DNA of 64,000 bases from Pedobacter sp. MC2016-14 (GTDB lineage Bacteria > Bacteroidota > Bacteroidia > Sphingobacteriales > Sphingobacteriaceae), in the NCBI RefSeq assembly GCF_020991475.1, contig NZ_JAJMPA010000003.1, positions 620,001 through 684,000 on the forward strand, written 5' to 3'. The notes under the pieces are model-generated. The model was not told the DNA's origin. It searched no databases and was given only the letters and a program-made list of their open reading frames with translations. This document shows positions 1-64,000 of the stretch, piece after piece. Numbering within the stretch: position 1 is the stretch's first letter; each line of letters starts with the position of its first letter. A program made the translations under genes and the position numbers.

Positions 1-371
1 TTTGAACCTGCATGATGCGTTCCTCCCGCTACATTAAATGCAAGCTTATGATCTTTTGCATGTAAAGCACCATCTACGGTTCCCTTCGCAATTCTAAGTT
101 CACGTTCCAGTAAGCGGGGAGTTAAAGGAAAGCCAATTCGCCTTTGCTCTTTCTCAGTTAGCGTATAATCCTTTAAAGATTTCCAATACTCCGGATGATG
201 TGAAAGAAGTAGTATATCCTCATCCAGTTGACCTGGTGAAAACAGATTTGCAGCGCTGATAATACCCTCATGCAACAACTGAGCTGGGATTAACTCATAT
301 TTAAGCATTGGAAAACGATGTCCATCCTTTAAAGGATGGACATAAATCTCATCATAGGCAATACTAACCAT
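1..371 (-). CDS. Histone deacetylase family protein, N-terminal part (runs off window)
   Basis: The first 123 codons are visible from an ATG at 369-371; the rest lies beyond the left edge. The N-terminal region has the start of an arginase/deacetylase fold, with a PMLKYELIP-like segment, an LLLSHHPEYW stretch and an NVAGGTHHAG motif near the edge. That motif corresponds to the active-site GGxHHA segment of bacterial acetoin-utilisation/HDAC-like amidohydrolases, which use Zn to remove acetyl groups from lysines or polyamines. The zinc-binding Asp/His residues should lie further on and cannot be checked. It is preceded 13 nt upstream by the bestrophin gene on the same strand, so it may be the last member of that transcript. 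The substrate is unknown. Confidence 0.8.
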   Translation of the reverse strand, partial: MVSIAYDEIYVHPLKDGHRFPMLKYELIPAQLLHEGIISAANLFSPGQLDEDILLLSHHPEYWKSLKDYTLTEKEQRRIGFPLTPRLLERELRIAKGTVDGALHAKDHKLAFNVAGGTHHAGS

Positions 372-384
372 GGCTCAATATTTA

Positions 385-1245
385 TTAACCCAGAATTTCT
401 TTAACGTGTTTTTCAATGTTGTTACAGATCTCATCAACCGGCAGGTCATTGGCATCCTGCCCAAATGGATCTTCAATCTCTTCCGCTATTAATTCCAAAC
501 TTGTAAAAACATAGAATACAAAAGGAACAATTAGCATCACAAAAAAGCCCAGACTAAATACCCAGCCAAAAGGTAAAGTAATCACATATATAAATAAAAA
601 CTTTTTTATAAAAGCACTGTAAGAAAAAGGAATAGGTGTACGTTTAATACGTTCGCAGCCACCGCAGATATCTGTAAACCGGCTTAAATCCGCACTCAAA
701 ATAATCAATTGTTCGCCGCTAATTTTTCCGGCCGCTAAAAGATTATAAATCCTGTCGCTCATACTTGCCGCTATCTGATTTGGAATATGCTTGCCGCCAT
801 CAACTTCAATTAAAAAGCTATTTTTACCAAAGTATTGTTTTTCTCTCAAATGCTCTTTAAGCGCAAAGGCATATTTAGGTATCCCATAAACAAAATACTC
901 ATTATCTTCAATATCGAGTTTCAAAGACTTGATTTTAATAGCCAGATTGCGACTGATATTAGTCAGTTCTCCAAGTAAACGACGCCCTTCCCACCATCTG
1001 TCGTAGGATGTATTGGTTCTAAAAACCAGGAGCATCGAAATTACAAACCCAAGAATACTGTGCATCATGTTAATATTACTCACAGAATGGCTTTCAGAAA
1101 GTTTAAAATAATAAAGCTCCAGAAAAGCTACTATTCCAGAAAATACAGAAACACTTAACATCAATGGCCATAACTTCCTAAAAGTATCTGCTTTATGCAC
1201 ATGAAAGATAAAGCTAAACCAAGCCTTGGGGTTGTAATTAATCAT
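385..1245 (-). CDS. Bestrophin-family (UPF0187) anion channel-like membrane protein
   Basis: This 286-residue protein has hydrophobic segments near residues 25-46, 60-78 and a long pair at about 213-250. It carries the family hallmark EEIEDPFG followed by NDLP (about 256-270), and RWWEGRR after the second segment. Bacterial bestrophin homologues form pentameric ion channels in the inner membrane; some conduct anions and some cations, so ion preference is not assigned. Its length fits the bacterial family. The start codon lies 1 nt past the kynU stop, so the two genes are almost certainly co-transcribed from kynU. No regulatory site is evident between them. Confidence 0.85.
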   Translation of the reverse strand: MINYNPKAWFSFIFHVHKADTFRKLWPLMLSVSVFSGIVAFLELYYFKLSESHSVSNINMMHSILGFVISMLLVFRTNTSYDRWWEGRRLLGELTNISRNLAIKIKSLKLDIEDNEYFVYGIPKYAFALKEHLREKQYFGKNSFLIEVDGGKHIPNQIAASMSDRIYNLLAAGKISGEQLIILSADLSRFTDICGGCERIKRTPIPFSYSAFIKKFLFIYVITLPFGWVFSLGFFVMLIVPFVFYVFTSLELIAEEIEDPFGQDANDLPVDEICNNIEKHVKEILG

Positions 1246-1246
1246 A

Positions 1247-2527
1247 TTATCCTTTACTTAAGCTCAACAACAATTCTCCCGTCCTAAAAACATCTTCATA
1301 AGAATTATACAACGGCACCGGACTCAAGCGGATTACATTCGGCTCTCTCCAGTCACCAAGCACATTATTGGCCACGAGTTGATCAAAAACACCCTTTGCA
1401 TCACCTTGGGCAATAATAGACACCTGCGCACCACGTTCTGCCGGATCATTAGGGGTAATAACTTTATACTGTTCATACCCTACCGCCTTATTAACCTCTC
1501 CAATGATATAAATCAGGTATGCAGTCAAGTCTATACTTTTATTTCTAAGAGGAGCTAAAAACCCGGCTGATTCAAAGATTTGCAGAGAAGCATGATATAG
1601 AGCCATAGGCATCACCTGCGCGCAACTAATTTGCCATCCGTCTGCTCCAGCTTCCGGCACAAAGCCTTTATCCATTTTAAAACGAGTAGATTCTTTATAG
1701 CCCCACCAACCTGCAAAACGGTTCATATCACGATCTGCAAAATGTTTTTCATGAACAAAAATTCCGCTAATGCCGCCTGGACCGCTATTTTGATATTTAT
1801 AAGAACACCAACAAGCAAAATCTACCTCCCAGTCATGCAGCTTAACAGGTACATTTCCTGCAGCATGAGCCAAATCCCAACCTACAATAGCACCAACCGC
1901 ATGTCCGGTTTTAGTGATGGTCTCCATATCAAACCATTGTCCGGTAAAGTAATTTATCCCACCAAACATAACCAAGGCAATTTCATCACCATGGCTGGTA
2001 ATCAAATCGGTAATATCTTCTGTCCTCAGCGTATACTCACCTTCCCTGGGCGCCACTTCAATAATAGCCACAGATGGGTCATAGCCATGAAACCTCACCT
2101 GGCTCTCTATAGCATACTGATCTGAAGGAAAGGCGCCAGCTTCCATTATTATTTTGAACCGATTACCCTGTGGGCGATAAAAACTAACCATCAGCAAATG
2201 AAGGTTTACCGTTAGGGTATTCATAGGACAAACTTCCGCAGGACTGGCACCCACAATTGGAGCCATCAGCTTTTTAAGTTCTTTATGATAAAACATCCAG
2301 GGACTATCTCCCTCAAACCAACCCTCAACTGCAAGATTATGCCAATTGTCAAGTTGAACTCCAAGTACCTCTCTTGCCTTTTTGGGCTGTAAACCTAAGG
2401 AGTTTCCACATAAATAGATAAATGGTTTTCCATTTTGTTGAGGGAAAAGAAACTGCTCCCTGATATTTCTCAATGGATCTGAAGCATCCAATGATTGCGC
2501 GAATGATAAGTTATTTTCAAAGTTCAT
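1247..2527 (-). CDS. kynU: Kynureninase
   Basis: A PLP-dependent hydrolase that cleaves kynurenine to anthranilate and 3-hydroxykynurenine to 3-hydroxyanthranilate plus alanine in tryptophan degradation. The 426-residue protein has the fold-type I cofactor pocket: WDLAHAAGN (about 217-225, with the Asp and His that contact PLP) and CWCSYKYQNSGPGG, whose Lys at about 244 should form the Schiff base. Length matches the family. The longest ORF begins with GTG one codon upstream, but the ATG at 2525-2527 is preferred. No other kynurenine-pathway gene is in the window, so whether it feeds catabolism or NAD synthesis cannot be told. It leads a short operon with the bestrophin gene. Confidence 0.95.
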   Translation of the reverse strand: MNFENNLSFAQSLDASDPLRNIREQFLFPQQNGKPFIYLCGNSLGLQPKKAREVLGVQLDNWHNLAVEGWFEGDSPWMFYHKELKKLMAPIVGASPAEVCPMNTLTVNLHLLMVSFYRPQGNRFKIIMEAGAFPSDQYAIESQVRFHGYDPSVAIIEVAPREGEYTLRTEDITDLITSHGDEIALVMFGGINYFTGQWFDMETITKTGHAVGAIVGWDLAHAAGNVPVKLHDWEVDFACWCSYKYQNSGPGGISGIFVHEKHFADRDMNRFAGWWGYKESTRFKMDKGFVPEAGADGWQISCAQVMPMALYHASLQIFESAGFLAPLRNKSIDLTAYLIYIIGEVNKAVGYEQYKVITPNDPAERGAQVSIIAQGDAKGVFDQLVANNVLGDWREPNVIRLSPVPLYNSYEDVFRTGELLLSLSKG

Positions 2528-2577
2528 CACTCCAAATATCTTAAAAAAAAGAAGCAGATGTTATTTTTTTCGAAAAT

Positions 2578-3183
2578 TTAGCGATTCGGTTTGCTCACAA
2601 ACTTATTCCCTTTTACATAATACCTCCAGGGCAACAAGGCGTGATCCTCTGCATAAGCCACTCCAATTCTTGGCCCTGCAACAATATCCAGCGGATCAAT
2701 CACAATCCCATTGTCTTCAATCCAGATTTCCTCACCTTGTAAATCTTTTGCATTAAAAGACCTGTCTATACCCAGTGCTTTAGCCAAAGCACCTGGCCCT
2801 GCTGTCAAATTAGGTTTTACAGCAACCATGTTTCTCCGTTCTAACATCACATCTATCCCTACAACAGGCTCCAATCCTCTTATCAAAACTGCATGAGGGG
2901 TAAATTCTGGTCCGGTTACTACATTGAATAAGTGATGAATTCCGTAACACAAATACACATAAGATACACCACCGGCCTCATACATCGTTTGCGTTCTACC
3001 GGTAAGTCGGCCTCCATATGCATGAGAAGCTTTATCAGAAACGCCATGATAAGCTTCCGTTTCAACGATAGTACCTCCCGTAACCAAGCCATTAATGCAC
3101 GTAAACAATTGTTTACCAATCAGGCGCACTGCAAGATCAAGCACATGCTCACTTCTATAAAAACCATATGGCAACTTAGCCAT
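2578..3183 (-). CDS. mpg: 3-methyladenine DNA glycosylase (AAG/MPG family)
   Basis: A base-excision repair enzyme that removes alkylated purines and hypoxanthine. The 201-residue sequence follows the MPG fold from end to end. It has GGTIVETEAYHG near residue 36-48 (catalytic Glu), an R-T-Q-T-M-Y segment, YLCYGIHHLFNVV around 77-89, the LIRGLEP stretch and a LTAGPGALAKALGI motif. The catalytic Glu, the Tyr for DNA intercalation and the Leu/Arg pocket residues are all present. It overlaps the preceding free-methionine-sulfoxide reductase gene by 8 nt, so the two damage-repair genes are translationally coupled. No sign of truncation. Confidence 0.95.
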   Translation of the reverse strand: MAKLPYGFYRSEHVLDLAVRLIGKQLFTCINGLVTGGTIVETEAYHGVSDKASHAYGGRLTGRTQTMYEAGGVSYVYLCYGIHHLFNVVTGPEFTPHAVLIRGLEPVVGIDVMLERRNMVAVKPNLTAGPGALAKALGIDRSFNAKDLQGEEIWIEDNGIVIDPLDIVAGPRIGVAYAEDHALLPWRYYVKGNKFVSKPNR

Positions 3184-3652
3184 AAATAAGCTTAATTATT
3201 TTATTAAGGTAAAATGAATCAACATCATCAAAATGAGAAACATATTCACTATCTACATCTAAAACTCCTACCACAATGCCCTGAACAAAAACAGGCAATA
3301 CGATCTCTGACCTTGAAGCAGAACTGCAAGCAATATGTCCTGCAAATTCTTCTACATCAGGCACAATTAAAACTTCCTCATTTAACCATGATGTACCACA
3401 TACGCCTTTACCCTTTTTGATCCTGGTACAGGCAACAGGCCCTTGAAAGGGTCCTAATACCAATTCATCCTCTTTCACAAGATAAAACCCAACCCAAAGC
3501 CAGTTAAACTGCTCCTTTAATGCAGCCGTAATATTAGCCATATTAGCGACGAGGTCGCTTTCATAAGCCACTAATGCTTCTATTTGAGGTAACAGGGACT
3601 CATACGTAGCTTGTTTACTTTCGCCTGTTATAATTTTAAGGTCTTCTGCCAT
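3176..3652 (-). CDS. msrC: Free methionine-(R)-sulfoxide reductase (GAF domain)
   Basis: A 158-residue single-GAF protein. Three cysteines at about 75 (VACTR), 85 (GVCGTSW) and 109 (HIACSSAS) have the same spacing as the catalytic and resolving cysteines of the fRMsr family. That family reduces free methionine-R-sulfoxide with thioredoxin. The EIVLPVF and GVLDVDSEY stretches complete the GAF pocket, and WLWVGFYL at about 51-58 is typical of fRMsr. The start at 3650-3652 is an ATG just downstream of a TAATTTTG match. It is divergent from the S46 peptidase gene and overlaps mpg at its 3' end. Confidence 0.93.
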   Translation of the reverse strand: MAEDLKIITGESKQATYESLLPQIEALVAYESDLVANMANITAALKEQFNWLWVGFYLVKEDELVLGPFQGPVACTRIKKGKGVCGTSWLNEEVLIVPDVEEFAGHIACSSASRSEIVLPVFVQGIVVGVLDVDSEYVSHFDDVDSFYLNKIIKLIYG

Positions 3653-3668
3653 TTTACAAAATTAACAT

Positions 3669-3676
3669 TAAATTTG
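3669..3676 (+). promoter_or_regulatory. Candidate -7 element for the S46 peptidase gene
   Basis: TAAATTTG matches the Bacteroidota -7 consensus TAnnTTTG and lies 28 nt before the start codon of the S46 peptidase gene. No clear TTG appears at -33. A minus-strand TAATTTTG for the divergent gene lies at 3657-3664, so the two promoters are packed into about 50 bp. Confidence 0.4.
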
Positions 3677-3704
3677 AAGCTTTACCTTCATAAATACCAT
3701 ATAC

Positions 3705-5885
3705 ATGAATAAGAAAACCTTATTGCTTACTTTAGTACTTTTACTCTCCTTTATACAATTTGGATACTCGCCATTTGAAGAGGGAATGTTCCCCCTTAGT
3801 GAGCTACATAAACTGGACCTAAAAAAAGCAGGCCTTAAAATAGACCAAAATGAAATCTACAATCCTAACGGAACCAGTCTTGTTGATGCACTGGTAAATG
3901 TTGGTGGATGTACAGGATCATTTATCTCAAACGAAGGCCTCATCATCACCAACCACCATTGCGCATTTAGTGCTGTACAGCAAGCAAGCACGCCAGAACA
4001 CGACTACCTAAATAATGGATTTGTAGCCAATTTACATGAACAAGAAATTGAGGCTAAAGGATTAACTTGCCGTATAACAGATAGCTATGAAGATGTGTCT
4101 GATAAAGTACTGGGCGCGGTTGCAGATATTTCAGATCCTTCATCCAGAATAAAACTGATTAATGATGTGATGAAAAACGTTGCAGCAGAAGCGGAACAAA
4201 AGGACCCATCTATACAAGCAGAGGTATCTGAAATGTTCATCGGAAAAACATATGTACTCTTCAGGTATAAAACAATCCAGGATGTGAGACTGGTATATGT
4301 ACCCAATAGACAAATTGGTGAATTTGGTGGAGAAACAGACAACTGGGTATGGCCAAGGCATACTGGCGACTTCTCATTTATGCGCGCCTACGTATCTCCA
4401 GACGGAAAACCAGCCAAATATTCTAAAAGCAATGTCCCATATCGTCCAAAAAAATTCCTTAAGGTAAATGCCGAAGGAACAAATGAAGAAGATTTCGTAT
4501 TTATCTTAGGCTATCCGGGTCGTACTTTCAGGCACAGACCGGCACAATTTATAGAATATCAGCAGAAATTTGTACTTCCTTACACCTCAGATCTTTTTGA
4601 ATTTCAAAATAACATCATGGAGTCTGCAGGCAAAAAAAACAAAATTACAGAGCTTAAATTAGCCACAAGAATTAAACGCAATGCAAATGTGTTAAAAAAC
4701 TACCGCGGCAAATTACAAGGATTAAAAGGTATTGACCTTATTACTCAAAAACAACAGGAAGATGCTGCGCTTGCTCAATTCATTAACGGTGATGTTGAGG
4801 AAAAAGCGAAATATGGAAACTTGATGTCAGACATTGACAATCTTTATAAACTTATCAATGGTGACGCCAAAAGAGATTTATGGCTCAACCAAATTTACAG
4901 TTCCAGCAATCTTCTCGTTGTATCAAAAAACATCAACATGTTCAAAAATGCGCTTACCGCTCAACCGGCAGCTCAAAAACAAGCTTTTTTTGATCAAAAC
5001 GCAGCTCGGTTAAAGCAAATACTTTCCAATGCGTATGAAAATTACGAAACCGAAGTAGACAACAAAATTTTGAAACGAATGCTAACTGACGCAGCTGCAT
5101 TTAGTCCTAACCAAAAAATTAATGCAGTAAATAAAATCACGGCCAAAGCATCAAGTAATGAAAGCGCCATTGAAAATTACATCAATAGTTCGTTTGAGAT
5201 CAGCAGACTTAAAGATCCGGAATACGTTTTAAACAACTTATTAAAGTCGCCAAAGAACTTAAATGAATATAATGATGGATTGATGCTTTTTGAAAGAGAC
5301 ATTGCACAGCAGTTGACAGAACTAAAAACAGAGAAAGACCGAAGAGATGGCTTATTGAACAAACTAATGGGCGATTACGTAAGCATAAAAGAAAAGTTTT
5401 TAAAAAAAGACTTTATACCTGATGCCAACAGCACACTTAGACTTACCTATGGGTATGTACGTGGCTATTGGCCGGCTGACGCAACTTACATGAAGCCGTA
5501 CACCACCATTAAAGGTATACTGGAAAAAGGCAGCTCCGGCAATCCAGACTTTAACTATCCGTCGCAAATCAAAAACCTATGGGAAGCCAAAGATTTTGGA
5601 GCCTTTGTTAAAAAAGACCTTAACGACGTACCTGTTTCTTTCCTGTATAATATGGATACCACAGGAGGTAACTCAGGATCTCCCATCATGAATGCTTCCG
5701 GCGAACTTGTGGGTGTAAATTTTGACCGGGCCTACGGCGCCACAATTAATGATTATGCCTGGAACGAAAGCTACAGCCGATCTATTGGCGTAGACATCCG
5801 GTACGTCCTTTGGGTGGCCTCAAAAATTGACAAAGCAGATTTTTTATTAAAAGAAATAGGCATCAAAATGTCTACAAAAAATTAA
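3705..5885 (+). CDS. S46 family dipeptidyl-peptidase, DPP11-like (Asp/Glu-specific predicted)
   Basis: A secreted or periplasmic serine exopeptidase of 726 residues that removes dipeptides from peptide N-termini. It has an N-terminal signal sequence (about 1-22) and then EGMFPLSEL, the typical start of mature S46 enzymes. The chymotrypsin-like triad is visible: His85 in TNHHC, Asp222 in HTGDFSFMRAY, and Ser657 in GGNSGSP. Eighteen residues after the serine is Arg675 (NFDR). In Porphyromonas DPP11 an Arg at this position selects Asp/Glu at P1, whereas DPP7 has Gly. Acidic specificity is therefore inferred. The gene is monocistronic or joined to the small gene 6 nt downstream, and has a TAAATTTG promoter match upstream. 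Confidence 0.93.
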   Translation: MNKKTLLLTLVLLLSFIQFGYSPFEEGMFPLSELHKLDLKKAGLKIDQNEIYNPNGTSLVDALVNVGGCTGSFISNEGLIITNHHCAFSAVQQASTPEHDYLNNGFVANLHEQEIEAKGLTCRITDSYEDVSDKVLGAVADISDPSSRIKLINDVMKNVAAEAEQKDPSIQAEVSEMFIGKTYVLFRYKTIQDVRLVYVPNRQIGEFGGETDNWVWPRHTGDFSFMRAYVSPDGKPAKYSKSNVPYRPKKFLKVNAEGTNEEDFVFILGYPGRTFRHRPAQFIEYQQKFVLPYTSDLFEFQNNIMESAGKKNKITELKLATRIKRNANVLKNYRGKLQGLKGIDLITQKQQEDAALAQFINGDVEEKAKYGNLMSDIDNLYKLINGDAKRDLWLNQIYSSSNLLVVSKNINMFKNALTAQPAAQKQAFFDQNAARLKQILSNAYENYETEVDNKILKRMLTDAAAFSPNQKINAVNKITAKASSNESAIENYINSSFEISRLKDPEYVLNNLLKSPKNLNEYNDGLMLFERDIAQQLTELKTEKDRRDGLLNKLMGDYVSIKEKFLKKDFIPDANSTLRLTYGYVRGYWPADATYMKPYTTIKGILEKGSSGNPDFNYPSQIKNLWEAKDFGAFVKKDLNDVPVSFLYNMDTTGGNSGSPIMNASGELVGVNFDRAYGATINDYAWNESYSRSIGVDIRYVLWVASKIDKADFLLKEIGIKMSTKN

Positions 5886-5891
5886 AGCAAC

Positions 5892-6143
5892 ATGAGAGTA
5901 ATAGCAGAACTACCCCACCCAAAATGTAAAATCACTTTGTTCAATATGAACCAAAAATATATCATAAAATTTGAACAAGGAACATTAGAACAAAGTTACA
6001 AACTGTCTGAACTTGACCTTAGCGGAGGAGGCGCAAATGAAATTTTTCAGATGCTGGATGAAGAGTTTATTGAAACCGTAGTAGCAAGATTTGCGCTAAT
6101 GAGAGCAGACTTTTCAAATGCGTATCAAAGGCAACAGTATTGA
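5892..6143 (+). CDS. Small conserved-looking hypothetical protein
   Basis: An 83-residue protein with no signal peptide or membrane segment, beginning 6 nt after the S46 peptidase stop and so probably co-transcribed with it. It starts MRVIAELPHPKCKITLF, continues through a YIIKFEQGTLEQSYK strand-rich segment, and ends in an acidic helix-like stretch (EIFQMLDEEFIETVVARF). The pattern suggests a small alpha/beta cytoplasmic protein. I do not recognise a characterised family and assign no function. No cysteine pairs, Walker motif or DNA-binding motif is visible. Confidence 0.75.
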   Translation: MRVIAELPHPKCKITLFNMNQKYIIKFEQGTLEQSYKLSELDLSGGGANEIFQMLDEEFIETVVARFALMRADFSNAYQRQQY

Positions 6144-6253
6144 TTGAGATAAACAATATAAATTACTGCAATACAGACAAATAAAACATGATACAGAATA
6201 AAATTTGGCTATGCAGTAGAAAAATCATTTAATCATCCAGCCTTAACAAACTA

Positions 6254-6261
6254 TATCTTTA
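6254..6261 (+). promoter_or_regulatory. Candidate -7 element for the lipoprotein gene
   Basis: TATCTTTA is one base from the TAnnTTTG consensus, in a very AT-rich 248-bp gap. A start about 7 nt downstream would leave a leader of roughly 120 nt before the lipoprotein gene at 6392, or a leaderless message for the 36-codon frame at 6267. Weak evidence on its own. Confidence 0.25.
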
Positions 6262-6266
6262 CACAA

Positions 6267-6377
6267 ATGCAGATAATAACACTGTATATCTTTATTTTAT
6301 ATGTTTTTATAAAATATAATTTGGCACAGGAAAAACGCCAAATATTATACAAGTTTGCATTAAGATCATATAAATAA
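6267..6377 (+). CDS. Possible 36-residue small membrane peptide
   Basis: An ATG-initiated frame of 36 codons plus stop sits in the gap between the small hypothetical gene and the lipoprotein gene. Residues 3-16 form a hydrophobic, potentially membrane-spanning stretch (IITLYIFILYVFI), followed by a basic tail rich in Lys, Arg and Tyr. It ends 14 nt before the next gene. A hydrophobic segment followed by positive charge is common in real small membrane proteins, but AT-rich DNA produces such frames by chance. No ribosome binding site is visible. Confidence 0.2.
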   Translation: MQIITLYIFILYVFIKYNLAQEKRQILYKFALRSYK

Positions 6378-6391
6378 CCTAGAAAAACGAA

Positions 6392-6943
6392 ATGAGAACA
6401 TCATCATTATATTTGGCACTTGTAGCCACAACAACCATTCTCTCCTGCACAAAGATTAATGAAGAAATTCAACGCGACTTAAGCATACCAGGTGAAGCAA
6501 CTTCTTTTAACACCCCTATTCTTACCAATATAGAAGATCAGGTTCAACTTGCCGTAATAACTGTAAACCCAAATTTTAACACGTTAATTTCCGCCGGCGA
6601 TAGTCAATTTAGTTTTGAGGATTTACAGTCCGCTAAAATCACGGAATTAAAACTTACGTTTTCCAATGCTGATACCACAAGTAACCTCGCCAACTTTACA
6701 GCACTGACAGTAGATATTGAGGCAAACGGACAAGCGAAACGCACCGTAGCAAATAGAGTATCGAACAACGATGTAAATGCGAACTCCATCACATTAGCAC
6801 TAAATAATGCTACATACGATTATAGAGATTACCTCACTGGAACATCTATTAAATACAGTATTTCGGGATTATTAAGAAGACCAACTGAAAAAGTACTGGC
6901 AACAAAAATTACCCCACGGTATTTGGTTACGCTGGCCCGGTAG
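6392..6943 (+). CDS. Hypothetical lipoprotein
   Basis: A 183-residue protein with a signal peptide ending in a lipobox (TTTILSC, Cys at about 19), so it should be lipid-anchored in the envelope. The mature part is Thr/Asn/Ser-rich and strand-rich. Its pattern (DLQSAKITELKLTFSNAD, then SITLALNNATYDYRDYL) resembles immunoglobulin-like or beta-sandwich lipoproteins of Bacteroidota, but no named family was recognised. It stands alone, with 130 nt separating it from the sigma-factor gene. Function unknown. Confidence 0.75.
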   Translation: MRTSSLYLALVATTTILSCTKINEEIQRDLSIPGEATSFNTPILTNIEDQVQLAVITVNPNFNTLISAGDSQFSFEDLQSAKITELKLTFSNADTTSNLANFTALTVDIEANGQAKRTVANRVSNNDVNANSITLALNNATYDYRDYLTGTSIKYSISGLLRRPTEKVLATKITPRYLVTLAR

Positions 6944-7056
6944 TAATCAACATCTTACTCAAAAATAAATCTTTTTTGTTAAACGTTATTATTACCTTTA
7001 CTTACTTAGAACATCATCTAAACAACAAAGCAATAAACCAACATGATATTAGCCAT

Positions 7057-7067
7057 TAAAGGAGCGG
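7057..7067 (+). promoter_or_regulatory. Shine-Dalgarno-like site before the sigma-factor gene
   Basis: TAAAGGAGCGG places GGAG 9 nt before the ATG at 7074. Few genes in this window have a recognisable Shine-Dalgarno sequence, so this one stands out and supports the chosen start. Confidence 0.45.
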
Positions 7068-7073
7068 TAACAT

Positions 7074-7574
7074 ATGGTAAAAACTGATCAGCAAATAATT
7101 TCCGCTGCGCCCGCAGTCAACATCAACATACTATATGACAAGTATGCAGGTATGTTATTGGGTCACGTATTTACCATTGTAAAAGATCTAAAACTAGCAG
7201 AAGAATACCTTGTATTAATTTTTTGCGAATTAGCGCATAAATTCAATCACAAGGAACCTCACCATATAAATAACTGGTGTCAGTTACAACGGTTTGCTAT
7301 GCAAAAATTAACTCCGTTTACAATTGACATATGTAATGATGAGAAATCATCAGGACAAAGCTCTGCAGGCAATGACTTAAAGAATACTCTTCTCGATTTA
7401 ATGAATGAAGATGAAAAGTATATCTTTTGTGCTGTTTATTATCATGGAAAGAACATCAGTAAAATTGCATTACAATTAAACAAATCTGAAGATTCAGTAC
7501 GGAAGATTTTGAAGCAAGCATTTGCAATTATGAGAATAGGTATTGAAAAAGAATCACTCAGCAATGGAAATTAA
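7074..7574 (+). CDS. Divergent ECF-type RNA polymerase sigma factor
   Basis: A 166-residue protein. The N-terminal part (LYDKYAGMLLGHVFTIVKD..AEEYLVLIF, about 20-55) has the spacing of sigma region 2. The C-terminal part (LLDLMNEDEKYIFCAVYYHG..ISKIALQLNKSEDSVRKILKQAF, about 105-155) has the shape of the region 4 helix-turn-helix. Region 2 is weakly conserved and lacks the usual acidic DAEDVVQ-type stretch, so promoter recognition may be unusual. The next gene overlaps by 11 nt and encodes a single-pass protein with an anti-sigma-like N-terminus, the normal arrangement of an ECF pair. The inducing signal is unknown. Confidence 0.7.
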   Translation: MVKTDQQIISAAPAVNINILYDKYAGMLLGHVFTIVKDLKLAEEYLVLIFCELAHKFNHKEPHHINNWCQLQRFAMQKLTPFTIDICNDEKSSGQSSAGNDLKNTLLDLMNEDEKYIFCAVYYHGKNISKIALQLNKSEDSVRKILKQAFAIMRIGIEKESLSNGN

Positions 7575-8061
7575 AGAATACATAGAAAGCGGAATATTGG
7601 AAGCTTATATTTTTGGTTCAGTATCCGAGGCAGAAGCTGATGAACTTTTGTCCTTAAAAGAACAATATCCAGAAGTAAAAAATGCACTCCATTATTTGGA
7701 AAGGGATATTGAAATCATGGCACAGCACATGGCAATCATCCCACCTTCCGGAACCTGGTCAAAAATAGAGGATGGCATTAATGAGCTGATGAAAGCAAAA
7801 GAATCCATCTCCGTAATGGAATTTCCGGCAAAACAAAAATCAAACTATAAAAGCAGTAAAAACTCCGGAGATTATATAGAAGTTGAAGGCCCTTCTACGC
7901 ATATGCGTATCCACAAAGCCTGGAGATGGATATTTGGAGCCATATTTTTATTGGGCAAGATATTTCTGGCTTTTGCTATCTATTTTTATCTCGAAAGTCG
8001 CCAGGCCAAAGAACAAATTAGAGAATTAAAAATAGAGTTTAAAGAGCATAAAAACAGATAA
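7564..8061 (+). CDS. Anti-sigma factor-like single-pass membrane protein
   Basis: A 165-residue protein from an ATG that overlaps the end of the sigma gene by 11 nt; a longer TTG start at 7543 is possible but unnecessary. Residues 1-60 (IESGILEAYIFGSVSEAEADELL...YPEVKNALHYLERDIEIMAQHMAI) resemble the zinc-free anti-sigma domain of Bacteroidota RskA-like proteins. A membrane helix follows at about 125-145 (WIFGAIFLLGKIFLAFAIYFYL), then a short charged coiled-coil tail. It probably holds the sigma factor at the inner membrane. The periplasmic part is only about 20 residues, shorter than in most RskA proteins, so sensing through a partner is likely. Confidence 0.7.
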   Translation: MEIKEYIESGILEAYIFGSVSEAEADELLSLKEQYPEVKNALHYLERDIEIMAQHMAIIPPSGTWSKIEDGINELMKAKESISVMEFPAKQKSNYKSSKNSGDYIEVEGPSTHMRIHKAWRWIFGAIFLLGKIFLAFAIYFYLESRQAKEQIRELKIEFKEHKNR

Positions 8062-8084
8062 GCCCGAATATATCATATAAAAAG

Positions 8085-8107
8085 AAAGCCCCTTAAGGGG
8101 CTTTTTT
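8085..8107. terminator. Bidirectional rho-independent terminator
   Basis: An 8-bp perfect stem AAAGCCCC / GGGGCTTT with a TTAA loop, followed by a T run. A-rich sequence on the left makes it usable from the minus strand too. It lies between the convergent anti-sigma gene and the XRE regulator gene. Confidence 0.9.
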
Positions 8108-8121
8108 CATATCGTCTTGTC

Positions 8122-8457
8122 TTAATATTTACGTGACAAATGGACTTCTTCATAAGCACCAATCAATTTCTTTTGCAATGATATTACTTCATTCTGCAGT
8201 CCGGCAATAATAGCATCCTTATCCTGCGTCAATTGATCTATAATTTCTGCTGATGAATTATCAGTTAAAAGGCTGTCAGTAGTTACCTCAAAAAGGTCGG
8301 CAATTTGCTTAAGTCTGGTGATATTGATGTCAGTTATACCAGTTTCAATTTTAGAATACGCAGGGATAGAAATTCCAATTTGAACTGCTATTTGCGCCTG
8401 AGATTTCCCCTGCTTCTGTCTTAAACTACGAATTTTTCTACCTATTGTCTTTTCCAT
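8122..8457 (-). CDS. XRE-family transcriptional regulator
   Basis: A 111-residue cytoplasmic DNA-binding protein. Residues 5-62 form a Cro/C1-type helix-turn-helix (IGRKIRSLRQKQGKSQAQIA then IGISIPAYSKIETG). After a short linker comes a coiled-coil-like tail (QLTQDKDAIIAGLQNEVISLQKKL) that probably dimerises. It is monocistronic, shares a terminator with the convergent sigma operon, and lies downstream of an AT-rich 125-bp gap. No phage genes surround it, so it is more likely a chromosomal regulator than a prophage repressor. Target genes unknown. Confidence 0.9.
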   Translation of the reverse strand: MEKTIGRKIRSLRQKQGKSQAQIAVQIGISIPAYSKIETGITDINITRLKQIADLFEVTTDSLLTDNSSAEIIDQLTQDKDAIIAGLQNEVISLQKKLIGAYEEVHLSRKY

Positions 8458-8582
8458 AATACAAGTTATTTACAATGAACACATTTATTTCCGTAAAGCT
8501 ACATAATTTTATAAAATATAAATGAATTTAATATAAAACTCATATTCACTTATTAATCAAGACATTCAGAACAAAATGTCTT

Positions 8583-10997
8583 CTATAACCTAAAATTCAA
8601 AGAGACGTATGGGTACCATCCTTCAACAGAATGGCCAGCCAATATTTGAAATATAGTTAGCCCCGCAGGTGCAAAATAGACACCACCACCTTTTCCCTGG
8701 TGCCACTTATCAGATTGTTCAGCTGCCGACCATACTCTGCCAACATCGTAAAAACCAGTAAGTCCAAGTTGACCAGGCAGTATATAACTGGCAATATTCG
8801 CCAGTTTTAACCTTGCTTGAAAGTTGTTATATATCATATGCCTACCTGCAAATCTATACTGCAGATAACCTAGCAAATTCCCCTGTCCCCCTAAAAACAT
8901 AGATTGATAAAAAGCAGGATTTCCCCCACTAACACCCCCACCAATTCTGTTAGATAAAACAAAAGAACGGCTTTTATTTATGTTCTGGTATACTGTAAAT
9001 TCCGGTTTAATTTGAAAGTACGATTTCGAATAGACGTTTAAGCCAGAATACCCTTGCAGTGATATTTTTAGATAGTAACCTTTTGAAGGTAAAACATCAT
9101 GATCTCTATGTTCTGTTATAAAATTCATCATTACTCCAAGGTGCATTCTATCTTGATCCAATGTTAAACCATCATAAGAACTTACGGCATCTACTTGATT
9201 AATAAATCGTCCTTCATTACCATCTTTATTTAGGTGATAGTATTGAAAAGATGGTCCTGAACTAAAACTAGAATTACTACCCAACAACCATCTCAAGGCA
9301 GGATCTACCTGATAAGTATCAAACCTGCTCCTGTAAAATGTCTGGTATGTCCCATTTTTATTTAAAGTTGTTTCATTACCAAGGCCAAAGAAATTAAACG
9401 TATTATCTGGTGCCTGGGCAAATGCCTGTAAAGTAAAATCTGCCTTACCTAGTACTTTAATCCATTCACCACTATACCGAACGCGAAATGCAGCAGTAGC
9501 AAAAGAACGCATCAACATAAGTTGCTGAACATTTGAATACGGGCCCTTCCTGAAACCATCTTTTCCGATGTACTTAAAACCTACGCCCAATAAAAATCCG
9601 TCGTCTGCATTAATTGCAGCTGTAGCCAAAGGCATCCAAACATTGTATAAATTTACAGGAACAAAGCCTATGCTATCTTTACGTGCAATCCTTAGTTTAA
9701 TACCAGATCTTTCTGCAGCGTTTACCAGGCTATCATTATCAGACAAATACAAACGGATTTCTTTAGTGATAGTATCAGAGAATGTATAATTCATTAAAGT
9801 ATCCTTTGGCTGTCCATTCTTACTCAATTGCTGAATTTCTACTCTTAAGCCATTTCCAGGCACCGCTGTTAATTTAACCAGTTCTTTTTTATCACTGGTT
9901 TTAATGTCTACAATTCTATTTGAAAACCTGTAAAAGGAGGCCATTGCAGCGGGGATGCGATCTCTTCTCTTCTTCAACTGCTCAAACAATTCATCAAAAC
10001 GCAATGCATAAACTTCTTTAGGTAATCTGCTTAATCCCGCCTTTAATACTTCATCTGTTTCGGCAGCAACAAATTCATTGGCAAGGCGCATCCATTCCGA
10101 TAAACTGAGGTTAGCGTCGGGATACCCATTCATGAACCGAGTTTTAAATAAAACATATTTTGGTCTTGAAAGTTCAGCATCAAAATTACCAAAAGCAGGG
10201 TTAATCCATGGCAAGGCGGCTATTCTTGGAAACAAACCTTGATTTACGTGAAAAACCTGATCCCTGTCACGTGGTACAGCCTCATATACTTTACCACTTC
10301 CGCTCTTCACATCCCGCCACCTCCACTGATCTTCGTGACGGTCCCAATCCCCCAGTAGTAAATCCAGCATCCTGGCCCGTAAAAATTGTCTCGCATCAAA
10401 ATGGTCATCATTGTCTTGCTTAAGCGCTTCCAGCATTTTCGTGGTATTGTCAGAATCGCCAGCAGGTTCCCGTTCTTCCAGCAGCACAACCATACCTTTA
10501 AATGCCTCATTAAAGGTGCCCAACGCAGCATCTTCGGCCAGCATACCTATAATTGGATTTGCATGGTGAACACCTGCTGCTGATGCCAAAGGTGGCACAA
10601 TCAAAGCAGAAAACGGATGCTGTGCACTCATCGCATCATCCACCCAATCTAGTGCAAAAGTGCCTCTTAAATTTTCAGGCAGCAGCTTATCCGGAGTTTT
10701 CTCTACACTTCTTATCACCCACTCCTTTCCTGTTTTATCCTTTAACCGCAGTGATTTTGATTGCATGCCTCCACCTTCCTTAACCGGAAAAAGACCACCA
10801 TGTATAGTAGAAATCCTGATGAGCGGTACTTTAACATTTGTAGCCCACTCCTTCCTGTAATTCTCACCAAAAAACCATCGGTGTATTCCGCTCACTTTAT
10901 CATAAGAAGGGTGTACTTTTACTTCCACGCTATCAGGATGTTGCGCAACAGCACACGTAGTAAAAAGAAGAAACATTAAGGTAAAAGTTTTTTGCAT
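8583..10997 (-). CDS. Outer-membrane BamA/Omp85-like barrel protein with kinase-like periplasmic region
   Basis: An 804-residue exported protein; the ATG at 10995-10997 gives a clean signal peptide (MQKTFTLMFLLFTTCAVAQ), while the longer GTG start would lie inside the promoter. Residues about 20-330 form a periplasmic region with EWVIRSVEK (about 92-100), LLLGDWDRHEDQW (213-225) and PRDRDQVF (242-249). These resemble the beta-3 lysine, catalytic loop and metal-binding Asp of Fam20/CotH/HipA-like kinases. The C-terminal third has strand patterns of a surface-antigen (D15) barrel and ends in a typical YPYVSLNFRL strand. From memory, related Bacteroidota proteins carry an extra N-terminal metallophosphoesterase domain, which is absent here. 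Role unknown; enzymatic activity is inference. Confidence 0.75.
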   Translation of the reverse strand: MQKTFTLMFLLFTTCAVAQHPDSVEVKVHPSYDKVSGIHRWFFGENYRKEWATNVKVPLIRISTIHGGLFPVKEGGGMQSKSLRLKDKTGKEWVIRSVEKTPDKLLPENLRGTFALDWVDDAMSAQHPFSALIVPPLASAAGVHHANPIIGMLAEDAALGTFNEAFKGMVVLLEEREPAGDSDNTTKMLEALKQDNDDHFDARQFLRARMLDLLLGDWDRHEDQWRWRDVKSGSGKVYEAVPRDRDQVFHVNQGLFPRIAALPWINPAFGNFDAELSRPKYVLFKTRFMNGYPDANLSLSEWMRLANEFVAAETDEVLKAGLSRLPKEVYALRFDELFEQLKKRRDRIPAAMASFYRFSNRIVDIKTSDKKELVKLTAVPGNGLRVEIQQLSKNGQPKDTLMNYTFSDTITKEIRLYLSDNDSLVNAAERSGIKLRIARKDSIGFVPVNLYNVWMPLATAAINADDGFLLGVGFKYIGKDGFRKGPYSNVQQLMLMRSFATAAFRVRYSGEWIKVLGKADFTLQAFAQAPDNTFNFFGLGNETTLNKNGTYQTFYRSRFDTYQVDPALRWLLGSNSSFSSGPSFQYYHLNKDGNEGRFINQVDAVSSYDGLTLDQDRMHLGVMMNFITEHRDHDVLPSKGYYLKISLQGYSGLNVYSKSYFQIKPEFTVYQNINKSRSFVLSNRIGGGVSGGNPAFYQSMFLGGQGNLLGYLQYRFAGRHMIYNNFQARLKLANIASYILPGQLGLTGFYDVGRVWSAAEQSDKWHQGKGGGVYFAPAGLTIFQILAGHSVEGWYPYVSLNFRL

Positions 10998-11026
10998 AGC
11001 AGAACAACTAAGAGTAAATATTACCA

Positions 11027-11034
11027 CAAAGCTA
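11027..11034 (-). promoter_or_regulatory. Candidate -7 element for the barrel-protein gene
   Basis: On the minus strand this reads TAGCTTTG, an exact TAnnTTTG match 29 nt upstream of the ATG at 10997. It overlaps the alternative GTG start at 11027, arguing for the ATG. Confidence 0.4.
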
Positions 11035-11052
11035 CAGCAATAACACGTTAAA

Positions 11053-11673
11053 TTACAGTGATATTTTTAGCTCTGTATTGGCAAAGCCCAGCGTTTCAAC
11101 GGCATGGTGACTTACCACCAATGTAGTGGCATTAAATGTGAGCAATAAAGCCTTTAAGTCAATGATTAACTCTTCTCTCAAATCTTCATCCAATGCAGAA
11201 AAGGCTTCATCCATCAACAGTAACCCAGGTTTTGTAACCAGCGCCCTCAAAAGCGCTAGTCGCTGTTGCTGCCCACCAGATAACTGATGCGGCTTATGCT
11301 GTACAAAGGCTGTCATTTTACCCATCTCCAACAAGCCATCTATCAACGCCACGTCAGCAGAACAGTAGCTTAAATGCTCCCGCACTGTCATATTCGGAAA
11401 CAAAGCATAATCCTGAAATACAAACCCTGTTTTTCTCTTTTGAGGACTTAAATTAATGCCTTTTGCAGTATCCAGCCATATATCCCCATTTACTTTAATA
11501 AAACCGCTTTCGGGCAAAACTAATCCAGCCAGAATTTTCAAAAGTGTAGTTTTTCCCGAACCAGAAGGGCCATAAATTTTAGTGATAGAACCACGCTCAA
11601 AAACATGGTTTACTACCAGTTGCGTTTTACCCTTATAGGTTTTTATCTGTTTTTCAATTGAAAGTTCAATCAT
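11053..11673 (-). CDS. modC: Molybdate ABC transporter ATP-binding protein (short form)
   Basis: A 206-residue ABC ATPase that powers molybdate import through ModB. Visible motifs are Walker A GPSGSGKTT (about 35-43), the Q-loop FVFQDYALFP, the signature LSGGQQQRLALLRAL, Walker B LLLMDEAFSALD and the switch His in VVSHH. It ends right after the ATPase core. Classical ModC proteins of about 350 residues carry a C-terminal TOBE/Mop molybdate-binding domain, and that is missing here, so feedback by molybdate must occur elsewhere or not at all. It overlaps modB by 4 nt (ATGA), as expected for a coupled operon. Tungstate or sulfate as substrate cannot be excluded. Confidence 0.88.
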   Translation of the reverse strand: MIELSIEKQIKTYKGKTQLVVNHVFERGSITKIYGPSGSGKTTLLKILAGLVLPESGFIKVNGDIWLDTAKGINLSPQKRKTGFVFQDYALFPNMTVREHLSYCSADVALIDGLLEMGKMTAFVQHKPHQLSGGQQQRLALLRALVTKPGLLLMDEAFSALDEDLREELIIDLKALLLTFNATTLVVSHHAVETLGFANTELKISL

Positions 11674-12341
11674 TCCAGCGGTCCGTTAGCAGAATTTCTA
11701 TTAAACAAAAACACCAGGATCACCATACTAAAAGTAACGGCAAACAGTACCATTGCGTAAAGATTAGCCTCAGCAAACTGGTTAAGTTCTACAGCATCAT
11801 AAATGGCAATCGAGGCCACTTTTGTAACGCCATCAAGCTTTCCGCCAATCATTAATACAACCCCAAACTCACCCAGGGTGTGTGCAAACGTTAATACCGC
11901 CGCCGTATATAAAGAAGCTTTAATATTTGGCAACTGCACACGATAGAAGGTTTCCCATTTCGATTTCCCTAATGTATACGAGGCCTCGACAAGTGAAACA
12001 GGAAGATGGGCCAGAGCAGATTTTATTGGACTGATCATAAATGGAAGACTGTAAATCACAGAAGCTACAACAAGACCTTCAAAAGAGAAAACCAGTCTAA
12101 GGTTAAAATACTTCAAAAGCCAGCTTCCTAAAATACTATTGGGACTTAAAGTTAACAGCAAATAGAACCCTAACACAGAGGGTGGCAAAACCAGGGGCAT
12201 CGTTAACAACGCCTCAATCAAAATTTTAAAAAATGAACTTCGCCTTGACAGCCAGTATGCCATCGGAACGCCAATAAAAACAAGAATAATTGTGGTAATG
12301 CCAGCCAACTTTAAGCTTAGCCAAATAGGTGTCCAATCCAT
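11670..12341 (-). CDS. modB: Molybdate ABC transporter permease
   Basis: A 223-residue inner-membrane permease with five to six hydrophobic segments (for example about 10-30, 43-67, 85-105, 138-160 and 190-215). It carries the EAA-type loop that docks the ATPase (VEASYTLGKSKWETFYRVQLPNI) and the LPLVLPPSVLGFYLL segment typical of ModB. It lies between modA (6 nt upstream) and modC (4-nt overlap). Length fits the ModB family. No unusual features. Confidence 0.92.
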   Translation of the reverse strand: MDWTPIWLSLKLAGITTIILVFIGVPMAYWLSRRSSFFKILIEALLTMPLVLPPSVLGFYLLLTLSPNSILGSWLLKYFNLRLVFSFEGLVVASVIYSLPFMISPIKSALAHLPVSLVEASYTLGKSKWETFYRVQLPNIKASLYTAAVLTFAHTLGEFGVVLMIGGKLDGVTKVASIAIYDAVELNQFAEANLYAMVLFAVTFSMVILVFLFNRNSANGPLE

Positions 12342-12347
12342 TATCGA

Positions 12348-13100
12348 TTATACTCCATATCCATACTGTTTAAAAATCGATTTAGCTGCAGGAGAAAAAA
12401 GATAATCATAAAACTTCCTGCTATTTAAATAACTGCCGGATTTGGCATGTTTAAGCAAAACACATCCCTGCCGTATGGGCTTATAAGCAGATTTATCTAT
12501 TCTGAGCCATTTCAGCTGCGTACCCTCTGGCATTTCATACACCAGCGATTCTGTTGTAAAACCCAGTTCGACTACTTTTTTAACAATATAGGTGTTTACC
12601 TGATTGATACTTTCACCAAAAACGAGCTGCCCTGAAATTGCTTTATATAATTTAAAATGGTTTAATGCCTCTTCCGCAGCTTTTCCATAAGGAGCAGTTT
12701 TTGGATTTGCTACTGCAAATTTCACTATGGTAGCGGTAGAAACAATCTTTTTCCAGTTTCTGACATCAGCCCCACTAGCAGAACAAACAATTAAACTTCC
12801 GGTCGCATATTCACGAGGTTTAGATAAAGCAAAACCCCTATTATAAATGAGTTCAGTAAATTCCATATCAGCAGAAAGGAATACATCATAAGGAGCACCG
12901 CTCTGGATCTGAGAACTTAATTTGCCTGATGAGCCGCTAATGATCTCTACAGTAACTCCCGTTTTATGCTCAAAATCTGCCTTAAGCTTTTGCAATACGA
13001 ATTGTGCATTCGCTGCAACAGCCACCCTAACGGTTTGGGCCTGAACTGAAAAGCCTATAAATAGAATTATGACTCCTAACTGCAGTTTCAATTTACACAT
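12348..13100 (-). CDS. modA: Molybdate ABC transporter substrate-binding protein
   Basis: A 250-residue periplasmic binding protein with a signal peptide (MCKLKLQLGVIILFIGFSVQA). The mature N-terminus VRVAVAANAQFVLQKLKADFEHKTG is characteristic of ModA. SGSSGKLSSQIQSGAPYDVFLSAD supplies the serines that hydrogen-bond the oxyanion, and a NPKTAPYGKAAEEAL segment forms the second-lobe site. It is followed by modB and modC, and preceded 16 nt upstream by a UBP-type zinc-finger gene. No molybdenum-cofactor genes or Mo-dependent enzyme are in the window. Confidence 0.93.
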   Translation of the reverse strand: MCKLKLQLGVIILFIGFSVQAQTVRVAVAANAQFVLQKLKADFEHKTGVTVEIISGSSGKLSSQIQSGAPYDVFLSADMEFTELIYNRGFALSKPREYATGSLIVCSASGADVRNWKKIVSTATIVKFAVANPKTAPYGKAAEEALNHFKLYKAISGQLVFGESINQVNTYIVKKVVELGFTTESLVYEMPEGTQLKWLRIDKSAYKPIRQGCVLLKHAKSGSYLNSRKFYDYLFSPAAKSIFKQYGYGV

Positions 13101-13116
13101 TTTTCAGTCCTTAAAT

Positions 13117-13386
13117 TTAATATTCCGCAAATGTTTCGTCCACAAAACACCATAACCATCGCTCTCCGGGCTCCGAAGAAATAATTACCGGATGCTTAGA
13201 TTGATGAAAATGTGCAGTCATGTGTTTCAATGGCGACTGATCACAGCAAAGCGTTACTCCGCATGTTTGGCAGGTCCTTAAATGTACCCATCCACTATTG
13301 ACTTTAACACATTCTTCGCAAACCAGTTCACTGGCTAATTTAAGCTCCTTTATTGAGCTGAGGTGATCGCAAAGCTGATTATCCAT
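13117..13386 (-). CDS. UBP-type (ZnF-UBP) zinc-finger protein
   Basis: An 89-residue protein made almost entirely of one ubiquitin-hydrolase-type zinc finger. It has CDHL near 6, CEEC at about 23-26, CQTCGVTLCC around 39-48, and HMTAHFHQSKHPVI followed by a WLWCFVDE ending. The Cys and His ligands for zinc are present. In eukaryotes this fold binds free C-terminal glycines; in bacteria, which lack ubiquitin, its role is unknown. It is the first gene of the modABC transcription unit, with 16 nt to modA. Confidence 0.88.
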   Translation of the reverse strand: MDNQLCDHLSSIKELKLASELVCEECVKVNSGWVHLRTCQTCGVTLCCDQSPLKHMTAHFHQSKHPVIISSEPGERWLWCFVDETFAEY

Positions 13387-13508
13387 ACTTTAATATTACA
13401 AGATACCGAAAATAAACATTTAATCTGTAGCCAGGGAATTAAATCCGATTATATTAAAAACAAGCTAAGCGCAGTTAATGTTAACCTCTATATAAATAAA
13501 ATAAAATT

Positions 13509-13715
13509 ATGATTACTCCAGAAAACGAGGCTGCATTTGACAATGAAGATCAAAAAAGTCAGCAAGATATCCAGTCAGATGGTATCGAAGTTACTCCTCA
13601 GTCAGAAGAAGATAGAAATGCATCAGATATTGACAAGCTAAATCAGGCCGATAGAGCTTCAGAAGCTTCTTATACCCTTGATGTTGACAGAGGTATTGCC
13701 CCAGAGAAAGATTAA
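13509..13715 (+). CDS. Small acidic hypothetical protein
   Basis: A 68-residue, highly acidic, probably disordered protein rich in Asp, Glu, Gln and Ser, with almost no hydrophobic residues and no signal peptide. It begins with an ATG after an AT-rich gap divergent from the zinc-finger gene. Its stop and the rpiA stop on the other strand share the same TTAA. Its unusual composition and clean start suggest a real gene, but no family was recognised. It could be a stress-induced disordered protein; this is a guess from composition alone. Confidence 0.55.
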   Translation: MITPENEAAFDNEDQKSQQDIQSDGIEVTPQSEEDRNASDIDKLNQADRASEASYTLDVDRGIAPEKD

Positions 13716-14410
13716 TTCCCTGAATAAATGATGGCCTCAGCTCCTTTGCCCATGATCACCATTGCCGTTAGGTTGATGAAAAGTCCATGGGCAAGGACAC
13801 CATCAATCTGATTTAGACTATTAGCTAGATCAGCGGGATTAGTAATCAATCCAAAATCAGCATCTACTATATAATTTTGGTTGTCGGTTACAAATGGCGT
13901 TTGATCTTCTTTATTTCTCAGCTTTCCTTTTCCATTCAATTGAGCAAGTTTCCTAAGTACATAATTTAAGGCCAACGGTACTACTTCAACAGGGACAGTA
14001 AATTTTCCAAGCAACTCAACTTTTTTTCCAGAATCAGCAATGATAATCTCTTTATCCGTTAAAGAGGCTACAATTTTTTCCCTAAATAATGCGCCACCAC
14101 CACCTTTTATCAGCTGCAGACTTTCTGTAAATTCATCAGCCCCATCTATAGTGATGTCTATACGCTGCACATCATTCATCTCAAGCAACTCAATACCCAT
14201 ATTGACAGCAAGTTCTGCGGTTTTTTCAGAAGTGGCAACTCCTTTAATTTTAAGCCCCTCTTTTACCAGCAAAGCAATTTCCTGAAGCACAAAAAAAGCT
14301 GTAGACCCTGTGCCAAGTCCAACAATATCGTTGGCCTTGATATATTTTACAGCGGCCTTTGCAGCAACCTGCTTTTCCAGGTCTTTATTTAATGTGGGTT
14401 TTGTATCCAT
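13712..14410 (-). CDS. rpiA: Ribose-5-phosphate isomerase A
   Basis: A 232-residue cytoplasmic enzyme interconverting ribose-5-phosphate and ribulose-5-phosphate in the pentose phosphate pathway. It has GLGTGSTAFFVL (about 32-43, phosphate binding), the DGADE motif with catalytic Asp/Glu residues (about 89-93), and KGGGGALFREKIVA with the catalytic Glu and Lys. Length fits the family. It follows the antiporter gene by 41 nt on the same strand and may be the last gene of the fabH-SCO1-antiporter unit. Confidence 0.96.
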   Translation of the reverse strand: MDTKPTLNKDLEKQVAAKAAVKYIKANDIVGLGTGSTAFFVLQEIALLVKEGLKIKGVATSEKTAELAVNMGIELLEMNDVQRIDITIDGADEFTESLQLIKGGGGALFREKIVASLTDKEIIIADSGKKVELLGKFTVPVEVVPLALNYVLRKLAQLNGKGKLRNKEDQTPFVTDNQNYIVDADFGLITNPADLANSLNQIDGVLAHGLFINLTAMVIMGKGAEAIIYSGN

Positions 14411-14451
14411 CCTATCTTTGTTTATGTTACAAATTAGTTAAAATAAATCTA

Positions 14452-16062
14452 TTAAAAAACAGGACTAATTTTGGCTTCATTGAAATCTATCTGATTTTCC
14501 TGATGCCGTATCTCTTCATCACTAAATTTCTTTTCTTTGCGCATCTTATAAAGCTCTTGTCGCTGAACCGCATAAATATCCAGCAATACACGATGGTAGC
14601 GTTTAATCTCTTCCTTCTGCGTCTCGTCGCATTCCAGAGAAGCCAGCTTTTGTTCAGCAATAACTGCATCGCTTTGCAATTGATTTTTCAGGAAACTGAC
14701 CAGCTCGTTCTCCTCTACCGCAGCGGCATGCTTTTCTTCAAGCCTTTTAATGGCCGTATTCATCAAGCGGATTTGAATGGCAGCTTCCTGCTCCTCTGCA
14801 GGTAAAAAGTCGCTGGTGTCTTTAATTCTGACCCACTTTATAACCATGGGCAAAGTCAGGCCCTGAAAAACCAGGGTAACCAGGATAACAATAAAAGTAA
14901 CCAAAATGATTAAACTCCGATGGGGAAATGCTTGTCCATTATCAAGCAAAATAGGAACAGATAACGCCGATGCAAGAGAAACAACACCTCTCATACCAGC
15001 CCATCCAATAATCGTAGCCCCTTTCCATAAAGGATTATGAGGATCTGTTTTTTTAGTGATTCCAAACCAGCTTGGCACGTAAGAAAACACCAAAACATAC
15101 AACAATCTTATTATAATCGTAACCAGACTTATAATGAGACCATATTTAATGGCTTCCGTTATCGAATACTCATCCATGTCCTCAATAATAGCCGGAAGCT
15201 CAAGTCCAATTAATATAAAGACCAGTCCGTTAAGGATAAAAACCAAAGTTGCCCATACATTAATGGTTTGTAATCTGGAGTTCCCGGTTGCAAAAATTTC
15301 ATGAGAGCGATAAGACAGAAATAGACCGCCACTTACCACTGCCATTACACCCGAAAAGTGGAAATGCTCAGCTACAATGTACATAAAATAAGGGCTTATT
15401 AAAGTTAACGCAGCATCTATACTTGGTGTTGTAGGTAAAAAACGATGTACCACATACATCACATGCGCAATGGCCAAACCAATTACAATACCCATGGCTG
15501 TAACGATAAAAAACTGACCTGTAGCATTTGAAAAAGAGAATGCACCAGATACCACCGCAACCAGGGCAAATCTAAATACAATTAAACTTGAAGCATCATT
15601 GATGAGGCTCTCACCTTCCAGTATGGTAGATAGCCGCCCGGGAATTTTCAGATGTTTTAAAACAGAATTTGCAGCCACAGCATCCGGTGGCGAAATAATG
15701 CCCCCCAATAAAAAACCCAGTGCAAATGTAAAACCTGGGATCAATGACGAAGAAAGGAAAGCCACAATGGTGGAAGTCAGGAAAACAAGACCAAAAGCAA
15801 GCATCCCAATAGGTCTCCTCCAGCGCCAGAACTGGTTCCACGATGTATACCAGGCCGCCTCATATAGCAAAGGCGGGAGAAACAAAAGGAAAATAAGTTC
15901 CGGTTCCACATCCACCTTGGGAATACCTGGTATAAAGCTAATCCCAAGACCCGCCAGTACTAAAAAGATCGGATAAGAAACCTTAAGCTTTTGGGCAACC
16001 ATAATGAGCAGAAATACCGCAAAAAGAAGAGAGAGCACCAATAAAATGTATTCCGGATTCAT
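14452..16062 (-). CDS. Na+/H+ antiporter, CPA1 (NhaP-like) family
   Basis: A 536-residue inner-membrane antiporter with about twelve hydrophobic segments over residues 1-410, followed by a charged cytoplasmic tail rich in Glu, Lys and Gln (about 415-536). Ion-binding motifs of the CPA1 family are visible: LLGGIISPPDAVAA and EGESLINDASSLIVFR, with the Asn-Asp pair. It exchanges Na+ (or K+) for H+ to control pH and salt. The start is 5 nt after the SCO1 stop, so it belongs to that operon. The long tail probably regulates activity. Cation preference cannot be deduced. Confidence 0.92.
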   Translation of the reverse strand: MNPEYILLVLSLLFAVFLLIMVAQKLKVSYPIFLVLAGLGISFIPGIPKVDVEPELIFLLFLPPLLYEAAWYTSWNQFWRWRRPIGMLAFGLVFLTSTIVAFLSSSLIPGFTFALGFLLGGIISPPDAVAANSVLKHLKIPGRLSTILEGESLINDASSLIVFRFALVAVVSGAFSFSNATGQFFIVTAMGIVIGLAIAHVMYVVHRFLPTTPSIDAALTLISPYFMYIVAEHFHFSGVMAVVSGGLFLSYRSHEIFATGNSRLQTINVWATLVFILNGLVFILIGLELPAIIEDMDEYSITEAIKYGLIISLVTIIIRLLYVLVFSYVPSWFGITKKTDPHNPLWKGATIIGWAGMRGVVSLASALSVPILLDNGQAFPHRSLIILVTFIVILVTLVFQGLTLPMVIKWVRIKDTSDFLPAEEQEAAIQIRLMNTAIKRLEEKHAAAVEENELVSFLKNQLQSDAVIAEQKLASLECDETQKEEIKRYHRVLLDIYAVQRQELYKMRKEKKFSDEEIRHQENQIDFNEAKISPVF

Positions 16063-16067
16063 TGCTG

Positions 16068-16703
16068 TTACTTTTTGTATTCCTCCAGCAGGGTATCCAT
16101 ATCCGCCATCAGTTTTTGTACATCTGTATCCAGCGTACCATCATAGGCACCTCTAATGCGTTTTTCTTTATCCACTAAAATTAAATATCCCTGGTGTATA
16201 AAACCACCCGGACCAGTTTTGTCTTCTTTTACAGCAACAAGGTAATTGCGCTCAGCAATTGCATACGTATCTTCCTTTTTACCCCAAAGAAACTCCCATT
16301 GTGTTCCTTTAATCCCCAATTTATCTGCATATGCCTTTAAACGGGATGGCGTATCATATTTTACATCTATGGTATGCGAAGCCAATTTAACCTCAGGATT
16401 ATTTTCGTATTTTTTATACACCTTCAACAAATTTCGGTGCATCGTAGGGCAAATTGTAGGGCAGGAAGTAAAAAAGAAATCCGCCACATAAATTTTACCC
16501 TTAAAAGCATCTTCTGTTACCGTAGCGCTATCCTGGTTTAAAAATTTAAACGAAGGAATTGTCCTGTAAGTAGTATCCGCCACAGTTTTACCATCTACCT
16601 GGTTTTCGGTAATTTCTTGCTGCAGGAAGGGCAAACGTTTGGGTTCATCGTTACAACTTGCCAATAAAAGAAAAGCTGCCGCTACATAACTAAAGTTCTT
16701 CAT
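16068..16703 (-). CDS. SCO1/SenC family copper chaperone lipoprotein
   Basis: A 211-residue thioredoxin-fold lipoprotein (lipobox LLLASC, Cys17). The copper site is complete: CPTIC (Cys81 and Cys85) and the distal His170 in GGFIHQGYL. SCO proteins deliver copper to the CuA site of cytochrome c oxidase or act as periplasmic thiol reductases. No oxidase genes are nearby, though a cytochrome c lipoprotein gene lies divergent from the head of this operon. Start and stop abut the neighbouring genes (1 nt and 5 nt), so it is firmly inside the operon. Confidence 0.94.
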   Translation of the reverse strand: MKNFSYVAAAFLLLASCNDEPKRLPFLQQEITENQVDGKTVADTTYRTIPSFKFLNQDSATVTEDAFKGKIYVADFFFTSCPTICPTMHRNLLKVYKKYENNPEVKLASHTIDVKYDTPSRLKAYADKLGIKGTQWEFLWGKKEDTYAIAERNYLVAVKEDKTGPGGFIHQGYLILVDKEKRIRGAYDGTLDTDVQKLMADMDTLLEEYKK

Positions 16704-17147
16704 TTATTTTTTAAATTTATGTAAATACACATCAGATGATTTAAGTTCTGCTTTATACATACTGTCAATACTGGCTATCTTTAATTTCTCTGCCATAAAA
16801 TATTTTACAGCCTGCTCATTTGACTTTCCTGTAACATCCGGTTCAAACTCATGCATCCAGGTATTCATTGCCTCTTCTGCCCTAGCCAGGTTCAAACTCA
16901 CCATTCTTAAAGTATCTTGCGCGGCTATAGTATCCAGATCAGGAAATTTAATTTTAAGTGCAGATAGATTTCCCAGCAAAGTATCAGCCTTCATTTGATT
17001 GTCAACTATTCTGCTTTGGTCTGCCATTACTACATCATGAAGTTTCATCACCTCATCTCTTGAAACTTTATAGTCCGTTTGCTGAATACAAGAAATTATA
17101 GCTGCGGCAAGTAGGATACCGCAAAAAAACTTCAATTTAGTCTTCAT
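16704..17147 (-). CDS. Hypothetical lipoprotein in the fabH-SCO1 operon
   Basis: A 147-residue lipoprotein with a signal peptide ending in AAIISC (Cys20). The mature part is mostly helical and charged, with a possible coiled coil (VMKLHDVVMADQSRIVDNQ) and a MNTWMHEFEPD segment that recurs in small Bacteroidota lipoproteins. It overlaps the fabH stop by 11 nt, and its own stop abuts the SCO1 start. Close coupling to SCO1 hints at a role in copper or respiratory-chain assembly, but this rests only on position. A Met/His-rich segment (MNTWMHEF) could touch a metal, which is not established. Confidence 0.75.
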   Translation of the reverse strand: MKTKLKFFCGILLAAAIISCIQQTDYKVSRDEVMKLHDVVMADQSRIVDNQMKADTLLGNLSALKIKFPDLDTIAAQDTLRMVSLNLARAEEAMNTWMHEFEPDVTGKSNEQAVKYFMAEKLKIASIDSMYKAELKSSDVYLHKFKK

Positions 17148-18159
17148 TTTCAGATGTTTTATGACGCAATTTACCCCATTTCAAATAAGTAGCACCCCAG
17201 GAAAAACCAGCTCCAAAGGCAGTTAAAATCATATTATCACCTGCCTTAAAATCTTTCTGGTAATCCCATAAACATAACGGTATAGTAGCCGCCGTGGTAT
17301 TTCCATACCGGTCAATATTTATCTTTACCTGTTCTGCTGACAATCCCAAATTATCACCCACAGCCTGAATGATCCTCAAATTAGCCTGATGTGGAACCAA
17401 ATGGTCAATTTGACTGCTCTGCAAATGGTTGGCTTTTAAGATCTCATTACAGGTATCCGTCATACCCTGAATTGCAGCCTTAAACACTACACGTCCATCC
17501 TGACGTACATAATGAAGCTTTTGGTCCAGTGTCTCCTGCGAAGCTGGATTTTTAGATCCGCCAGCAGTAACAATTAAATTTTCTTTGCCACTTCCGTCAG
17601 TTCTGAAAAAACTATCCATCAGCCCAAACTCTTCCTCTGTTTTTTCCAGTAATACCGCTCCTGCGCCATCGCCGAACAAGATGCAAGTGTTACGATCGGT
17701 ATAGTTTACGATCGAGCTATTTTTATCAGCACCAATTACCACCACCTTTTTACTCCTGCCGCTTTCAATCATACTTGCACCTAAAGTAAGTGCATATAGA
17801 AATCCACTACAGGCTGCGTTAGTATCAATACCCCAGGCATTTTTTAAACCTGCTTTCTCGCAAACCATACTACCGGTAGATACCATCACATAATCAGGAG
17901 TTGAAGTAGAAACAATAACACAGTCAATTTCATCAGGTTGCACATTTCCATCTTCCATTAAACGCAGTAATGCCAGCGTCGCCATATCAGAAGTAGCAAT
18001 GTTTGGATCTTTAACAATTCTTCTTTCCTTTATTCCTGTTCTCGAAACAATCCATTCACTATTAGTGTCCACCAGTTCTTCCAAATCATGGTTAGTTAAA
18101 ATGGTATCAGGAACGTACCCTCCCAAAGCTGTTATCACAGCATTATATCTTGTTCTCAT
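17137..18159 (-). CDS. fabH: 3-oxoacyl-ACP synthase III (FabH-type)
   Basis: A 340-residue condensing enzyme that starts fatty-acid synthesis by joining an acyl-CoA to malonyl-ACP. The triad is visible: Cys117 in NAACSGF, His in VPHQAN and Asn in YGNTTAATIP. The longest frame starts with TTG at 18171, but the ATG at 18157-18159 matches the usual FabH N-terminus. A minus-strand TAATTTTG lies 23 nt upstream. It heads an operon with a lipoprotein, SCO1 and an antiporter. It could be a secondary FabH paralogue rather than the essential one, since no other fab genes are adjacent. Confidence 0.94.
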   Translation of the reverse strand: MRTRYNAVITALGGYVPDTILTNHDLEELVDTNSEWIVSRTGIKERRIVKDPNIATSDMATLALLRLMEDGNVQPDEIDCVIVSTSTPDYVMVSTGSMVCEKAGLKNAWGIDTNAACSGFLYALTLGASMIESGRSKKVVVIGADKNSSIVNYTDRNTCILFGDGAGAVLLEKTEEEFGLMDSFFRTDGSGKENLIVTAGGSKNPASQETLDQKLHYVRQDGRVVFKAAIQGMTDTCNEILKANHLQSSQIDHLVPHQANLRIIQAVGDNLGLSAEQVKINIDRYGNTTAATIPLCLWDYQKDFKAGDNMILTAFGAGFSWGATYLKWGKLRHKTSENED

Positions 18160-18181
18160 TAAGTAATTCAAATACGGTGGG

Positions 18182-18189
18182 CAAAATTA
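18182..18189 (-). promoter_or_regulatory. Candidate -7 element for the fabH operon
   Basis: Reads TAATTTTG on the minus strand, an exact match to TAnnTTTG, 22 nt upstream of the fabH ATG. Paired with the divergent element at 18233-18240. Confidence 0.4.
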
Positions 18190-18232
18190 GTAAATATTTA
18201 CAGCTACGTTACACTTATTTTTAATAGTACCT

Positions 18233-18240
18233 TAACTTTG
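18233..18240 (+). promoter_or_regulatory. Candidate -7 element for the cytochrome c gene
   Basis: TAACTTTG matches TAnnTTTG and lies 18 nt before the ATG at 18259. It overlaps the alternative TTG start at 18238, favouring the ATG. Confidence 0.4.
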
Positions 18241-18258
18241 CCGCCATATCTAAAACAC

Positions 18259-18711
18259 ATGAACGGTAATTGGCATTTAAAAATAAGTTCCCGCAGTTTA
18301 CTCATCCTTACCGGTTTCATGCTTTCCATTTCCATCATGCTCTATTCCTGCCAAAATGCAGCGCAACTACAGCAAGATATATATTATACCAACGGACGTG
18401 ATTTGTATATTAAACATTGCCAAAACTGTCATGGCAGCAAAGCTGAAGGATTTGGTGCATTGACTCCCCCACTTACAGATTCTACCTATTTAAAAGCAAA
18501 TAAAAGCAAACTGGCTTGTCTTATAAAGAATGGCATAAGTGGCCCAATCCGCATCCATAACAAAGATTACAATGACAAAATGCCCGGATTTCCTGGCCTT
18601 GCCAATATCGATATTGCACAACTCATTGTATTTGTTACCAATGCGCACGGTAACCATCAGGGTATGTACACTACAGATCAGGTGACTACCGATCTAAATA
18701 ACTGCGAATAA
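18259..18711 (+). CDS. Class I cytochrome c-like lipoprotein
   Basis: A 150-residue protein with a signal sequence and lipobox (IMLYSC, Cys31). A single haem-attachment motif CQNCH lies at about 54-58, and a probable axial Met in NDKMPGF at about 102-108. This is a small mono-haem cytochrome anchored to the membrane, likely a periplasmic electron carrier. It is divergent from the fabH-SCO1 operon, so a respiratory link is plausible. The longer TTG start at 18238 would lie inside the promoter. Confidence 0.9.
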   Translation: MNGNWHLKISSRSLLILTGFMLSISIMLYSCQNAAQLQQDIYYTNGRDLYIKHCQNCHGSKAEGFGALTPPLTDSTYLKANKSKLACLIKNGISGPIRIHNKDYNDKMPGFPGLANIDIAQLIVFVTNAHGNHQGMYTTDQVTTDLNNCE

Positions 18712-18792
18712 AGCACATACTTCGGGTGTTAAAATTGTTGCATTATAATTCACAAGATTATTCTATACTTGTTTAAACACAAATTAAACATC

Positions 18793-19437
18793 ATGAAAGC
18801 AGCATTTTTAATACTAGCCGGTCTGTTTGCGGTTACCGCAGCCCCTGCACAGCAAATTTACAACCATCCGGATTTGAAAGATATCATTAAATCTCAAAAG
18901 CGGATTGCCATTTTACCTTTTAACACCAGGATAAGCTATAAAACACAGCCACGTAGTTTTGATCCCTGGGCAAACAGAACAAAAGAATTGGATGTAGCCA
19001 GTACCGTTCAGTCCAGCCTATATACATTTTTATTAGATCGGGGCACTAAAAACAGGGTTAGCTTTCAGGACGTTGATGAAACCAATCTTTTACTCAAAAA
19101 GGCTGGAATGGCCGACAGCCTATTTAACTTTAGCAATGCAGATATAATTAAAACATTAGGCGTAGATGCAATTATCGGTGGCAAATATGAAATTGAGCAC
19201 ATCAGGACAGATACCGACTATTCCAGGCCAAAAAGAAACGACAGCACCTCAACGGCTACAAATACGCCATTTATATCAGGCTCAGCAATACTTACAATTA
19301 CCATTAACGATGCTTCAAACAATGGGCTATTGTGGCGATATTATAACAGTGCCACAGATTATTCCGTATGGTCTACTAAAGACCTGCTGGACCAAATCGT
19401 AAAAAAAGCATCCCGTAATCTACCGTATACTAAATAG
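18793..19437 (+). CDS. Secreted hypothetical protein, possibly CsgG/LpoB-like fold
   Basis: A 214-residue protein; the ATG at 18793 gives a clear signal peptide (MKAAFLILAGLFAVTAAPAQ), whereas the longer frame begins with TTG. The mature part begins with KRIAILPFNTRI, then VASTVQSSLYTFLLDRG and a VDAIIGGKYEI segment. That order (strand ending LPF, helix, GV/DAII-GG strand) is typical of CsgG/LpoB-like periplasmic domains that assemble or activate envelope enzymes. The match is by pattern only. The rnpB gene begins about 30 nt downstream with its own promoter. Confidence 0.65.
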   Translation: MKAAFLILAGLFAVTAAPAQQIYNHPDLKDIIKSQKRIAILPFNTRISYKTQPRSFDPWANRTKELDVASTVQSSLYTFLLDRGTKNRVSFQDVDETNLLLKKAGMADSLFNFSNADIIKTLGVDAIIGGKYEIEHIRTDTDYSRPKRNDSTSTATNTPFISGSAILTITINDASNNGLLWRYYNSATDYSVWSTKDLLDQIVKKASRNLPYTK

Positions 19438-19451
19438 GCCACCTTTTTTTA

Positions 19452-19459
19452 TATCTTTG
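19452..19459 (+). promoter_or_regulatory. -7 element of the rnpB promoter
   Basis: TATCTTTG matches TAnnTTTG and ends 8 nt before the 5' end of the RNase P RNA predicted from its P1 helix. That is the expected distance for the primary Bacteroidota sigma factor, making this one of the best supported promoters here. Confidence 0.6.
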
Positions 19460-19466
19460 CTTTGAA

Positions 19467-19848
19467 AATGCAAGCCGTTCTATCGCTGTTCTGATTTATC
19501 AGGAGAGAGGAAAGTCCGGGCAACATAGAGCATCCCGCTTCCTAACGGGAAGAGGTTTGGGAATGAATACCCAAATTATGGAAAGTGCCGCAGAAAATAT
19601 ACCGCCGATGGCCCTTGTAGCACAGGTAAGGTTGAAATTGTGAGGTAAGAGCTCACAAATTTTCCGGGCGACCGGAGAGTTGGTAAACCCCGGGAGTTGA
19701 AAGACCAAATAGGCTAACGCATGTAGGGCTGCTCGTCCGATGTTAGTGGGTAGGTCGTTAGAGATAAATGGCAACGTTTATAGTAGATTAATGATAGAAG
19801 TCCTGAGCAATCAGGATACAGAACCCGGCTTACAGGCTTGCATTTTTC
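19467..19848 (+). ncRNA. rnpB: RNase P RNA, bacterial class A
   Basis: The catalytic RNA of RNase P, which matures tRNA 5' ends. The termini pair as helix P1: AATGCAAGCC at 19467-19476 with GGCTTGCATT at 19835-19844. The universally conserved GAGGAAAGTCCGG lies at 19507-19519, with GGGCAACATAGAG after it, and the 3' conserved ACAGAACCCGGCTTACA lies at 19818-19834. The length of about 380 nt fits class A. A T run follows P1 and could terminate transcription. Any protein frame across this stretch is spurious. Confidence 0.96.
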
Positions 19849-19918
19849 TTATTTTATCTTTAATTTGATAAAAGTAAATATATTAGCACTTAAATAATAA
19901 ATACCAGTACAGTAAACT

Positions 19919-21325
19919 ATGGCAAAATTATTAATAATTGATGATGAGAGGGCGATTAGAAGTACGCTACGAGAAATTTTAGAGTATGAAAATTATGAAG
20001 TCGATGATATTGATAATGGTATTGATGGCCTGGAGCTCATCAAAAAGAAAAAGTTTGATTTAGTACTGTGCGACATTAAAATGAATAAGATGGACGGTCT
20101 TGAAGTGCTTGAACTGGCACTGGCACACAGCCCAGACCTCCCTTTTATCATGATTTCCGGACATGGAACAGTAGAAACTGCAATAGAGGCCAGTAAAAAA
20201 GGTGCCTTTGATTTTATCTCCAAACCACCTGATCTTAACCGCTTACTTATTACGGTTAGAAATGCACTGGACAGAGGAACATTAGTTACAGAAACTAAAG
20301 TACTCAAAAGAAAGGTCAGCAAGACTAGAGATATTCTTGGTAAATCAGATGGAATTGGAAAAATTAAAGAAACCATCGAGCGTGTGGCACCTACCGATGC
20401 CCGTGTACTTATCACGGGAGCCAATGGTAGTGGAAAAGAACTTGTGGCCCGTTGGTTACATGAAAAATCCAATCGTGCAGATTACCCTTTAATAGAGGTA
20501 AATTGTGCAGCCATTCCATCAGAACTTATAGAAAGCGAACTTTTCGGGCACGAGAAAGGATCATTCACCTCTGCGGTAAAACAACGGATAGGAAAATTTG
20601 AACTGGCCAATGGTGGTACGCTATTTTTAGATGAAATTGGCGATATGAGTCTTTCAGCACAGGCAAAAGTATTGCGTGCTTTACAGGAGCATAAGATAAG
20701 TCGTGTAGGTGGCGAAAAAGAATTGGAAGTAAATGTCCGTGTACTTGCTGCAACCAATAAAGACCTTTTAAAAGAAATAGAAGACGGTAATTTCCGTATG
20801 GACTTATACCATAGGCTAAATGTAATTAATATTCATGTTCCCCATTTAACAGAACGCATTGAAGATATTCCTGTAATTGCTGAAAACTTTTTAGATGAAA
20901 TCTGTAAAGATTATGGCATACCAGTTAAAAAAATCAGTGATGCTGGTATGGTTGCTTTGCAATCCTTACCATGGACCGGTAACGTGAGAGAGCTGCATAA
21001 CATGATTGAACGTTTGATTATTTTAAGTGATAAAACAATTACAGAACATGATGTGATAGCCTTTGCAAATCCAGGCGGAGGCACAAATATTGGTGCGGCA
21101 AATCACCAGCAAGTTACAGCCAATACTTCATCTTCAGCTGTTAATTACGACAAGTTCAGTAATTTTCAGGACTATAAAGATCATGCAGAAAAAGAGTTCA
21201 TCAAATTTAAACTCGAAAAAAACAATTGGAATGTTTCTAAGACTGCTGATGATATTGACATCCAACGCAGCCATTTGTACAGCAAAATCGAGAAATTTGG
21301 CTTGAAGAGAGTCGCGGAATCATAA
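19919..21325 (+). CDS. Sigma54-type (NtrC family) response regulator
   Basis: A 468-residue three-domain regulator: receiver (1-120, phospho-acceptor Asp52 in LCDIKMNKMDG), AAA+ ATPase (about 135-380) and a Fis-type helix-turn-helix at the C-terminus (DYKDHAEKEF..NVSKTADDIDIQRSHLYSKIEKFGL). Walker A is GANGSGKE (167-174) and Walker B TLFLDEIGD (about 234-242). The sigma54-contact loop reads GSFTSA (214-219) instead of GAFTGA, keeping the key Phe-Thr. It should therefore be tested whether it drives sigma54 or acts otherwise. No histidine kinase is adjacent. A palindromic repeat follows the gene. Confidence 0.94.
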   Translation: MAKLLIIDDERAIRSTLREILEYENYEVDDIDNGIDGLELIKKKKFDLVLCDIKMNKMDGLEVLELALAHSPDLPFIMISGHGTVETAIEASKKGAFDFISKPPDLNRLLITVRNALDRGTLVTETKVLKRKVSKTRDILGKSDGIGKIKETIERVAPTDARVLITGANGSGKELVARWLHEKSNRADYPLIEVNCAAIPSELIESELFGHEKGSFTSAVKQRIGKFELANGGTLFLDEIGDMSLSAQAKVLRALQEHKISRVGGEKELEVNVRVLAATNKDLLKEIEDGNFRMDLYHRLNVINIHVPHLTERIEDIPVIAENFLDEICKDYGIPVKKISDAGMVALQSLPWTGNVRELHNMIERLIILSDKTITEHDVIAFANPGGGTNIGAANHQQVTANTSSSAVNYDKFSNFQDYKDHAEKEFIKFKLEKNNWNVSKTADDIDIQRSHLYSKIEKFGLKRVAES

Positions 21326-21344
21326 ATAGTTTACACTTTGTAAC

Positions 21345-21421
21345 CGTCATCTCGACAGAGCGCAGCGACGAGAGATCTGTTTTTACATGTTAAATGGATC
21401 TCTCCTATCGTCGAGATGACG
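21345..21421. repeat. REP-like palindromic repeat between convergent genes
   Basis: CGTCATCTCGA (21345-21355) is the exact inverse of TCGAGATGACG (21411-21421), and inside it GAGAGATC (21370-21377) pairs with GATCTCTC (21397-21404). From memory, similar GTCATCTCGA...GAGAGATC palindromes occur in many copies in Sphingobacteriaceae genomes. It sits between the sigma54-type regulator and the ClC gene, where it could also stop transcription. Only this copy was noticed in the window. Confidence 0.7.
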
Positions 21422-21431
21422 ATATTATTTC

Positions 21432-22820
21432 TCAATACGACGAACCTTTTTTATTCCATTTCAATAAAGCCCTGTGTCCGCCACTTTCAGCCAATGGTTT
21501 GGTGTAAATAGAGTACTTGTTCTTGCTCCTGTTAATCAGGTAAGCAATAGCTGAGGTGATCATTAACGGTACCATTAACACATATCCACCTGTAATCTCC
21601 GCAATTAAAAAAATACCGGTTAAAGGCGCATGCATAATGGCACTTAAAGATGCTGCCATTCCCGCCACTATAAAATTAGCCACGTTCACCTGCGCAAAGC
21701 CTAAGGTATTAATGGTGTAAGCCAAAACAAAACCTATCAATCCGCCCATAATTAAACTTGGGGCAAAGATACCGCCGTTTCCACCGGCACTAAGTGTAAC
21801 AAGCGTAGCGGCAGACTTTGCAAAAACAGTCACAATGGTAAATAATATAATTACCCAGGGCAAAGTACTGTAACCAGAGAATATACTATTACTTACCACA
21901 GAACTATAACTCCCACTCAGTAAATTTTTAATGGTAATGTAACCCTCGCCATACAAAGTAGGAAATAAAAATACCATCCCGCCAAGCAAAGTACCACCTA
22001 CCAATACTTTATAATAAGGATGCTTAATTTTATAAAAAGTCTTTTTTATAAAATAATAAGCTTTATTAAAATAGATAGAAAACAGCCCTATCAAAATTGC
22101 GAGTAAGACGTACCATATCAATGCGTTAAACTTCCATCCCTCGGTTACCAGAAAAAATAATTGTTCATTATAAAAAAGTCTTGCTATAACAGCTGCTGTT
22201 GCCGAAGCCAGCAATAATGGGATAAAAGAAGGAATCGTAAATTCCGGTAATAAAATCTCAATCGCAAAAACAATTCCGGCTATCGGACTATTAAATGCCC
22301 CTGCAATCCCTGCCGCAGCGCCACAGGCCAGCAACATCGTAGTTTCTCTATAAGACAGCCCCAAAAAACGGCCAACTACAGATCCTATACCTGCACCACT
22401 GGTCACAATGGGTGCTTCCAAACCCGTAGACCCACCAAAACCCACAGTCAATGCGGCAGTAATGATCTGCGAATAGATATTATGAGATTCTACCTTGCTA
22501 GACTTTTTGGATATCGTAAAAAGTAAAGGCGTAAGTCCTGTTTCAAACGTACCCTTTCTGATAAAACGTCTAACATACAATACTGAAAGCAAAATACCGA
22601 TGAGCGGGAAAACAAGGAACAGGTAATATTTGTACTGCCAATGAAAACCACTTTGTAAAAAATCCTCAATGTGATGTGTAAGGGCTTTTAATAAAGATGC
22701 TGCCAATCCGGCCAATACCCCTACCACAAGTGCAGCAACAATCAAAAAGTTCCTGTTAGATATTTTAGTCCTCCTGTACTTATTGATTGCGTCTACATAA
22801 TTAGCCAATTTTACATACAT
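21432..22820 (-). CDS. ClC-family chloride channel or Cl-/H+ antiporter
   Basis: A 462-residue membrane protein with about ten to twelve hydrophobic segments. The filter motifs are present: GGSTGLEAPIVTSG (GLEAP in place of GREGP, retaining the gating Glu) and GGNGGIFAPSLIMG (the GxFxP motif). Retention of the Glu suggests a transporter or gated channel. No C-terminal CBS domains are present. It starts 12 nt after the pseudouridine synthase stop, so the two may be co-transcribed. Substrate could be chloride or another halide. Confidence 0.93.
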   Translation of the reverse strand: MYVKLANYVDAINKYRRTKISNRNFLIVAALVVGVLAGLAASLLKALTHHIEDFLQSGFHWQYKYYLFLVFPLIGILLSVLYVRRFIRKGTFETGLTPLLFTISKKSSKVESHNIYSQIITAALTVGFGGSTGLEAPIVTSGAGIGSVVGRFLGLSYRETTMLLACGAAAGIAGAFNSPIAGIVFAIEILLPEFTIPSFIPLLLASATAAVIARLFYNEQLFFLVTEGWKFNALIWYVLLAILIGLFSIYFNKAYYFIKKTFYKIKHPYYKVLVGGTLLGGMVFLFPTLYGEGYITIKNLLSGSYSSVVSNSIFSGYSTLPWVIILFTIVTVFAKSAATLVTLSAGGNGGIFAPSLIMGGLIGFVLAYTINTLGFAQVNVANFIVAGMAASLSAIMHAPLTGIFLIAEITGGYVLMVPLMITSAIAYLINRSKNKYSIYTKPLAESGGHRALLKWNKKGSSY

Positions 22821-22832
22821 GTCCTTGATTTT

Positions 22833-23555
22833 CTAACTATCAAATTTATCCAGCAGCTTTATCAGCGTTGCAAAATCTTTAGGATAAGGTGCCTCTATTT
22901 CAATATCATTACCATCCATCCCCTTAAACACTAAATGCTTTGCATGTAATGCAAAACGTTTCATGATGGGGAGCTCCTCCTCATCTTTAGATAAGCGGTA
23001 TCCCTTTTTAATGCTAGATAAAAACACTGGCTTTCCCCTGTACATGTCGTCACCAACAATAGCGGCACGCTGAGTAGCAAGGTGAATTCGGATCTGGTGC
23101 ATTCTACCCGTAATGGGTTTGCACTCCACCAGTGTATAATGTCTGTAAAATTTGATGGAATTAAAGATGGTTTCTGCACGTTTACCTTCTTTACGATCTA
23201 TGGTTACACTTTTATTACCATCATTTAAAATAGGCAAATCAATAAATAACTCTTCAAAAGTAAACTGACCATCAACAACAGCATGATAGGTTTTCTTAAC
23301 CTTCCGTTTTTCGAACTGCATAGATACAGAACGGTAAGCTTCAGGGTTCTTGGCAATAATAATTGCGCCAGAAGTTTCTTTATCTAATCGGTGACAAACT
23401 TGTGCATCTGCACTGTACTGTTTAGCAAGACGAAGGATATTTACTTCTCCGGAGCCGCCACGTTCATCCAGAGAGGCTACAAATGGCGGCTTATTAACAA
23501 CAATATGATCATGATCTTCAAACAAGATCAAATCTTTAAAGGAAGGATATTTCAA
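22833..23555 (-). CDS. RluA-family RNA pseudouridine synthase (TTG start)
   Basis: A 240-residue enzyme isomerising uridine to pseudouridine in rRNA or tRNA. The catalytic motif HRLDKETSGAIIIAKN (about 56-71) contains the essential Asp, and the GRMHQIRIHLA segment (about 155) is the family's second signature. There is no S4 RNA-binding domain, so it is the short RluA/RluC-like core. No ATG lies near the N-terminus and an in-frame TAG is found upstream, so TTG at 23553-23555 is the likely start. A minus-strand TACTTTTG 22 nt upstream agrees. The target base is unknown. Confidence 0.88.
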   Translation of the reverse strand: MKYPSFKDLILFEDHDHIVVNKPPFVASLDERGGSGEVNILRLAKQYSADAQVCHRLDKETSGAIIIAKNPEAYRSVSMQFEKRKVKKTYHAVVDGQFTFEELFIDLPILNDGNKSVTIDRKEGKRAETIFNSIKFYRHYTLVECKPITGRMHQIRIHLATQRAAIVGDDMYRGKPVFLSSIKKGYRLSKDEEELPIMKRFALHAKHLVFKGMDGNDIEIEAPYPKDFATLIKLLDKFDS

Positions 23556-23576
23556 GGATATAAATTTAAAACTCTA

Positions 23577-23584
23577 CAAAAGTA
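23577..23584 (-). promoter_or_regulatory. Candidate -7 element for the pseudouridine synthase gene
   Basis: Reads TACTTTTG on the minus strand, 21 nt before the TTG start codon. It fits TAnnTTTG and supports TTG initiation because no ATG occurs between it and the conserved domain. Confidence 0.4.
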
Positions 23585-23624
23585 CAATTTCATATCTTAA
23601 TCCATGAACTACCGGGACAAATGA

Positions 23625-24314
23625 TTAAGAAAGTTCAAATTTATAGCCTACGCCTTTTACAGTAGCTACGTAACTTTCACCTAATTTTTCCCTTAATTTA
23701 CGAATGTGCACGTCTATAGTCCGGTTGGTTACCACTACAGAGTCTTCCCAAATGTTCTTCAGAATAGATTCCCTTGTGTAAACCTTGCCTGGTTTAGAGG
23801 CCAGCAAGTAAAGCAATTCAAATTCCTTTTTAGCCAAAACAACCTTCTTTCCATCCTGGTATACCAAATAAGCTTCCCTGTCAATTACCAGGTCACCAAT
23901 TTCCACTTTATTTTCAGAAATCTCATCGTTGCTTACATTCCTTCTCAAAATTGCATTGATACGGCTCACCAGTGCACGTGGTTTAATAGGCTTAGCAATA
24001 TAATCGTCGGCACCAACATTAAATCCGGCAATCTCAGAATATTCTTCACTGCGGGCAGTTAAAAAAACCATAAAAGTATTTTTAAATTCAGGTATAGCAC
24101 GCATTAACCTGCAAGCCTCAATGCCATCCATTTTAGGCATCATAATATCCAGGATAATTAAATCCGGATGAACTTTTTTAGCCAGCGCAATCCCCTCTTG
24201 TCCGTTATTTGCCACAAAAACCTGATAACCTTCTTTCTTAAGGTTGTATTCAACTAATTCTAAAATATCCGGTTCATCGTCAACAATTAATATTTTCTGT
24301 TTTACACCACTCAT
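23625..24314 (-). CDS. OmpR/PhoB-family response regulator
   Basis: A 229-residue regulator: receiver domain 1-120 with phospho-acceptor Asp56 (IILDIMMPK) and conserved Lys in YIAKPIKPR. A C-terminal winged helix follows (about 130-229), with VDVHIRKLR-type recognition (TNRTIDVHIRKLREKLG) and a GVGYKFE wing. It resembles PhoB-like regulators, but no kinase gene is next to it. Three GTTAA motifs at 11-bp steps lie upstream (24363-24390), a good candidate for self-regulation. It lies between the pseudouridine synthase and a TlpA-like gene on the same strand, with 99 nt upstream for its own promoter. Confidence 0.95.
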   Translation of the reverse strand: MSGVKQKILIVDDEPDILELVEYNLKKEGYQVFVANNGQEGIALAKKVHPDLIILDIMMPKMDGIEACRLMRAIPEFKNTFMVFLTARSEEYSEIAGFNVGADDYIAKPIKPRALVSRINAILRRNVSNDEISENKVEIGDLVIDREAYLVYQDGKKVVLAKKEFELLYLLASKPGKVYTRESILKNIWEDSVVVTNRTIDVHIRKLREKLGESYVATVKGVGYKFELS

Positions 24315-24362
24315 AGCATTTAAATATTTGTTACGAAAATAGACATAAAGATGAACGTTCAG

Positions 24363-24390
24363 GTTAAAGCAAGGTTAACAAATTGTTAAC
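24363..24390. promoter_or_regulatory. Three 11-bp-spaced GTTAA repeats, candidate response-regulator operator
   Basis: GTTAA occurs at 24363, and GTTAAC at 24374 and 24385, exactly 11 bp apart, placing the boxes on one DNA face. The last two form the palindrome GTTAACA-AAT-TGTTAAC. OmpR/PhoB regulators bind direct repeats with 11-bp phase. The site lies 49-76 nt upstream of the regulator's start codon. Confidence 0.5.
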
Positions 24391-24413
24391 AGCACTTATT
24401 TTTTAACATGAAC

Positions 24414-25532
24414 TTACAATTTTGGTAAACTCTTGTTTAAAAAGGACTGTAAGTCTGCTGCTCTTAAATTTTTTGCAATGATTTTTCCTGATGGATCAAT
24501 CAGGAAAGAAGCAGGAATAGCTTCAACCTGAAACAACTTAACAGAAGGGCCATCAAAGTCCTGAAGTTCACCTGCATGCGTCCAGGTTAAACCGTCAGTC
24601 TGTATGGCCTGTTTCCATTGTTTGGGATCTTTATCAAGAGAAACACTAAGAATGGTAAAGTTTCTGTCTTTATAATTTTTGTAAGCCTGAACTACATTTG
24701 GATTTTCTTCCCGGCAAGGCCCACACCAGGATGCCCAGAAATCAAGCAATACATATTTACCCTTAAAGTCTGAAAGTTTGATATTTTTTCCTTCTATCGT
24801 ATTTATGGTAAAATCTGGCGCAATCGCACCTGTTTGAACGCTTTTTAACTTAGCCATGCGCGTTAAGAACTCCACCACTGCAGCATTTTTCCCAAATGTA
24901 CTGCCAATCTTATCCGAATAGGCAATCATCTCCTTTTCATAAACAGAAGGATTGAGTAAATTAATGGCATAAAAACCCGTCAGCGTAGTTGGGTTATCCT
25001 GTGCAAATTTCAATATTGCAGCATCTAGTTGCTCTGCTTCTTTTGTATAACCAGGCATCAAACGTTCAATAATCTGCTGTCTTTTGGCTGGCTCCTTTGC
25101 TACCTGATCATCAAACAACTGTTTAATTTCGGCAAGTTTCTGGATGTGCTTATTTTTCGTCGTATTCAAATCCTGAAGTTTATCAGCCTCCTCCGCACCA
25201 GAAAGACTATAATGCATATCTTTATCGTCTAAATCAGCATTAAGTTGAATACGGTCGCCATTCTTAGCAATAATCATATATTCATTTGAACCGACGGTAA
25301 CTTTAAAAAAGTCTACCCCTTCAGTTTCGTGTTTGAATTTAAATTCACCTTTATCAGATAAAACTGTAGAATCCAGAGGTATTGGATTTGCCTTATCCAT
25401 GGCAAAAAGATATACTTTAGCCTGCGGGGCAGAATGCTCAAAAGCACCTTCTAGTATAAATTTATCCTCGTTGGCACATCCTCCAAATAGCAATGCAGCC
25501 ATCAAAACAGCTCCAAATCTCTTCATCATCAT
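24414..25532 (-). CDS. TlpA-like thioredoxin lipoprotein with DUF4369-type N-terminus
   Basis: A 372-residue envelope lipoprotein (lipobox LLFGGC). The N-terminal half (about 20-130) has the DUF4369-like pattern common in Bacteroidota, with KVYLFAMDKANPIPLDS..GEFKFKH. The C-terminal part (about 235-372) is a thioredoxin fold with WASWCGPCREENPN, the redox-active CxxC. It probably reduces periplasmic disulfides or cytochrome apoproteins. A paralogue with the same layout lies at 42750-43895. Its start codon immediately follows the gatB stop, so it is co-transcribed with gatB. Which of the three tandem ATGs is used is uncertain. Confidence 0.9.
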   Translation of the reverse strand: MMMKRFGAVLMAALLFGGCANEDKFILEGAFEHSAPQAKVYLFAMDKANPIPLDSTVLSDKGEFKFKHETEGVDFFKVTVGSNEYMIIAKNGDRIQLNADLDDKDMHYSLSGAEEADKLQDLNTTKNKHIQKLAEIKQLFDDQVAKEPAKRQQIIERLMPGYTKEAEQLDAAILKFAQDNPTTLTGFYAINLLNPSVYEKEMIAYSDKIGSTFGKNAAVVEFLTRMAKLKSVQTGAIAPDFTINTIEGKNIKLSDFKGKYVLLDFWASWCGPCREENPNVVQAYKNYKDRNFTILSVSLDKDPKQWKQAIQTDGLTWTHAGELQDFDGPSVKLFQVEAIPASFLIDPSGKIIAKNLRAADLQSFLNKSLPKL

Positions 25533-26996
25533 TTATTTAAGTTTTTCCTCCAGCAACGCACTTACCTTTTGAGGGTCAGCTTTGCCTTTTGCAAGCTTAA
25601 TCACTTCACCAACAAACAAGCCTAGTACCCCTTTTTTACCTTTTTTATAAGCTTGCACCTGAGCCGCATACTTTTCCAATACCTGGTCGGCAAAAACACT
25701 AAGTTCGTCTACGTTATCCTCAATAAGTAAATTCATTTCCTCAGCAAGGGCAAATACATTTCCTCCATCACCTTTCATCAGCGCAGGCAAAAGCTGCTGT
25801 AACGCCACTTGCTGGGTAATTTTCTTATCGTCAACGAGGTTAACAACCGCGGCAAACTGCGTCGCAGTTAGGTTAATGTCTTTTATCAATATCCCTTTTT
25901 CATTTAACATCGCCCTTACAGGACCAACCAACCAGTTTACAAGGCTCTTTGGCGTTTTTACGTCCAGAAGTGTAGCATTAAAAAAGGACAACAAATCAGT
26001 ATCTTCAGCAAGAATTACCGCATCAGAAAGCGACACACCTAAATCTTTCATTAGCTGTTCCGTAATCGCTCTTGGTAAGGCTGGCATTCCAGCTTTAAGT
26101 TCCAACAGCCATTCGTCTGATATGGATACAGGAGGGAGATCAGGATCAGGAAAATAACGGTAGTCATTTGCCATTTCCTTAGTTCGCATAGGCGAAGTAG
26201 TACCCTGTTCAGCATCAAAATTTAAAGTACTCTGTACAATCGCCCCTCCGCTCAACACCAGCTCTTTCTGTCTGATGTATTCAAAATCCATAGCACGGCG
26301 AACATTACGGATAGAATTCAGGTTTTTCACCTCACACCGTGTGCCAAATTCAGTGCTGCCTGCTTCACGGATGGAAATATTCGCATCGCAGCGCAAGCTC
26401 CCCTCTTCCATATTGCCATCACTAACATTTAAATGCCGAACCAGCTTTCTCATTTCAGTTAGCAATACCGAAGCTTCTTCAGCACTCCTGATATCCGGTT
26501 CAGTAACAATTTCTATCAAAGGTACACCCGCCCGGTTTAAGTCTACAAAAGAATACTGCTCATCCTGATCGTGCATACTCTTTCCCGCGTCCTCTTCCAG
26601 GTGTATTCTGTTGATACCGATCCTGCGTTCCGTACCATCGCTAAGCGTCAAATCGATATAACCATTCTTACAAATAGGCTCATTGTCCTGAGTAATCTGA
26701 TAACCCTTTGGCAAATCCGCATAAAAGTAATTTTTACGGTCAAAGTAGTTCAGCTGATTAATGGTGCAATTTAGGGCTAGTCCCATTCTAACTGCCTTTT
26801 CAACCACTGCTTTGTTTAGTTTTGGAAGCGCACCCGGCAAACCCAAAGACACAGCAGAGATGTGTTCGTTTCCACTGGCACCAAAAGAAGCGCTGTCAGA
26901 AGAAAATATTTTTGATTTCGTATTTAACTGTACATGAATCTCTAAGCCAGAAACCAATTCAAATTCCGGAACGTCAAGGTTTGTATTTGTACTCAT
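25533..26996 (-). CDS. gatB: Asp-tRNA(Asn)/Glu-tRNA(Gln) amidotransferase subunit B
   Basis: A 487-residue subunit of the GatCAB complex that converts misacylated Glu-tRNAGln or Asp-tRNAAsn to the correct amide. The N-terminus GLEIHVQLNTKSKIF (about 15-29) and FYADLPKGYQITQ, VDLNRAGVPLIEIVTEPD and MRTKEMANDYRYFPDPDLPP are GatB signatures. The C-terminal YqeY-like tail binds tRNA and ends in LEEKLK. gatA and gatC are not in this window. A TlpA-like lipoprotein gene follows with no gap. Confidence 0.97.
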   Translation of the reverse strand: MSTNTNLDVPEFELVSGLEIHVQLNTKSKIFSSDSASFGASGNEHISAVSLGLPGALPKLNKAVVEKAVRMGLALNCTINQLNYFDRKNYFYADLPKGYQITQDNEPICKNGYIDLTLSDGTERRIGINRIHLEEDAGKSMHDQDEQYSFVDLNRAGVPLIEIVTEPDIRSAEEASVLLTEMRKLVRHLNVSDGNMEEGSLRCDANISIREAGSTEFGTRCEVKNLNSIRNVRRAMDFEYIRQKELVLSGGAIVQSTLNFDAEQGTTSPMRTKEMANDYRYFPDPDLPPVSISDEWLLELKAGMPALPRAITEQLMKDLGVSLSDAVILAEDTDLLSFFNATLLDVKTPKSLVNWLVGPVRAMLNEKGILIKDINLTATQFAAVVNLVDDKKITQQVALQQLLPALMKGDGGNVFALAEEMNLLIEDNVDELSVFADQVLEKYAAQVQAYKKGKKGVLGLFVGEVIKLAKGKADPQKVSALLEEKLK

Positions 26997-27039
26997 TTAT
27001 CAGCAATGGATTAAACTTATTATATAGACTACAGTCCTA

Positions 27040-27047
27040 CAAATATA
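27040..27047 (-). promoter_or_regulatory. Candidate -7 element for gatB
   Basis: Reads TATATTTG on the minus strand, 43 nt upstream of the gatB ATG, matching TAnnTTTG. No TTG at the expected -33 position. Confidence 0.33.
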
Positions 27048-27136
27048 AACCAAATATGTTGACCGCCATGATTAAAACACAATTATCACTTTGGCACAGC
27101 ATTTGGATTATAACACACACACAAATGATTAAAACT

Positions 27137-27436
27137 ATGAAACGATTAATTCTATTTGCGTTGCTTGGGATCGGATCCCTGGCCGCGATGCCAGCAAAAG
27201 CACAGGTAAGTTTAAACGTACACATTGGTCCAAGACCACAACCAGTAGTGTACTACAGCAATCCAAGACCTGTTGTTGTACGGTCTGTTAGGTACTATGA
27301 ACCCAGACGAGTACAATACGTAAGGGCTAACAATTACCGCAGGCCAAATGTAGTTGTAGTGAAACACAAACATTATAAACACCATAATAATCACCATAGA
27401 GGTAATAATGGTCATGGCATAGGTGGCCGCCACTAA
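27137..27436 (+). CDS. Small secreted basic, His-rich hypothetical protein
   Basis: A 99-residue protein with a signal peptide (MKRLILFALLGIGSLAAMPAKAQ). It then has a Pro/Arg/Tyr-rich mature part, and the C-terminus is rich in His, Lys, Asn and Gly (KHKHYKHHNNHHRGNNGHG). The His cluster could bind metal, but this is only composition. An in-frame ATG four codons earlier (27125) is also possible; the ATG at 27137 gives the shorter, typical signal peptide. From memory, similar small His-rich exported proteins occur across Sphingobacteriaceae. It stands alone and ends at a strong terminator. Confidence 0.65.
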   Translation: MKRLILFALLGIGSLAAMPAKAQVSLNVHIGPRPQPVVYYSNPRPVVVRSVRYYEPRRVQYVRANNYRRPNVVVVKHKHYKHHNNHHRGNNGHGIGGRH

Positions 27437-27440
27437 ATAA

Positions 27441-27473
27441 AAAGGGGGGAATTCGTTAAGATTCCCCCCTTTT
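27441..27473. terminator. Bidirectional rho-independent terminator
   Basis: A 12-bp stem AAAGGGGGGAAT / ATTCCCCCCTTT with an 8-nt loop lies between the His-rich protein gene and alaS, which converge. A runs and T runs at both ends allow use from either strand. Confidence 0.92.
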
Positions 27474-27476
27474 CTG

Positions 27477-30176
27477 TTACTTAATAAACGTGTGGGCCTT
27501 TTCCAGCACAGCCGTCAGGCCACTGGCATTTTTACCTCCGGCAGTGGCATAAAAGGGTTGTCCCCCGCCCCCGCCCTGTATGTCTTTAGCAAGCTCCCGC
27601 ACAATTGCAGAAGCATTCATGCCCTTATCCTTTACCAGATTCTCAGAAAGCATCACCGTAATACCAGGCTTATCATCAATTAAAGTTGTCAAAACAAGAT
27701 ACAAGTCATCAACAATATCCTTTACACCAAAAGCTAAGTTTTTCACCGCCTCCGCATTAGGAAGCTCAACATGTACCGCAATCATATTTACACCGTTAAT
27801 GGTTTTAAGATGATGCACAATCTCATGTTTTAAGCCTGCAGCGTGTTCTCCGGCGGCTTTATCTGCGTCTTTTTTAAGTTTCGCATTTTCCTCCAGTAGT
27901 CCAGATACCGCGGCTGTAAGGTCTTTATTGCCTTTTAATAAGGCACGCAATTCGTTTAGTTCCTTATTTTGGTGCAATACAAAAGCTTCCGCTTTATCTG
28001 CAGTAATCGCTTCTATACGTCTTACGCCCGCGGCAACGGCGCTTTCCGAAATTATTTTAAAATAACCAATCTGTCCGGTTGCCTTTACATGCGTGCCACC
28101 ACAAAGCTCCTTAGAATAGTGGTCATCAAAAGTAATGATCCGCACCAACTCACCATATTTCTCTCCAAAAAGCGCGGTAACACCACTGGATATAGCCTCA
28201 TCATATGGTACATAACGCTGTTCTTTTAAAGGAATATTTTCCCGCACCTTCTGATTCACCAGATGCTCAATTTTTGCCAGTTCTTCCTCAGTAATCTTCG
28301 CAAAATGAGAAAAGTCAAAACGCAGGTAGTCCGCATTTACCAGAGAACCTTTTTGGTTCACATGTGTACCCAACACCTTTTTTAACGCTGCATGAAGCAG
28401 ATGCGTAGCCGTATGGTTGTCTTGAGATAACAAACGCTTACCCTCGTCTATTACTGCCCAGAAAAATCCTTCAACATCTTCAGGTAAAGTGTCTGTATAA
28501 TGAACAATCACACCATTTTCCTTTTTTGTATCGGTCACTTCAACAGAAAACAGGCGGCTATGGTCTTCTAATCTGCCGGTATCACCTACCTGTCCGCCAC
28601 TTTCAGCATAAAAAGGAGTCTTGCTCAATACCATCTGGTAGTGTTCTTTACCTTTAGAATTTACCTTACGGTACTTTATGATTTTTGTTTCCGCCTCAAA
28701 ATCGTCATAACCTACAAACTCAACTTCAAGCTCCGGATGAACAGCAACCCAGTCGCCTGTATCAATTGCGGTAGCAGCCCTTGAACGCTCTTTTTGTTTC
28801 AAAAGTGCTTTTTGATACTCTTCCATATCTACCGTCCAGCGCTGCTCTCTTGCCATCAGTTCAGTCAGGTCAATTGGGAAACCATAGGTATCCTGCAATT
28901 CAAATGCAAATTCACCAGATATGACCATTTGGTCTTTCAAAATACTGTAAACCCAGGCATCCTCAAAAGATTTCTCCAGTTCAATAGCATTCTCAGACAT
29001 CAGCAATTCCCCTTGTTTCCGGGTATAATTTTCAAAGCGCTGAATCCCTGTCGCCAGTGTTCTTAAAAAGGAAATCTCCTCTTCCAGAACTACCTTCTGT
29101 ACAAATTCCTGCTGCAATACCAATTCCTCAAAAACACCACTAAACTGATTGGCCAAAACTGGCACCAATTGGTTTAAAAAGGGCTCCTTCAAGTTTAAAA
29201 ATGTGTAAGCATAACGTACTGCACGGCGTAAAATCCGGCGGATAACATATCCTGCCTTCGTATTAGAGGGAAGTTGTCCATCCGCAATTACAAAAGAAAT
29301 TGCCCGGATATGGTCAGCCATCACACGCATGGCGATGTCAGTTTTTTCATCAGCACCATATACTACATCAGCATGGGCGGCGATGAACTGAATCAGGGGT
29401 TGAAATACGTCTGTATCATAGTTAGATGACTTCTGCTGCAATACGCGCACCAATCGCTCAAAACCCATTCCGGTATCAACATGTTGAGCTGGTAAAGGCT
29501 GTAAAGAACCATCTTTCAGTCGGTTAAACTGCATAAATACATTGTTCCAGATCTCTATAACCTGAGGATGGTCTGCATTCACCAAATCTTTTCCACTAAC
29601 TGCTGCACGCTCCTCAGCAGTACGACAATCTACATGAATTTCAGAGCAGGGACCACATGGGCCAGTATCTCCCATCTCCCAGAAATTGTCTTTTTTATTA
29701 CCTAAAATGATGCGGTCTTCCGGCACAAATTGCTTCCAGATCTCAAAAGCTTCCGTATCTCTCGGCAAGCCCTCTCTTTCATCACCCTCAAAAATGGAAA
29801 CATACAATTGATCTTTAGGAATTTTATAAACTTCAGTCAGTAGTTCCCAACTCCAGCTCAATGCTTCTTTCTTAAAATAATCACCAAAACTCCAGTTGCC
29901 CAACATTTCAAACATGGTATGGTGATAGGTATCAATACCTACCTCCTCCAGATCATTGTGCTTTCCAGACACACGCAAACAACGTTGCGTATCTGTTACA
30001 CGGGGATATTTTATGGCTGCCTCACCTAAAAACAAATCTTTAAACTGATTCATACCTGCATTGGTAAACATCAGGGTAGGATCATTTTTTACCACTATGG
30101 GTGCCGATGGAACGATATGATGTTGTTTAGATTCAAAAAATTTTAAGTAAGCCTGCCTGATTTCTTTTGCTGTCAT
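27477..30176 (-). CDS. alaS: Alanyl-tRNA synthetase
   Basis: An 899-residue class II synthetase that charges tRNA-Ala and edits Ser/Gly mischarging. The N-terminal class II core has HHTMFEMLGNWSFGDYFK and GMGFERL motifs. The editing domain carries the HTATHLLHAAL zinc-site motif and CGGTHV, and the C-terminal oligomerisation region follows. The frame could extend to a TTG at 30197, but the ATG at 30174-30176 gives the standard MTAKEIRQAYLKFF start. Divergent from a MerR regulator. Confidence 0.98.
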   Translation of the reverse strand: MTAKEIRQAYLKFFESKQHHIVPSAPIVVKNDPTLMFTNAGMNQFKDLFLGEAAIKYPRVTDTQRCLRVSGKHNDLEEVGIDTYHHTMFEMLGNWSFGDYFKKEALSWSWELLTEVYKIPKDQLYVSIFEGDEREGLPRDTEAFEIWKQFVPEDRIILGNKKDNFWEMGDTGPCGPCSEIHVDCRTAEERAAVSGKDLVNADHPQVIEIWNNVFMQFNRLKDGSLQPLPAQHVDTGMGFERLVRVLQQKSSNYDTDVFQPLIQFIAAHADVVYGADEKTDIAMRVMADHIRAISFVIADGQLPSNTKAGYVIRRILRRAVRYAYTFLNLKEPFLNQLVPVLANQFSGVFEELVLQQEFVQKVVLEEEISFLRTLATGIQRFENYTRKQGELLMSENAIELEKSFEDAWVYSILKDQMVISGEFAFELQDTYGFPIDLTELMAREQRWTVDMEEYQKALLKQKERSRAATAIDTGDWVAVHPELEVEFVGYDDFEAETKIIKYRKVNSKGKEHYQMVLSKTPFYAESGGQVGDTGRLEDHSRLFSVEVTDTKKENGVIVHYTDTLPEDVEGFFWAVIDEGKRLLSQDNHTATHLLHAALKKVLGTHVNQKGSLVNADYLRFDFSHFAKITEEELAKIEHLVNQKVRENIPLKEQRYVPYDEAISSGVTALFGEKYGELVRIITFDDHYSKELCGGTHVKATGQIGYFKIISESAVAAGVRRIEAITADKAEAFVLHQNKELNELRALLKGNKDLTAAVSGLLEENAKLKKDADKAAGEHAAGLKHEIVHHLKTINGVNMIAVHVELPNAEAVKNLAFGVKDIVDDLYLVLTTLIDDKPGITVMLSENLVKDKGMNASAIVRELAKDIQGGGGGQPFYATAGGKNASGLTAVLEKAHTFIK

Positions 30177-30194
30177 GTTATAGATATTGTGCAA

Positions 30195-30202
30195 CAAAAT
30201 TA
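30195..30202 (-). promoter_or_regulatory. Candidate -7 element for alaS
   Basis: Reads TAATTTTG on the minus strand 18 nt upstream of the alaS ATG, an exact match to TAnnTTTG. It overlaps the alternative TTG start. Confidence 0.4.
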
Positions 30203-30210
30203 AAATTTTA

Positions 30211-30243
30211 TTGCGGTATTCTACTAAAATCCCTTTACATTTG
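30211..30243 (+). promoter_or_regulatory. Candidate promoter (-33 TTG, -7 TACATTTG) for the MerR gene
   Basis: TTG at 30211-30213 and TACATTTG at 30236-30243 are 22 bp apart, fitting the Bacteroidota promoter layout. The start codon is 47 nt downstream. Divergent from the alaS promoter. Confidence 0.45.
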
Positions 30244-30290
30244 ACTACTTTAAATAAAAGCCGTAATCAACTCATAATCAACATAAAAAT

Positions 30291-30626
30291 ATGCCTTACA
30301 AAGAACGGGAAATCAATAAAATGTATTACACCATGGGTGAAGTCACCGAAATGTTTGGTGTAAATGCTTCTCAGATCCGCTTTTATGAAAAGGAATTTGA
30401 AGTGCTGCAGCCTAAGAAAAATAAAAAAGGAAACAGACTGTTCAGTCCGGAAGACATAGAAAACCTGAAGATTATATTTCACCTGGTAGACGATAAAGGT
30501 TTTACCCTTAAAGGAGCCAAAGAACATCTAAAAAATAACAGTAGTGAAGTAAAGGAAAATCAAAAAATCATCGATTCCCTTGAAAAACTGAAAAGCTTTT
30601 TGCTGAAGCTTAACGATGAAATTTAA
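30291..30626 (+). CDS. MerR-family transcriptional regulator
   Basis: A 111-residue protein with an N-terminal MerR winged helix (YYTMGEVTEMFGVNASQIRFYEKEF, about 12-36, then NRLFSPEDIENLKIIFHLVDDKGFTLKGAKEHL). A short coiled-coil dimerisation tail follows (KIIDSLEKLKSFLLKL). It is only as long as the DNA-binding part plus dimer helix and has no effector domain, so it probably does not sense a metal or drug by itself. Its first ten residues precede a second in-frame Met (residue 11), which is an alternative start. The following gene is 55 nt downstream on the same strand. Confidence 0.9.
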   Translation: MPYKEREINKMYYTMGEVTEMFGVNASQIRFYEKEFEVLQPKKNKKGNRLFSPEDIENLKIIFHLVDDKGFTLKGAKEHLKNNSSEVKENQKIIDSLEKLKSFLLKLNDEI

Positions 30627-30681
30627 TTATTTTAACATTTTCTTCTCTTTCTCAAAATAAAAAAACTTATTCCGGGTTACT

Positions 30682-32748
30682 ATGCCCGGAACAAAAACTC
30701 CATTCTTAAAAAGAACCGCAACGGCGCTTGCCTTTATCGCAGTCAGCACCCATTTTGCCCATGCGCAACAACTCCAGGACCAGTTTATCAGAGACCTGGT
30801 AGAAAGTCTTGCTGAAACAGTTCCTGAAGATTATGATCTTTCAGAAATCAGCGATCGCTTACATTATTACAATAAGCACCCTATAGACTTAAACCACAGC
30901 AGCGGCGAAACGCTAAAAAACCTGATCTTCCTCAGCCCTTTACAAATCAGCAACTTATTCAATCATTTAAAAACAAATGGCATGCTGCTGGACCTGCTTG
31001 AACTTCAATCCATAAATGGATTTGATGTAGAAACAATTCAAAAAATAATGCCTTTTGTTACTTTACGTAGCGAGGGCAGGCTCAACAGCTTATCCCTTAA
31101 AAATCTAAGCAGTAAGGGTAATCATGATCTCATTTTAAGATACGCCAAAACGCTGGAAGTTCAAAAGGGTTTTACAGATCTTCCCGGAAGCAGGTATCTC
31201 GGCAGCCCTGAAAAACTATTGGGCAGGTATCATTACAACTACAATGATCTGCTCTCCGTATTTCTTATTGTAAAAAAGGATGCAGGAGAATATCTGTTTG
31301 CTGGAAATAACAAGCGTAGTTTTGATTTTATGTCTGCCCACATTGCCTTAAGCAATGTGGGTCGTTTAAAAAAAATAGTAGTGGGTGATTATAACCTGCA
31401 ATTTGGGCAGGGCTTAACCTTATGGACAGGTTTTGGCTACGGAAAAGGACCAGATGTAACCAGTGTAGCTAAAAAAGACCTCGGACTCAAACCCTCCACC
31501 TCTTCAAATAATCTGGCCTACCTTAGAGGTGTCTCCGCAACAATTACCCTATTCAAAGACATAGACTTTAGCCCCTTCATTTCATTAAAAAAATTAGATG
31601 CCAGTTTATCCAAACCGGTAGATGAAGTACAAACGCTGGTCAATCTAAGCACCAGTGGCTTGCACCGCACTGCTACAGAGATAAAAAACAAAGGCAGTCA
31701 GGAGCAAATGCTGTATGGGGCAGCTTTACAATACCATAACAATAACCTCAGTATAGGCACGGTACTGTACCATTCCAGCTACAAGCATCCATTTATAACC
31801 GGTACATCAGCCTATAACAAATATAGTTTTACAGGCCGCCAGCTTAGTAACGCTGGCCTGCATTACAATTACACTTACAATAACCTCTATTTATATGGAG
31901 AAGCTGCACACAGCATCAATGGTGGCAGCGCATTTATCAATGGGGTAATGGCCAGCTTGTCCAGAACCATTTCAGCCGTATTAGTCCATCGTTGGTATGC
32001 TGTAAATTACCATAATTTCTTTGCCCAGGGCATGGGGGAAAACAGCGAAGCAAATAATGAAAAAGGGTTATACGCTGGCTTAAACTTTATCCCCAATAAA
32101 ACCTGGAACGCAGCCCTTTATGCAGACGTATTTCAATTCCCCTGGCTAAAATACCGCATTGATGCAGCATCCGGAGGTTACGATTTGCTGAGCCAGCTCA
32201 GCTTTAATCCTTCTAAGACCTTCAAAAGCATCGCCCGTTTAAAAGTTAAACTGAAGGCGCAAAATCCAGATGATCCACTGTCAGAAAACTTGCTTGATGA
32301 GGTTTATAAATATAATTATAGACTAAAATCAGACTATCAATACAACAGGAAGCTTAGTTTCCAAAACTGTATTGAAACTGTTCAGTATAAAAAAGGAAAA
32401 TCAAAAACAGAAACCGGTATTTTAGTCTATCAGGATATTGACTACAGTTTTCCTAAAACCGCACTTTCAGGAAACTTACGTCTGGCCTGGTTTCATACCT
32501 CATCTTACAACAGTCGTTTATATGCTTATGAAGAAGATGTTTTGTATGGTTTTGGCTCCGGAATGTACAATGGTCAGGGGTACAGAACTTTTCTTAACCT
32601 CAGGTATAGATTAGGTAAACGCATTAACATCTGGACCCGGTATGCTATTTCCATCTACCCTAACTTAACTACAATTAGCTCAGGGCTGGATGAAATACAG
32701 GGCAATAAAAAATCGGAGTTTAAAATTCAGCTGCGTTATGAATTCTGA
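30682..32748 (+). CDS. Helix-hairpin-helix protein with outer-membrane beta-barrel
   Basis: A 688-residue exported protein (signal peptide about 1-28, ending ATHFAHA-like). Residues about 60-130 carry two ComEA-like helix-hairpin-helix repeats (PIDLNHSSGETLKNLIFLSPLQISNL and LLDLLELQSINGFDVETIQKI), which normally bind DNA. From about 150 to the end the sequence alternates hydrophobic strands with Gly, Tyr and Asn turns, ending with an aromatic RYEF as outer-membrane barrels do. The gene overlaps comEC by 11 nt. Together they suggest an outer-membrane DNA-binding or transport element in natural transformation; this is inference. Confidence 0.75.
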   Translation: MPGTKTPFLKRTATALAFIAVSTHFAHAQQLQDQFIRDLVESLAETVPEDYDLSEISDRLHYYNKHPIDLNHSSGETLKNLIFLSPLQISNLFNHLKTNGMLLDLLELQSINGFDVETIQKIMPFVTLRSEGRLNSLSLKNLSSKGNHDLILRYAKTLEVQKGFTDLPGSRYLGSPEKLLGRYHYNYNDLLSVFLIVKKDAGEYLFAGNNKRSFDFMSAHIALSNVGRLKKIVVGDYNLQFGQGLTLWTGFGYGKGPDVTSVAKKDLGLKPSTSSNNLAYLRGVSATITLFKDIDFSPFISLKKLDASLSKPVDEVQTLVNLSTSGLHRTATEIKNKGSQEQMLYGAALQYHNNNLSIGTVLYHSSYKHPFITGTSAYNKYSFTGRQLSNAGLHYNYTYNNLYLYGEAAHSINGGSAFINGVMASLSRTISAVLVHRWYAVNYHNFFAQGMGENSEANNEKGLYAGLNFIPNKTWNAALYADVFQFPWLKYRIDAASGGYDLLSQLSFNPSKTFKSIARLKVKLKAQNPDDPLSENLLDEVYKYNYRLKSDYQYNRKLSFQNCIETVQYKKGKSKTETGILVYQDIDYSFPKTALSGNLRLAWFHTSSYNSRLYAYEEDVLYGFGSGMYNGQGYRTFLNLRYRLGKRINIWTRYAISIYPNLTTISSGLDEIQGNKKSEFKIQLRYEF

Positions 32749-34828
32749 AAAACTGGTTTACGGTGCCGAAATTGTCTTCGTCAGATTGTTACTGCCCTTA
32801 TGCTTTGGCATATTTTTCAGCGATTTAACAGAAGCCCAACACCTCAATTACATCATCTTTTTAACCGCATTAACATTTAGCACATTGTGCGCCATAAATA
32901 TCTTTTATCGGAAGCTAAAAATCTACTTTATCAAGGCAGCACCGGTATTGCTGTACTATGTGCTTATCTTTTTGATAGGCATGTTATCCGGAATGCTCCG
33001 CAACCAGTCACAGCATGCCGGGCATTTCAGTAAGCAGCCCTTTCGCTATCTAAAACTATTGGTTGATGATGAACCTCAGCAAAAAGGGAACATCGTGAGG
33101 ATAACTGCCCTTGTAATCGGCGCAATTACAGTAAAAGATAAATATGAAGTTATCAGGGGCAGAATAATGCTTGCGTACCCAAATACCAATGGTAAATTAC
33201 ATCTTCAATATGGAGACGAGCTGTTTATCCCGGCTGTTTATAAGGCCATTGCGCCAGTTTATAACCCTGGTGAATTTGATTTCCAGGCCTGGATGGCAAA
33301 GCAAAACATCTACCACCAGGCTTTTTTAAATCCAGGTCAGCTAAAAGTGTTAAGCCATAATAACGGCAACAGATTAATCGCTTATGCCTTAAATTTACGT
33401 CAGAAACAGCTTAAAGCTTACCGTAACATCATCAAAGATGATAATGCTTTTGCTGTAGCAGCCACTTTAATTTTAGGCTCCCGTGAAGATTTAAATCCGG
33501 AAATCATTACTGCGTATTCCAAAACTGGAACCATACATGCACTTTCCGTTTCCGGAATGCATGTGGGAATGATTTATTTGGTTTTAAACTGGTTACTTGC
33601 TTTTATGGACCGCAACAGGCAGGCTAAAACACTAAAAATCTTCCTTATAATTTCCTTGATCTGGTTTTACAGTTTAGTAACCGGATTTAGTCCCGCAGTA
33701 TTGCGCTCGGCAATTATGCTCACCGTATTTATTCTTGCAAAAGCATTTAAACGGAACACAAATAGCTATAACATCCTGGCCTTTGCAGCTTTTGGCCTTT
33801 TAATGTATAATCCATTCCTGCTATGGGACCTAGGCTTTCAACTGTCATTTTTATCGGTTTTCGGGCTCATCTACCTGCAACACAAAATAAAATCGTTGTT
33901 TTACACCAAATACAATATCATAAACTGGATTTGGGAAGCCGTATGTCTATCCCTATCTGCACAAATTGTCACCTTTCCGCTCAGTATTTATTACTTCCAT
34001 CAGTTCCCTTTATATGTTCTTCCTGCCAATTTGTTTATTTTAGTTCCCAGTACGCTAATGATGTACCTTGGCCTCGGCATCCTCGTGTTCCGTGCCTGGT
34101 TTCTGGCGCCTATGTTTGAGTGGCTCATTTGCTTCACAAACCAGGGTTTAACTTATTTATCCCAACTCCCCAACTCAAGTCTTAATGCCATCTGGATCTC
34201 TAAAACAGAACTTTGCTTAATCTATGGCATCCTGATTTTAGTATTTCTCTGTCTGCAAACCCGCAATAAAAAGATGTTGTTTGCAGGCATCTTGTTAGCC
34301 ATCCTATTGCAAAGTTCCTTTACCCTAAATAAAATCAGTGCCCGGCATCAACACCAACTCCTATTCTTCAGCCTCAAAAATAACTATGGGGCCGCTTTCA
34401 TTTTTTCAGACACCGCTGTTGTACTCACCGACCTTCAAAAGAACAGCAAAGCATTTCAGTTCTCCATTCAGCCTGCATTAGATCAGAAAAAAGTAAGCTG
34501 CATTAAGCTGATGAAATGGTCTGAAACTTGTAAGGTAGGCCCTTTGAAGATCAATAAACATCAAATCCTCTTTCAGCATTATCGCATTCTCAAATACGAC
34601 AGCCTGCTCCAGCAAAAACGCATCCTGCAGTGCCCCTCTTATCAGGTTATCTGGCTGCATGGAAATGTGCTTTATCGGCCAGGTGATCTTATACAGCAAA
34701 TTAAGTATGAGCATCTTGTTGCCGATGGCAGCACTAAAACCGGAATGTTAAAAATTTATGAAGATTCAGCAAACTTATTTCATATCAAACATCACATCTT
34801 AAAGAATAAAAAGGGATATTTGCCCTAA
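32738..34828 (+). CDS. comEC: ComEC/Rec2-family DNA internalisation protein (no metallo-beta-lactamase domain)
   Basis: A 696-residue inner-membrane protein. The ATG at 32738 is preferred over a longer start at 32690 and overlaps the upstream barrel gene by 11 nt. The N-terminal part (about 1-200) has membrane segments and a DUF4131-like soluble region. The competence domain (about 220-500) has ten or more helices and the ALSVSGMHVGMIY and GFSPAVLRSAIMLTVFI family motifs. The C-terminal about 150 residues lack the HxHxDH metal site of longer ComEC forms. It likely carries single-stranded DNA into the cytoplasm. Confidence 0.9.
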   Translation: MNSEKLVYGAEIVFVRLLLPLCFGIFFSDLTEAQHLNYIIFLTALTFSTLCAINIFYRKLKIYFIKAAPVLLYYVLIFLIGMLSGMLRNQSQHAGHFSKQPFRYLKLLVDDEPQQKGNIVRITALVIGAITVKDKYEVIRGRIMLAYPNTNGKLHLQYGDELFIPAVYKAIAPVYNPGEFDFQAWMAKQNIYHQAFLNPGQLKVLSHNNGNRLIAYALNLRQKQLKAYRNIIKDDNAFAVAATLILGSREDLNPEIITAYSKTGTIHALSVSGMHVGMIYLVLNWLLAFMDRNRQAKTLKIFLIISLIWFYSLVTGFSPAVLRSAIMLTVFILAKAFKRNTNSYNILAFAAFGLLMYNPFLLWDLGFQLSFLSVFGLIYLQHKIKSLFYTKYNIINWIWEAVCLSLSAQIVTFPLSIYYFHQFPLYVLPANLFILVPSTLMMYLGLGILVFRAWFLAPMFEWLICFTNQGLTYLSQLPNSSLNAIWISKTELCLIYGILILVFLCLQTRNKKMLFAGILLAILLQSSFTLNKISARHQHQLLFFSLKNNYGAAFIFSDTAVVLTDLQKNSKAFQFSIQPALDQKKVSCIKLMKWSETCKVGPLKINKHQILFQHYRILKYDSLLQQKRILQCPSYQVIWLHGNVLYRPGDLIQQIKYEHLVADGSTKTGMLKIYEDSANLFHIKHHILKNKKGYLP

Positions 34829-34844
34829 CTCAACTGATCTATTT

Positions 34845-35636
34845 ATGCTAACCAACATGACAGAACCTTTGGTTTTATATAGTGTATATAACAAGGTGGC
34901 TACCATCACGTTAAACCGTTCAGAAAAAAGGAACGCCTTAAACCCTGAGCTTGTAAACTTACTTACAGAAAGTTTTTTAAGGGCGGCAGAAGATGAACAG
35001 GTTAAGGTAGTTCTGCTTAAAGCCAATGGAGCAGTATTTAGTGCCGGTGCAGATCTGAATTACCTGCTACAGTTACAGCAAAATTCATATGAAGAAAACC
35101 TGGCAGATTCTGAAAACTTAAAGCGGTTGTTTACCACTATCTATTATCTTCCAAAAATAGTAATTGCCCAGGTAGAAGGTCACGCTATTGCAGGTGGTTG
35201 TGGCCTGGCAACAATATGTGACCTCATTTATGCTGTTCCAGAAGCAAACTTTGGCTATACAGAGGTTAAGCTTGGTTTTGTACCGGCCATTGTTTCCTGT
35301 TTCCTGTTGCGTAAGACCAGTGAAAGCATCGCAAAACAAATCCTGCTCACAGGCGATTTGTTTACAGCACAAAAAGCTTTCGACTACGGACTGATAAATT
35401 ACGTAACGCCGGCAGCAGAGATTAATCAAACGGTTATGGACTGTGCATTGAAACTATGTACAGAAACTTCCGCCAATTCACTTATGGTAACCAAGCAACT
35501 CATCGGTCAAACTAACAATCCTCAACTGGAAAAAATGCTGGACTTTGCCGTCCACATCAATGCCAGGGTACGTGACAGTGATGACTTTAAAAAAGGCATT
35601 GCTGCGTTCATCAATAAAGAAAAAATCAATTGGTAA
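34845..35636 (+). CDS. Enoyl-CoA hydratase/isomerase family protein
   Basis: A 263-residue crotonase-fold enzyme. The oxyanion-hole segments are FSAGADLNYL (about 67-76) and AIAGGCGLATICDL (about 111-124). The second catalytic Glu is present in FGYTEVKLGFVPAIV, but the first position, normally Glu, is Gly (GGCGLA), as in several subfamilies that use a single acid. Similar to Bacteroidota proteins annotated as methylglutaconyl-CoA hydratase (leucine degradation), but the substrate is not certain. The next gene overlaps its stop codon by 7 nt. Start could be the ATG at 34845 or 34857. Confidence 0.9.
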   Translation: MLTNMTEPLVLYSVYNKVATITLNRSEKRNALNPELVNLLTESFLRAAEDEQVKVVLLKANGAVFSAGADLNYLLQLQQNSYEENLADSENLKRLFTTIYYLPKIVIAQVEGHAIAGGCGLATICDLIYAVPEANFGYTEVKLGFVPAIVSCFLLRKTSESIAKQILLTGDLFTAQKAFDYGLINYVTPAAEINQTVMDCALKLCTETSANSLMVTKQLIGQTNNPQLEKMLDFAVHINARVRDSDDFKKGIAAFINKEKINW

Positions 35637-37492
35637 GAAGCTTATTATTTTTTGTTCGCCTGTATCTTTTCTGGATACTTTTCTTCTGCATAGACCGGGT
35701 AATCTTTCTGGCGGTCTTCCATAAAAAACTCACCCTAATTCCTGCAAAGCAGGTGCTGGCAACCTTCTATCATGGATTTAGCCTGGATTTGTCAATGACA
35801 GCATATATCTCCATATTCCCTGTTTTGTATGCTGTATTTAACTATTTATACGGCAAGGGCCAGGCGGGCATGAAATGGTTAAGAATTTACAATACGGTCT
35901 TAATTGTCATATTCAGCCTTATCTCAGTCATCAACTTCAATATTTTCAGAGAATGGGGAACAAAATTAAATGCCAAGGCCATTGGTTTTGCATTTACAGC
36001 GCCAAATGAATCACTGGCTTCAGGTGCCTCCTCGCCTATTTTACCAGGCTTATCAATTCTTATTTTTCTGATTACCTCGGGTATACTGCTGCGTAAATTC
36101 ATTGTACCATTACACATCAACTTCAATAAAAATAAATTCAGCACCCGGATTATTGGAAGTATGGTGTTGATGCTGATCAATTTTTTATTCATCCGTGGGG
36201 GATCAGTAGCCCCTATTAACCAAAGTGCCGCTTACTATTCAGATGATTCTATCTTAAATCATGCCGCTGTAAATACCGAATGGAACCTGATGTACAGTGT
36301 GCTTGCTGCCACAGGGCCTCATAAAAACCACTACCTGTATTTAACGCCTAAAGATGCAGATGAAAATTTAAAAGCCCTGTTCAGTGTCAAAAAAGACAGC
36401 ACCATACAGGTATTAACCACCAAAAGACCGAATGTAGTATTGGTGATTATGGAAAGTTTTACAGCAGACTTAACCAGTGTGCTTGGGCGGGAAAAAGGCG
36501 TAACACCCAAATTTGACAGTTTGGTGCAGCATGGTATTTTGTTCTCCAAAATATATTCTACAGGCAACCGCACCGATAAGGGCATCATTGGCACCCTAGC
36601 TGGCTTTCCAAGCCTTGCCGCAGGCAACATGGTCAATTACCTTCATAAAATGCAGAAGATTCCGGCAATTTCCCAGGAGTTCAGGAGAAATGGCTATCAA
36701 ACCTCATTTTATTACGGCGGTGCATCAGAATTTGACAATTACAAGGCATTTATACTCTCCCACAGCTATCAAAAACTGATTGACAAAAAGGATTTTAGTA
36801 AAGCTGAAATGAATTCTAAATGGGGTGCGTACGATGGTGTGGTATTGAACAGACAAATTAAAGAGCTCAATAAAACCAGGCAACCATTTTTTGCTACGCA
36901 AATGACCTTAACCAATCACGAACCTTTTGAAGTTCCGGGAGCCTATAAATTTGGTTTGCTGGACAATTCCATGAGGTTCAGGAGCACAGCCTATTATACA
37001 GATTCTTGTATCAATGACTTTTTAAACCAGGCAAAGAAACAAGCATGGTACAAAAATACGCTCTTCGTTTTTATCGCAGATCATGGCCATATCCTGCCTT
37101 CAGAAAGTAATGAAGTCTACATGCCCCAGCGTTACCACATTCCTATGTTATTTTTTGGTGATGTCATCAAAAAAGAATATCAGGGAAAGGTTTTTGACCG
37201 GGTAGGCAGCCAGATAGACCTTGCAAATACCCTGCTAAGTCAGCTAAGTATGAATACTAAACCATTTATCTGGAGCAAAAACCTACTCAATCCTTATACC
37301 AGGCCTTTTGCTTTTTTTAGCTGGGATAATGGAATGGGCTTTATCAATAGCCAGCAATGTGTTACATTTGATAATGTAGGCAAAAGAGTTTTATATAATG
37401 ACAACAAGACAGCTCCTAAACAGACGGCAGAAAGCCTTAGAGACGGACAATCCTTTTTACAGAAAGCATATCAACAATTTATAGAACTTTAA
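35630..37492 (+). CDS. LtaS/MdoB-like membrane sulfatase-fold phosphoglycerol transferase
   Basis: A 620-residue protein with about five N-terminal membrane helices (1-190) and a large exported sulfatase-fold domain (about 260-600). Visible metal and nucleophile motifs are VVLVIMESF, GNRTDKGIIGTLAGFPS (Thr nucleophile region), SFYYGGASEFDNY, TNHEPFEVP and FIADHGH. Enzymes of this family move phosphoglycerol or phosphoethanolamine onto envelope glycans or lipids. No in-frame ATG exists near the start; TTG at 35630-35632, inside the previous gene's end, is the only reasonable initiator. Bacteroidota do not make lipoteichoic acid, so the acceptor is unknown. Confidence 0.9.
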   Translation: MVRSLLFFVRLYLFWILFFCIDRVIFLAVFHKKLTLIPAKQVLATFYHGFSLDLSMTAYISIFPVLYAVFNYLYGKGQAGMKWLRIYNTVLIVIFSLISVINFNIFREWGTKLNAKAIGFAFTAPNESLASGASSPILPGLSILIFLITSGILLRKFIVPLHINFNKNKFSTRIIGSMVLMLINFLFIRGGSVAPINQSAAYYSDDSILNHAAVNTEWNLMYSVLAATGPHKNHYLYLTPKDADENLKALFSVKKDSTIQVLTTKRPNVVLVIMESFTADLTSVLGREKGVTPKFDSLVQHGILFSKIYSTGNRTDKGIIGTLAGFPSLAAGNMVNYLHKMQKIPAISQEFRRNGYQTSFYYGGASEFDNYKAFILSHSYQKLIDKKDFSKAEMNSKWGAYDGVVLNRQIKELNKTRQPFFATQMTLTNHEPFEVPGAYKFGLLDNSMRFRSTAYYTDSCINDFLNQAKKQAWYKNTLFVFIADHGHILPSESNEVYMPQRYHIPMLFFGDVIKKEYQGKVFDRVGSQIDLANTLLSQLSMNTKPFIWSKNLLNPYTRPFAFFSWDNGMGFINSQQCVTFDNVGKRVLYNDNKTAPKQTAESLRDGQSFLQKAYQQFIEL

Positions 37493-37494
37493 AA

Positions 37495-39675
37495 ATGAAC
37501 TTAAAAAACACCGCTTTTAAACTGGCCTGTATGGCCGTCCTTTTGTGTGGTTACCTCAATGGCCATGCACAAGGCAAAGATGGCATCAATTGGGCCAAAG
37601 ATGGGAATTCCTATTATGAGGTAGACCAAATGGGGCAAATTACCTCCATTACCCTTCCAAAAAGGGAACGTAAAGTTATTGTATCTTCCACCTTGCTTAG
37701 CCCCGCCGGACTGGGCTACGCACTACAGGTAAGATCTTTTCAACTTTCTGAAGATGGCAAAAAAGCCCTGATCTATACCAACAGTAAAAAAGTATGGCGT
37801 TACGATACCCGTGGTGATTACTGGGTAGCTGATTTAACAAGCAACAAACTTTTACAAGTAGGAAAAGACAAACCGGCTTCCTCTCTGATGTTTGCCAAGT
37901 TTTCTCCGGATGCTTCAAAGGTAGCTTATGTAAGCGGGCACAATTTATATGTAGACGACCTTAGCTCTGGAGCAACTAAAGCCTTAACTACTGATGGAAC
38001 AGACCGTTTAATCAATGGAACGTTTGATTGGGTTTACGAAGAGGAATTTGACTGCAGGGATGGATTTAGGTGGAGTCCTGATGGAAGTACGATCGCATAC
38101 TGGCAAATTGATGCTACCAAAATCAAGAATTTCCTGATGATTGACAACATAGATTCCATCTATCCTTTTACCATTCCCGTAGAATACCCAAAAGTGGGCG
38201 AGAATCCATCTAACTGTAAAGTAGGTGTGGTAAATGTGGCAACAGCAAAAACAACCTGGCTTGCTGTTCCTGGTGATCAGGTACAAAACTACATTCCCAG
38301 AATGGACTGGATTCCTGGAAGCAGCGAAATTATTTTGCAACAATTAAACAGAGAACAGAATATAAGTAAATTGTATGTAGCCAATACAAAAACGGGAAGT
38401 ATCAACACCATTTATACAGAAACAGATAAAGCCTGGATTGATGCCGCTCCGGAATTCAAATGGATCAACGAAAACAAAGAATTTATATTGGTTAGTGAAA
38501 AAGACGGATGGCGCCATCATTACCGCATCAGCAGAGACGGAAAAAAACAAACGCTGATCACAAATGGCAACTATGATGTTATTGAGAACACGCTGGTTGA
38601 CGAAAAGAATGGCCTGCTATATTTCATTGCCTCTCCTGCCAATGCTACTCAAAAATATCTGTACAAAACAAAACTTGATGGAAAAGGTAAACCGGAAATG
38701 GTAACCTCCGCAGTTTTTCCCGGTACCCATGCTTATGATATTTCACCAAACGGTCTTTGGGCTTTTCATGAATACCAAAGTGCGGCTATACGTCCCATGA
38801 GCGAATGGTTGAACATGACCACAGGCAATCCTTTTTCTATGGAGGGCAGTATCACCAACAAATTGTCAACTATAAAATTGGCCAAAAATGGTGTTGAATT
38901 TTTCAAAATTAAAACAGAAGATGGTACAGAACTGGATGGATGGATGAAGAAGCCCTTAAACTTTGACCAGACCAAAAAGTATCCTGTTGTATTTTATGTA
39001 TATGGAGAACCTGCCTCACAAACCGTAACAGACACTTACGGTACAGGAAACAATTTCCTTTATGCTGGCGATATTTCAAAAGATGGTTACATCACCATGT
39101 CTATAGAAAACCGTGGTGCCCCTGCGCCTAAAGGAAGAGAATTTCGCAAAAGCATTTATAAAAACATAGGAGTATTGAATATCAAGGACCAGGCAGACGC
39201 TGCGAAGAAAATTATGGAGTGGCCATTTGTTGATAAAGACAGAATAGCCGTTTGGGGATGGAGCGGCGGCGGTTCTTCTACATTAAACCTGATGTTCCAA
39301 TACCCTCAAATCTACAAAACTGGTATTTCTATCGCCGCTGTTGTTAACCAGCTCACCTACGATAACATTTATCAGGAAAGGTATATGGGATCGCCTTTAA
39401 AAAGCAAAGAGGCTTATATAAAAGGTTCGCCACTTAGTTATGCCAAAAATCTTCAGGGCAATTTATTATACATTCATGGTACTGGTGATGACAATGTGCA
39501 CTACCAAAATGCAGAAATGCTCATCAATGAACTGGTAAAATATGGTAAAGTATTTCAATTGATGTCTTACCCAAACCGTACGCATAGCATCAGCGAAGGA
39601 CAAGGAACAAGACAGCACCTTTCTTTAACCTATACCAAATTCTTACAGCAAAACTGCCCTATGGGCGGCAAATAA
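37495..39675 (+). CDS. S9B dipeptidyl peptidase IV-like protease
   Basis: A 726-residue exported serine exopeptidase with a signal peptide (MNLKNTAFKLACMAVLLCGYLNGHAQ). An N-terminal beta-propeller (about 40-480) includes DWVYEEEF and RWSPDGSTIAYWQID. The C-terminal alpha/beta-hydrolase has WGWSGGG with nucleophile Ser590, Asp665/666 in GDDNVHYQN, and His697 in NRTHSI. The Glu pair in DWVYEEEF matches the N-terminus-binding Glu of DPP IV. It cuts dipeptides after proline. It follows the LtaS-like gene by only 2 nt, so is co-transcribed, and ends 4 nt before the convergent kinase gene. Confidence 0.95.
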   Translation: MNLKNTAFKLACMAVLLCGYLNGHAQGKDGINWAKDGNSYYEVDQMGQITSITLPKRERKVIVSSTLLSPAGLGYALQVRSFQLSEDGKKALIYTNSKKVWRYDTRGDYWVADLTSNKLLQVGKDKPASSLMFAKFSPDASKVAYVSGHNLYVDDLSSGATKALTTDGTDRLINGTFDWVYEEEFDCRDGFRWSPDGSTIAYWQIDATKIKNFLMIDNIDSIYPFTIPVEYPKVGENPSNCKVGVVNVATAKTTWLAVPGDQVQNYIPRMDWIPGSSEIILQQLNREQNISKLYVANTKTGSINTIYTETDKAWIDAAPEFKWINENKEFILVSEKDGWRHHYRISRDGKKQTLITNGNYDVIENTLVDEKNGLLYFIASPANATQKYLYKTKLDGKGKPEMVTSAVFPGTHAYDISPNGLWAFHEYQSAAIRPMSEWLNMTTGNPFSMEGSITNKLSTIKLAKNGVEFFKIKTEDGTELDGWMKKPLNFDQTKKYPVVFYVYGEPASQTVTDTYGTGNNFLYAGDISKDGYITMSIENRGAPAPKGREFRKSIYKNIGVLNIKDQADAAKKIMEWPFVDKDRIAVWGWSGGGSSTLNLMFQYPQIYKTGISIAAVVNQLTYDNIYQERYMGSPLKSKEAYIKGSPLSYAKNLQGNLLYIHGTGDDNVHYQNAEMLINELVKYGKVFQLMSYPNRTHSISEGQGTRQHLSLTYTKFLQQNCPMGGK

Positions 39676-39679
39676 GAGA

Positions 39680-40417
39680 CTAACGTCTAACAGGGAGTTC
39701 CACGGTAAACGTGGCTCCCTTACCTTCGCTCTCCGCAAACAACTTCCCGCCATGGGCTTCTACCAGGCCTTTAGCAATAGAAAGCCCTAAGCCTGTTGAA
39801 TTTTCGCCACCTGTAGGCTGCGCACTTAAGCGCGTAAAACGCTGAAAAAGCAACTGTTTATCTTCTTCTGTAAATCCTGGGCCTTCATCTTGTACCGAAA
39901 CTGCTACCTGATCAGCTTTTAAGCACATTGAAACCGTAATAGCAGCCCCTTCTGGAGAATATTTAATTGCATTGTTGATCAGGTTGTCAAAAACTTCAGT
40001 CAGTTTATTTTCATCTGCCTGAACATAAGGATCAACCTCAGCTGTAAAAGATATCGTTTGGTTTTTCCGGTCGGCAAGCGGAAAATTCATTGCAATTACC
40101 TGTTTAACCAGATCCACCAATGGCAGTTTAATCAGCATTAAATTAACTTTACCGGCTTCCATCGTCCCCATCTGCAATAACTCGTCAATGATACGCACCA
40201 TACTTAAACTTGCCGTTTTGATCTGATCGCACATTTTGTCGATCATGTCCGGATCGTCTTTTTTGAGCTTAATCAAATCTGCGCGCACAGGAATAGTGGT
40301 TAAGGGATTTTTTAAATCGTGTACAGCTGCATGCAGAAAATCATACATCTGCTGTACCCTTAATTGTTCTGTTAAGTTTAGTTCCGGGTTGCTAGGAGTC
40401 GTCATCTGGGTAGCCAT
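39680..40417 (-). CDS. Soluble sensor histidine kinase
   Basis: A 245-residue cytoplasmic kinase without membrane helices or a recognisable sensor domain. The H-box is HDLKNPLTTIPV with phosphorylation His33. The ATPase core carries the N box NLINNAIKYSPEG, G1 VQDEGPGF and G2 GLGLSIAKGLVEAHGG. It starts with a short 30-residue lead before the H-box. No response regulator is adjacent; orphan regulators in this window lie at 19919 and 23625. The gene converges with the DPP IV gene 4 nt away. It might act as a signal integrator in a phosphorelay. Confidence 0.93.
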   Translation of the reverse strand: MATQMTTPSNPELNLTEQLRVQQMYDFLHAAVHDLKNPLTTIPVRADLIKLKKDDPDMIDKMCDQIKTASLSMVRIIDELLQMGTMEAGKVNLMLIKLPLVDLVKQVIAMNFPLADRKNQTISFTAEVDPYVQADENKLTEVFDNLINNAIKYSPEGAAITVSMCLKADQVAVSVQDEGPGFTEEDKQLLFQRFTRLSAQPTGGENSTGLGLSIAKGLVEAHGGKLFAESEGKGATFTVELPVRR

Positions 40418-40483
40418 GGGTTCTTAATTTACAATTGGTTAGCAATATAGCATAAAATTCGCTAAATATTAAACGTATAAAAA

Positions 40484-40515
40484 AAAGGAGGCCTGCATGG
40501 TAGCAGACCTCCTTT
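40484..40515 (-). terminator. Rho-independent terminator of the dsbD operon
   Basis: A 13-bp imperfect stem AAAGGAGGcCTGC / GCAGaCCTCCTTT with a 6-nt loop. On the minus strand it is followed by a run of T, so it ends transcription of dsbD before the kinase gene. Confidence 0.85.
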
Positions 40516-40534
40516 AACATTGTAAAATAGAATC

Positions 40535-42226
40535 CTATTTTTTATAAGCTTCCAGCCCGCTATTTAAAAATTTCAAATAATTGGCTACTTCATAATCTGC
40601 ACCCTGAGGTGGCACTAAAACACCTTCTGTACGCGGATCAAGTAATACATAAAAAGGCTGAGCATTGGCTTGAAATCTTGAAGCTTGTAAATCACTCCAT
40701 TTTTTTGCCAATGTGTTCAAGCTCTTTCCTGCAGCGTTAACCACCACATCTTCCGGAGCAAGCTCAGTTTTATCGTCTACATATAATTGAATCAATACGT
40801 AATCCTGGCTAATCAATTTATACACAGCCGGATCAGGCCATACGTTTGCTTCCATCTTGCGACAGTTTACACAGGCATGTCCAGTAAAGTCAATCAACAC
40901 TGGTTTACCTACACTTTTGGCATACTCTACTCCTTCTTTATAATCAAAAAACGGATCAAGTTTCAAAGGCTTCTCAAAAAGCTCTGCATATTTATGCGGT
41001 TTAGAAGATGAGCTTTCCGGAGCTGCCGCAGCAAAACCGCCACCCAATGATGAGGTATACAAATCGAAATCTTGCGTTGACTGCGGAGGCAAAAATGCTG
41101 AAATAGATTTTAACGGCGCGCCCCATAATCCAGGAACCATATAAACGGAAAATGAAAATACGATAATGGCTAAAAACAATCTCGGAACAGAAACAAACGG
41201 TACCGGACTATCGTGAGAGAATTTGATTTTGCCCAATAAATACAGGCCCATCAAAGTAAAAATCACAATCCACAATACAAGGAATATTTCGCGGTCAAAC
41301 CAGTTCCAGTGGTAGGCTAAATCTACGTTACTTAAAAACTTAAGTGCAAAGGCTAGTTCAAGAAAACCTAAAACAACTTTTACACTGTTCAACCATCCGC
41401 CTGATTTAGGCAATGTGCTTAGTAAGGAAGGAAACATAGCGAACAATACAAATGGTATGGCCAATGCAAGTGCAAAACCAAACATTCCTACTGCAGGGCC
41501 CAATAAAGCACCACTTGTAGCCGCCTGTACCAGCAAAGTACCAATAATTGGTCCGGTACAAGAGAAAGAAACAAGTGCCAGCGTGCCAGCCATAAAAAAT
41601 AAACCGGCAATACCACCTTTATCAGAATTCGCATCCATCTTGTTTACCCAACTCGATGGCATGGTAATTTCGAAAGCGCCCAAAAAAGAAGCACCGAAAA
41701 CAACCAGCAGCAAAAAGAAAAAGAAGTTAAAGATTCCATTGGTAGACAGGCTGCTCAATGCGTCTGCACCAAACAATACCGTAATCAATAAGCCAAGTAC
41801 CACGTAAATCACGATGATAAAAAAACCATATAACATGGCGTTCCTTATGCCTTTACCTTTATCCTGTCCTTTTGTAAAAAAGCTTACCGTTAAAGGAACC
41901 ATCGGAAAAATACAAGGCATCAAAAAAGCAGCAAAGCCACCAAGAAATCCGGCAATAAATATTGCCCAAATTGTTTGTTGTGTATCTTTTTTATCTGCTG
42001 TTTTTCCCGCTACCGTTACTACGGCAGAATCTGCGCTGCTTTTAGCTACCGCAGGAGCGGCTGTAACCTGTGTATCGGCAGCCGGAGTTTCGGGGGCGAT
42101 CTCCGTAAATTCCACTCCATCCATGGAGGTCGTATCTTCTGTTTGCGCCCTAAGGTTGCCAAAGGATACTAAAATCAATAAGGCCGGCAGGATAAACCTG
42201 CACAAGCCTTTTTGTAATCTATTCAT
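40535..42226 (-). CDS. dsbD: DsbD-like thiol:disulfide interchange protein without its alpha domain
   Basis: A 563-residue inner-membrane protein. After a signal-like start it has a Thr/Ala-rich lead, then about eight membrane helices (85-370) with the two redox cysteines in FLMPCIFPMVPLT and SFSCTGPII. A C-terminal thioredoxin-like domain (about 420-563) has GHACVNCRKME, the CxxC motif. It passes electrons from cytoplasmic thioredoxin to periplasmic proteins. Classical DsbD has an N-terminal alpha domain; here that domain is a separate gene (42272-42721) just upstream. Length is typical of this split form. The operon also has a TlpA-like protein as probable client. Confidence 0.92.
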   Translation of the reverse strand: MNRLQKGLCRFILPALLILVSFGNLRAQTEDTTSMDGVEFTEIAPETPAADTQVTAAPAVAKSSADSAVVTVAGKTADKKDTQQTIWAIFIAGFLGGFAAFLMPCIFPMVPLTVSFFTKGQDKGKGIRNAMLYGFFIIVIYVVLGLLITVLFGADALSSLSTNGIFNFFFFLLLVVFGASFLGAFEITMPSSWVNKMDANSDKGGIAGLFFMAGTLALVSFSCTGPIIGTLLVQAATSGALLGPAVGMFGFALALAIPFVLFAMFPSLLSTLPKSGGWLNSVKVVLGFLELAFALKFLSNVDLAYHWNWFDREIFLVLWIVIFTLMGLYLLGKIKFSHDSPVPFVSVPRLFLAIIVFSFSVYMVPGLWGAPLKSISAFLPPQSTQDFDLYTSSLGGGFAAAAPESSSSKPHKYAELFEKPLKLDPFFDYKEGVEYAKSVGKPVLIDFTGHACVNCRKMEANVWPDPAVYKLISQDYVLIQLYVDDKTELAPEDVVVNAAGKSLNTLAKKWSDLQASRFQANAQPFYVLLDPRTEGVLVPPQGADYEVANYLKFLNSGLEAYKK

Positions 42227-42271
42227 CTAATTAATATAAATTATCTACAATCTGCGAAAAGTTTTCCTTAC

Positions 42272-42721
42272 TTATTTAACAGGAATACTGAATTCAACCT
42301 CTTCTGGTGGAAGACATTGTTTGTCGTCGCAAGTCATGTATTCAAATTTACCTTTAACAACTACAGGTTTACCTGGTTTAATTTTCACCTTTTGTTGAAA
42401 AATAACACTTTTTTCAAAGTACGTTACGTTCATGCTAAATGTTTCCTCAAATTTAGTTACACCTTTTGGCTCAATAGTTTTACCTACTAAAGTATAAGAA
42501 GGCGAAGGTGCAAATGTAAAGGTAGTTTTTACCGGACCGCCGTCTTTAACGTTCTGTGAATATACATGCCATCCATCACCAATGGTAGCTTTAATAAATA
42601 CAGTAGCTTCAGTAGCACTGGTTTTTTTAGCACCATAACTCCAGGTTACCGGTTTCATGATTTGGCTATGTGCGGCAGCTGTAAAAAACAGCGCGGCAGC
42701 TAATAAAAATAATCGTTTCAT
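42272..42721 (-). CDS. Stand-alone DsbD alpha-domain-like periplasmic protein
   Basis: A 149-residue exported protein with a signal peptide (MKRLFLLAAALFFTAAAHS). The mature immunoglobulin-like domain has WHVYSQNV, DGGPVKTTFTF and a terminal MTCDDKQCLPPEEVEF, where Cys-x4-Cys is the redox pair of the DsbD N-terminal (DsbC-like) domain. It lies 45 nt upstream of dsbD and 28 nt downstream of a TlpA-like gene, all on one strand. Splitting lets the alpha domain diffuse or meet different clients. Function is inferred from family and neighbours. Confidence 0.88.
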   Translation of the reverse strand: MKRLFLLAAALFFTAAAHSQIMKPVTWSYGAKKTSATEATVFIKATIGDGWHVYSQNVKDGGPVKTTFTFAPSPSYTLVGKTIEPKGVTKFEETFSMNVTYFEKSVIFQQKVKIKPGKPVVVKGKFEYMTCDDKQCLPPEEVEFSIPVK

Positions 42722-42749
42722 TTTATGTGTTTGTTTAGAGTTTAATATA

Positions 42750-43895
42750 TTACTTACCTTTTGCAGCCAAAAGTTCTTCTAATTTTTTAGTAAGGTCTGC
42801 ACCGCGAAGGTTTTTACCCACAATTTTACCAGATGGGTCTACCAAAAAGTTTTGAGGAATAGAATTGATGCCATATTGCTTAGCAACTGCATTGTTCCAA
42901 AACTTTAAATCAGATACCTGTGTCCAGGTTAAACCATCAGCAGCAATAGCGCCTAACCATGCATCTTTTTTACCAGGTTGATCCAGGGAAACACCAAGTA
43001 CAGTGAAATTTTTGTCTTTGTATTCGTTATAAGCTTTCACCACGTTAGGGTTTTCTGCACGACAAGGTCCGCACCATGACGCCCAGAAATCAATCAGCAC
43101 GTATTTTCCTTTGAAATCAGAAAGCTTTACTGGTTTATCATTCACATCATTTTGAGTAAAGTCTGGAGCTATTGCACCAACACTGGTATTGCGGGCAGCT
43201 TCTATAGCTTTTGCAAAACTTACACCTGCTTTACTTGCACGTACAGCTGGAGAAAGGCTTTTGAATACAGGCTCTACTTTTTCTACATCAATACCGTTAC
43301 CTGCACTTTCAGTCAAAGCCTCAAGGCTAAAATAAGAGTTTGGGTTTTGTTTGATATAGGTATTCTGAATTGCCTCCCTTTCGCTGGCAAATTTTTCAAA
43401 ACGTTGTTGTAAATCGCTTCTAAAAGCATTATCCTTTTTCTTATCTTCAGGGGCACTTGCATATTCAGCATTTAATGCGGCCATAGCTTTTTCAGGACCA
43501 GTTAACAAGGCACTATATTTATCAAACTCAGCATTAATTTTTGAACCTGTAATTTTTGCTTTTTTAACTGAATCAGTAGCTGTAAGTGTAACTGTTCCCG
43601 GCTCAAGATAAAGTGCTTTAACATCAGCTGTTCTACCAAGAGTACTTATGCCTTTTCCAGCATGGTCAAGCAGCAATTGGGCTTGCAAAGGACCTTCGCT
43701 GACACCTTTAAACTGAAATGCTCCATTTGTAACTACAGCAGAGTCAATTACTTGTTTCCCCTCTAGCCTGTAAACCAAATAAGCTTTTGTAGGAACGTTT
43801 AACGGGTTTACTTTTCCCATCAAATTGAAATCGCTACTTTGCGCACATCCCAATAAAGGTGCAAGTGCAAGAGCAGATAACATCATTTTTTTCAT
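42750..43895 (-). CDS. TlpA-like thioredoxin-family lipoprotein with DUF4369-type N-terminus
   Basis: A 381-residue lipoprotein (lipobox LAPLLGC, with Cys at about 17). The N-terminal half resembles DUF4369 domains, with KAYLVYRLEGKQVIDSAVV..GAFQFKG. A helical linker follows, and the C-terminal third (about 245-381) is a thioredoxin fold with WASWCGPCRAENPN. Same architecture as the gene at 24414-25532. It is the first gene of the unit with the DsbD alpha protein and DsbD, so is probably reduced by them. The upstream gap (43896-44250) holds divergent promoter signals. Confidence 0.9.
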   Translation of the reverse strand: MKKMMLSALALAPLLGCAQSSDFNLMGKVNPLNVPTKAYLVYRLEGKQVIDSAVVTNGAFQFKGVSEGPLQAQLLLDHAGKGISTLGRTADVKALYLEPGTVTLTATDSVKKAKITGSKINAEFDKYSALLTGPEKAMAALNAEYASAPEDKKKDNAFRSDLQQRFEKFASEREAIQNTYIKQNPNSYFSLEALTESAGNGIDVEKVEPVFKSLSPAVRASKAGVSFAKAIEAARNTSVGAIAPDFTQNDVNDKPVKLSDFKGKYVLIDFWASWCGPCRAENPNVVKAYNEYKDKNFTVLGVSLDQPGKKDAWLGAIAADGLTWTQVSDLKFWNNAVAKQYGINSIPQNFLVDPSGKIVGKNLRGADLTKKLEELLAAKGK

Positions 43896-44250
43896 GTTGT
43901 TTTTTTTTAAGTCGGTTAGTTGTGCAATTATATAAAATTCCTGCGTAAATATAAGGTCACATTTACGATATTACAGACTAATCTTGTAGGATAAGGTTTA
44001 ATCGAGCCTTAATGAAGATGTGGAAACAACATAAGTATGACAATTTGCTATAAAAAATATTAGAGGATATTAATTTGCTTACAAGCCCCTTTTTCTTACC
44101 TTTACAACATCATAAAAAGACTGCCCGGCTTTTCAGCTGATGCCTGGTCATCAACGTCTATTTCTTTGACGGAGAGTTCACAAACCTATTTATTCACAGA
44201 TTCCTGCAGCTGCATTTTTGCCATCAGGAAAATTAAAATTTGAACTAGCT
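43896..44250. other. 355-bp divergent intergenic region
   Basis: Separates the TlpA operon from the hypothetical gene at 44251. A minus-strand TATATTTA at 43946-43953 and the plus-strand promoter at 44074-44104 are the only signals recognised. No RNA gene, small ORF with clear support or long repeat was seen. Confidence 0.5.
44074..44104 (+). promoter_or_regulatory. Candidate promoter (-33 TTTG, -7 TACCTTTA)
   Basis: TTTG at 44074-44077 and TACCTTTA at 44097-44104 are separated by 19 bp, close to the Bacteroidota consensus. A start near 44111 would give about 140 nt of leader before the ATG at 44251. Confidence 0.38.
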
Positions 44251-44937
44251 ATGCAAAGAGAAAGAGCCTTGTCTGACTACAAAACCTATCGTTACTTTAG
44301 ACCATCAGAATTAAGAAACCCGCATAAACAACTGGCTTCTTTTTTTGAGGAAGAAGATGTTGAAAGTTTAAAATCAGAAATTAACGACTTTTTTAAGACG
44401 GCCTGTGATGAAGCCTATGAATACGGGAATTCGCTACGCTACCCTGCTACGCATCAAAACTGTTTTAAACTTTTGGAACTGGCTTACACGTTAAAGAACA
44501 GTAACGAAAATTTCACTTTACAAAACGATCATAAACTTTACCGGAGCTCGGATGCTGTTTTCACACAGGCCTTTCAGGAAAACATTGAATTACTTTTTCC
44601 TCTGGTACACCTCAGGTTACTCAGCGCTGCGGAAATAAATGACATTACGTTTTTCCTCAGCGAATTCTTTGAGTACAAAAGTTTATACGAGTGGCATGAG
44701 CTTTTGGACAATTTATTAAGATGTGCAAATGGAGACACCGTTTTAGAAAAGATTTACAATCGGTCTTCACATATCATTTTGGTTAAAGAATATGTTGAGA
44801 AACTGATTGAAGCAATGTATCTCATCTACCAAACAAAGTCCATAAATTATAAATCTGAATCTACTGAAGGTAAAAAGGAAGCCTTATCTGCCGAAATTGA
44901 AAATGCAATTATAGAATACTTACGGTATTTTAAATAA
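44251..44937 (+). CDS. Hypothetical cytoplasmic helical protein
   Basis: A 228-residue protein with no signal peptide or membrane segment, predicted mostly helical. It has repeated acidic and aromatic stretches (ASFFEEEDVESLKSEINDFFKTACDEAYEYG; FPLVHLRLLSAAEINDITFFLSEFFEYKSLYEWHELLDNLL). The longer frame starts with TTG at 44218; the ATG at 44251 is chosen. No family was recognised. It is flanked by the divergent redox operon and the holin-like/YihY fusion, with no sign of co-transcription. Function unknown. Confidence 0.7.
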   Translation: MQRERALSDYKTYRYFRPSELRNPHKQLASFFEEEDVESLKSEINDFFKTACDEAYEYGNSLRYPATHQNCFKLLELAYTLKNSNENFTLQNDHKLYRSSDAVFTQAFQENIELLFPLVHLRLLSAAEINDITFFLSEFFEYKSLYEWHELLDNLLRCANGDTVLEKIYNRSSHIILVKEYVEKLIEAMYLIYQTKSINYKSESTEGKKEALSAEIENAIIEYLRYFK

Positions 44938-45033
44938 AGTATTATTGGGCCACAATCTCCTGTTTCAAAAAATTGGAGCAAGATTTTAGGGTATAAATCT
45001 TAGCTCTAAAATACTGACAGTTTGGACATACCC

Positions 45034-45061
45034 CTGAATGAGGTTTTAATACCACATTCAG
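45034..45061. other. Imperfect hairpin upstream of the holin/YihY fusion gene
   Basis: CTGAATG-a-GGT / ACC-a-CATTCAG with a 6-nt TTTTAA-type loop forms a 10-bp stem with one A/A mismatch, 51 nt before the ATG. No T run follows, so it is more likely a leader element or protein site than a terminator. Confidence 0.3.
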
Positions 45062-45111
45062 AGAAAAACATTTCTTAGGCAGTGGGGTTAATTTACATTC
45101 AATGTAATGAC

Positions 45112-46521
45112 ATGCAGCACAACCAACCTAAGACCCTCAATGCCATTTGGAGCGACGTACAAAAATACCTCAACATCAGACTTGAGCTACTTAAACTCGT
45201 TATTGTAGAAAAATCATCCAGGCTCATAGCAGATTTGATTACAAACACAATTGTTTTGTTTTGTATGGTCTTGTCCTTTTTGGTTTCTGCGGTAACACTT
45301 GCCTTTTATCTCTCCAGGATCTTGAATAGTTACACATCTGGATTTGGTTGCGCAGCTCTGTTTTTTACAGGCCTCGCCTTTCTGGTGCTCTGGAAAAAGG
45401 GTGCACTGGAAAAAGCAGTAGCAGGCCTTGCCATCCGAAGATATTTCGAAAAACATTGCGAAGTGCAGCAAGAAAAAGAAAAGGATAAATCCGAAGTACA
45501 TCTTAAATCGGCCAGGCCCGAAATCAGTATAGCTAAACAAACAAATCAAAAACAACAGCCTGCGGCTAAAAAACAAGCTATGAAAAAAGAGAAAGTAACA
45601 TTCAAAGGACTCTGGGAAGTCCTTAAAAATTCATTTAACGGATTTAGTGACCATAAGGTCACTAAATTGAGTGGTTCACTGGCCTATTATACGGTGTTCT
45701 CCATGGCTCCACTATTACTGGTTATTATTTCTTTATGTGGAATTTTTCTAGGTCAGGAGGCTGCCCAGGGTCAAATCTATGCGCAGCTGGCAGGATTTGT
45801 GGGCAAAGACACCGCCTTACAGATGCAGGATATAGTTGCAAAAGCAGCCATCGGAGATAAAGGTACTGTAGCTTTTATTATTGGAATAGTGACCCTACTT
45901 GTAGGTTCTACTACGGTGTTTGCCGACATTCAGGATTCTATTAACACGATCTGGGGTCTAAAACCCAAACCTAAAAGAGGTTGGCTAAAGATGTTGCAAA
46001 ACCGTTTCTTATCCTTTTCTGTTATCATTAGCCTTGTTTTCTTATTACTAATTTCTTTATCTATCACTACTGTACTGGATAATTTTAATCTTAGACTGCA
46101 GGCGCGTTTTTCTGATGTATCTGTAGTATTTTTCTACATCCTTAATCAGGTTGTTACTCTGGTGGTCATCTCTTTAATTTTCGGGGTGATCTTTAAAGTC
46201 TTGCCAGACGCAAATATCAAATGGCGCGATGTAGCATATGGGGCAATAGTAACGGCGCTATTGTTTATGCTTGGAAAATTTGGTATTTCTATCTACATCG
46301 GACAGAGCGATGTTGGCAGTACTTATGGTGCGGCCGGATCACTGGTTATTTTATTGTTATGGACGTATTATTCATCCATCATCTTATACTTCGGTGCAGA
46401 ATTCACCAAAGCCTATGCCCTTGCCTATGGTTCCGAAATTCATCCCTCCCACTATGCTGTGACTACAAAAGAAATTGAGATTGAAACTGGCAACAATTCT
46501 ATACAGGACAATGCTTCATAA
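45112..46521 (+). CDS. Fusion of holin-superfamily-like (YqjE/DUF1469-type) domain and YihY/BrkB-family membrane protein
   Basis: A 469-residue membrane protein starting at an ATG rather than the upstream GTG. Residues 1-110 have two close membrane helices and an amphipathic N-terminus (YLNIRLELLKLVIVEKSSRL), like YqjE/phage-holin-superfamily proteins. A charged, Lys/Gln-rich linker (about 115-165) leads into a YihY core (about 170-450) with SGSLAYYTVFSMAPLLLV, DTALQMQDIV, FADIQDSINTIWGLK and TYGAAGSLVILLLWTYYSSII, including six helices. YihY proteins were once called ribonuclease BN but are membrane proteins of uncertain role. The next small gene (38 nt downstream) may share the operon. Confidence 0.88.
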   Translation: MQHNQPKTLNAIWSDVQKYLNIRLELLKLVIVEKSSRLIADLITNTIVLFCMVLSFLVSAVTLAFYLSRILNSYTSGFGCAALFFTGLAFLVLWKKGALEKAVAGLAIRRYFEKHCEVQQEKEKDKSEVHLKSARPEISIAKQTNQKQQPAAKKQAMKKEKVTFKGLWEVLKNSFNGFSDHKVTKLSGSLAYYTVFSMAPLLLVIISLCGIFLGQEAAQGQIYAQLAGFVGKDTALQMQDIVAKAAIGDKGTVAFIIGIVTLLVGSTTVFADIQDSINTIWGLKPKPKRGWLKMLQNRFLSFSVIISLVFLLLISLSITTVLDNFNLRLQARFSDVSVVFFYILNQVVTLVVISLIFGVIFKVLPDANIKWRDVAYGAIVTALLFMLGKFGISIYIGQSDVGSTYGAAGSLVILLLWTYYSSIILYFGAEFTKAYALAYGSEIHPSHYAVTTKEIEIETGNNSIQDNAS

Positions 46522-46559
46522 TGATAAAACAACTAACATAAAATCGAGCGTAATTACAG

Positions 46560-46865
46560 ATGAAAAATTTAAAAGAATTGAAATCCAGGCAATCAAATTT
46601 AACAGCGATGCATACACTACTTCAAAAAGAAATTTTAACTGATGGAACGCATGCGTTAGTGCGTCGTCCAGCACGCAAAAGATATGATACCGCAGAAAAG
46701 GTTGTTTCCTGGCTAATTCCACTCCTGGTGGACAAGACCTTATTAAGAAAATCTGGCTTTGTAACTAAGGCTATCGGCGCATTTGTGGTCAGAAAAACAG
46801 TTAAACGCCTGGCTCCTGTAATTCTTTCATGGACTGCTGACGCGCTACTACATAGAAAAATATAA
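46560..46865 (+). CDS. Small hypothetical protein following the YihY fusion gene
   Basis: A 101-residue basic protein; the N-terminal half is charged (LKELKSRQSNLTAMHTLLQKEIL). The C-terminal half contains WLIPLLVDKTLLRKSGFVTKAIGAFVVRKTVKRLAPVIL, an amphipathic or short membrane-associated stretch. Position 38 nt after the holin/YihY fusion gene suggests co-transcription and a shared membrane role. No named family recognised. The msrA gene follows 39 nt downstream. Confidence 0.65.
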   Translation: MKNLKELKSRQSNLTAMHTLLQKEILTDGTHALVRRPARKRYDTAEKVVSWLIPLLVDKTLLRKSGFVTKAIGAFVVRKTVKRLAPVILSWTADALLHRKI

Positions 46866-46904
46866 AATTAGCGCTGTAGATTCGTATATTGGAGCATAAG
46901 ACAT

Positions 46905-47576
46905 ATGAAGCTACACCTCATTTTTTTCGCTGGAATACTGCTAAGCCTTTGTGCGGCATGTAACGGAGCAAAAACACAAAAACTAGAAAGTAAAAATGGA
47001 TTCGCTGTATTACCGAAGCAAGCGAAAGGTGAAGAAATTGCGGCTTTCGCAGGAGGCTGCTTTTGGGCAATGCAAGAGAGTATGCTGGAGCTTAAAGGTG
47101 TACATAAGGTAATCAGCGGTTATGCAGGAGGAACAGCGGATCATCCGACTTACGATGCTGTATTAACCAAACAAACTGGTCATGCGGAGGCCGTATTGTT
47201 ATATTACAATCCTGCAGTAATCAGTTTTGAAAAACTAGCCGAAGCCTTTTTTTATGCACATGATCCTACCCAACTCAACAGTCAGGGCCCGGATGTTGGA
47301 TCAGACTACCGCTCCATTGCATTTTATCGCTCCCCCGAAGAATTAAAATCGCTCATCAAAGTTGTAGATCAGGTAGACCATACCGGATATTACACCAGCC
47401 CTATTGTTACGGAGTTACTTCCCTTTGCCGCCTTTTATCCGGCAGAAATGGAACATCAGGATTATTTCGTTAAAAACCCCTGGAGCATTTATATTAAAAA
47501 GGTGTCCAAACCGAAAGTATTAAAGTTAAGGGCTAAAATGTCATCACTGATTAAGCCAGAATATCTTTATAAATAG
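46905..47576 (+). CDS. msrA: Peptide methionine-(S)-sulfoxide reductase, lipoprotein form
   Basis: A 223-residue enzyme that repairs oxidised methionine in proteins. It has a signal peptide with lipobox LCAAC (Cys19), so it works in the envelope, unlike the cytoplasmic form. The active site GGCFW has nucleophile Cys52, though the next residues AMQES differ from the common CMEA. SGYAGGTADHPTYDAV, HAEAV and GSDYRSIAFY complete the substrate pocket. The usual C-terminal resolving cysteines are absent, so reduction may depend on another thiol protein such as the TlpA/DsbD system. Confidence 0.93.
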   Translation: MKLHLIFFAGILLSLCAACNGAKTQKLESKNGFAVLPKQAKGEEIAAFAGGCFWAMQESMLELKGVHKVISGYAGGTADHPTYDAVLTKQTGHAEAVLLYYNPAVISFEKLAEAFFYAHDPTQLNSQGPDVGSDYRSIAFYRSPEELKSLIKVVDQVDHTGYYTSPIVTELLPFAAFYPAEMEHQDYFVKNPWSIYIKKVSKPKVLKLRAKMSSLIKPEYLYK

Positions 47577-47586
47577 CAACAACAAA

Positions 47587-48858
47587 TTAATCAGCTAATA
47601 ATTCTTCCAGTTCAGTTTGTTCTTCTGGCTCCATATCTACAATGCCAGCCAGCAGGTTTGCAATTTTCGGTCGCTGATCAGAAACCAGTAATCCATCTAG
47701 TAATGCCACAATAGTTTTCTTTTGATCTATGCTCAGGTTGCTGAAAAGTTTTGGCTGAATCTCATATAAAGCCTTCAAAGTATCCAATAATCTATTCCGG
47801 CGTTTAGCTTCAATATGCTCGGCCACTACGATAGACAGCACGCCTTCTCTTTCGTACCGTTCCAGTAATCTGGAAGAATATTCTTTCAAAAAAGCCTTTC
47901 TTTTACTTCGCAGCAATTCATTAACTTTTTTACTCAGAAATTTGTATTCCGCTGAAGCTTTAGAACGGCTATACAAACCCGTCTGGATTTCAAACTCAGT
48001 ACCGCGAAAGTCGAAATCGGTAAAAAATTCACTTTCTATATAAACACTGTGAAAATATTCATCCGCTTTCTTATTTAACGTAGTGTATTCTTTGTACAGC
48101 TCCGCTCCTTTTTCATTGATGAAATATACCTTAGATAGTTCTTTATGTAAAGATTCCTTCCATTGTACAAACTTTAGTTTAAAACTCGTATTAGTGTCTT
48201 CGTATTTCCAAAACAGATCTTCTTCATAATCCTGGATTTGATCCTGATAATCTAAAGGCTCGCCATTGATTAGAATACTATAATTTCTGCTTTTATTTAG
48301 CTCCAGGAACCAGCAAAATTCAGCCTTTAAAAACGGAATAATTTCCTGCTCAAGGTTATCTGCAGAGATTTTTAAATTTGAAAACAAGACCCTTGTACCC
48401 GTATTCTTGCTCAATGGCACATCAATTTCTGTAGCCTGGTAATTGTTGAGCGAGGCAACGCCAATTGAAATTCTGCCACTTTTTAAGCTATTATTTTGCG
48501 ACAACCAGGTCGTTTGCCATTCCGCATCATTGGCAAATCTGAAAAAAGTTAAACGGCCTACACCATTCTTGCCATGCATCGTAGATTTGTTCCGGTTTAC
48601 AGGCAATTGCAGCGCCTTTTCAGATTCATAAAAGGGATCAAACTTGGCCTTTAATTGCTCAAAATTAATCCCATAGCCATTGTCGGCAACCTCCAGCAAA
48701 CTGATATATCCAAGCTCATTAGCCGTATAGTTAATTTCTACCGTAGTTGCTGTAGCGTCAAAACCATTCCAAATGTATTCTGCAACTGCTTGTTTTTCAT
48801 TATAATTCCGCAATACTTTTTGTATCCCGCCTGATGTGATATTAACATGAGTAGCCAT
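47587..48858 (-). CDS. GHKL-type ATPase, MORC/paraMORC-like
   Basis: A 423-residue cytoplasmic protein. The Bergerat fold is complete at the N-terminus: Glu27-Asn31-Asp34 in EYIWNGFDA, DNGYG (59-63), and HGKNGVGRLTF (95-105). An S5-like domain probably follows (about 170-290), and then a helical, charged C-terminus (about 300-423) ending in acid residues. The pattern resembles prokaryotic MORC-like and HSP90-like ATPases that often accompany DNA restriction or stress systems. There is no nuclease, helicase or methylase domain and no such gene next door. It could equally be a chaperone-like ATPase. A TAGTTTTG promoter match lies directly before the ATG. Confidence 0.8.
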   Translation of the reverse strand: MATHVNITSGGIQKVLRNYNEKQAVAEYIWNGFDATATTVEINYTANELGYISLLEVADNGYGINFEQLKAKFDPFYESEKALQLPVNRNKSTMHGKNGVGRLTFFRFANDAEWQTTWLSQNNSLKSGRISIGVASLNNYQATEIDVPLSKNTGTRVLFSNLKISADNLEQEIIPFLKAEFCWFLELNKSRNYSILINGEPLDYQDQIQDYEEDLFWKYEDTNTSFKLKFVQWKESLHKELSKVYFINEKGAELYKEYTTLNKKADEYFHSVYIESEFFTDFDFRGTEFEIQTGLYSRSKASAEYKFLSKKVNELLRSKRKAFLKEYSSRLLERYEREGVLSIVVAEHIEAKRRNRLLDTLKALYEIQPKLFSNLSIDQKKTIVALLDGLLVSDQRPKIANLLAGIVDMEPEEQTELEELLAD

Positions 48859-49254
48859 GGAGCAAAACTAATAAAATTAGCTAAAAGAAATTGAAAATTT
48901 ATAAGGCCTTTCCAGATTGATGTGTCCTTCAATTTCAATTAATATTCCATTTCTGCTGTGCCGATATACCATAACTGGGAACTTATGAACAACACTTGTA
49001 CGAAAACTAGGCTATAATTTGAGGGAAACCGGGGGGAAAGTCAAAGTTTCAGTCGTCCTTAGCTCGCTGTTTAAATGCTGTTCAATCGGTGTTTGTTCGG
49101 TTAGAAGCGAACGAACACCGATTGAACTCCGTGTCAAATACGATGAAATGTTCCGGTTTCCTTCGACTTTCCTCTGAATTTCCCTTGTATTTCCGCGCAA
49201 GTGTCGGGATATTGAAATACCCAAACTATTCAGAATTTTGCTTTACTTCGCAGC
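48859..49254. other. 396-bp intergenic region with structured repeat
   Basis: Lies between the divergent GHKL ATPase and SnoaL-like genes. It holds the nested inverted repeats listed separately (49024-49161). A minus-strand ORF of 70 codons at 49012-49224 overlaps the repeat and is judged spurious. A small GGG-A-TATT/AATACCC hairpin lies near 49206-49222. Confidence 0.6.
49024..49161. repeat. Nested inverted-repeat element
   Basis: The inner stem pairs 49080-49099 with 49108-49127: twenty base pairs with one mismatch around an 8-nt loop (GTTAGAAG). An outer pair GGAAACCGG (49024-49032) and CCGGTTTCC (49153-49161) brackets it. GC content and base use differ from the flanking AT-rich DNA. The structure suggests a mobile or repeated element (MITE-like) or a structured RNA, but no transposase or second copy was seen in the window. 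Confidence 0.6.
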
Positions 49255-49650
49255 ATGCCAATCATAGAAAACGATAATTTATTTAAAGAAGAGATTTTAC
49301 GTATTGAAAAAGCACGTCTTGATTCGAATGCTTGTATTCTCAAAAAAGATGTAAATGGGGTGGCGAAATACTGGACGCCAGATTTTGTACAAGTAGCCGG
49401 AGATGGCAGCTATAGCAAAGGAAAAGATCGCATTGCTAAAGATTGGAAGTATATGTTTACCCACAGCAGCCCGGTTTTTGAACGTATTCCTGATGAAATC
49501 AGCATTGCCGAGAGCGGAGATATGGCTTGGGAGAAAGGAAAATGGGCATATAAAACCGATAAATATTATGGAAATTATGCCGCAATGTGGCGTAAGATAA
49601 AAGGGCAATGGCTCACGCAGACCGAGCTTTATGTAGCTATGAATGCATAA
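49255..49650 (+). CDS. SnoaL-like/DUF4440-type NTF2-fold protein
   Basis: A 131-residue protein with the small cone-shaped NTF2 fold pattern: an N-terminal helix with DSNACILKKDVNGVAKYWTPDFVQVAGDG, then SKGKDRIAKDWKYMF and strands MAWEKGKWAYK and YAAMWRKIKGQWLTQTELYV. Proteins of this fold serve as ketosteroid-isomerase-like enzymes or small ligand binders. No catalytic assignment is possible, though WTPDF and the Asp/Trp positions are typical of DUF4440. It follows the inverted-repeat element and ends 81 nt before a terminator. Confidence 0.8.
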   Translation: MPIIENDNLFKEEILRIEKARLDSNACILKKDVNGVAKYWTPDFVQVAGDGSYSKGKDRIAKDWKYMFTHSSPVFERIPDEISIAESGDMAWEKGKWAYKTDKYYGNYAAMWRKIKGQWLTQTELYVAMNA

Positions 49651-49731
49651 TACATTTCACCCTGCTATGATCCATTTAAGTTGATTAGCAACAAACCATC
49701 GCATTTACCTCCGCCCCACCTACTGAGACAG

Positions 49732-49767
49732 AAATTCCCCATTTTTTTCAAAAAGTTGGGGAATTTT
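49732..49767 (+). terminator. Rho-independent terminator after the SnoaL-like gene
   Basis: A stem AAATTCCCCA / TGGGGAATTT with a T-rich and A-rich loop that can itself pair, followed by TTTTCG. Situated 81 nt beyond the stop codon of the SnoaL-like gene. Confidence 0.75.
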
Positions 49768-49931
49768 CGTGTTTTAAGCAAATGATTAGAATGAAAGCTA
49801 TTCCGCTAAAAACTTTATTTTCTATGCTCAAACGCCGCAAATGGCACTTTATGACAAGTCCCCTTTCAAATTTAAATGTTGGAACGGATGTTGGATAATG
49901 CGAACTAATCATTTTAAAAAAAACACCTTAT

Positions 49932-51995
49932 ATGAAAATTAAGTTACTTTCAATAGCATTAGGATTAAGTCTATTTGCTGTGTCATGTAAAAAAGGCGAA
50001 TCTGTTGAAGAAACGATTAGCAAAAACATCAATGATATCAACGTACCAGCAAACTTTAACTGGTCAAGCACAAAAGAAGTAAGCTTTAGTGTTGGAACAA
50101 CTGATTCACGTTATGGCAATACTCAAATTCAGGTGATCAAAATTTACGCTGGAGATCCTGCGAATGGCGGTCAAATGGTTGCTTCAGGTTCAGCAACTTA
50201 CCTTAGCCCTTTTAACACCAAAGTTTCTTTACCAACTACACTTACAGATGTATATGTTGTAAAATATGCACCAGATTTAACAACAGTGACCCAAAAGGTA
50301 GCATTAACAACTGAGGCCGTTCAGGTTACCATTGGAACTTCGAACAATGTAAATGCTACCGTTAAAGTGAATGCGATTGCGGCATGCCAAAGATCAACTA
50401 CTGATGGAAATATTAACCTTAACACTCCCGAGGTGGTTTGCTATAGTTCAACCAATGATGCAACCATTGACATCCAGGCGAATAACGGTGGTACTGTAAA
50501 AATTAGTGCACCAAACAAAACCGTAACCATTAGAAACTTCAACCATACAGGTGTAAATCTGGTTGTTGAGGCTACTACTACAGTAATTGTTGGTGGTGAG
50601 ATTAAATCAGATGAAACCTGGACCAACTACGGAACTATCCTATTAAACAACAAACTTGACATCAGGGGTACTTTAGATAACTACGGTACAACTACATCTA
50701 CAAATACTTTACAAATCAACGGTGGCGGAACAGTAAACAACCACTGCAAGTTGTACATGAATGACTTTATCAATGATAATATCCTGAACAATTATAGCTA
50801 TGCCATTGCTTCAAATACTACCCGTTTAAATGGTGGTAGTAAATTAAACCTGATTGGTAACGAGATCAGCGGTGTAATGTTTGAAACTAAGGATTTCAAT
50901 AAAGGTGGCACACTAGTAGTTTATGGAACTGGTAAAACTTCTTTATTTAAAGTTACCGGAACCATTGATGGTAACATGATTCTTGATGCAAGACAAACCA
51001 GCAACAGCCAAATCATTACTGGTAATGTACAGCTTTGTACACCACAGGCTGCCAACATTCCAAATGGTTTCTTCGTTGCTCCTGCAGCTTTAGGATGTGA
51101 TGCATACGTAGCCAGCGATTCTTGCATGCCAACTGGTAACGGAACTGCTCCTGCAGACAACGACAGAGATAAAGACGGTGTTAGCAATGATTTAGACGCT
51201 TATCCTGATGACGCCACTAAAGCTTTTGATACTTACACTGTAAATTACGCCAATGGTGGTTCTACTATCGCATTTGAAGACAACTGGCCATCAAAAGGCG
51301 ACTACGACTTAAATGATGTTGTATTGGCTTATAAATTTAAAATTGCAACAAGTGCACAAAACAAAGTAGTAGATATTACTGCTGAATATACTTTGAAAGC
51401 TACAGGTGGTGACTTCCAGAATGGTGGTGGTATTGAATTCAACATCCCTTCAGGAAGCGCAACAATTACTTCTTCATCTGCCGTTTTAGAAAGTGGTCAA
51501 AGCAAAGTCGTTGTGGTATTGTTTAACAACAGCAGAACCCAACAAACTACCTGGAATACCAAAGTTGGCGAGGCAATTTCTCCAAATGTAACTTATAGCT
51601 TCACGCTTAAGTTAACTGATGGTCCTCTAATCAGCACATTCGGTGGTAATAGTGCACAAAATCCATTTATTTGGAATGGCACAAACACATACGGCAGAGG
51701 TTATGAAACGCATTTGTATGGCAAAACACCAACTACTAAAGCTACATCAAGCTTATTTGGAACAAGGGATGACGCTTCAATCTCTACAGGAAACTACTAC
51801 AGCACAGCGAATAAATTACCTTGGGCAATTGAAGTTCCTATTGCTAACTTTGTTTATCCGATTGAAAGAATTGCCATCAGTGATGCTTATTTAAAATTTG
51901 CTACCTGGGCAGAAAGTGCTGGTGCAAACGCCCCGGACTGGTATAGCAATACAAGCGAGAGCTACAGAAACACGACAAAACTATTTAACCGATAA
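49932..51995 (+). CDS. LruC-domain surface lipoprotein with beta-solenoid-like N-terminal part
   Basis: A 687-residue lipoprotein (SLFAVSC, Cys at about 19, followed by KKGES). Residues about 110-400 have a repetitive Asn/Gly/Thr-rich strand pattern (VVGGEIKSDETWTNYG, TLDNYGTTTSTNTLQINGGGTVNNH) that looks like a beta-solenoid. Around 405-425 an Asp-rich DNDRDKDGVSNDLDAYPDD repeat binds Ca2+ in thrombospondin-3-like domains. The remainder (about 440-687) is an LruC domain: FEDNWPSKGDYDLNDVVLAYKFK. A second LruC gene follows and an exopolysaccharide cluster lies beyond it. Function unknown; cell-surface binding is plausible. Confidence 0.85.
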   Translation: MKIKLLSIALGLSLFAVSCKKGESVEETISKNINDINVPANFNWSSTKEVSFSVGTTDSRYGNTQIQVIKIYAGDPANGGQMVASGSATYLSPFNTKVSLPTTLTDVYVVKYAPDLTTVTQKVALTTEAVQVTIGTSNNVNATVKVNAIAACQRSTTDGNINLNTPEVVCYSSTNDATIDIQANNGGTVKISAPNKTVTIRNFNHTGVNLVVEATTTVIVGGEIKSDETWTNYGTILLNNKLDIRGTLDNYGTTTSTNTLQINGGGTVNNHCKLYMNDFINDNILNNYSYAIASNTTRLNGGSKLNLIGNEISGVMFETKDFNKGGTLVVYGTGKTSLFKVTGTIDGNMILDARQTSNSQIITGNVQLCTPQAANIPNGFFVAPAALGCDAYVASDSCMPTGNGTAPADNDRDKDGVSNDLDAYPDDATKAFDTYTVNYANGGSTIAFEDNWPSKGDYDLNDVVLAYKFKIATSAQNKVVDITAEYTLKATGGDFQNGGGIEFNIPSGSATITSSSAVLESGQSKVVVVLFNNSRTQQTTWNTKVGEAISPNVTYSFTLKLTDGPLISTFGGNSAQNPFIWNGTNTYGRGYETHLYGKTPTTKATSSLFGTRDDASISTGNYYSTANKLPWAIEVPIANFVYPIERIAISDAYLKFATWAESAGANAPDWYSNTSESYRNTTKLFNR

Positions 51996-52016
51996 ACTAC
52001 ATTTTTAATTTGATTT

Positions 52017-52048
52017 AATCCTCCTGCGCAATGCGCAGGGGGATTTTT
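52017..52048 (+). terminator. Rho-independent terminator after the first LruC gene
   Basis: A GC-rich stem ATCCtCCTGCGC / GCGCAGGggGAT with an AAT loop, followed by a T run. It separates the two LruC genes into different transcripts. Confidence 0.88.
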
Positions 52049-52164
52049 TATTGATACCGTGTAATTTTTTCCCCAAAACAGGGCGCACTCCACAACCCCC
52101 GAATGCGCCACATCTTGCAAATAGCGCAATAACGAGTAGATCAAGTCCTTTTTTTTTTCTGGCA

Positions 52165-52172
52165 TAATTTTG
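52165..52172 (+). promoter_or_regulatory. Candidate -7 element for the second LruC gene
   Basis: TAATTTTG is an exact TAnnTTTG match. Transcription beginning near 52178 leaves about 57 nt before the ATG at 52235 and would exclude the longer ATG start at 52175, whose extra residues carry no signal peptide. Confidence 0.45.
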
Positions 52173-52234
52173 TAATGCCTATTCGCGTACGCGATCAGCC
52201 GGGTGTGATAAATTTATACGTCGATCAAATTTAT

Positions 52235-54310
52235 ATGAAGAAAAAATTACTTGTAGTTGCGACAGCAGCTCTTATTTTATCACTTGGGGCCTGTAAAAAG
52301 GAACTCAGTTCAGAAACCGAAACTCCAGCAGGAGAAAAAGTAGCGCCGGACGGCTTTGCTTATGTTACCACTAAAAAAGTAGAAGTTAATGTGCGATTGC
52401 TTAGTCGTGACGACAAGCCTATTGATGGTGCATTGGTATCCATTTATAATCCTGCAAGCATTGGTGCCGGAAAGGAACTCAGCAAGGTAATCAGTGATGC
52501 AAACGGTTATGTAAAAACTACTTTAACTGTTCCAGCTTCTCTTGAAAACCTGATCATTGATCCAGCTTATATTGGTCTGGCTGCTAACGTTAAAACCTAT
52601 ATTAAAGACAATAGTGTTATCGCAATTATTGGTGGTCAGTACGGCTACGGTGGTAATGTGATTATAGAAACTTCTAAATCAACAACAACTGCTTCATCGG
52701 GAATATCTACTTTTAGTGTAAAAGGTGTAAATGACATTCCTTCATCAGCATACAATTACGACTTGTCTAAATACGATGAACTGGGCAGACCAAAAGCAAT
52801 TTTACCGGTTGATAAAATTGATTTCTCTGCATTAATGGAGCAAATCAACAGTGTTCTTCCAGAAAGACAAAAAGTTCAGGAGAAATATATAAAAACAGAA
52901 ATCCCTACGGATTTAAGAATCACTGCACTTGCAGATGTTTGGATTACATTTGTACATGAAGGTGCTGATTATCGCAATTCTTTAGCGTATTATACTTACC
53001 CCACAGGCCACGCTCCTACTAAGGCTGAAGACATCACGAACGTCAACATGGTGTTTCCAAATGCCTCGTTTAAAGTTGGAACCGGAGCTGGAAATATGAT
53101 TCAGGGCGACAAAGTTTTACTTGGTAGGTTTACAGAAGGAACATCCATAGGCTTTGTGGTACTTCAAAATGCCTATCAAAACAATGGTTCAGTTAATTAT
53201 TCTGCAACAAAATTCTTCTCTACTGAAGGCTTAAATCCAGAATCTGATCCAAAAATAAAAAGACACAATGTAGTATTACACAATCTTTCTCAAAGGACTT
53301 TCTTAATTGGATTTGAAGATATTGAAAGAACAGATGGTTATGGAAGTGATCAGGATTTTAATGACCTGATTGTATATGCTCAGTCTAATCCTGTGGAATC
53401 GATAAACCCGGCTGATATTCCAGTTTTAGAAGGTGATGCGAAAGATACAGATAAAGATGGCGTTCCAGACGCGATCGATAAATACCCTAATGATCCGGAA
53501 AGAGCTTATGATCGTTATTACCCAAGTGAGACCATTTGGGGAACAACTACTTTTGAAGACAACTGGCCTGCTGAAGGAGATTATGACCTCAACGACCTTG
53601 TACTGAGTTACAGGTACAAGTTTGCAATGAGTGCTACCAACAAAGTAGTAGACTTAACTGCTGATTATAAACCATTGGCAGCTGGTGCAACCTTCCAAAA
53701 TGGTTTTGGCGTAGAATTACCTTTAACCCCTGCGCAGGTTAAAGCTGTAACCGGCTTAAATTTATCTGCCGGCACTTATATTAAACAAGTCGGAAATGGA
53801 TTAGAAAGCAATCAAAGTAAAGCAGTGATTATTCCTTTTGACAACTACAGAAACCTGTTTGGTGTTGGGACATCATTGATCAATACTTATGCAGGTTCTT
53901 CTTACAATGAAAGTAAAACCATTACTGTAGGCGTTACATTTAGTACTCCTTTAGCAGATGATTTCACCGCATTGGCTCCTTTTAACCCTTTCCTGATCAG
54001 CAATCTTGAACGTGGAAGAGAAGTTCACTTGGTGAACCATGCGCCTACCGACCTTGCCAATAAAAAATTATTTAACAGCACAGCTGATGATTCGGATGCT
54101 GCATCGGGCAGGTATTACACCACAAGGGAAAATAGGCCATTTGCCATTGATTTTTATGGTCCGTTCAGCTACCCTCTTGAAACTGTACCAATTTTTGATG
54201 CTTACACTCATTTCTCTGAATGGGCAAAATCAAATGGAAAATCATTCCCAGACTGGTATTTTAATACAAGTGGATACATCAACACCAAATTGATTTATAC
54301 TAAAAAATAA
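52235..54310 (+). CDS. LruC-domain surface lipoprotein with DUF4114-like region
   Basis: A 691-residue lipoprotein; the ATG at 52235 gives a signal peptide with lipobox LSLGAC (Cys at about 19), followed by KKELSSETE. Residues about 45-130 resemble a carboxypeptidase-regulatory-like or FnIII domain (VNVRLLSRDDKPIDGALVSIYNPAS). A middle region (about 360-390) has GFEDIERTDGYGSDQDFNDLIVYA, like DUF4114. An Asp-rich Ca2+ repeat (TDKDGVPDAIDKYPNDP) precedes the LruC domain (FEDNWPAEGDYDLNDLVLSYRYK) at about 455-691. A paralogue of the preceding gene, transcribed separately. Confidence 0.87.
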   Translation: MKKKLLVVATAALILSLGACKKELSSETETPAGEKVAPDGFAYVTTKKVEVNVRLLSRDDKPIDGALVSIYNPASIGAGKELSKVISDANGYVKTTLTVPASLENLIIDPAYIGLAANVKTYIKDNSVIAIIGGQYGYGGNVIIETSKSTTTASSGISTFSVKGVNDIPSSAYNYDLSKYDELGRPKAILPVDKIDFSALMEQINSVLPERQKVQEKYIKTEIPTDLRITALADVWITFVHEGADYRNSLAYYTYPTGHAPTKAEDITNVNMVFPNASFKVGTGAGNMIQGDKVLLGRFTEGTSIGFVVLQNAYQNNGSVNYSATKFFSTEGLNPESDPKIKRHNVVLHNLSQRTFLIGFEDIERTDGYGSDQDFNDLIVYAQSNPVESINPADIPVLEGDAKDTDKDGVPDAIDKYPNDPERAYDRYYPSETIWGTTTFEDNWPAEGDYDLNDLVLSYRYKFAMSATNKVVDLTADYKPLAAGATFQNGFGVELPLTPAQVKAVTGLNLSAGTYIKQVGNGLESNQSKAVIIPFDNYRNLFGVGTSLINTYAGSSYNESKTITVGVTFSTPLADDFTALAPFNPFLISNLERGREVHLVNHAPTDLANKKLFNSTADDSDAASGRYYTTRENRPFAIDFYGPFSYPLETVPIFDAYTHFSEWAKSNGKSFPDWYFNTSGYINTKLIYTKK

Positions 54311-54330
54311 AGATTTCAAAATATTTAGAA

Positions 54331-54368
54331 ACGGGATAAGTGATAAAAAACTTATCCCGTTTTTTTTT
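54331..54368 (+). terminator. Rho-independent terminator after the second LruC gene
   Basis: A 10-bp perfect stem ACGGGATAAG / CTTATCCCGT with a 10-nt A/T loop, followed by eight T. It isolates the LruC gene from the glycosyltransferase operon. Confidence 0.92.
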
Positions 54369-54411
54369 GTAATCAGGTTTATAATATTTTTCAATTGATT
54401 TTGTTATAGCG

Positions 54412-54439
54412 TTTGTATTACACGGAAAATTGTTAATTT
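54412..54439 (+). promoter_or_regulatory. Candidate promoter for the plus-strand polysaccharide operon
   Basis: TTTG near 54412 and TTAATTTG ending at 54439 have a -33/-7 arrangement close to the Bacteroidota type, with a start codon about 39 nt further. The -7 match has one spacing error (TA-A-TTTG). Confidence 0.35.
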
Positions 54440-54477
54440 GCAGCCTAAATAAAGTTTAAACCCATACAATTTGTTTT

Positions 54478-55350
54478 ATGATGAATCTTCCAAATTGGCT
54501 TCAGCCCCATTTGTTTATTGGAAAAAACTTTAAAGATCTGACTGCGGGAGAAATTGAAACGATAAAAGAAAACATGAAAGGCTTTCAGTCAGAAAGCCCG
54601 GAAGTTTCGATTTTGATTCCGGCATGGAACGAAGAAAACAATATCTACAGAACCTTATCATCTCTGGCTAAAAATAAAACAAGTATGGAAGTAGAAATTG
54701 TTGTCATCAACAACAATTCTACCGATCAAACCCAGGAGGTTTTAGACCTGCTAAATGTGAAGAGCTATTTTCAGCCTCAACAAGGTATAACTTTTGCCAG
54801 GCAAATGGGTTTAGAAAAGGCTAAGGGGAAATACCACCTCGGTGCAGACTCAGATACATTTTACCCTCCAAACTGGATTGAAAGCATGGTTAAGCCCATG
54901 AAAGAAGACAGTACCATTGTGGGTGTTTATGGCCGCTATTCTTTTATTCCGCCAATTGGTGAAGGCAGGATGGCACTTTGGGCTTATGAAAAAATGACGG
55001 GGGTGCTCACCAGACTGAGAAAGAAAAACAGAGAATATATAAATTTTCTGGGCTTTAATATGGGTTTTGTGACAAAAGTTGGCCTGGAAAACGGAGGGTT
55101 TGTGGTTACAGATGTGAGGAAGTTTGACAACGCCCGTGATAGCGAATACCATGTGGAGGAATCAGAAGATGGCAGAATGGCTGTTAACCTTCAAAAAACC
55201 GGCAAATTGATGTTGGTAACTGGTCAAGGTGCCAGGGCTTATACGTCATCCAGAAGATTGGTTGCTGAAGGTGGTATTTTCAAATCATTTACGCAACGCA
55301 TATTCAGACACCTTGGTGCAATTAATGAATATATAGGATTGAAAAAGTAA
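54478..55350 (+). CDS. Glycosyltransferase family 2
   Basis: A 290-residue cytoplasmic or membrane-associated sugar transferase. After a 45-residue lead the GT-A core begins with VSILIPAWNEENNIYRTLSSL, then IVVINNNSTDQTQEVL and the metal motif HLGADSDTFYPP (DSD as DXD). No transmembrane segment is evident. It starts the plus-strand arm of the polysaccharide cluster, shortly after the terminator of the LruC gene. Donor and acceptor sugars cannot be deduced. Confidence 0.9.
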   Translation: MMNLPNWLQPHLFIGKNFKDLTAGEIETIKENMKGFQSESPEVSILIPAWNEENNIYRTLSSLAKNKTSMEVEIVVINNNSTDQTQEVLDLLNVKSYFQPQQGITFARQMGLEKAKGKYHLGADSDTFYPPNWIESMVKPMKEDSTIVGVYGRYSFIPPIGEGRMALWAYEKMTGVLTRLRKKNREYINFLGFNMGFVTKVGLENGGFVVTDVRKFDNARDSEYHVEESEDGRMAVNLQKTGKLMLVTGQGARAYTSSRRLVAEGGIFKSFTQRIFRHLGAINEYIGLKK

Positions 55351-55393
55351 GAACACTTAAATATACTCAAACAAATACCTGATCCTTCTACCC

Positions 55394-56161
55394 ATGGATA
55401 AACCGTTACTTTTTGAAGACATTACCTTACTAATCACCCATTTTAACCGCAGTAATTCGCTGGAAAGGTTACTAAAACGCTTTGCAGAACTGAATTGTCA
55501 ATTTCATGATATCATCGTTTCAGATGACTGCAGTAATGAAACTCACTTTAACCGATTAAAAGAGCTTAAAGAAATTTACAATTTTCAAATCGCTGATACA
55601 CCTGTAAATAAAGGACTGGCCAATAACATCAATAAAGGTCAGGAGAAAGTTCAAACTCCGCTTACACTCTATGTACAAGAGGATTTTGTCCCTAAAGATC
55701 TTTTCCCGGAAAAATTAAAACTAGCTGTACAATGTATGGATGAGCGCCCTGATTTAGATATGGTGAGGTTCTACGCTTATTTTGATTATCCTTATCTTAA
55801 GCCTTACAAGGGTGGCTTCTCAGAGATGATCTTCAAAAAATTCTCAAGAGGGTATAAAAAATTCTATTACTATAGCGATCATCCGCATCTAAGACGCAAA
55901 AACTTCCTTGATAAATTCGGAAAGTATGTTGAGGGTATCAAAAGTGACCGCGCAGAATACAGAATGATGTTTGCATTTATTAAAGCAAAAGGTAAGGCAT
56001 TATTTTATACGGATTATAAGGGATTATTTGATCAGATCAATGATGCCATTGAAACCAGCACAGTGAAACGTAACTTTTTAAGGGAGGGAAATGGTATGAT
56101 ATTAACCGCTATAAGACATCTATACAGACACATTCGTTTTAATTTCGATTTATTCCGCTAA
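55394..56161 (+). CDS. Glycosyltransferase family 2-like protein
   Basis: A 255-residue glycosyltransferase: ITLLITHFNRSNSLERLLKRF at the start, IIVSDDCSNETHFNRL (nucleotide-sugar region) and LYVQEDFVPKDLFP in place of a strict DXD. It resembles GT-A proteins that add side chains to capsules. It follows the previous GT by 43 nt and precedes the GT8 gene by 3 nt, so is in the same operon. Specific reaction unknown. Confidence 0.88.
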   Translation: MDKPLLFEDITLLITHFNRSNSLERLLKRFAELNCQFHDIIVSDDCSNETHFNRLKELKEIYNFQIADTPVNKGLANNINKGQEKVQTPLTLYVQEDFVPKDLFPEKLKLAVQCMDERPDLDMVRFYAYFDYPYLKPYKGGFSEMIFKKFSRGYKKFYYYSDHPHLRRKNFLDKFGKYVEGIKSDRAEYRMMFAFIKAKGKALFYTDYKGLFDQINDAIETSTVKRNFLREGNGMILTAIRHLYRHIRFNFDLFR

Positions 56162-56164
56162 CTA

Positions 56165-57046
56165 ATGAAAAACAAAGAAAATATCACCATAGTTGTAGCC
56201 AGTGACGATCACTTCGCCATTATGCTTGCGGCCCTTATTCAGTCAATTATTCATACACACAAGTCGGGAGAGAAAATTGACCTGTACATCGTTGACGACA
56301 ATTTATCAACTGCTAATCTTGAAAAAATCAACAGTTCTTATGATCCTGAAAAAATAAATATAAAATGGCTCAAACTAACCGAAATATTTGCTGGAGTAAA
56401 ACTGCCGCTGGATAATTCTACCTTTCCTTTGAATGTGTATATGCGGTTATTTATCCCGCTGTTTCTTCCTAAAGAAGTCAAAAAGGCAATCTTTTTAGAC
56501 GTAGACATGATTTTATGCACCGATATTTCAGAACTCTGGAATATTGATTTAGGAAGTTACCCCATAGCAGCTGTTAGAGACAGAAGTGAAATAATTAGTA
56601 ATGAATGGGGAGGAATTACCAACTATAAAGAATTAGGTTTGCACCCAGATTTACCTTATTTTAATGCAGGTATGATGGTTTTAAATAATGAAATTTGGCG
56701 GGAAAACGGAATTACCCAAAAAATCATTGAGTGTATTACAACCAATGTTAAATATGCCAACTTCCCTGACCAATATGGTCTGAACGTGATATTAGCTGGT
56801 CAATTTTATGAGCTGGATTTCCGATGGAATTGTTATTCAATTTTAGACGAGAAAAATCCATACATTATTCATTTTATTGGAAATAAACCCATTTATAAAT
56901 CCTATAACAGTAATGTAACCTATGCAGAGGAATTTTTTAAATATGTCCGCCTAACAGCTTGGAAAGACTTTAGCCCTCACTCCTCTTATAAAAGATATTT
57001 GAAAAAGGCTATCAATAAGATCAAAAAGAAACTTAACATTAGATAA
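56165..57046 (+). CDS. Glycosyltransferase family 8 (LgtC-like)
   Basis: A 293-residue retaining galactosyl- or glucosyltransferase-like protein. ITIVVASDDHFAIMLAALIQSI and LYIVDDNLSTANL open the fold. FPLNVYMRLFIP leads into the metal-binding FLDVDMILCTDISELW (DVD). YFNAGMMVLNN and FPDQYGLNVILAG are GT8 motifs, and IIHFIGNKPI holds the distal His. A basic C-terminal tail (KKAINKIKKKLNIR) could bind the membrane. It starts 3 nt after the upstream GT. Confidence 0.92.
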   Translation: MKNKENITIVVASDDHFAIMLAALIQSIIHTHKSGEKIDLYIVDDNLSTANLEKINSSYDPEKINIKWLKLTEIFAGVKLPLDNSTFPLNVYMRLFIPLFLPKEVKKAIFLDVDMILCTDISELWNIDLGSYPIAAVRDRSEIISNEWGGITNYKELGLHPDLPYFNAGMMVLNNEIWRENGITQKIIECITTNVKYANFPDQYGLNVILAGQFYELDFRWNCYSILDEKNPYIIHFIGNKPIYKSYNSNVTYAEEFFKYVRLTAWKDFSPHSSYKRYLKKAINKIKKKLNIR

Positions 57047-57066
57047 CCATCATTAAATCAAAAAAA

Positions 57067-57930
57067 ATGAGCGTTAAAAAGTACCATGTATTTATTGGAG
57101 TTGTTGTGGGAGTTGTACTTGGTATTTTAGCCAATAGAAACAGAGAATATCTTATAAATGCACAATTTATAAGAAATCACTGGCATTTTAGAAAACCTAT
57201 TGAAAATACGGATCAGTTGATTAAAAGTGATAAAGTAATGATTTTTTTATCTTTTGGTCAATCCAATGCTGCAAACTATGGAAATGGAACATACCAATGC
57301 AGAAATGAGATATATAACTTTTATAAAGGGGAGATCTTTCCCGCTAAAGAACCCTTATTAGGCCCAGATGGGGCAGGCTGTAGTGTTTGGACACGTGTAG
57401 CTGATATGTTGGTTGATAGTGGTCTTTACAGTAAGGTAATCATCGTTCCCATTGGAATTGGACAAACCTCAATAACTAAATGGACAAGCGGAGATTGCAG
57501 AACTATTTTAGACAAGGCATTGGAAGACCTCAAAGAGAAAAACATAAAATTAACCCACATCTTTTGGGATCAGGGTGAAACTGATAATGTGGATGGGACA
57601 ACAAAACAAGAATATAAATCGCGGTTAAATAAATTAGTACAGATTTTTAGAAGCAATGGCTTCAATGCCCCTTTTTATTCATCAATTACAAGCTACTTCC
57701 CATATAATAATGATTATCCGCTAGGTATAAATCCAAAAATTACGACCGCACAAACAGAAGTAATTGAAGAAAGAAAAGATGTTTTTCCGGGTCCTAATAC
57801 AGATTCCTTAAACCTCGCTTATTATAGGGCAGATGCTGTCCATTTTACAGAAAAGGGACTTGATAAATTAGCTGAGGCATGGTTTAAAAAAATCAAAGAA
57901 AGCGAAAATCAAGCTTTATCAGTCCATTAA
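57067..57930 (+). CDS. SGNH/GDSL-type carbohydrate esterase
   Basis: A 287-residue protein with an N-terminal membrane anchor (FIGVVVGVVLGILAN, about 9-23) and a sialate O-acetylesterase-like SGNH hydrolase domain. The nucleophile Ser66 lies in FLSFGQSNAANYG. A glycine region VPIGIGQTSITKW and the WDQGETDN motif form the oxyanion block, and the catalytic Asp and His lie in RADAVHFTEKG (about 260-270). It probably removes O-acetyl groups from the polysaccharide outside the cell membrane. Confidence 0.87.
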   Translation: MSVKKYHVFIGVVVGVVLGILANRNREYLINAQFIRNHWHFRKPIENTDQLIKSDKVMIFLSFGQSNAANYGNGTYQCRNEIYNFYKGEIFPAKEPLLGPDGAGCSVWTRVADMLVDSGLYSKVIIVPIGIGQTSITKWTSGDCRTILDKALEDLKEKNIKLTHIFWDQGETDNVDGTTKQEYKSRLNKLVQIFRSNGFNAPFYSSITSYFPYNNDYPLGINPKITTAQTEVIEERKDVFPGPNTDSLNLAYYRADAVHFTEKGLDKLAEAWFKKIKESENQALSVH

Positions 57931-57949
57931 TAATTGCCCCTCATTTTTT

Positions 57950-59317
57950 ATGTCAAAACTAAAAGCCATTATATCAGCCTTAAAAAACCCTCATTTTCAG
58001 TCACTTCTTGGAAATGGAGTTGTTTCTGTATTCGGAATGGTGACACTGGCTGTTCTTTATAGGGCGTTAACGGTGCAGGATATTGGAGTCTATATTTTTT
58101 TCATTACAATTTTGGGCCTCGTTGATACCGTAAGATCTGGATTCCTAACCACTTCATTTATCACTTTCTACTCCGGCACCGAGAGAACCCGCGCCAATGA
58201 AGTAGCTGGTTCTACCTGGATGATCGCCTTAATTGTTACAATTGCTTGTGTAGTCATTAATATTCCTACCTACTTTTTAGCCCCATATGTAAAAAATGAA
58301 GGGATGAATTTATTCATGAAATATTTTTCATTGATTAGTATCATTACACTTCCCGCATTTATGGCTAGCCTGGTTATTCAGGGGGAAAAAAGATTTGACC
58401 GCCTACTTAGGTTAAGGCTCATTAGTCAGGGTTTATTTACAGGAGCAGCGATGACGCTTGCCCTCTTAAACAAAGCGAATTTAACAACTATTATATTGGC
58501 TTATATAGCTACAAATACCTTATCAAGTATCATTGCATTGTTAGTGGGATGGACAATGTTGTCTAAACTTAGAAACTCTACAAAGAAAACCTGCCTGGAG
58601 CTTTTCCATTTTGGTAAATATAGTTTTGGAACAAGCATCAGTGCAAACCTATTCCAGGTGACAGACACGTTTTTTATCAATTTTTTTCTTGGTCCGGCAG
58701 CAATTGCAGTTTATAACCTTGGGGGAAAACTACTTCAAATTATTGAAATACCACTTTTAAGTATTGCCAGTTCTGGAATGCCGGTACTCTCTAGCCACTA
58801 CAACAATAACAAGAGAGAAGAAATGATGTATACCATGAAAAAAATGGCCGGAATGCTATCAATAGCCATTATTTGCGCCGCGATTGGTGCACTCATTTTT
58901 GCAGAACCCATTATCCAGCTAATTGGGGGAGCAAAATACCTGGACACGGCAGCACCAAATCTTTTCAGGATATTTATGTGTATTGCGATTTTATATCCCA
59001 TTGACCGTTTTTTTGCAATAACACTAGATGTTGTCCACCTTCCTAAGGTGAATTTCTACAAAATTTTAATCATGCTTTTTGTAAATTTAATTGGCGATTA
59101 TTTTAGTCTGTCTATTTTTAAATCTGTGTATGCGATAACAATTGCCAGCCTTTTCCCTACACTGGTTGCTATATTTGTAACCTATCCTCCATTAAATAAA
59201 TTTTCTAAATTTAATTATTGGAGTATTTATTCAATTGGCTATAAAGAAAGCATTTTGTTTGTGAAGCAGATTTATCAAACGTTATTCCTTAAAAAACAAT
59301 CAAACAATTCCATATAG
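57950..59317 (+). CDS. Wzx-like polysaccharide flippase (MOP superfamily)
   Basis: A 455-residue integral membrane protein with about twelve to fourteen hydrophobic segments, evenly spaced, and short charged loops. Patterns such as FGKYSFGTSISANLFQVTDTFFINFFLGPAAIAVYNLG are typical of MOP/Wzx translocases for lipid-linked oligosaccharides. It lies between the esterase and the next GT2 gene in the same operon. The transported repeat unit is unknown, but it should be the product of the neighbouring glycosyltransferases. Confidence 0.9.
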   Translation: MSKLKAIISALKNPHFQSLLGNGVVSVFGMVTLAVLYRALTVQDIGVYIFFITILGLVDTVRSGFLTTSFITFYSGTERTRANEVAGSTWMIALIVTIACVVINIPTYFLAPYVKNEGMNLFMKYFSLISIITLPAFMASLVIQGEKRFDRLLRLRLISQGLFTGAAMTLALLNKANLTTIILAYIATNTLSSIIALLVGWTMLSKLRNSTKKTCLELFHFGKYSFGTSISANLFQVTDTFFINFFLGPAAIAVYNLGGKLLQIIEIPLLSIASSGMPVLSSHYNNNKREEMMYTMKKMAGMLSIAIICAAIGALIFAEPIIQLIGGAKYLDTAAPNLFRIFMCIAILYPIDRFFAITLDVVHLPKVNFYKILIMLFVNLIGDYFSLSIFKSVYAITIASLFPTLVAIFVTYPPLNKFSKFNYWSIYSIGYKESILFVKQIYQTLFLKKQSNNSI

Positions 59318-59336
59318 CTCCTTAACCATTTTAAAT

Positions 59337-59401
59337 TATAAAAAGATGAAACCATTATAATAGCTTCATCACATACAAAAGAAAACTATAAAAAGATGAA
59401 A
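59337..59401 (+). repeat. 15-nt direct repeat spanning a duplicated start region
   Basis: TATAAAAAGATGAAA occurs at 59337-59351 and 59387-59401, exactly 50 bp apart. The second copy contains the GT2 start codon (59396); the first contains an ATG followed by AAA CCA TTA TAA, giving a four-residue open frame. This looks like a local duplication of the translation-start region. Confidence 0.7.
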
Positions 59402-60121
59402 ATAAGTGTTTTGACTCCATCATTTAACTCAGGTAAATACATTGAGCGAGCTATTCAGAGTGTAATTGATCAGGATTACAAGGATTACGAACACATTATA
59501 ACAGATGGTGGCTCTAAGGATGATACATTGGACATCATAAAAAGATACAGCCATATCAATTATATTTCTGAACGTGATAAGGGTCAGTCTGATGCCATGA
59601 ATAAAGCATTTAAGATGAGCAACGGGGATATTATTGTATATCTCAATGCAGACGATGAGTTTTCTCCAAATGCCTTTAAAACAATTGCCAAAGCCTTTAA
59701 AGATTATCCGGAAGCGGATATGATAGTTGGAAATTTAATTTACCTGGCCCCTGATGAAAAAGTGACGCGAATACCTTCAAATAAATATTTAGATATTGTA
59801 CGCTACTGGCTTAATTTATTCCCGAATAATCCGGTAAGTTATTTTTATAAGCGCAAGGTACAGGTTGAAATAGGTGAGTTTCCAGTTGACAATCATTTTG
59901 CGATGGATGTATGGTTTTTATTGAAGGCATACCAGAAATTTAAAGTAAGCAAGGTGGATGCAACTCTGGGTATCTTTCACTCTGATGGAAACAATAAAAC
60001 TGCCTTAACGGATACAGGTGTGAACTTGCATAAAACCGTAAAAGCGCATATAAAGAATGACAACCCGATGTTATTACCTTATTTTTACTATAGATTTATC
60101 CTTGCCAAATTTTTTAAATAA
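59396..60121 (+). CDS. Glycosyltransferase family 2
   Basis: A 241-residue GT-A enzyme with the standard order: ISVLTPSFNSGKYIERAIQSVIDQDYKDYE, then HIITDGGSKDDTLDIIKRY, and VYLNADDEFSP (ADD as DXD). It lies last on the plus-strand arm of the cluster. The stop codon is only 2 nt before the end of the opposing gene. Its start lies within the second copy of a 15-nt direct repeat. No transmembrane segment; the donor sugar is not predictable. Confidence 0.92.
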   Translation: MKISVLTPSFNSGKYIERAIQSVIDQDYKDYEHIITDGGSKDDTLDIIKRYSHINYISERDKGQSDAMNKAFKMSNGDIIVYLNADDEFSPNAFKTIAKAFKDYPEADMIVGNLIYLAPDEKVTRIPSNKYLDIVRYWLNLFPNNPVSYFYKRKVQVEIGEFPVDNHFAMDVWFLLKAYQKFKVSKVDATLGIFHSDGNNKTALTDTGVNLHKTVKAHIKNDNPMLLPYFYYRFILAKFFK

Positions 60122-60123
60122 AC

Positions 60124-60969
60124 CTAAAGTACATTTTCATCAAGATGGTTAAGAATAGCTTTATCTATCCCTTCATCAAACTTACGTGCGAAAAAGCAAT
60201 TTGAATCTTCAATCTTATTAAGATCTGAGAGTGTTAATGTTTTTGGACTGGATTTATTTTCCGACCAATCAATATATCTTAAGTTGTTGTTCTGCAACCT
60301 GTTTTTTAATGGAGAATTATATAAGATACTTTGAAAAAACAACTCATCTGAGCCCCAACTGTAAGTAAAACTACTATATATGTGTTTATGTTCTTTAATA
60401 AAATTTAACACATAGCGGGCACATTCACTGTCAATGGTAAACCATTGTGACTTCCCTGTCAAATGAAAATCTTTTGGAAAGGCTCGCGTTGGAAGTAAAG
60501 CATCCATAATCCGCTCAACTTTAAATTTGCCAAAAAACGAAAAATCAGCTAAATGATAGCGGTTAAAACGATCTTTTGACTTTTGAACCCATGGATCATT
60601 TAAAGGTAGAAATTCCATAAACGCACCCTCAGATTTATTTTGAAGAAATTGATGAAACTCAGAAAGCTTTCTGACAGGGTAATCCTGACCACTCAACAGA
60701 TTGATATATTTTACAGATGGTGCTATCACCAGCAACTCTTCTAAGCTGTTCAACGTAGCCTTTATCTGGCTAAAACCTCCCCAATTTACAGAAACCCGTT
60801 TCTTTACAAAGTGTATCCCCGGACTATTAAATAAGTCCTTAAAGCCTTTAATATCTGTCTTACGATCCAAATGGACCATGATCAATGCATCGGGGTGCCA
60901 CAGACTTAAAACCAAACGCCTAAGCTGATTTGGATCTTTATGCGCTAAAATAATATGGCCTACTAACAT
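60124..60969 (-). CDS. Core-2/I-branching-like glycosyltransferase (GT14)
   Basis: A 281-residue protein. The GT14 motifs are visible: HIILAHKDPNQLRRLVLSL at the start, VHLDRKTDIKGF, YINLLSGQDYPVR, then LTGKSQWFTIDSECARYVL and TYSWGSDELFFQSIL. Family members transfer N-acetylglucosamine or xylose and lack a strict DXD. No signal peptide. It is convergent with the plus-strand arm (2 nt between stop codons) and forms the end of the minus-strand arm. Confidence 0.9.
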   Translation of the reverse strand: MLVGHIILAHKDPNQLRRLVLSLWHPDALIMVHLDRKTDIKGFKDLFNSPGIHFVKKRVSVNWGGFSQIKATLNSLEELLVIAPSVKYINLLSGQDYPVRKLSEFHQFLQNKSEGAFMEFLPLNDPWVQKSKDRFNRYHLADFSFFGKFKVERIMDALLPTRAFPKDFHLTGKSQWFTIDSECARYVLNFIKEHKHIYSSFTYSWGSDELFFQSILYNSPLKNRLQNNNLRYIDWSENKSSPKTLTLSDLNKIEDSNCFFARKFDEGIDKAILNHLDENVL

Positions 60970-61092
60970 TCCAATTGATCTATACAGTTAATACTTTAAT
61001 ATACGATATCCGCCGCAAAATAGCACAACATTAGTAGATAAAACCCCATAAAGAACAACAAATACCTCATAATGTATTGACTATAAATCCCC

Positions 61093-62175
61093 CTACTTAA
61101 ACTTCAATATTGCTTTATCATGGTATTTCTTTCCTAGTTTGATGAAGAATTTTTCAAAATACACATAACTTAACCAGGCAAACAGAATAGAAAAAACAAC
61201 TGTCAATGTAATTAGCGCAATACTGGATTTAATTGCAAAAAAACCTAATAAACTACCTACTATCCCATATGTTATGGGATGCAGCAAATATAAAGAATAG
61301 CTGATATTACCGAAAAATTGAAGCACATCTTTTAGGTATTCATTAAAGCTTTCAAAATCGAATTTGTAAAACAGAAAACAAATGACAGTGATATAAAATG
61401 ATAAGATCATTTTATTTAGCCCGGTTACCAGCTGAACAGGTTCTCCAAAAACCTGATAAGTATAAAACAAAGCAGAAAATACAAGAATTAAAATGCCTGT
61501 TATGATGTTTTTTCTGGGCACTAATCCACCAATTGAGCCCAATGCTATTCCGGTAAAAAAGTAAAAAATCTGCCCCAATGGATTAACATAATTAGACCAC
61601 TGTGCACCCAGTGCAACATTTGGGTCCAAAATATAAAATGCAAAATAATATAAAGCAACAAATGACAAGAGCAAACTCATGTAAATAAATGCCTTATTTA
61701 TCCTTCCTAAATAGATAATGAATGGAAAAAAAAGATAAAAGAAAATTTCATTACCGATAGACCAGGCACCACTTGCAATAAACCCTTCAGGTCTGATTGC
61801 ACCAGGAATAATGGTAACATTCAGGACTATTTTTTTTAGCGTCATTATTTCAGGATTATACTGAAAAATAAGGGTTAAAATTGTCGCCAGCCATAGTAAG
61901 GGCACCAATCTAAAGAACCTTTTGATATAAAAACCAATTAAATCTGATTTGTTAAGGTATAACCTATTGGCGTAAACGATATATAAAGTAATCCCACTTA
62001 AAATATAAAAAATAGATACACCATAAATTTTAAGTTTGCCAAGCATAGAAGAGGAATCAACCTCACCAAAAGTAAAAAGATGCATATGATAGGCCAAAAT
62101 GCTTAAAGCAGCCAATCCTCTTAAATAATCTATTGATTCAACTCTTAAAATAGTCTTTTTTGGGCTATTGTCCAT
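61093..62175 (-). CDS. Acyltransferase family 3 (O-acyltransferase-like)
   Basis: A multi-pass membrane protein of about 360 residues with ten hydrophobic segments. The N-terminus ESIDYLRGLAALSILAYHMHLFTF has the His-containing motif of this family, which transfers acetyl or succinyl groups onto surface sugars. It overlaps the upstream glycosyltransferase gene by 11 nt from the ATG at 62173-62175 (23 nt if the ATG at 62187 is used). The SGNH esterase in the other arm could be its counterpart. The acyl donor and target are not known. Confidence 0.9.
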   Translation of the reverse strand: MDNSPKKTILRVESIDYLRGLAALSILAYHMHLFTFGEVDSSSMLGKLKIYGVSIFYILSGITLYIVYANRLYLNKSDLIGFYIKRFFRLVPLLWLATILTLIFQYNPEIMTLKKIVLNVTIIPGAIRPEGFIASGAWSIGNEIFFYLFFPFIIYLGRINKAFIYMSLLLSFVALYYFAFYILDPNVALGAQWSNYVNPLGQIFYFFTGIALGSIGGLVPRKNIITGILILVFSALFYTYQVFGEPVQLVTGLNKMILSFYITVICFLFYKFDFESFNEYLKDVLQFFGNISYSLYLLHPITYGIVGSLLGFFAIKSSIALITLTVVFSILFAWLSYVYFEKFFIKLGKKYHDKAILKFK

Positions 62176-63379
62176 TATATGTTGCATTGTTAGTTTTTAT
62201 GGCTTTGTAAATTTCCCGCACACTAGCTTCCCAGGTATGCTGGGCAGCAAAACGCTTTCTTGATTTTTGTAAATCAACACTATCAGTTAACCTTGCCTGC
62301 TCAAGGTATTCCAGGTACTGTTCTTTCGTATCTGCAAGAAAAACAAAGTCAGCAAATACCTCCATACTTTCCGTTCTTGTAGCTAATATGGGCTTTCCAA
62401 CAGCAAGGTACTCGTCAATCTTTCGCGGGTAATTGCCAATTGTAACTTCGTTTACTTTTTGGGGATTCATGCAAACGTCAAATGAATTGACATACGCAGG
62501 AAGTTCGTCAGGATTTTTAGACCCTAGAAAATGTACATTTGTCATTTTATGTAAACCACTTTTAGCAAAGTCGCCATCTTCAGGACCAACTAGTACTACA
62601 TTCCAGTCTGGTTTCTGTTCTGCAATATATTTTATCAATTCAAGGTCTAGCCGCAATGACTGCAAGGCTCCCACATACCCAAGTATTGGAGCTTTAATTG
62701 TGTTCATATCATTAGGAACAGCTTGCTGATCTGCATCCAGAAAGATATCTATTTCACAGCCCTGACCAACATAATAAGAATGGGGGTTATACAATCCGCA
62801 CAATTTTGCCAGGTATGCTGAGTTGGCTGTACATACATCACTTTTGGCCATCAGTTTCGGTTCTAATCGTGAACCATGATGTCTCCAATAGTCTACCCCA
62901 ATTAAATAATCCCTGGAATAATAAATACTGCTGTCAGGCTTTAAATAATCCTTCAAATAAAAGCTCCTGAAAATATCGTTATCGTTGAAAAGCAGGTAAT
63001 TCTTAAACTGGAGTTTTTTAACCGCCTTAACAATAGAATTAGAAAACAGCTTATTATTTGAGCGGTTTAAGAGGTCAAATATGAAGTTAATTTTAATCCA
63101 GTTGATGGATTCGATAACCACATCAGGGTAATACACCCATAAGTTCGGCGCTATCAGCTCCAAATCTTCAGCCTCGCCACTTAAAATCGCTAGCCTCTTT
63201 TTAACATCTTTATCATTCTTTCTCTTAATTTTAGTAATTCGGTCAAGTGGTGAATTGACATATAAAACACGGTTGTGTTTACTAAATTCAATCGCTATGT
63301 TTTTGCAATTACTTCCTATCTCCGTATCCCAGGGTTGCAAACCGACAACAATAATATCCCTGTTTTTAATTAAAGTCAT
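62165..63379 (-). CDS. Glycosyltransferase family 1/4-like protein
   Basis: A 404-residue GT-B enzyme. The N-terminal domain opens with IIVVGLQPWDTEIGSNCKNIAIEFSKHNRVLYVNSP. The C-terminal nucleotide-binding domain has LGYVGALQSLRLDLELI, VVLVGPEDG, VHFLGSKNPDELPAYVNSFDVCMNP and PRKIDEYLAVGKPILATRTESMEVFAD, the ExxxxxxxE-like sugar-nucleotide motif. A probable chain-extending transferase of the polysaccharide. It overlaps the acyltransferase gene and starts 2 nt after the upstream polymerase gene. Confidence 0.9.
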   Translation of the reverse strand: MTLIKNRDIIVVGLQPWDTEIGSNCKNIAIEFSKHNRVLYVNSPLDRITKIKRKNDKDVKKRLAILSGEAEDLELIAPNLWVYYPDVVIESINWIKINFIFDLLNRSNNKLFSNSIVKAVKKLQFKNYLLFNDNDIFRSFYLKDYLKPDSSIYYSRDYLIGVDYWRHHGSRLEPKLMAKSDVCTANSAYLAKLCGLYNPHSYYVGQGCEIDIFLDADQQAVPNDMNTIKAPILGYVGALQSLRLDLELIKYIAEQKPDWNVVLVGPEDGDFAKSGLHKMTNVHFLGSKNPDELPAYVNSFDVCMNPQKVNEVTIGNYPRKIDEYLAVGKPILATRTESMEVFADFVFLADTKEQYLEYLEQARLTDSVDLQKSRKRFAAQHTWEASVREIYKAIKTNNATYNGQ

Positions 63380-63381
63380 GA

Positions 63382-64000
63382 TTATAATTTAGATAATTCT
63401 TCTTGCTGCTTTTCTTTATCAAGAATTAAGGTAACATTTATCAATGCTACAAACAAGTAAAAATAAATACTCGTTGGGAATTGTACCAATGCTTCCTGAG
63501 GATAATTCCCAATGTTCAACGCAAAAATGATCAGTACCATGGCTAAACAGTAACCTTTCAATTCAGGATCCTTAATTTTATAATAATTCGTAATCCCTGT
63601 TTTTAGGATGGTAAACATTAATGTACAGAACAATATCAACCCCACAAACCCCAATTCAACGGCTACCCTGACATAACCACTATCAGGTGGAAAATGGGCC
63701 AGGTAAGAATTAGGCGCAAATCTCTCTCCCCAGGTACCAGTTGCGCCCAACCCACCACCAAAGGGATGGGTCTGTATAAATGGTTGTATGCGTTTCTGAT
63801 TGATTCCACGTAAATTAAAGGAAGGATCGTCTGAAGGTCTAAACGCAGATTGAAACCTAATCAAATTTTGATTGGATGTAGGCATATAAACGAGGATAGC
63901 CAAAAAGATCATTCCTAGTATTGATAAACCAAGTACTCTGTAATTAAACTTCAATATGGCTAATAAAAATATTGCTGCAGGTAAAAGAACGTTTGCCCCT
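63382..64000 (-). CDS. O-antigen ligase/polymerase-like membrane protein, C-terminal part (runs off window)
   Basis: The frame is open to the right edge; the visible 205 codons begin inside the gene. It shows several hydrophobic segments and a large periplasmic loop with HPFGGGLGATGTWGERFAPNSYLAHFPPDSGYVRVAVELGFVGLILF, which is the signature region of Wzy_C/WaaL-like enzymes that join polysaccharide units or ligate them to lipid. The C-terminus is charged (DKEKQQEELSKL). A TTG codon at 63954 is the frame-track start but the reading frame continues to the edge without a stop, so the true start lies beyond 64000. Confidence 0.85.
   Translation of the reverse strand, partial: GANVLLPAAIFLLAILKFNYRVLGLSILGMIFLAILVYMPTSNQNLIRFQSAFRPSDDPSFNLRGINQKRIQPFIQTHPFGGGLGATGTWGERFAPNSYLAHFPPDSGYVRVAVELGFVGLILFCTLMFTILKTGITNYYKIKDPELKGYCLAMVLIIFALNIGNYPQEALVQFPTSIYFYLFVALINVTLILDKEKQQEELSKL

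Follow-up and report, generated by a model that had tools for sequence, protein, structure and literature searches.

The window analysed here is a 64,000-nucleotide stretch of the Pedobacter sp. MC2016-14 genome (contig NZ_JAJMPA010000003.1, positions 620,001 to 684,000). Its minus strand encodes, at 8583-10997, a protein of 804 amino acids (ATG at 10997; stop codon at 8583-8585); GTG at 11027, in the same frame, could also start it but is the less probable choice. The protein comprises, in order, a signal peptide, a kinase-fold domain, a beta-rich linker, and an Omp85 barrel. The signal peptide, residues 1-18 (MQKTFTLMFLLFTTCAVA, with Q as the next residue; 10944-10997, minus strand), was read from the sequence, lacks a lipobox, and has a counterpart in the hydrophobic N-terminal segment found across the family. 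The mature protein (residues 19-804) contains no cysteine. A preliminary description had proposed an exported protein with three motifs in kinase order, and this is borne out: EWVIRSVEK is followed by LLLGDWDRHEDQW and then by PRDRDQVF.

Genes resembling modA, modB, and modC (molybdate uptake) lie directly upstream on the same strand (11053-13100), separated by 55 bases. This short gap suggested an operon with modABC, which was rejected: the arrangement occurs in none of 80 related loci, and the gap contains TAGCTTTG (11027-11034, minus strand), a possible Bacteroidota -7 element (TAnnTTTG) that may mark a promoter belonging to the gene itself. A mobile-element origin is likewise unsupported, with no phage match; the five plasmid matches each show less than 60% identity, and all are non-mobilizable. 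Downstream, about 125 bases past the stop codon, is a small helix-turn-helix (XRE-like) gene on the same strand (8122-8457).

The carboxyl-terminal part (residues about 453-804; 8586-9641, minus strand) is an Omp85 barrel, as the preliminary description had stated. It is recognised by NCBIfam and by Pfam (PF01103, E 3e-10, 40.4 bits against a cut-off of 24), and its fold best matches BamA, Sam50, and TamA. Modelled from end to end, the mature protein (pLDDT 85) shows the kinase fold, the beta-rich linker, and a barrel of 16 strands. The linker domain (residues about 362-439; 9681-9914, minus strand) is drawn from this model, in which confidence is low just past the linker; the corresponding linker of relatives carries a GGDGxD-like motif. 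Pfam finds no POTRA domain in the protein, and the model places the kinase fold and the beta linker in the N-terminal part. Some Omp85 classes lack POTRA domains (PMC4104836).

By itself, the sequence of the N-terminal region gives little away. The first 450 residues have no significant Pfam or NCBIfam match, and single-sequence searches of Pfam, NCBIfam, and PDB with the N-terminal domain also returned nothing. Structure prediction and fold searching, proposed in the preliminary description, were more informative. Aligned with 86 counterparts taken from the species collection (87 sequences in all), the window domain was modelled by AlphaFold2 with high quality (pLDDT 91, pTM 0.90); residues 19-360 (9918-10943, minus strand) form a two-lobed kinase fold in the model. 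Every top match among solved structures is a kinase. Foldseek against PDB ranked PI4K-II-alpha first (E 6e-5) and CotH next (E 9e-4), followed by Rio2, PI3K, WaaP, and a HipT complex. A second aligner, for which Z of 7-8 is given as typical of models without a clear match, placed five kinases above that range: PI4K-II-beta (Z 14.7; 258 residues; rmsd 4.4 A), CotH (Z 13.5; 245 residues; rmsd 4.2 A), CtkA (Z 12.8; 241 residues; rmsd 5.4 A), actin-fragmin kinase (Z 10.8), and HipA (Z 10.6). In a viral structure library, PI3/4-kinase-like proteins came out on top, the best match being annotated as a PI3/4-kinase, with one CotH protein lower. Fam20C is not among the best matches listed by either program. 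The rmsd values of 4-5 A imply that the relationship to known kinases is distant. A kinase fold for this domain is close to certain.

Sequence comparison, which does not depend on the model, points in the same direction. A family profile built from 92 diverse members identified a single solved structure below E 0.01: CtkA, with E 0.0018. The runner-up stood at 0.058, and with a smaller profile CtkA reached 0.1. The alignment starts at the catalytic loop, pairing GNFDRHNGNW of CtkA with GDWDRHEDQW of the window protein. In profile-profile comparison the best match was CotH (E 5.5e-4), whose catalytic loop and DxD motif line up with those of the family; four unrelated control families scored 0.17-0.39, and HipA gave a match too weak to rely on (0.08). 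Pfam kinase models, including CotH (PF08757), HipA_C (PF07804), Fam20C (PF06702), and PI3/PI4 (PF00454), matched none of 87 members, even when E values as high as 5 were allowed. The domain therefore belongs to none of CotH, HipA_C, and Fam20C but forms a branch of its own that is so far uncatalogued, and no Pfam or NCBIfam model covers it. The suggestion of a Fam20- or HipA-like kinase is supported in part: the fold is that of a kinase, and the nearest known kinases are PI4K-II, CotH, and CtkA rather than Fam20. These results also bear on the notion that this is an ordinary Omp85 assembly or secretion protein, whose N-terminal domain has no kinship with kinases and resembles them by coincidence of motif. 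Recognition by Pfam and NCBIfam of the barrel only is what such a protein would present, but fold, profile, and conservation evidence all speak otherwise, the second-aligner and CtkA profile matches strongly so, and we regard this reading as very improbable.

The active-site residues were examined across 178 distinct domain sequences. The four aspartates singled out in the preliminary description are nearly invariant: D217 (177/178), D219 (175/178), D244 (177/178), and D246 (174/178). Neither outcome that the preliminary description named as refuting a kinase, an unrelated predicted fold or loss of these aspartates in most homologues, was observed. Also nearly invariant are R220 (175/178), H221 (173/178), W225 (175/178), and E174 (175/178); each of D217, D219, R220, H221, D244, and D246 is at least 97% conserved. 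D219, the predicted catalytic aspartate, lies in the motif DWDRHEDQW (residues 217-225; 10323-10349, minus strand), aligned with NFDRHNGNW of CtkA. The predicted metal-binding motif DRD (residues 244-246; 10260-10268, minus strand) is conserved and follows at a CotH-like spacing: 25 residues separate D219 from D244, and 23 separate D228 from D251, the catalytic pair of CotH (PMC7821199). A conserved glycine-rich loop, GGGMQSKS (residues 75-82; 10752-10775, minus strand), runs between two N-lobe strands of the model, with G75-G77 retained in 169-176 of the 178 sequences. The beta-3 lysine proposed earlier would be K100 in RSVEK (residues 96-100; 10698-10712, minus strand), but K100 sits just past the modelled strand (residues 92-97), whereas R96, equally conserved (each 175/178), sits inside it. 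The role of nucleotide-binding lysine would fall to one or the other.

One position departs from the usual pattern. Q224 occupies the place of the usual metal-binding asparagine, five residues beyond D219; this position is Gln in 166 of 178 sequences, Asn in 10, and Asn in CtkA. HipA and PI4K-II likewise have Asn there. In addition, D219 or D246 is missing from five copies (L037, L038, L039, L173, and L181), each of which lacks one or more further residues of the set R96, K100, D219, H221, D244, and D246. Such joint loss is the pattern expected of a catalytic site, and these five are probable pseudokinases, to judge by their residues. Several catalytic residues are replaced together in the copies at L038 (4126-5160), L039 (3559-4590), L037 (3472-4485), and L173 (9689-10747). 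The L038 copy is near a PPK1 gene, and at L039 an intact copy adjoins the changed one. At L181 (7125-12150), three barrel-less kinase-fold copies stand in a row, at least one with a lipobox and one with Ser in place of the catalytic Asp.

The substituted glutamine, the want of a Pfam kinase match, and the few pseudokinase-like copies all count against a kinase. A different proposal is that the domain is a non-catalytic module that binds a nucleotide, a phosphate compound, or a protein partner, serving as scaffold or gate for the barrel in place of the POTRA domains that Pfam fails to find. The glutamine and the persistence of some broken-motif copies fit this proposal, as does a periplasm poor in ATP. 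Binding by itself does not readily account for a catalytic residue set that more than 97% of the 178 sequences retain and that is lost in groups, nor does a barrel accessory account for the several relatives that have the domain without any barrel. We consider this alternative unlikely, though the most serious of those weighed here; catalysis by the kinase-fold domain is predicted, and likely.

How widespread is the family? With the N-terminal domain alone as query, matches were found in 90 of 151 genomes of the host's taxonomic family; in 113 of 296 sampled Bacteroidota genomes (profile search); and, as at least 583 relatives, of which 80 were kept, in a collection of 84,980 species. The family occurs throughout the Bacteroidota. 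The host genome has one detected paralogue, an 862-residue open frame 35-37% identical to the window protein. Two architectures predominate among 177 distinct sequences: domain plus barrel (81; about 860 residues), and calcineurin-like phosphoesterase plus domain plus barrel (81; about 1,210 residues). The remaining 15 are shorter forms without a full barrel, including some lipoproteins, some proteins with a membrane anchor, and a few contig ends or split frames. In the phosphoesterase-bearing relatives examined, the kinase-fold domain separates the phosphoesterase from the barrel. The window protein lacks the metallophosphoesterase domain by Pfam, so the earlier guess of a kinase-only version was right for this copy; the host paralogue lacks it too. 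Because 174 of 177 members have a hydrophobic N-terminal segment (simple hydropathy test), the domain is essentially always exported. A quick tree was drawn from 124 domains; its supported branches require that the architecture with phosphoesterase was gained or lost 10 times or more, so that domain plus barrel is seemingly the stable core and the phosphoesterase a module.

Related loci tend to share neighbours, counted within the locus fetched around each copy. Same-strand neighbours of the 34 phosphoesterase-bearing copies include PPK1 (19), HD-PycTM (23), SdiA-regulated (26), and GAF (26) genes; for the 49 copies without phosphoesterase, the corresponding counts are 14, 18, 17, and 15. A PAP2 phosphatase is also among the neighbours of family members, and 20 wider loci from the phylum yielded HD-PycTM matches in 14 and PPK1 in 2. 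The host paralogue (L042, contig C1, 2543000-2553000) sits with PPK1, SdiA-regulated, and GAF genes; a second PPK1 of this genome is on contig C5. At L061 (607-1851), as at many family loci across the Bacteroidota, a protein likely combining an HD domain with PycTM (Pycsar effector) is encoded beside PPK1 and the kinase-barrel gene. This recurring neighbourhood ties the kinase-fold family, though not necessarily the window copy, to phosphate or polyphosphate metabolism. In a Flavobacterium johnsoniae study of phosphate starvation, a PPK-like gene was strongly induced, and none of the genes given there is recognisable as a member of the kinase-barrel family (PMC8115612). Riemerella anatipestifer OMP76 was considered as a relative and rejected; it is a TonB-receptor-like protein (PMC10281475).

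Phosphate metabolism would suit such neighbours (PPK1, PAP2 phosphatase, HD-PycTM) as well as signalling does, and the domain might then use its kinase fold for other chemistry: AMP transfer; nucleotide or polyphosphate breakdown; or phosphate-ester scavenging. Some kinase folds do AMPylate, SelO being one, and a phosphoesterase is frequent in the same chain. Yet the glycine loop, DRH loop, and DxD follow in ordinary kinase order, and nothing in the data examined points to another reaction. We judge it improbable.

Computation thus assigns the window protein an export signal, an outer-membrane barrel, a kinase fold, conserved residues, and a family; from these we infer its activity, the side of the membrane it faces, its phosphate donor, and its substrate. 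The reading that we favour, with some reservation, is of an atypical kinase anchored in the outer membrane, facing the periplasm, and transferring phosphate. The protein would be exported by the Sec route and held in the outer membrane by its Omp85-type barrel, with the N-terminal domain hanging in the periplasm, as the topology of other Omp85 proteins suggests. D219 would act as catalytic aspartate, D244 and D246 as metal ligands, and R96 or K100 as the nucleotide-binding basic residue. The recipient of the phosphate would most likely be a target in the periplasm or the outer membrane. Roughly half of the relatives have a calcineurin-like phosphoesterase on the same chain, which could take the phosphate off again.

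The strongest objection to this favoured reading is that ATP is not known to be available in the periplasm. Polyphosphate as donor would meet the objection and suit the linkage to PPK1, although PPK1 itself is cytoplasmic. A still broader picture, of a phylum-wide extracytoplasmic phosphorylation system in the Bacteroidota, with barrel-borne kinases, often a phosphatase in the same chain, and polyphosphate or an exported nucleotide as possible donor, is at present speculative and rather doubtful.

Extracytoplasmic kinases are rare in bacteria, and the phosphate donor becomes the question. Here is a domain with intact kinase residues, unassigned in the family libraries searched, that in most relatives is joined to an outer-membrane barrel and in many to a phosphatase as well. 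It belongs to a large, so far unnamed Bacteroidota family and hints at phosphorylation chemistry outside the cytoplasm; if active, it would make periplasmic or outer-membrane phosphorylation directly testable in a phylum prominent in gut and soil. The preliminary description knew of no described class with a periplasmic kinase-like domain on a barrel, and in the open-access literature we too found no such domain or Omp85-kinase fusion; a description may exist elsewhere.

The closest described relatives on the barrel side are the proteins combining PF00149 with Omp85, named the 'Metallo' class by Heinz and Lithgow in 2014; PF00149 was read as a metalloprotease, and a kinase domain goes unmentioned in the passages on that class (PMC4104836). 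Pfam likewise sees PF00149 and an Omp85 barrel in relatives of about 1,200 residues, whereas the window protein lacks PF00149; one 1,200-residue relative has it.

On the kinase side, PI4K-II is the best structural match, but these are eukaryotic lipid kinases without a barrel, 11-14% identical to the window domain; PF00454 has no match in 80 sampled Bacteroidota genomes, the host included. The spore-coat protein kinase CotH offers the second-best fold and the best profile-profile match, and its D228 and D251 correspond in position to D219 and D244; however, no member of the 87 matches PF08757, and CotH proteins form a separate family in the Bacteroidota. CtkA, a Helicobacter pylori kinase, shares the DRH loop, the fold, and the family-profile match, but has no barrel, and has Asn where the window family mostly has Gln. 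Fam20C and HipA share the DRH-type catalytic loop and, for HipA, the fold, but their family models match none of the 87. Fam20 kinases have conserved disulfides, and the mature window protein, having no Cys, lacks the cysteines to form them. CotH, PI4K-II, and CtkA are closer relatives of the domain than are Fam20 or HipA.
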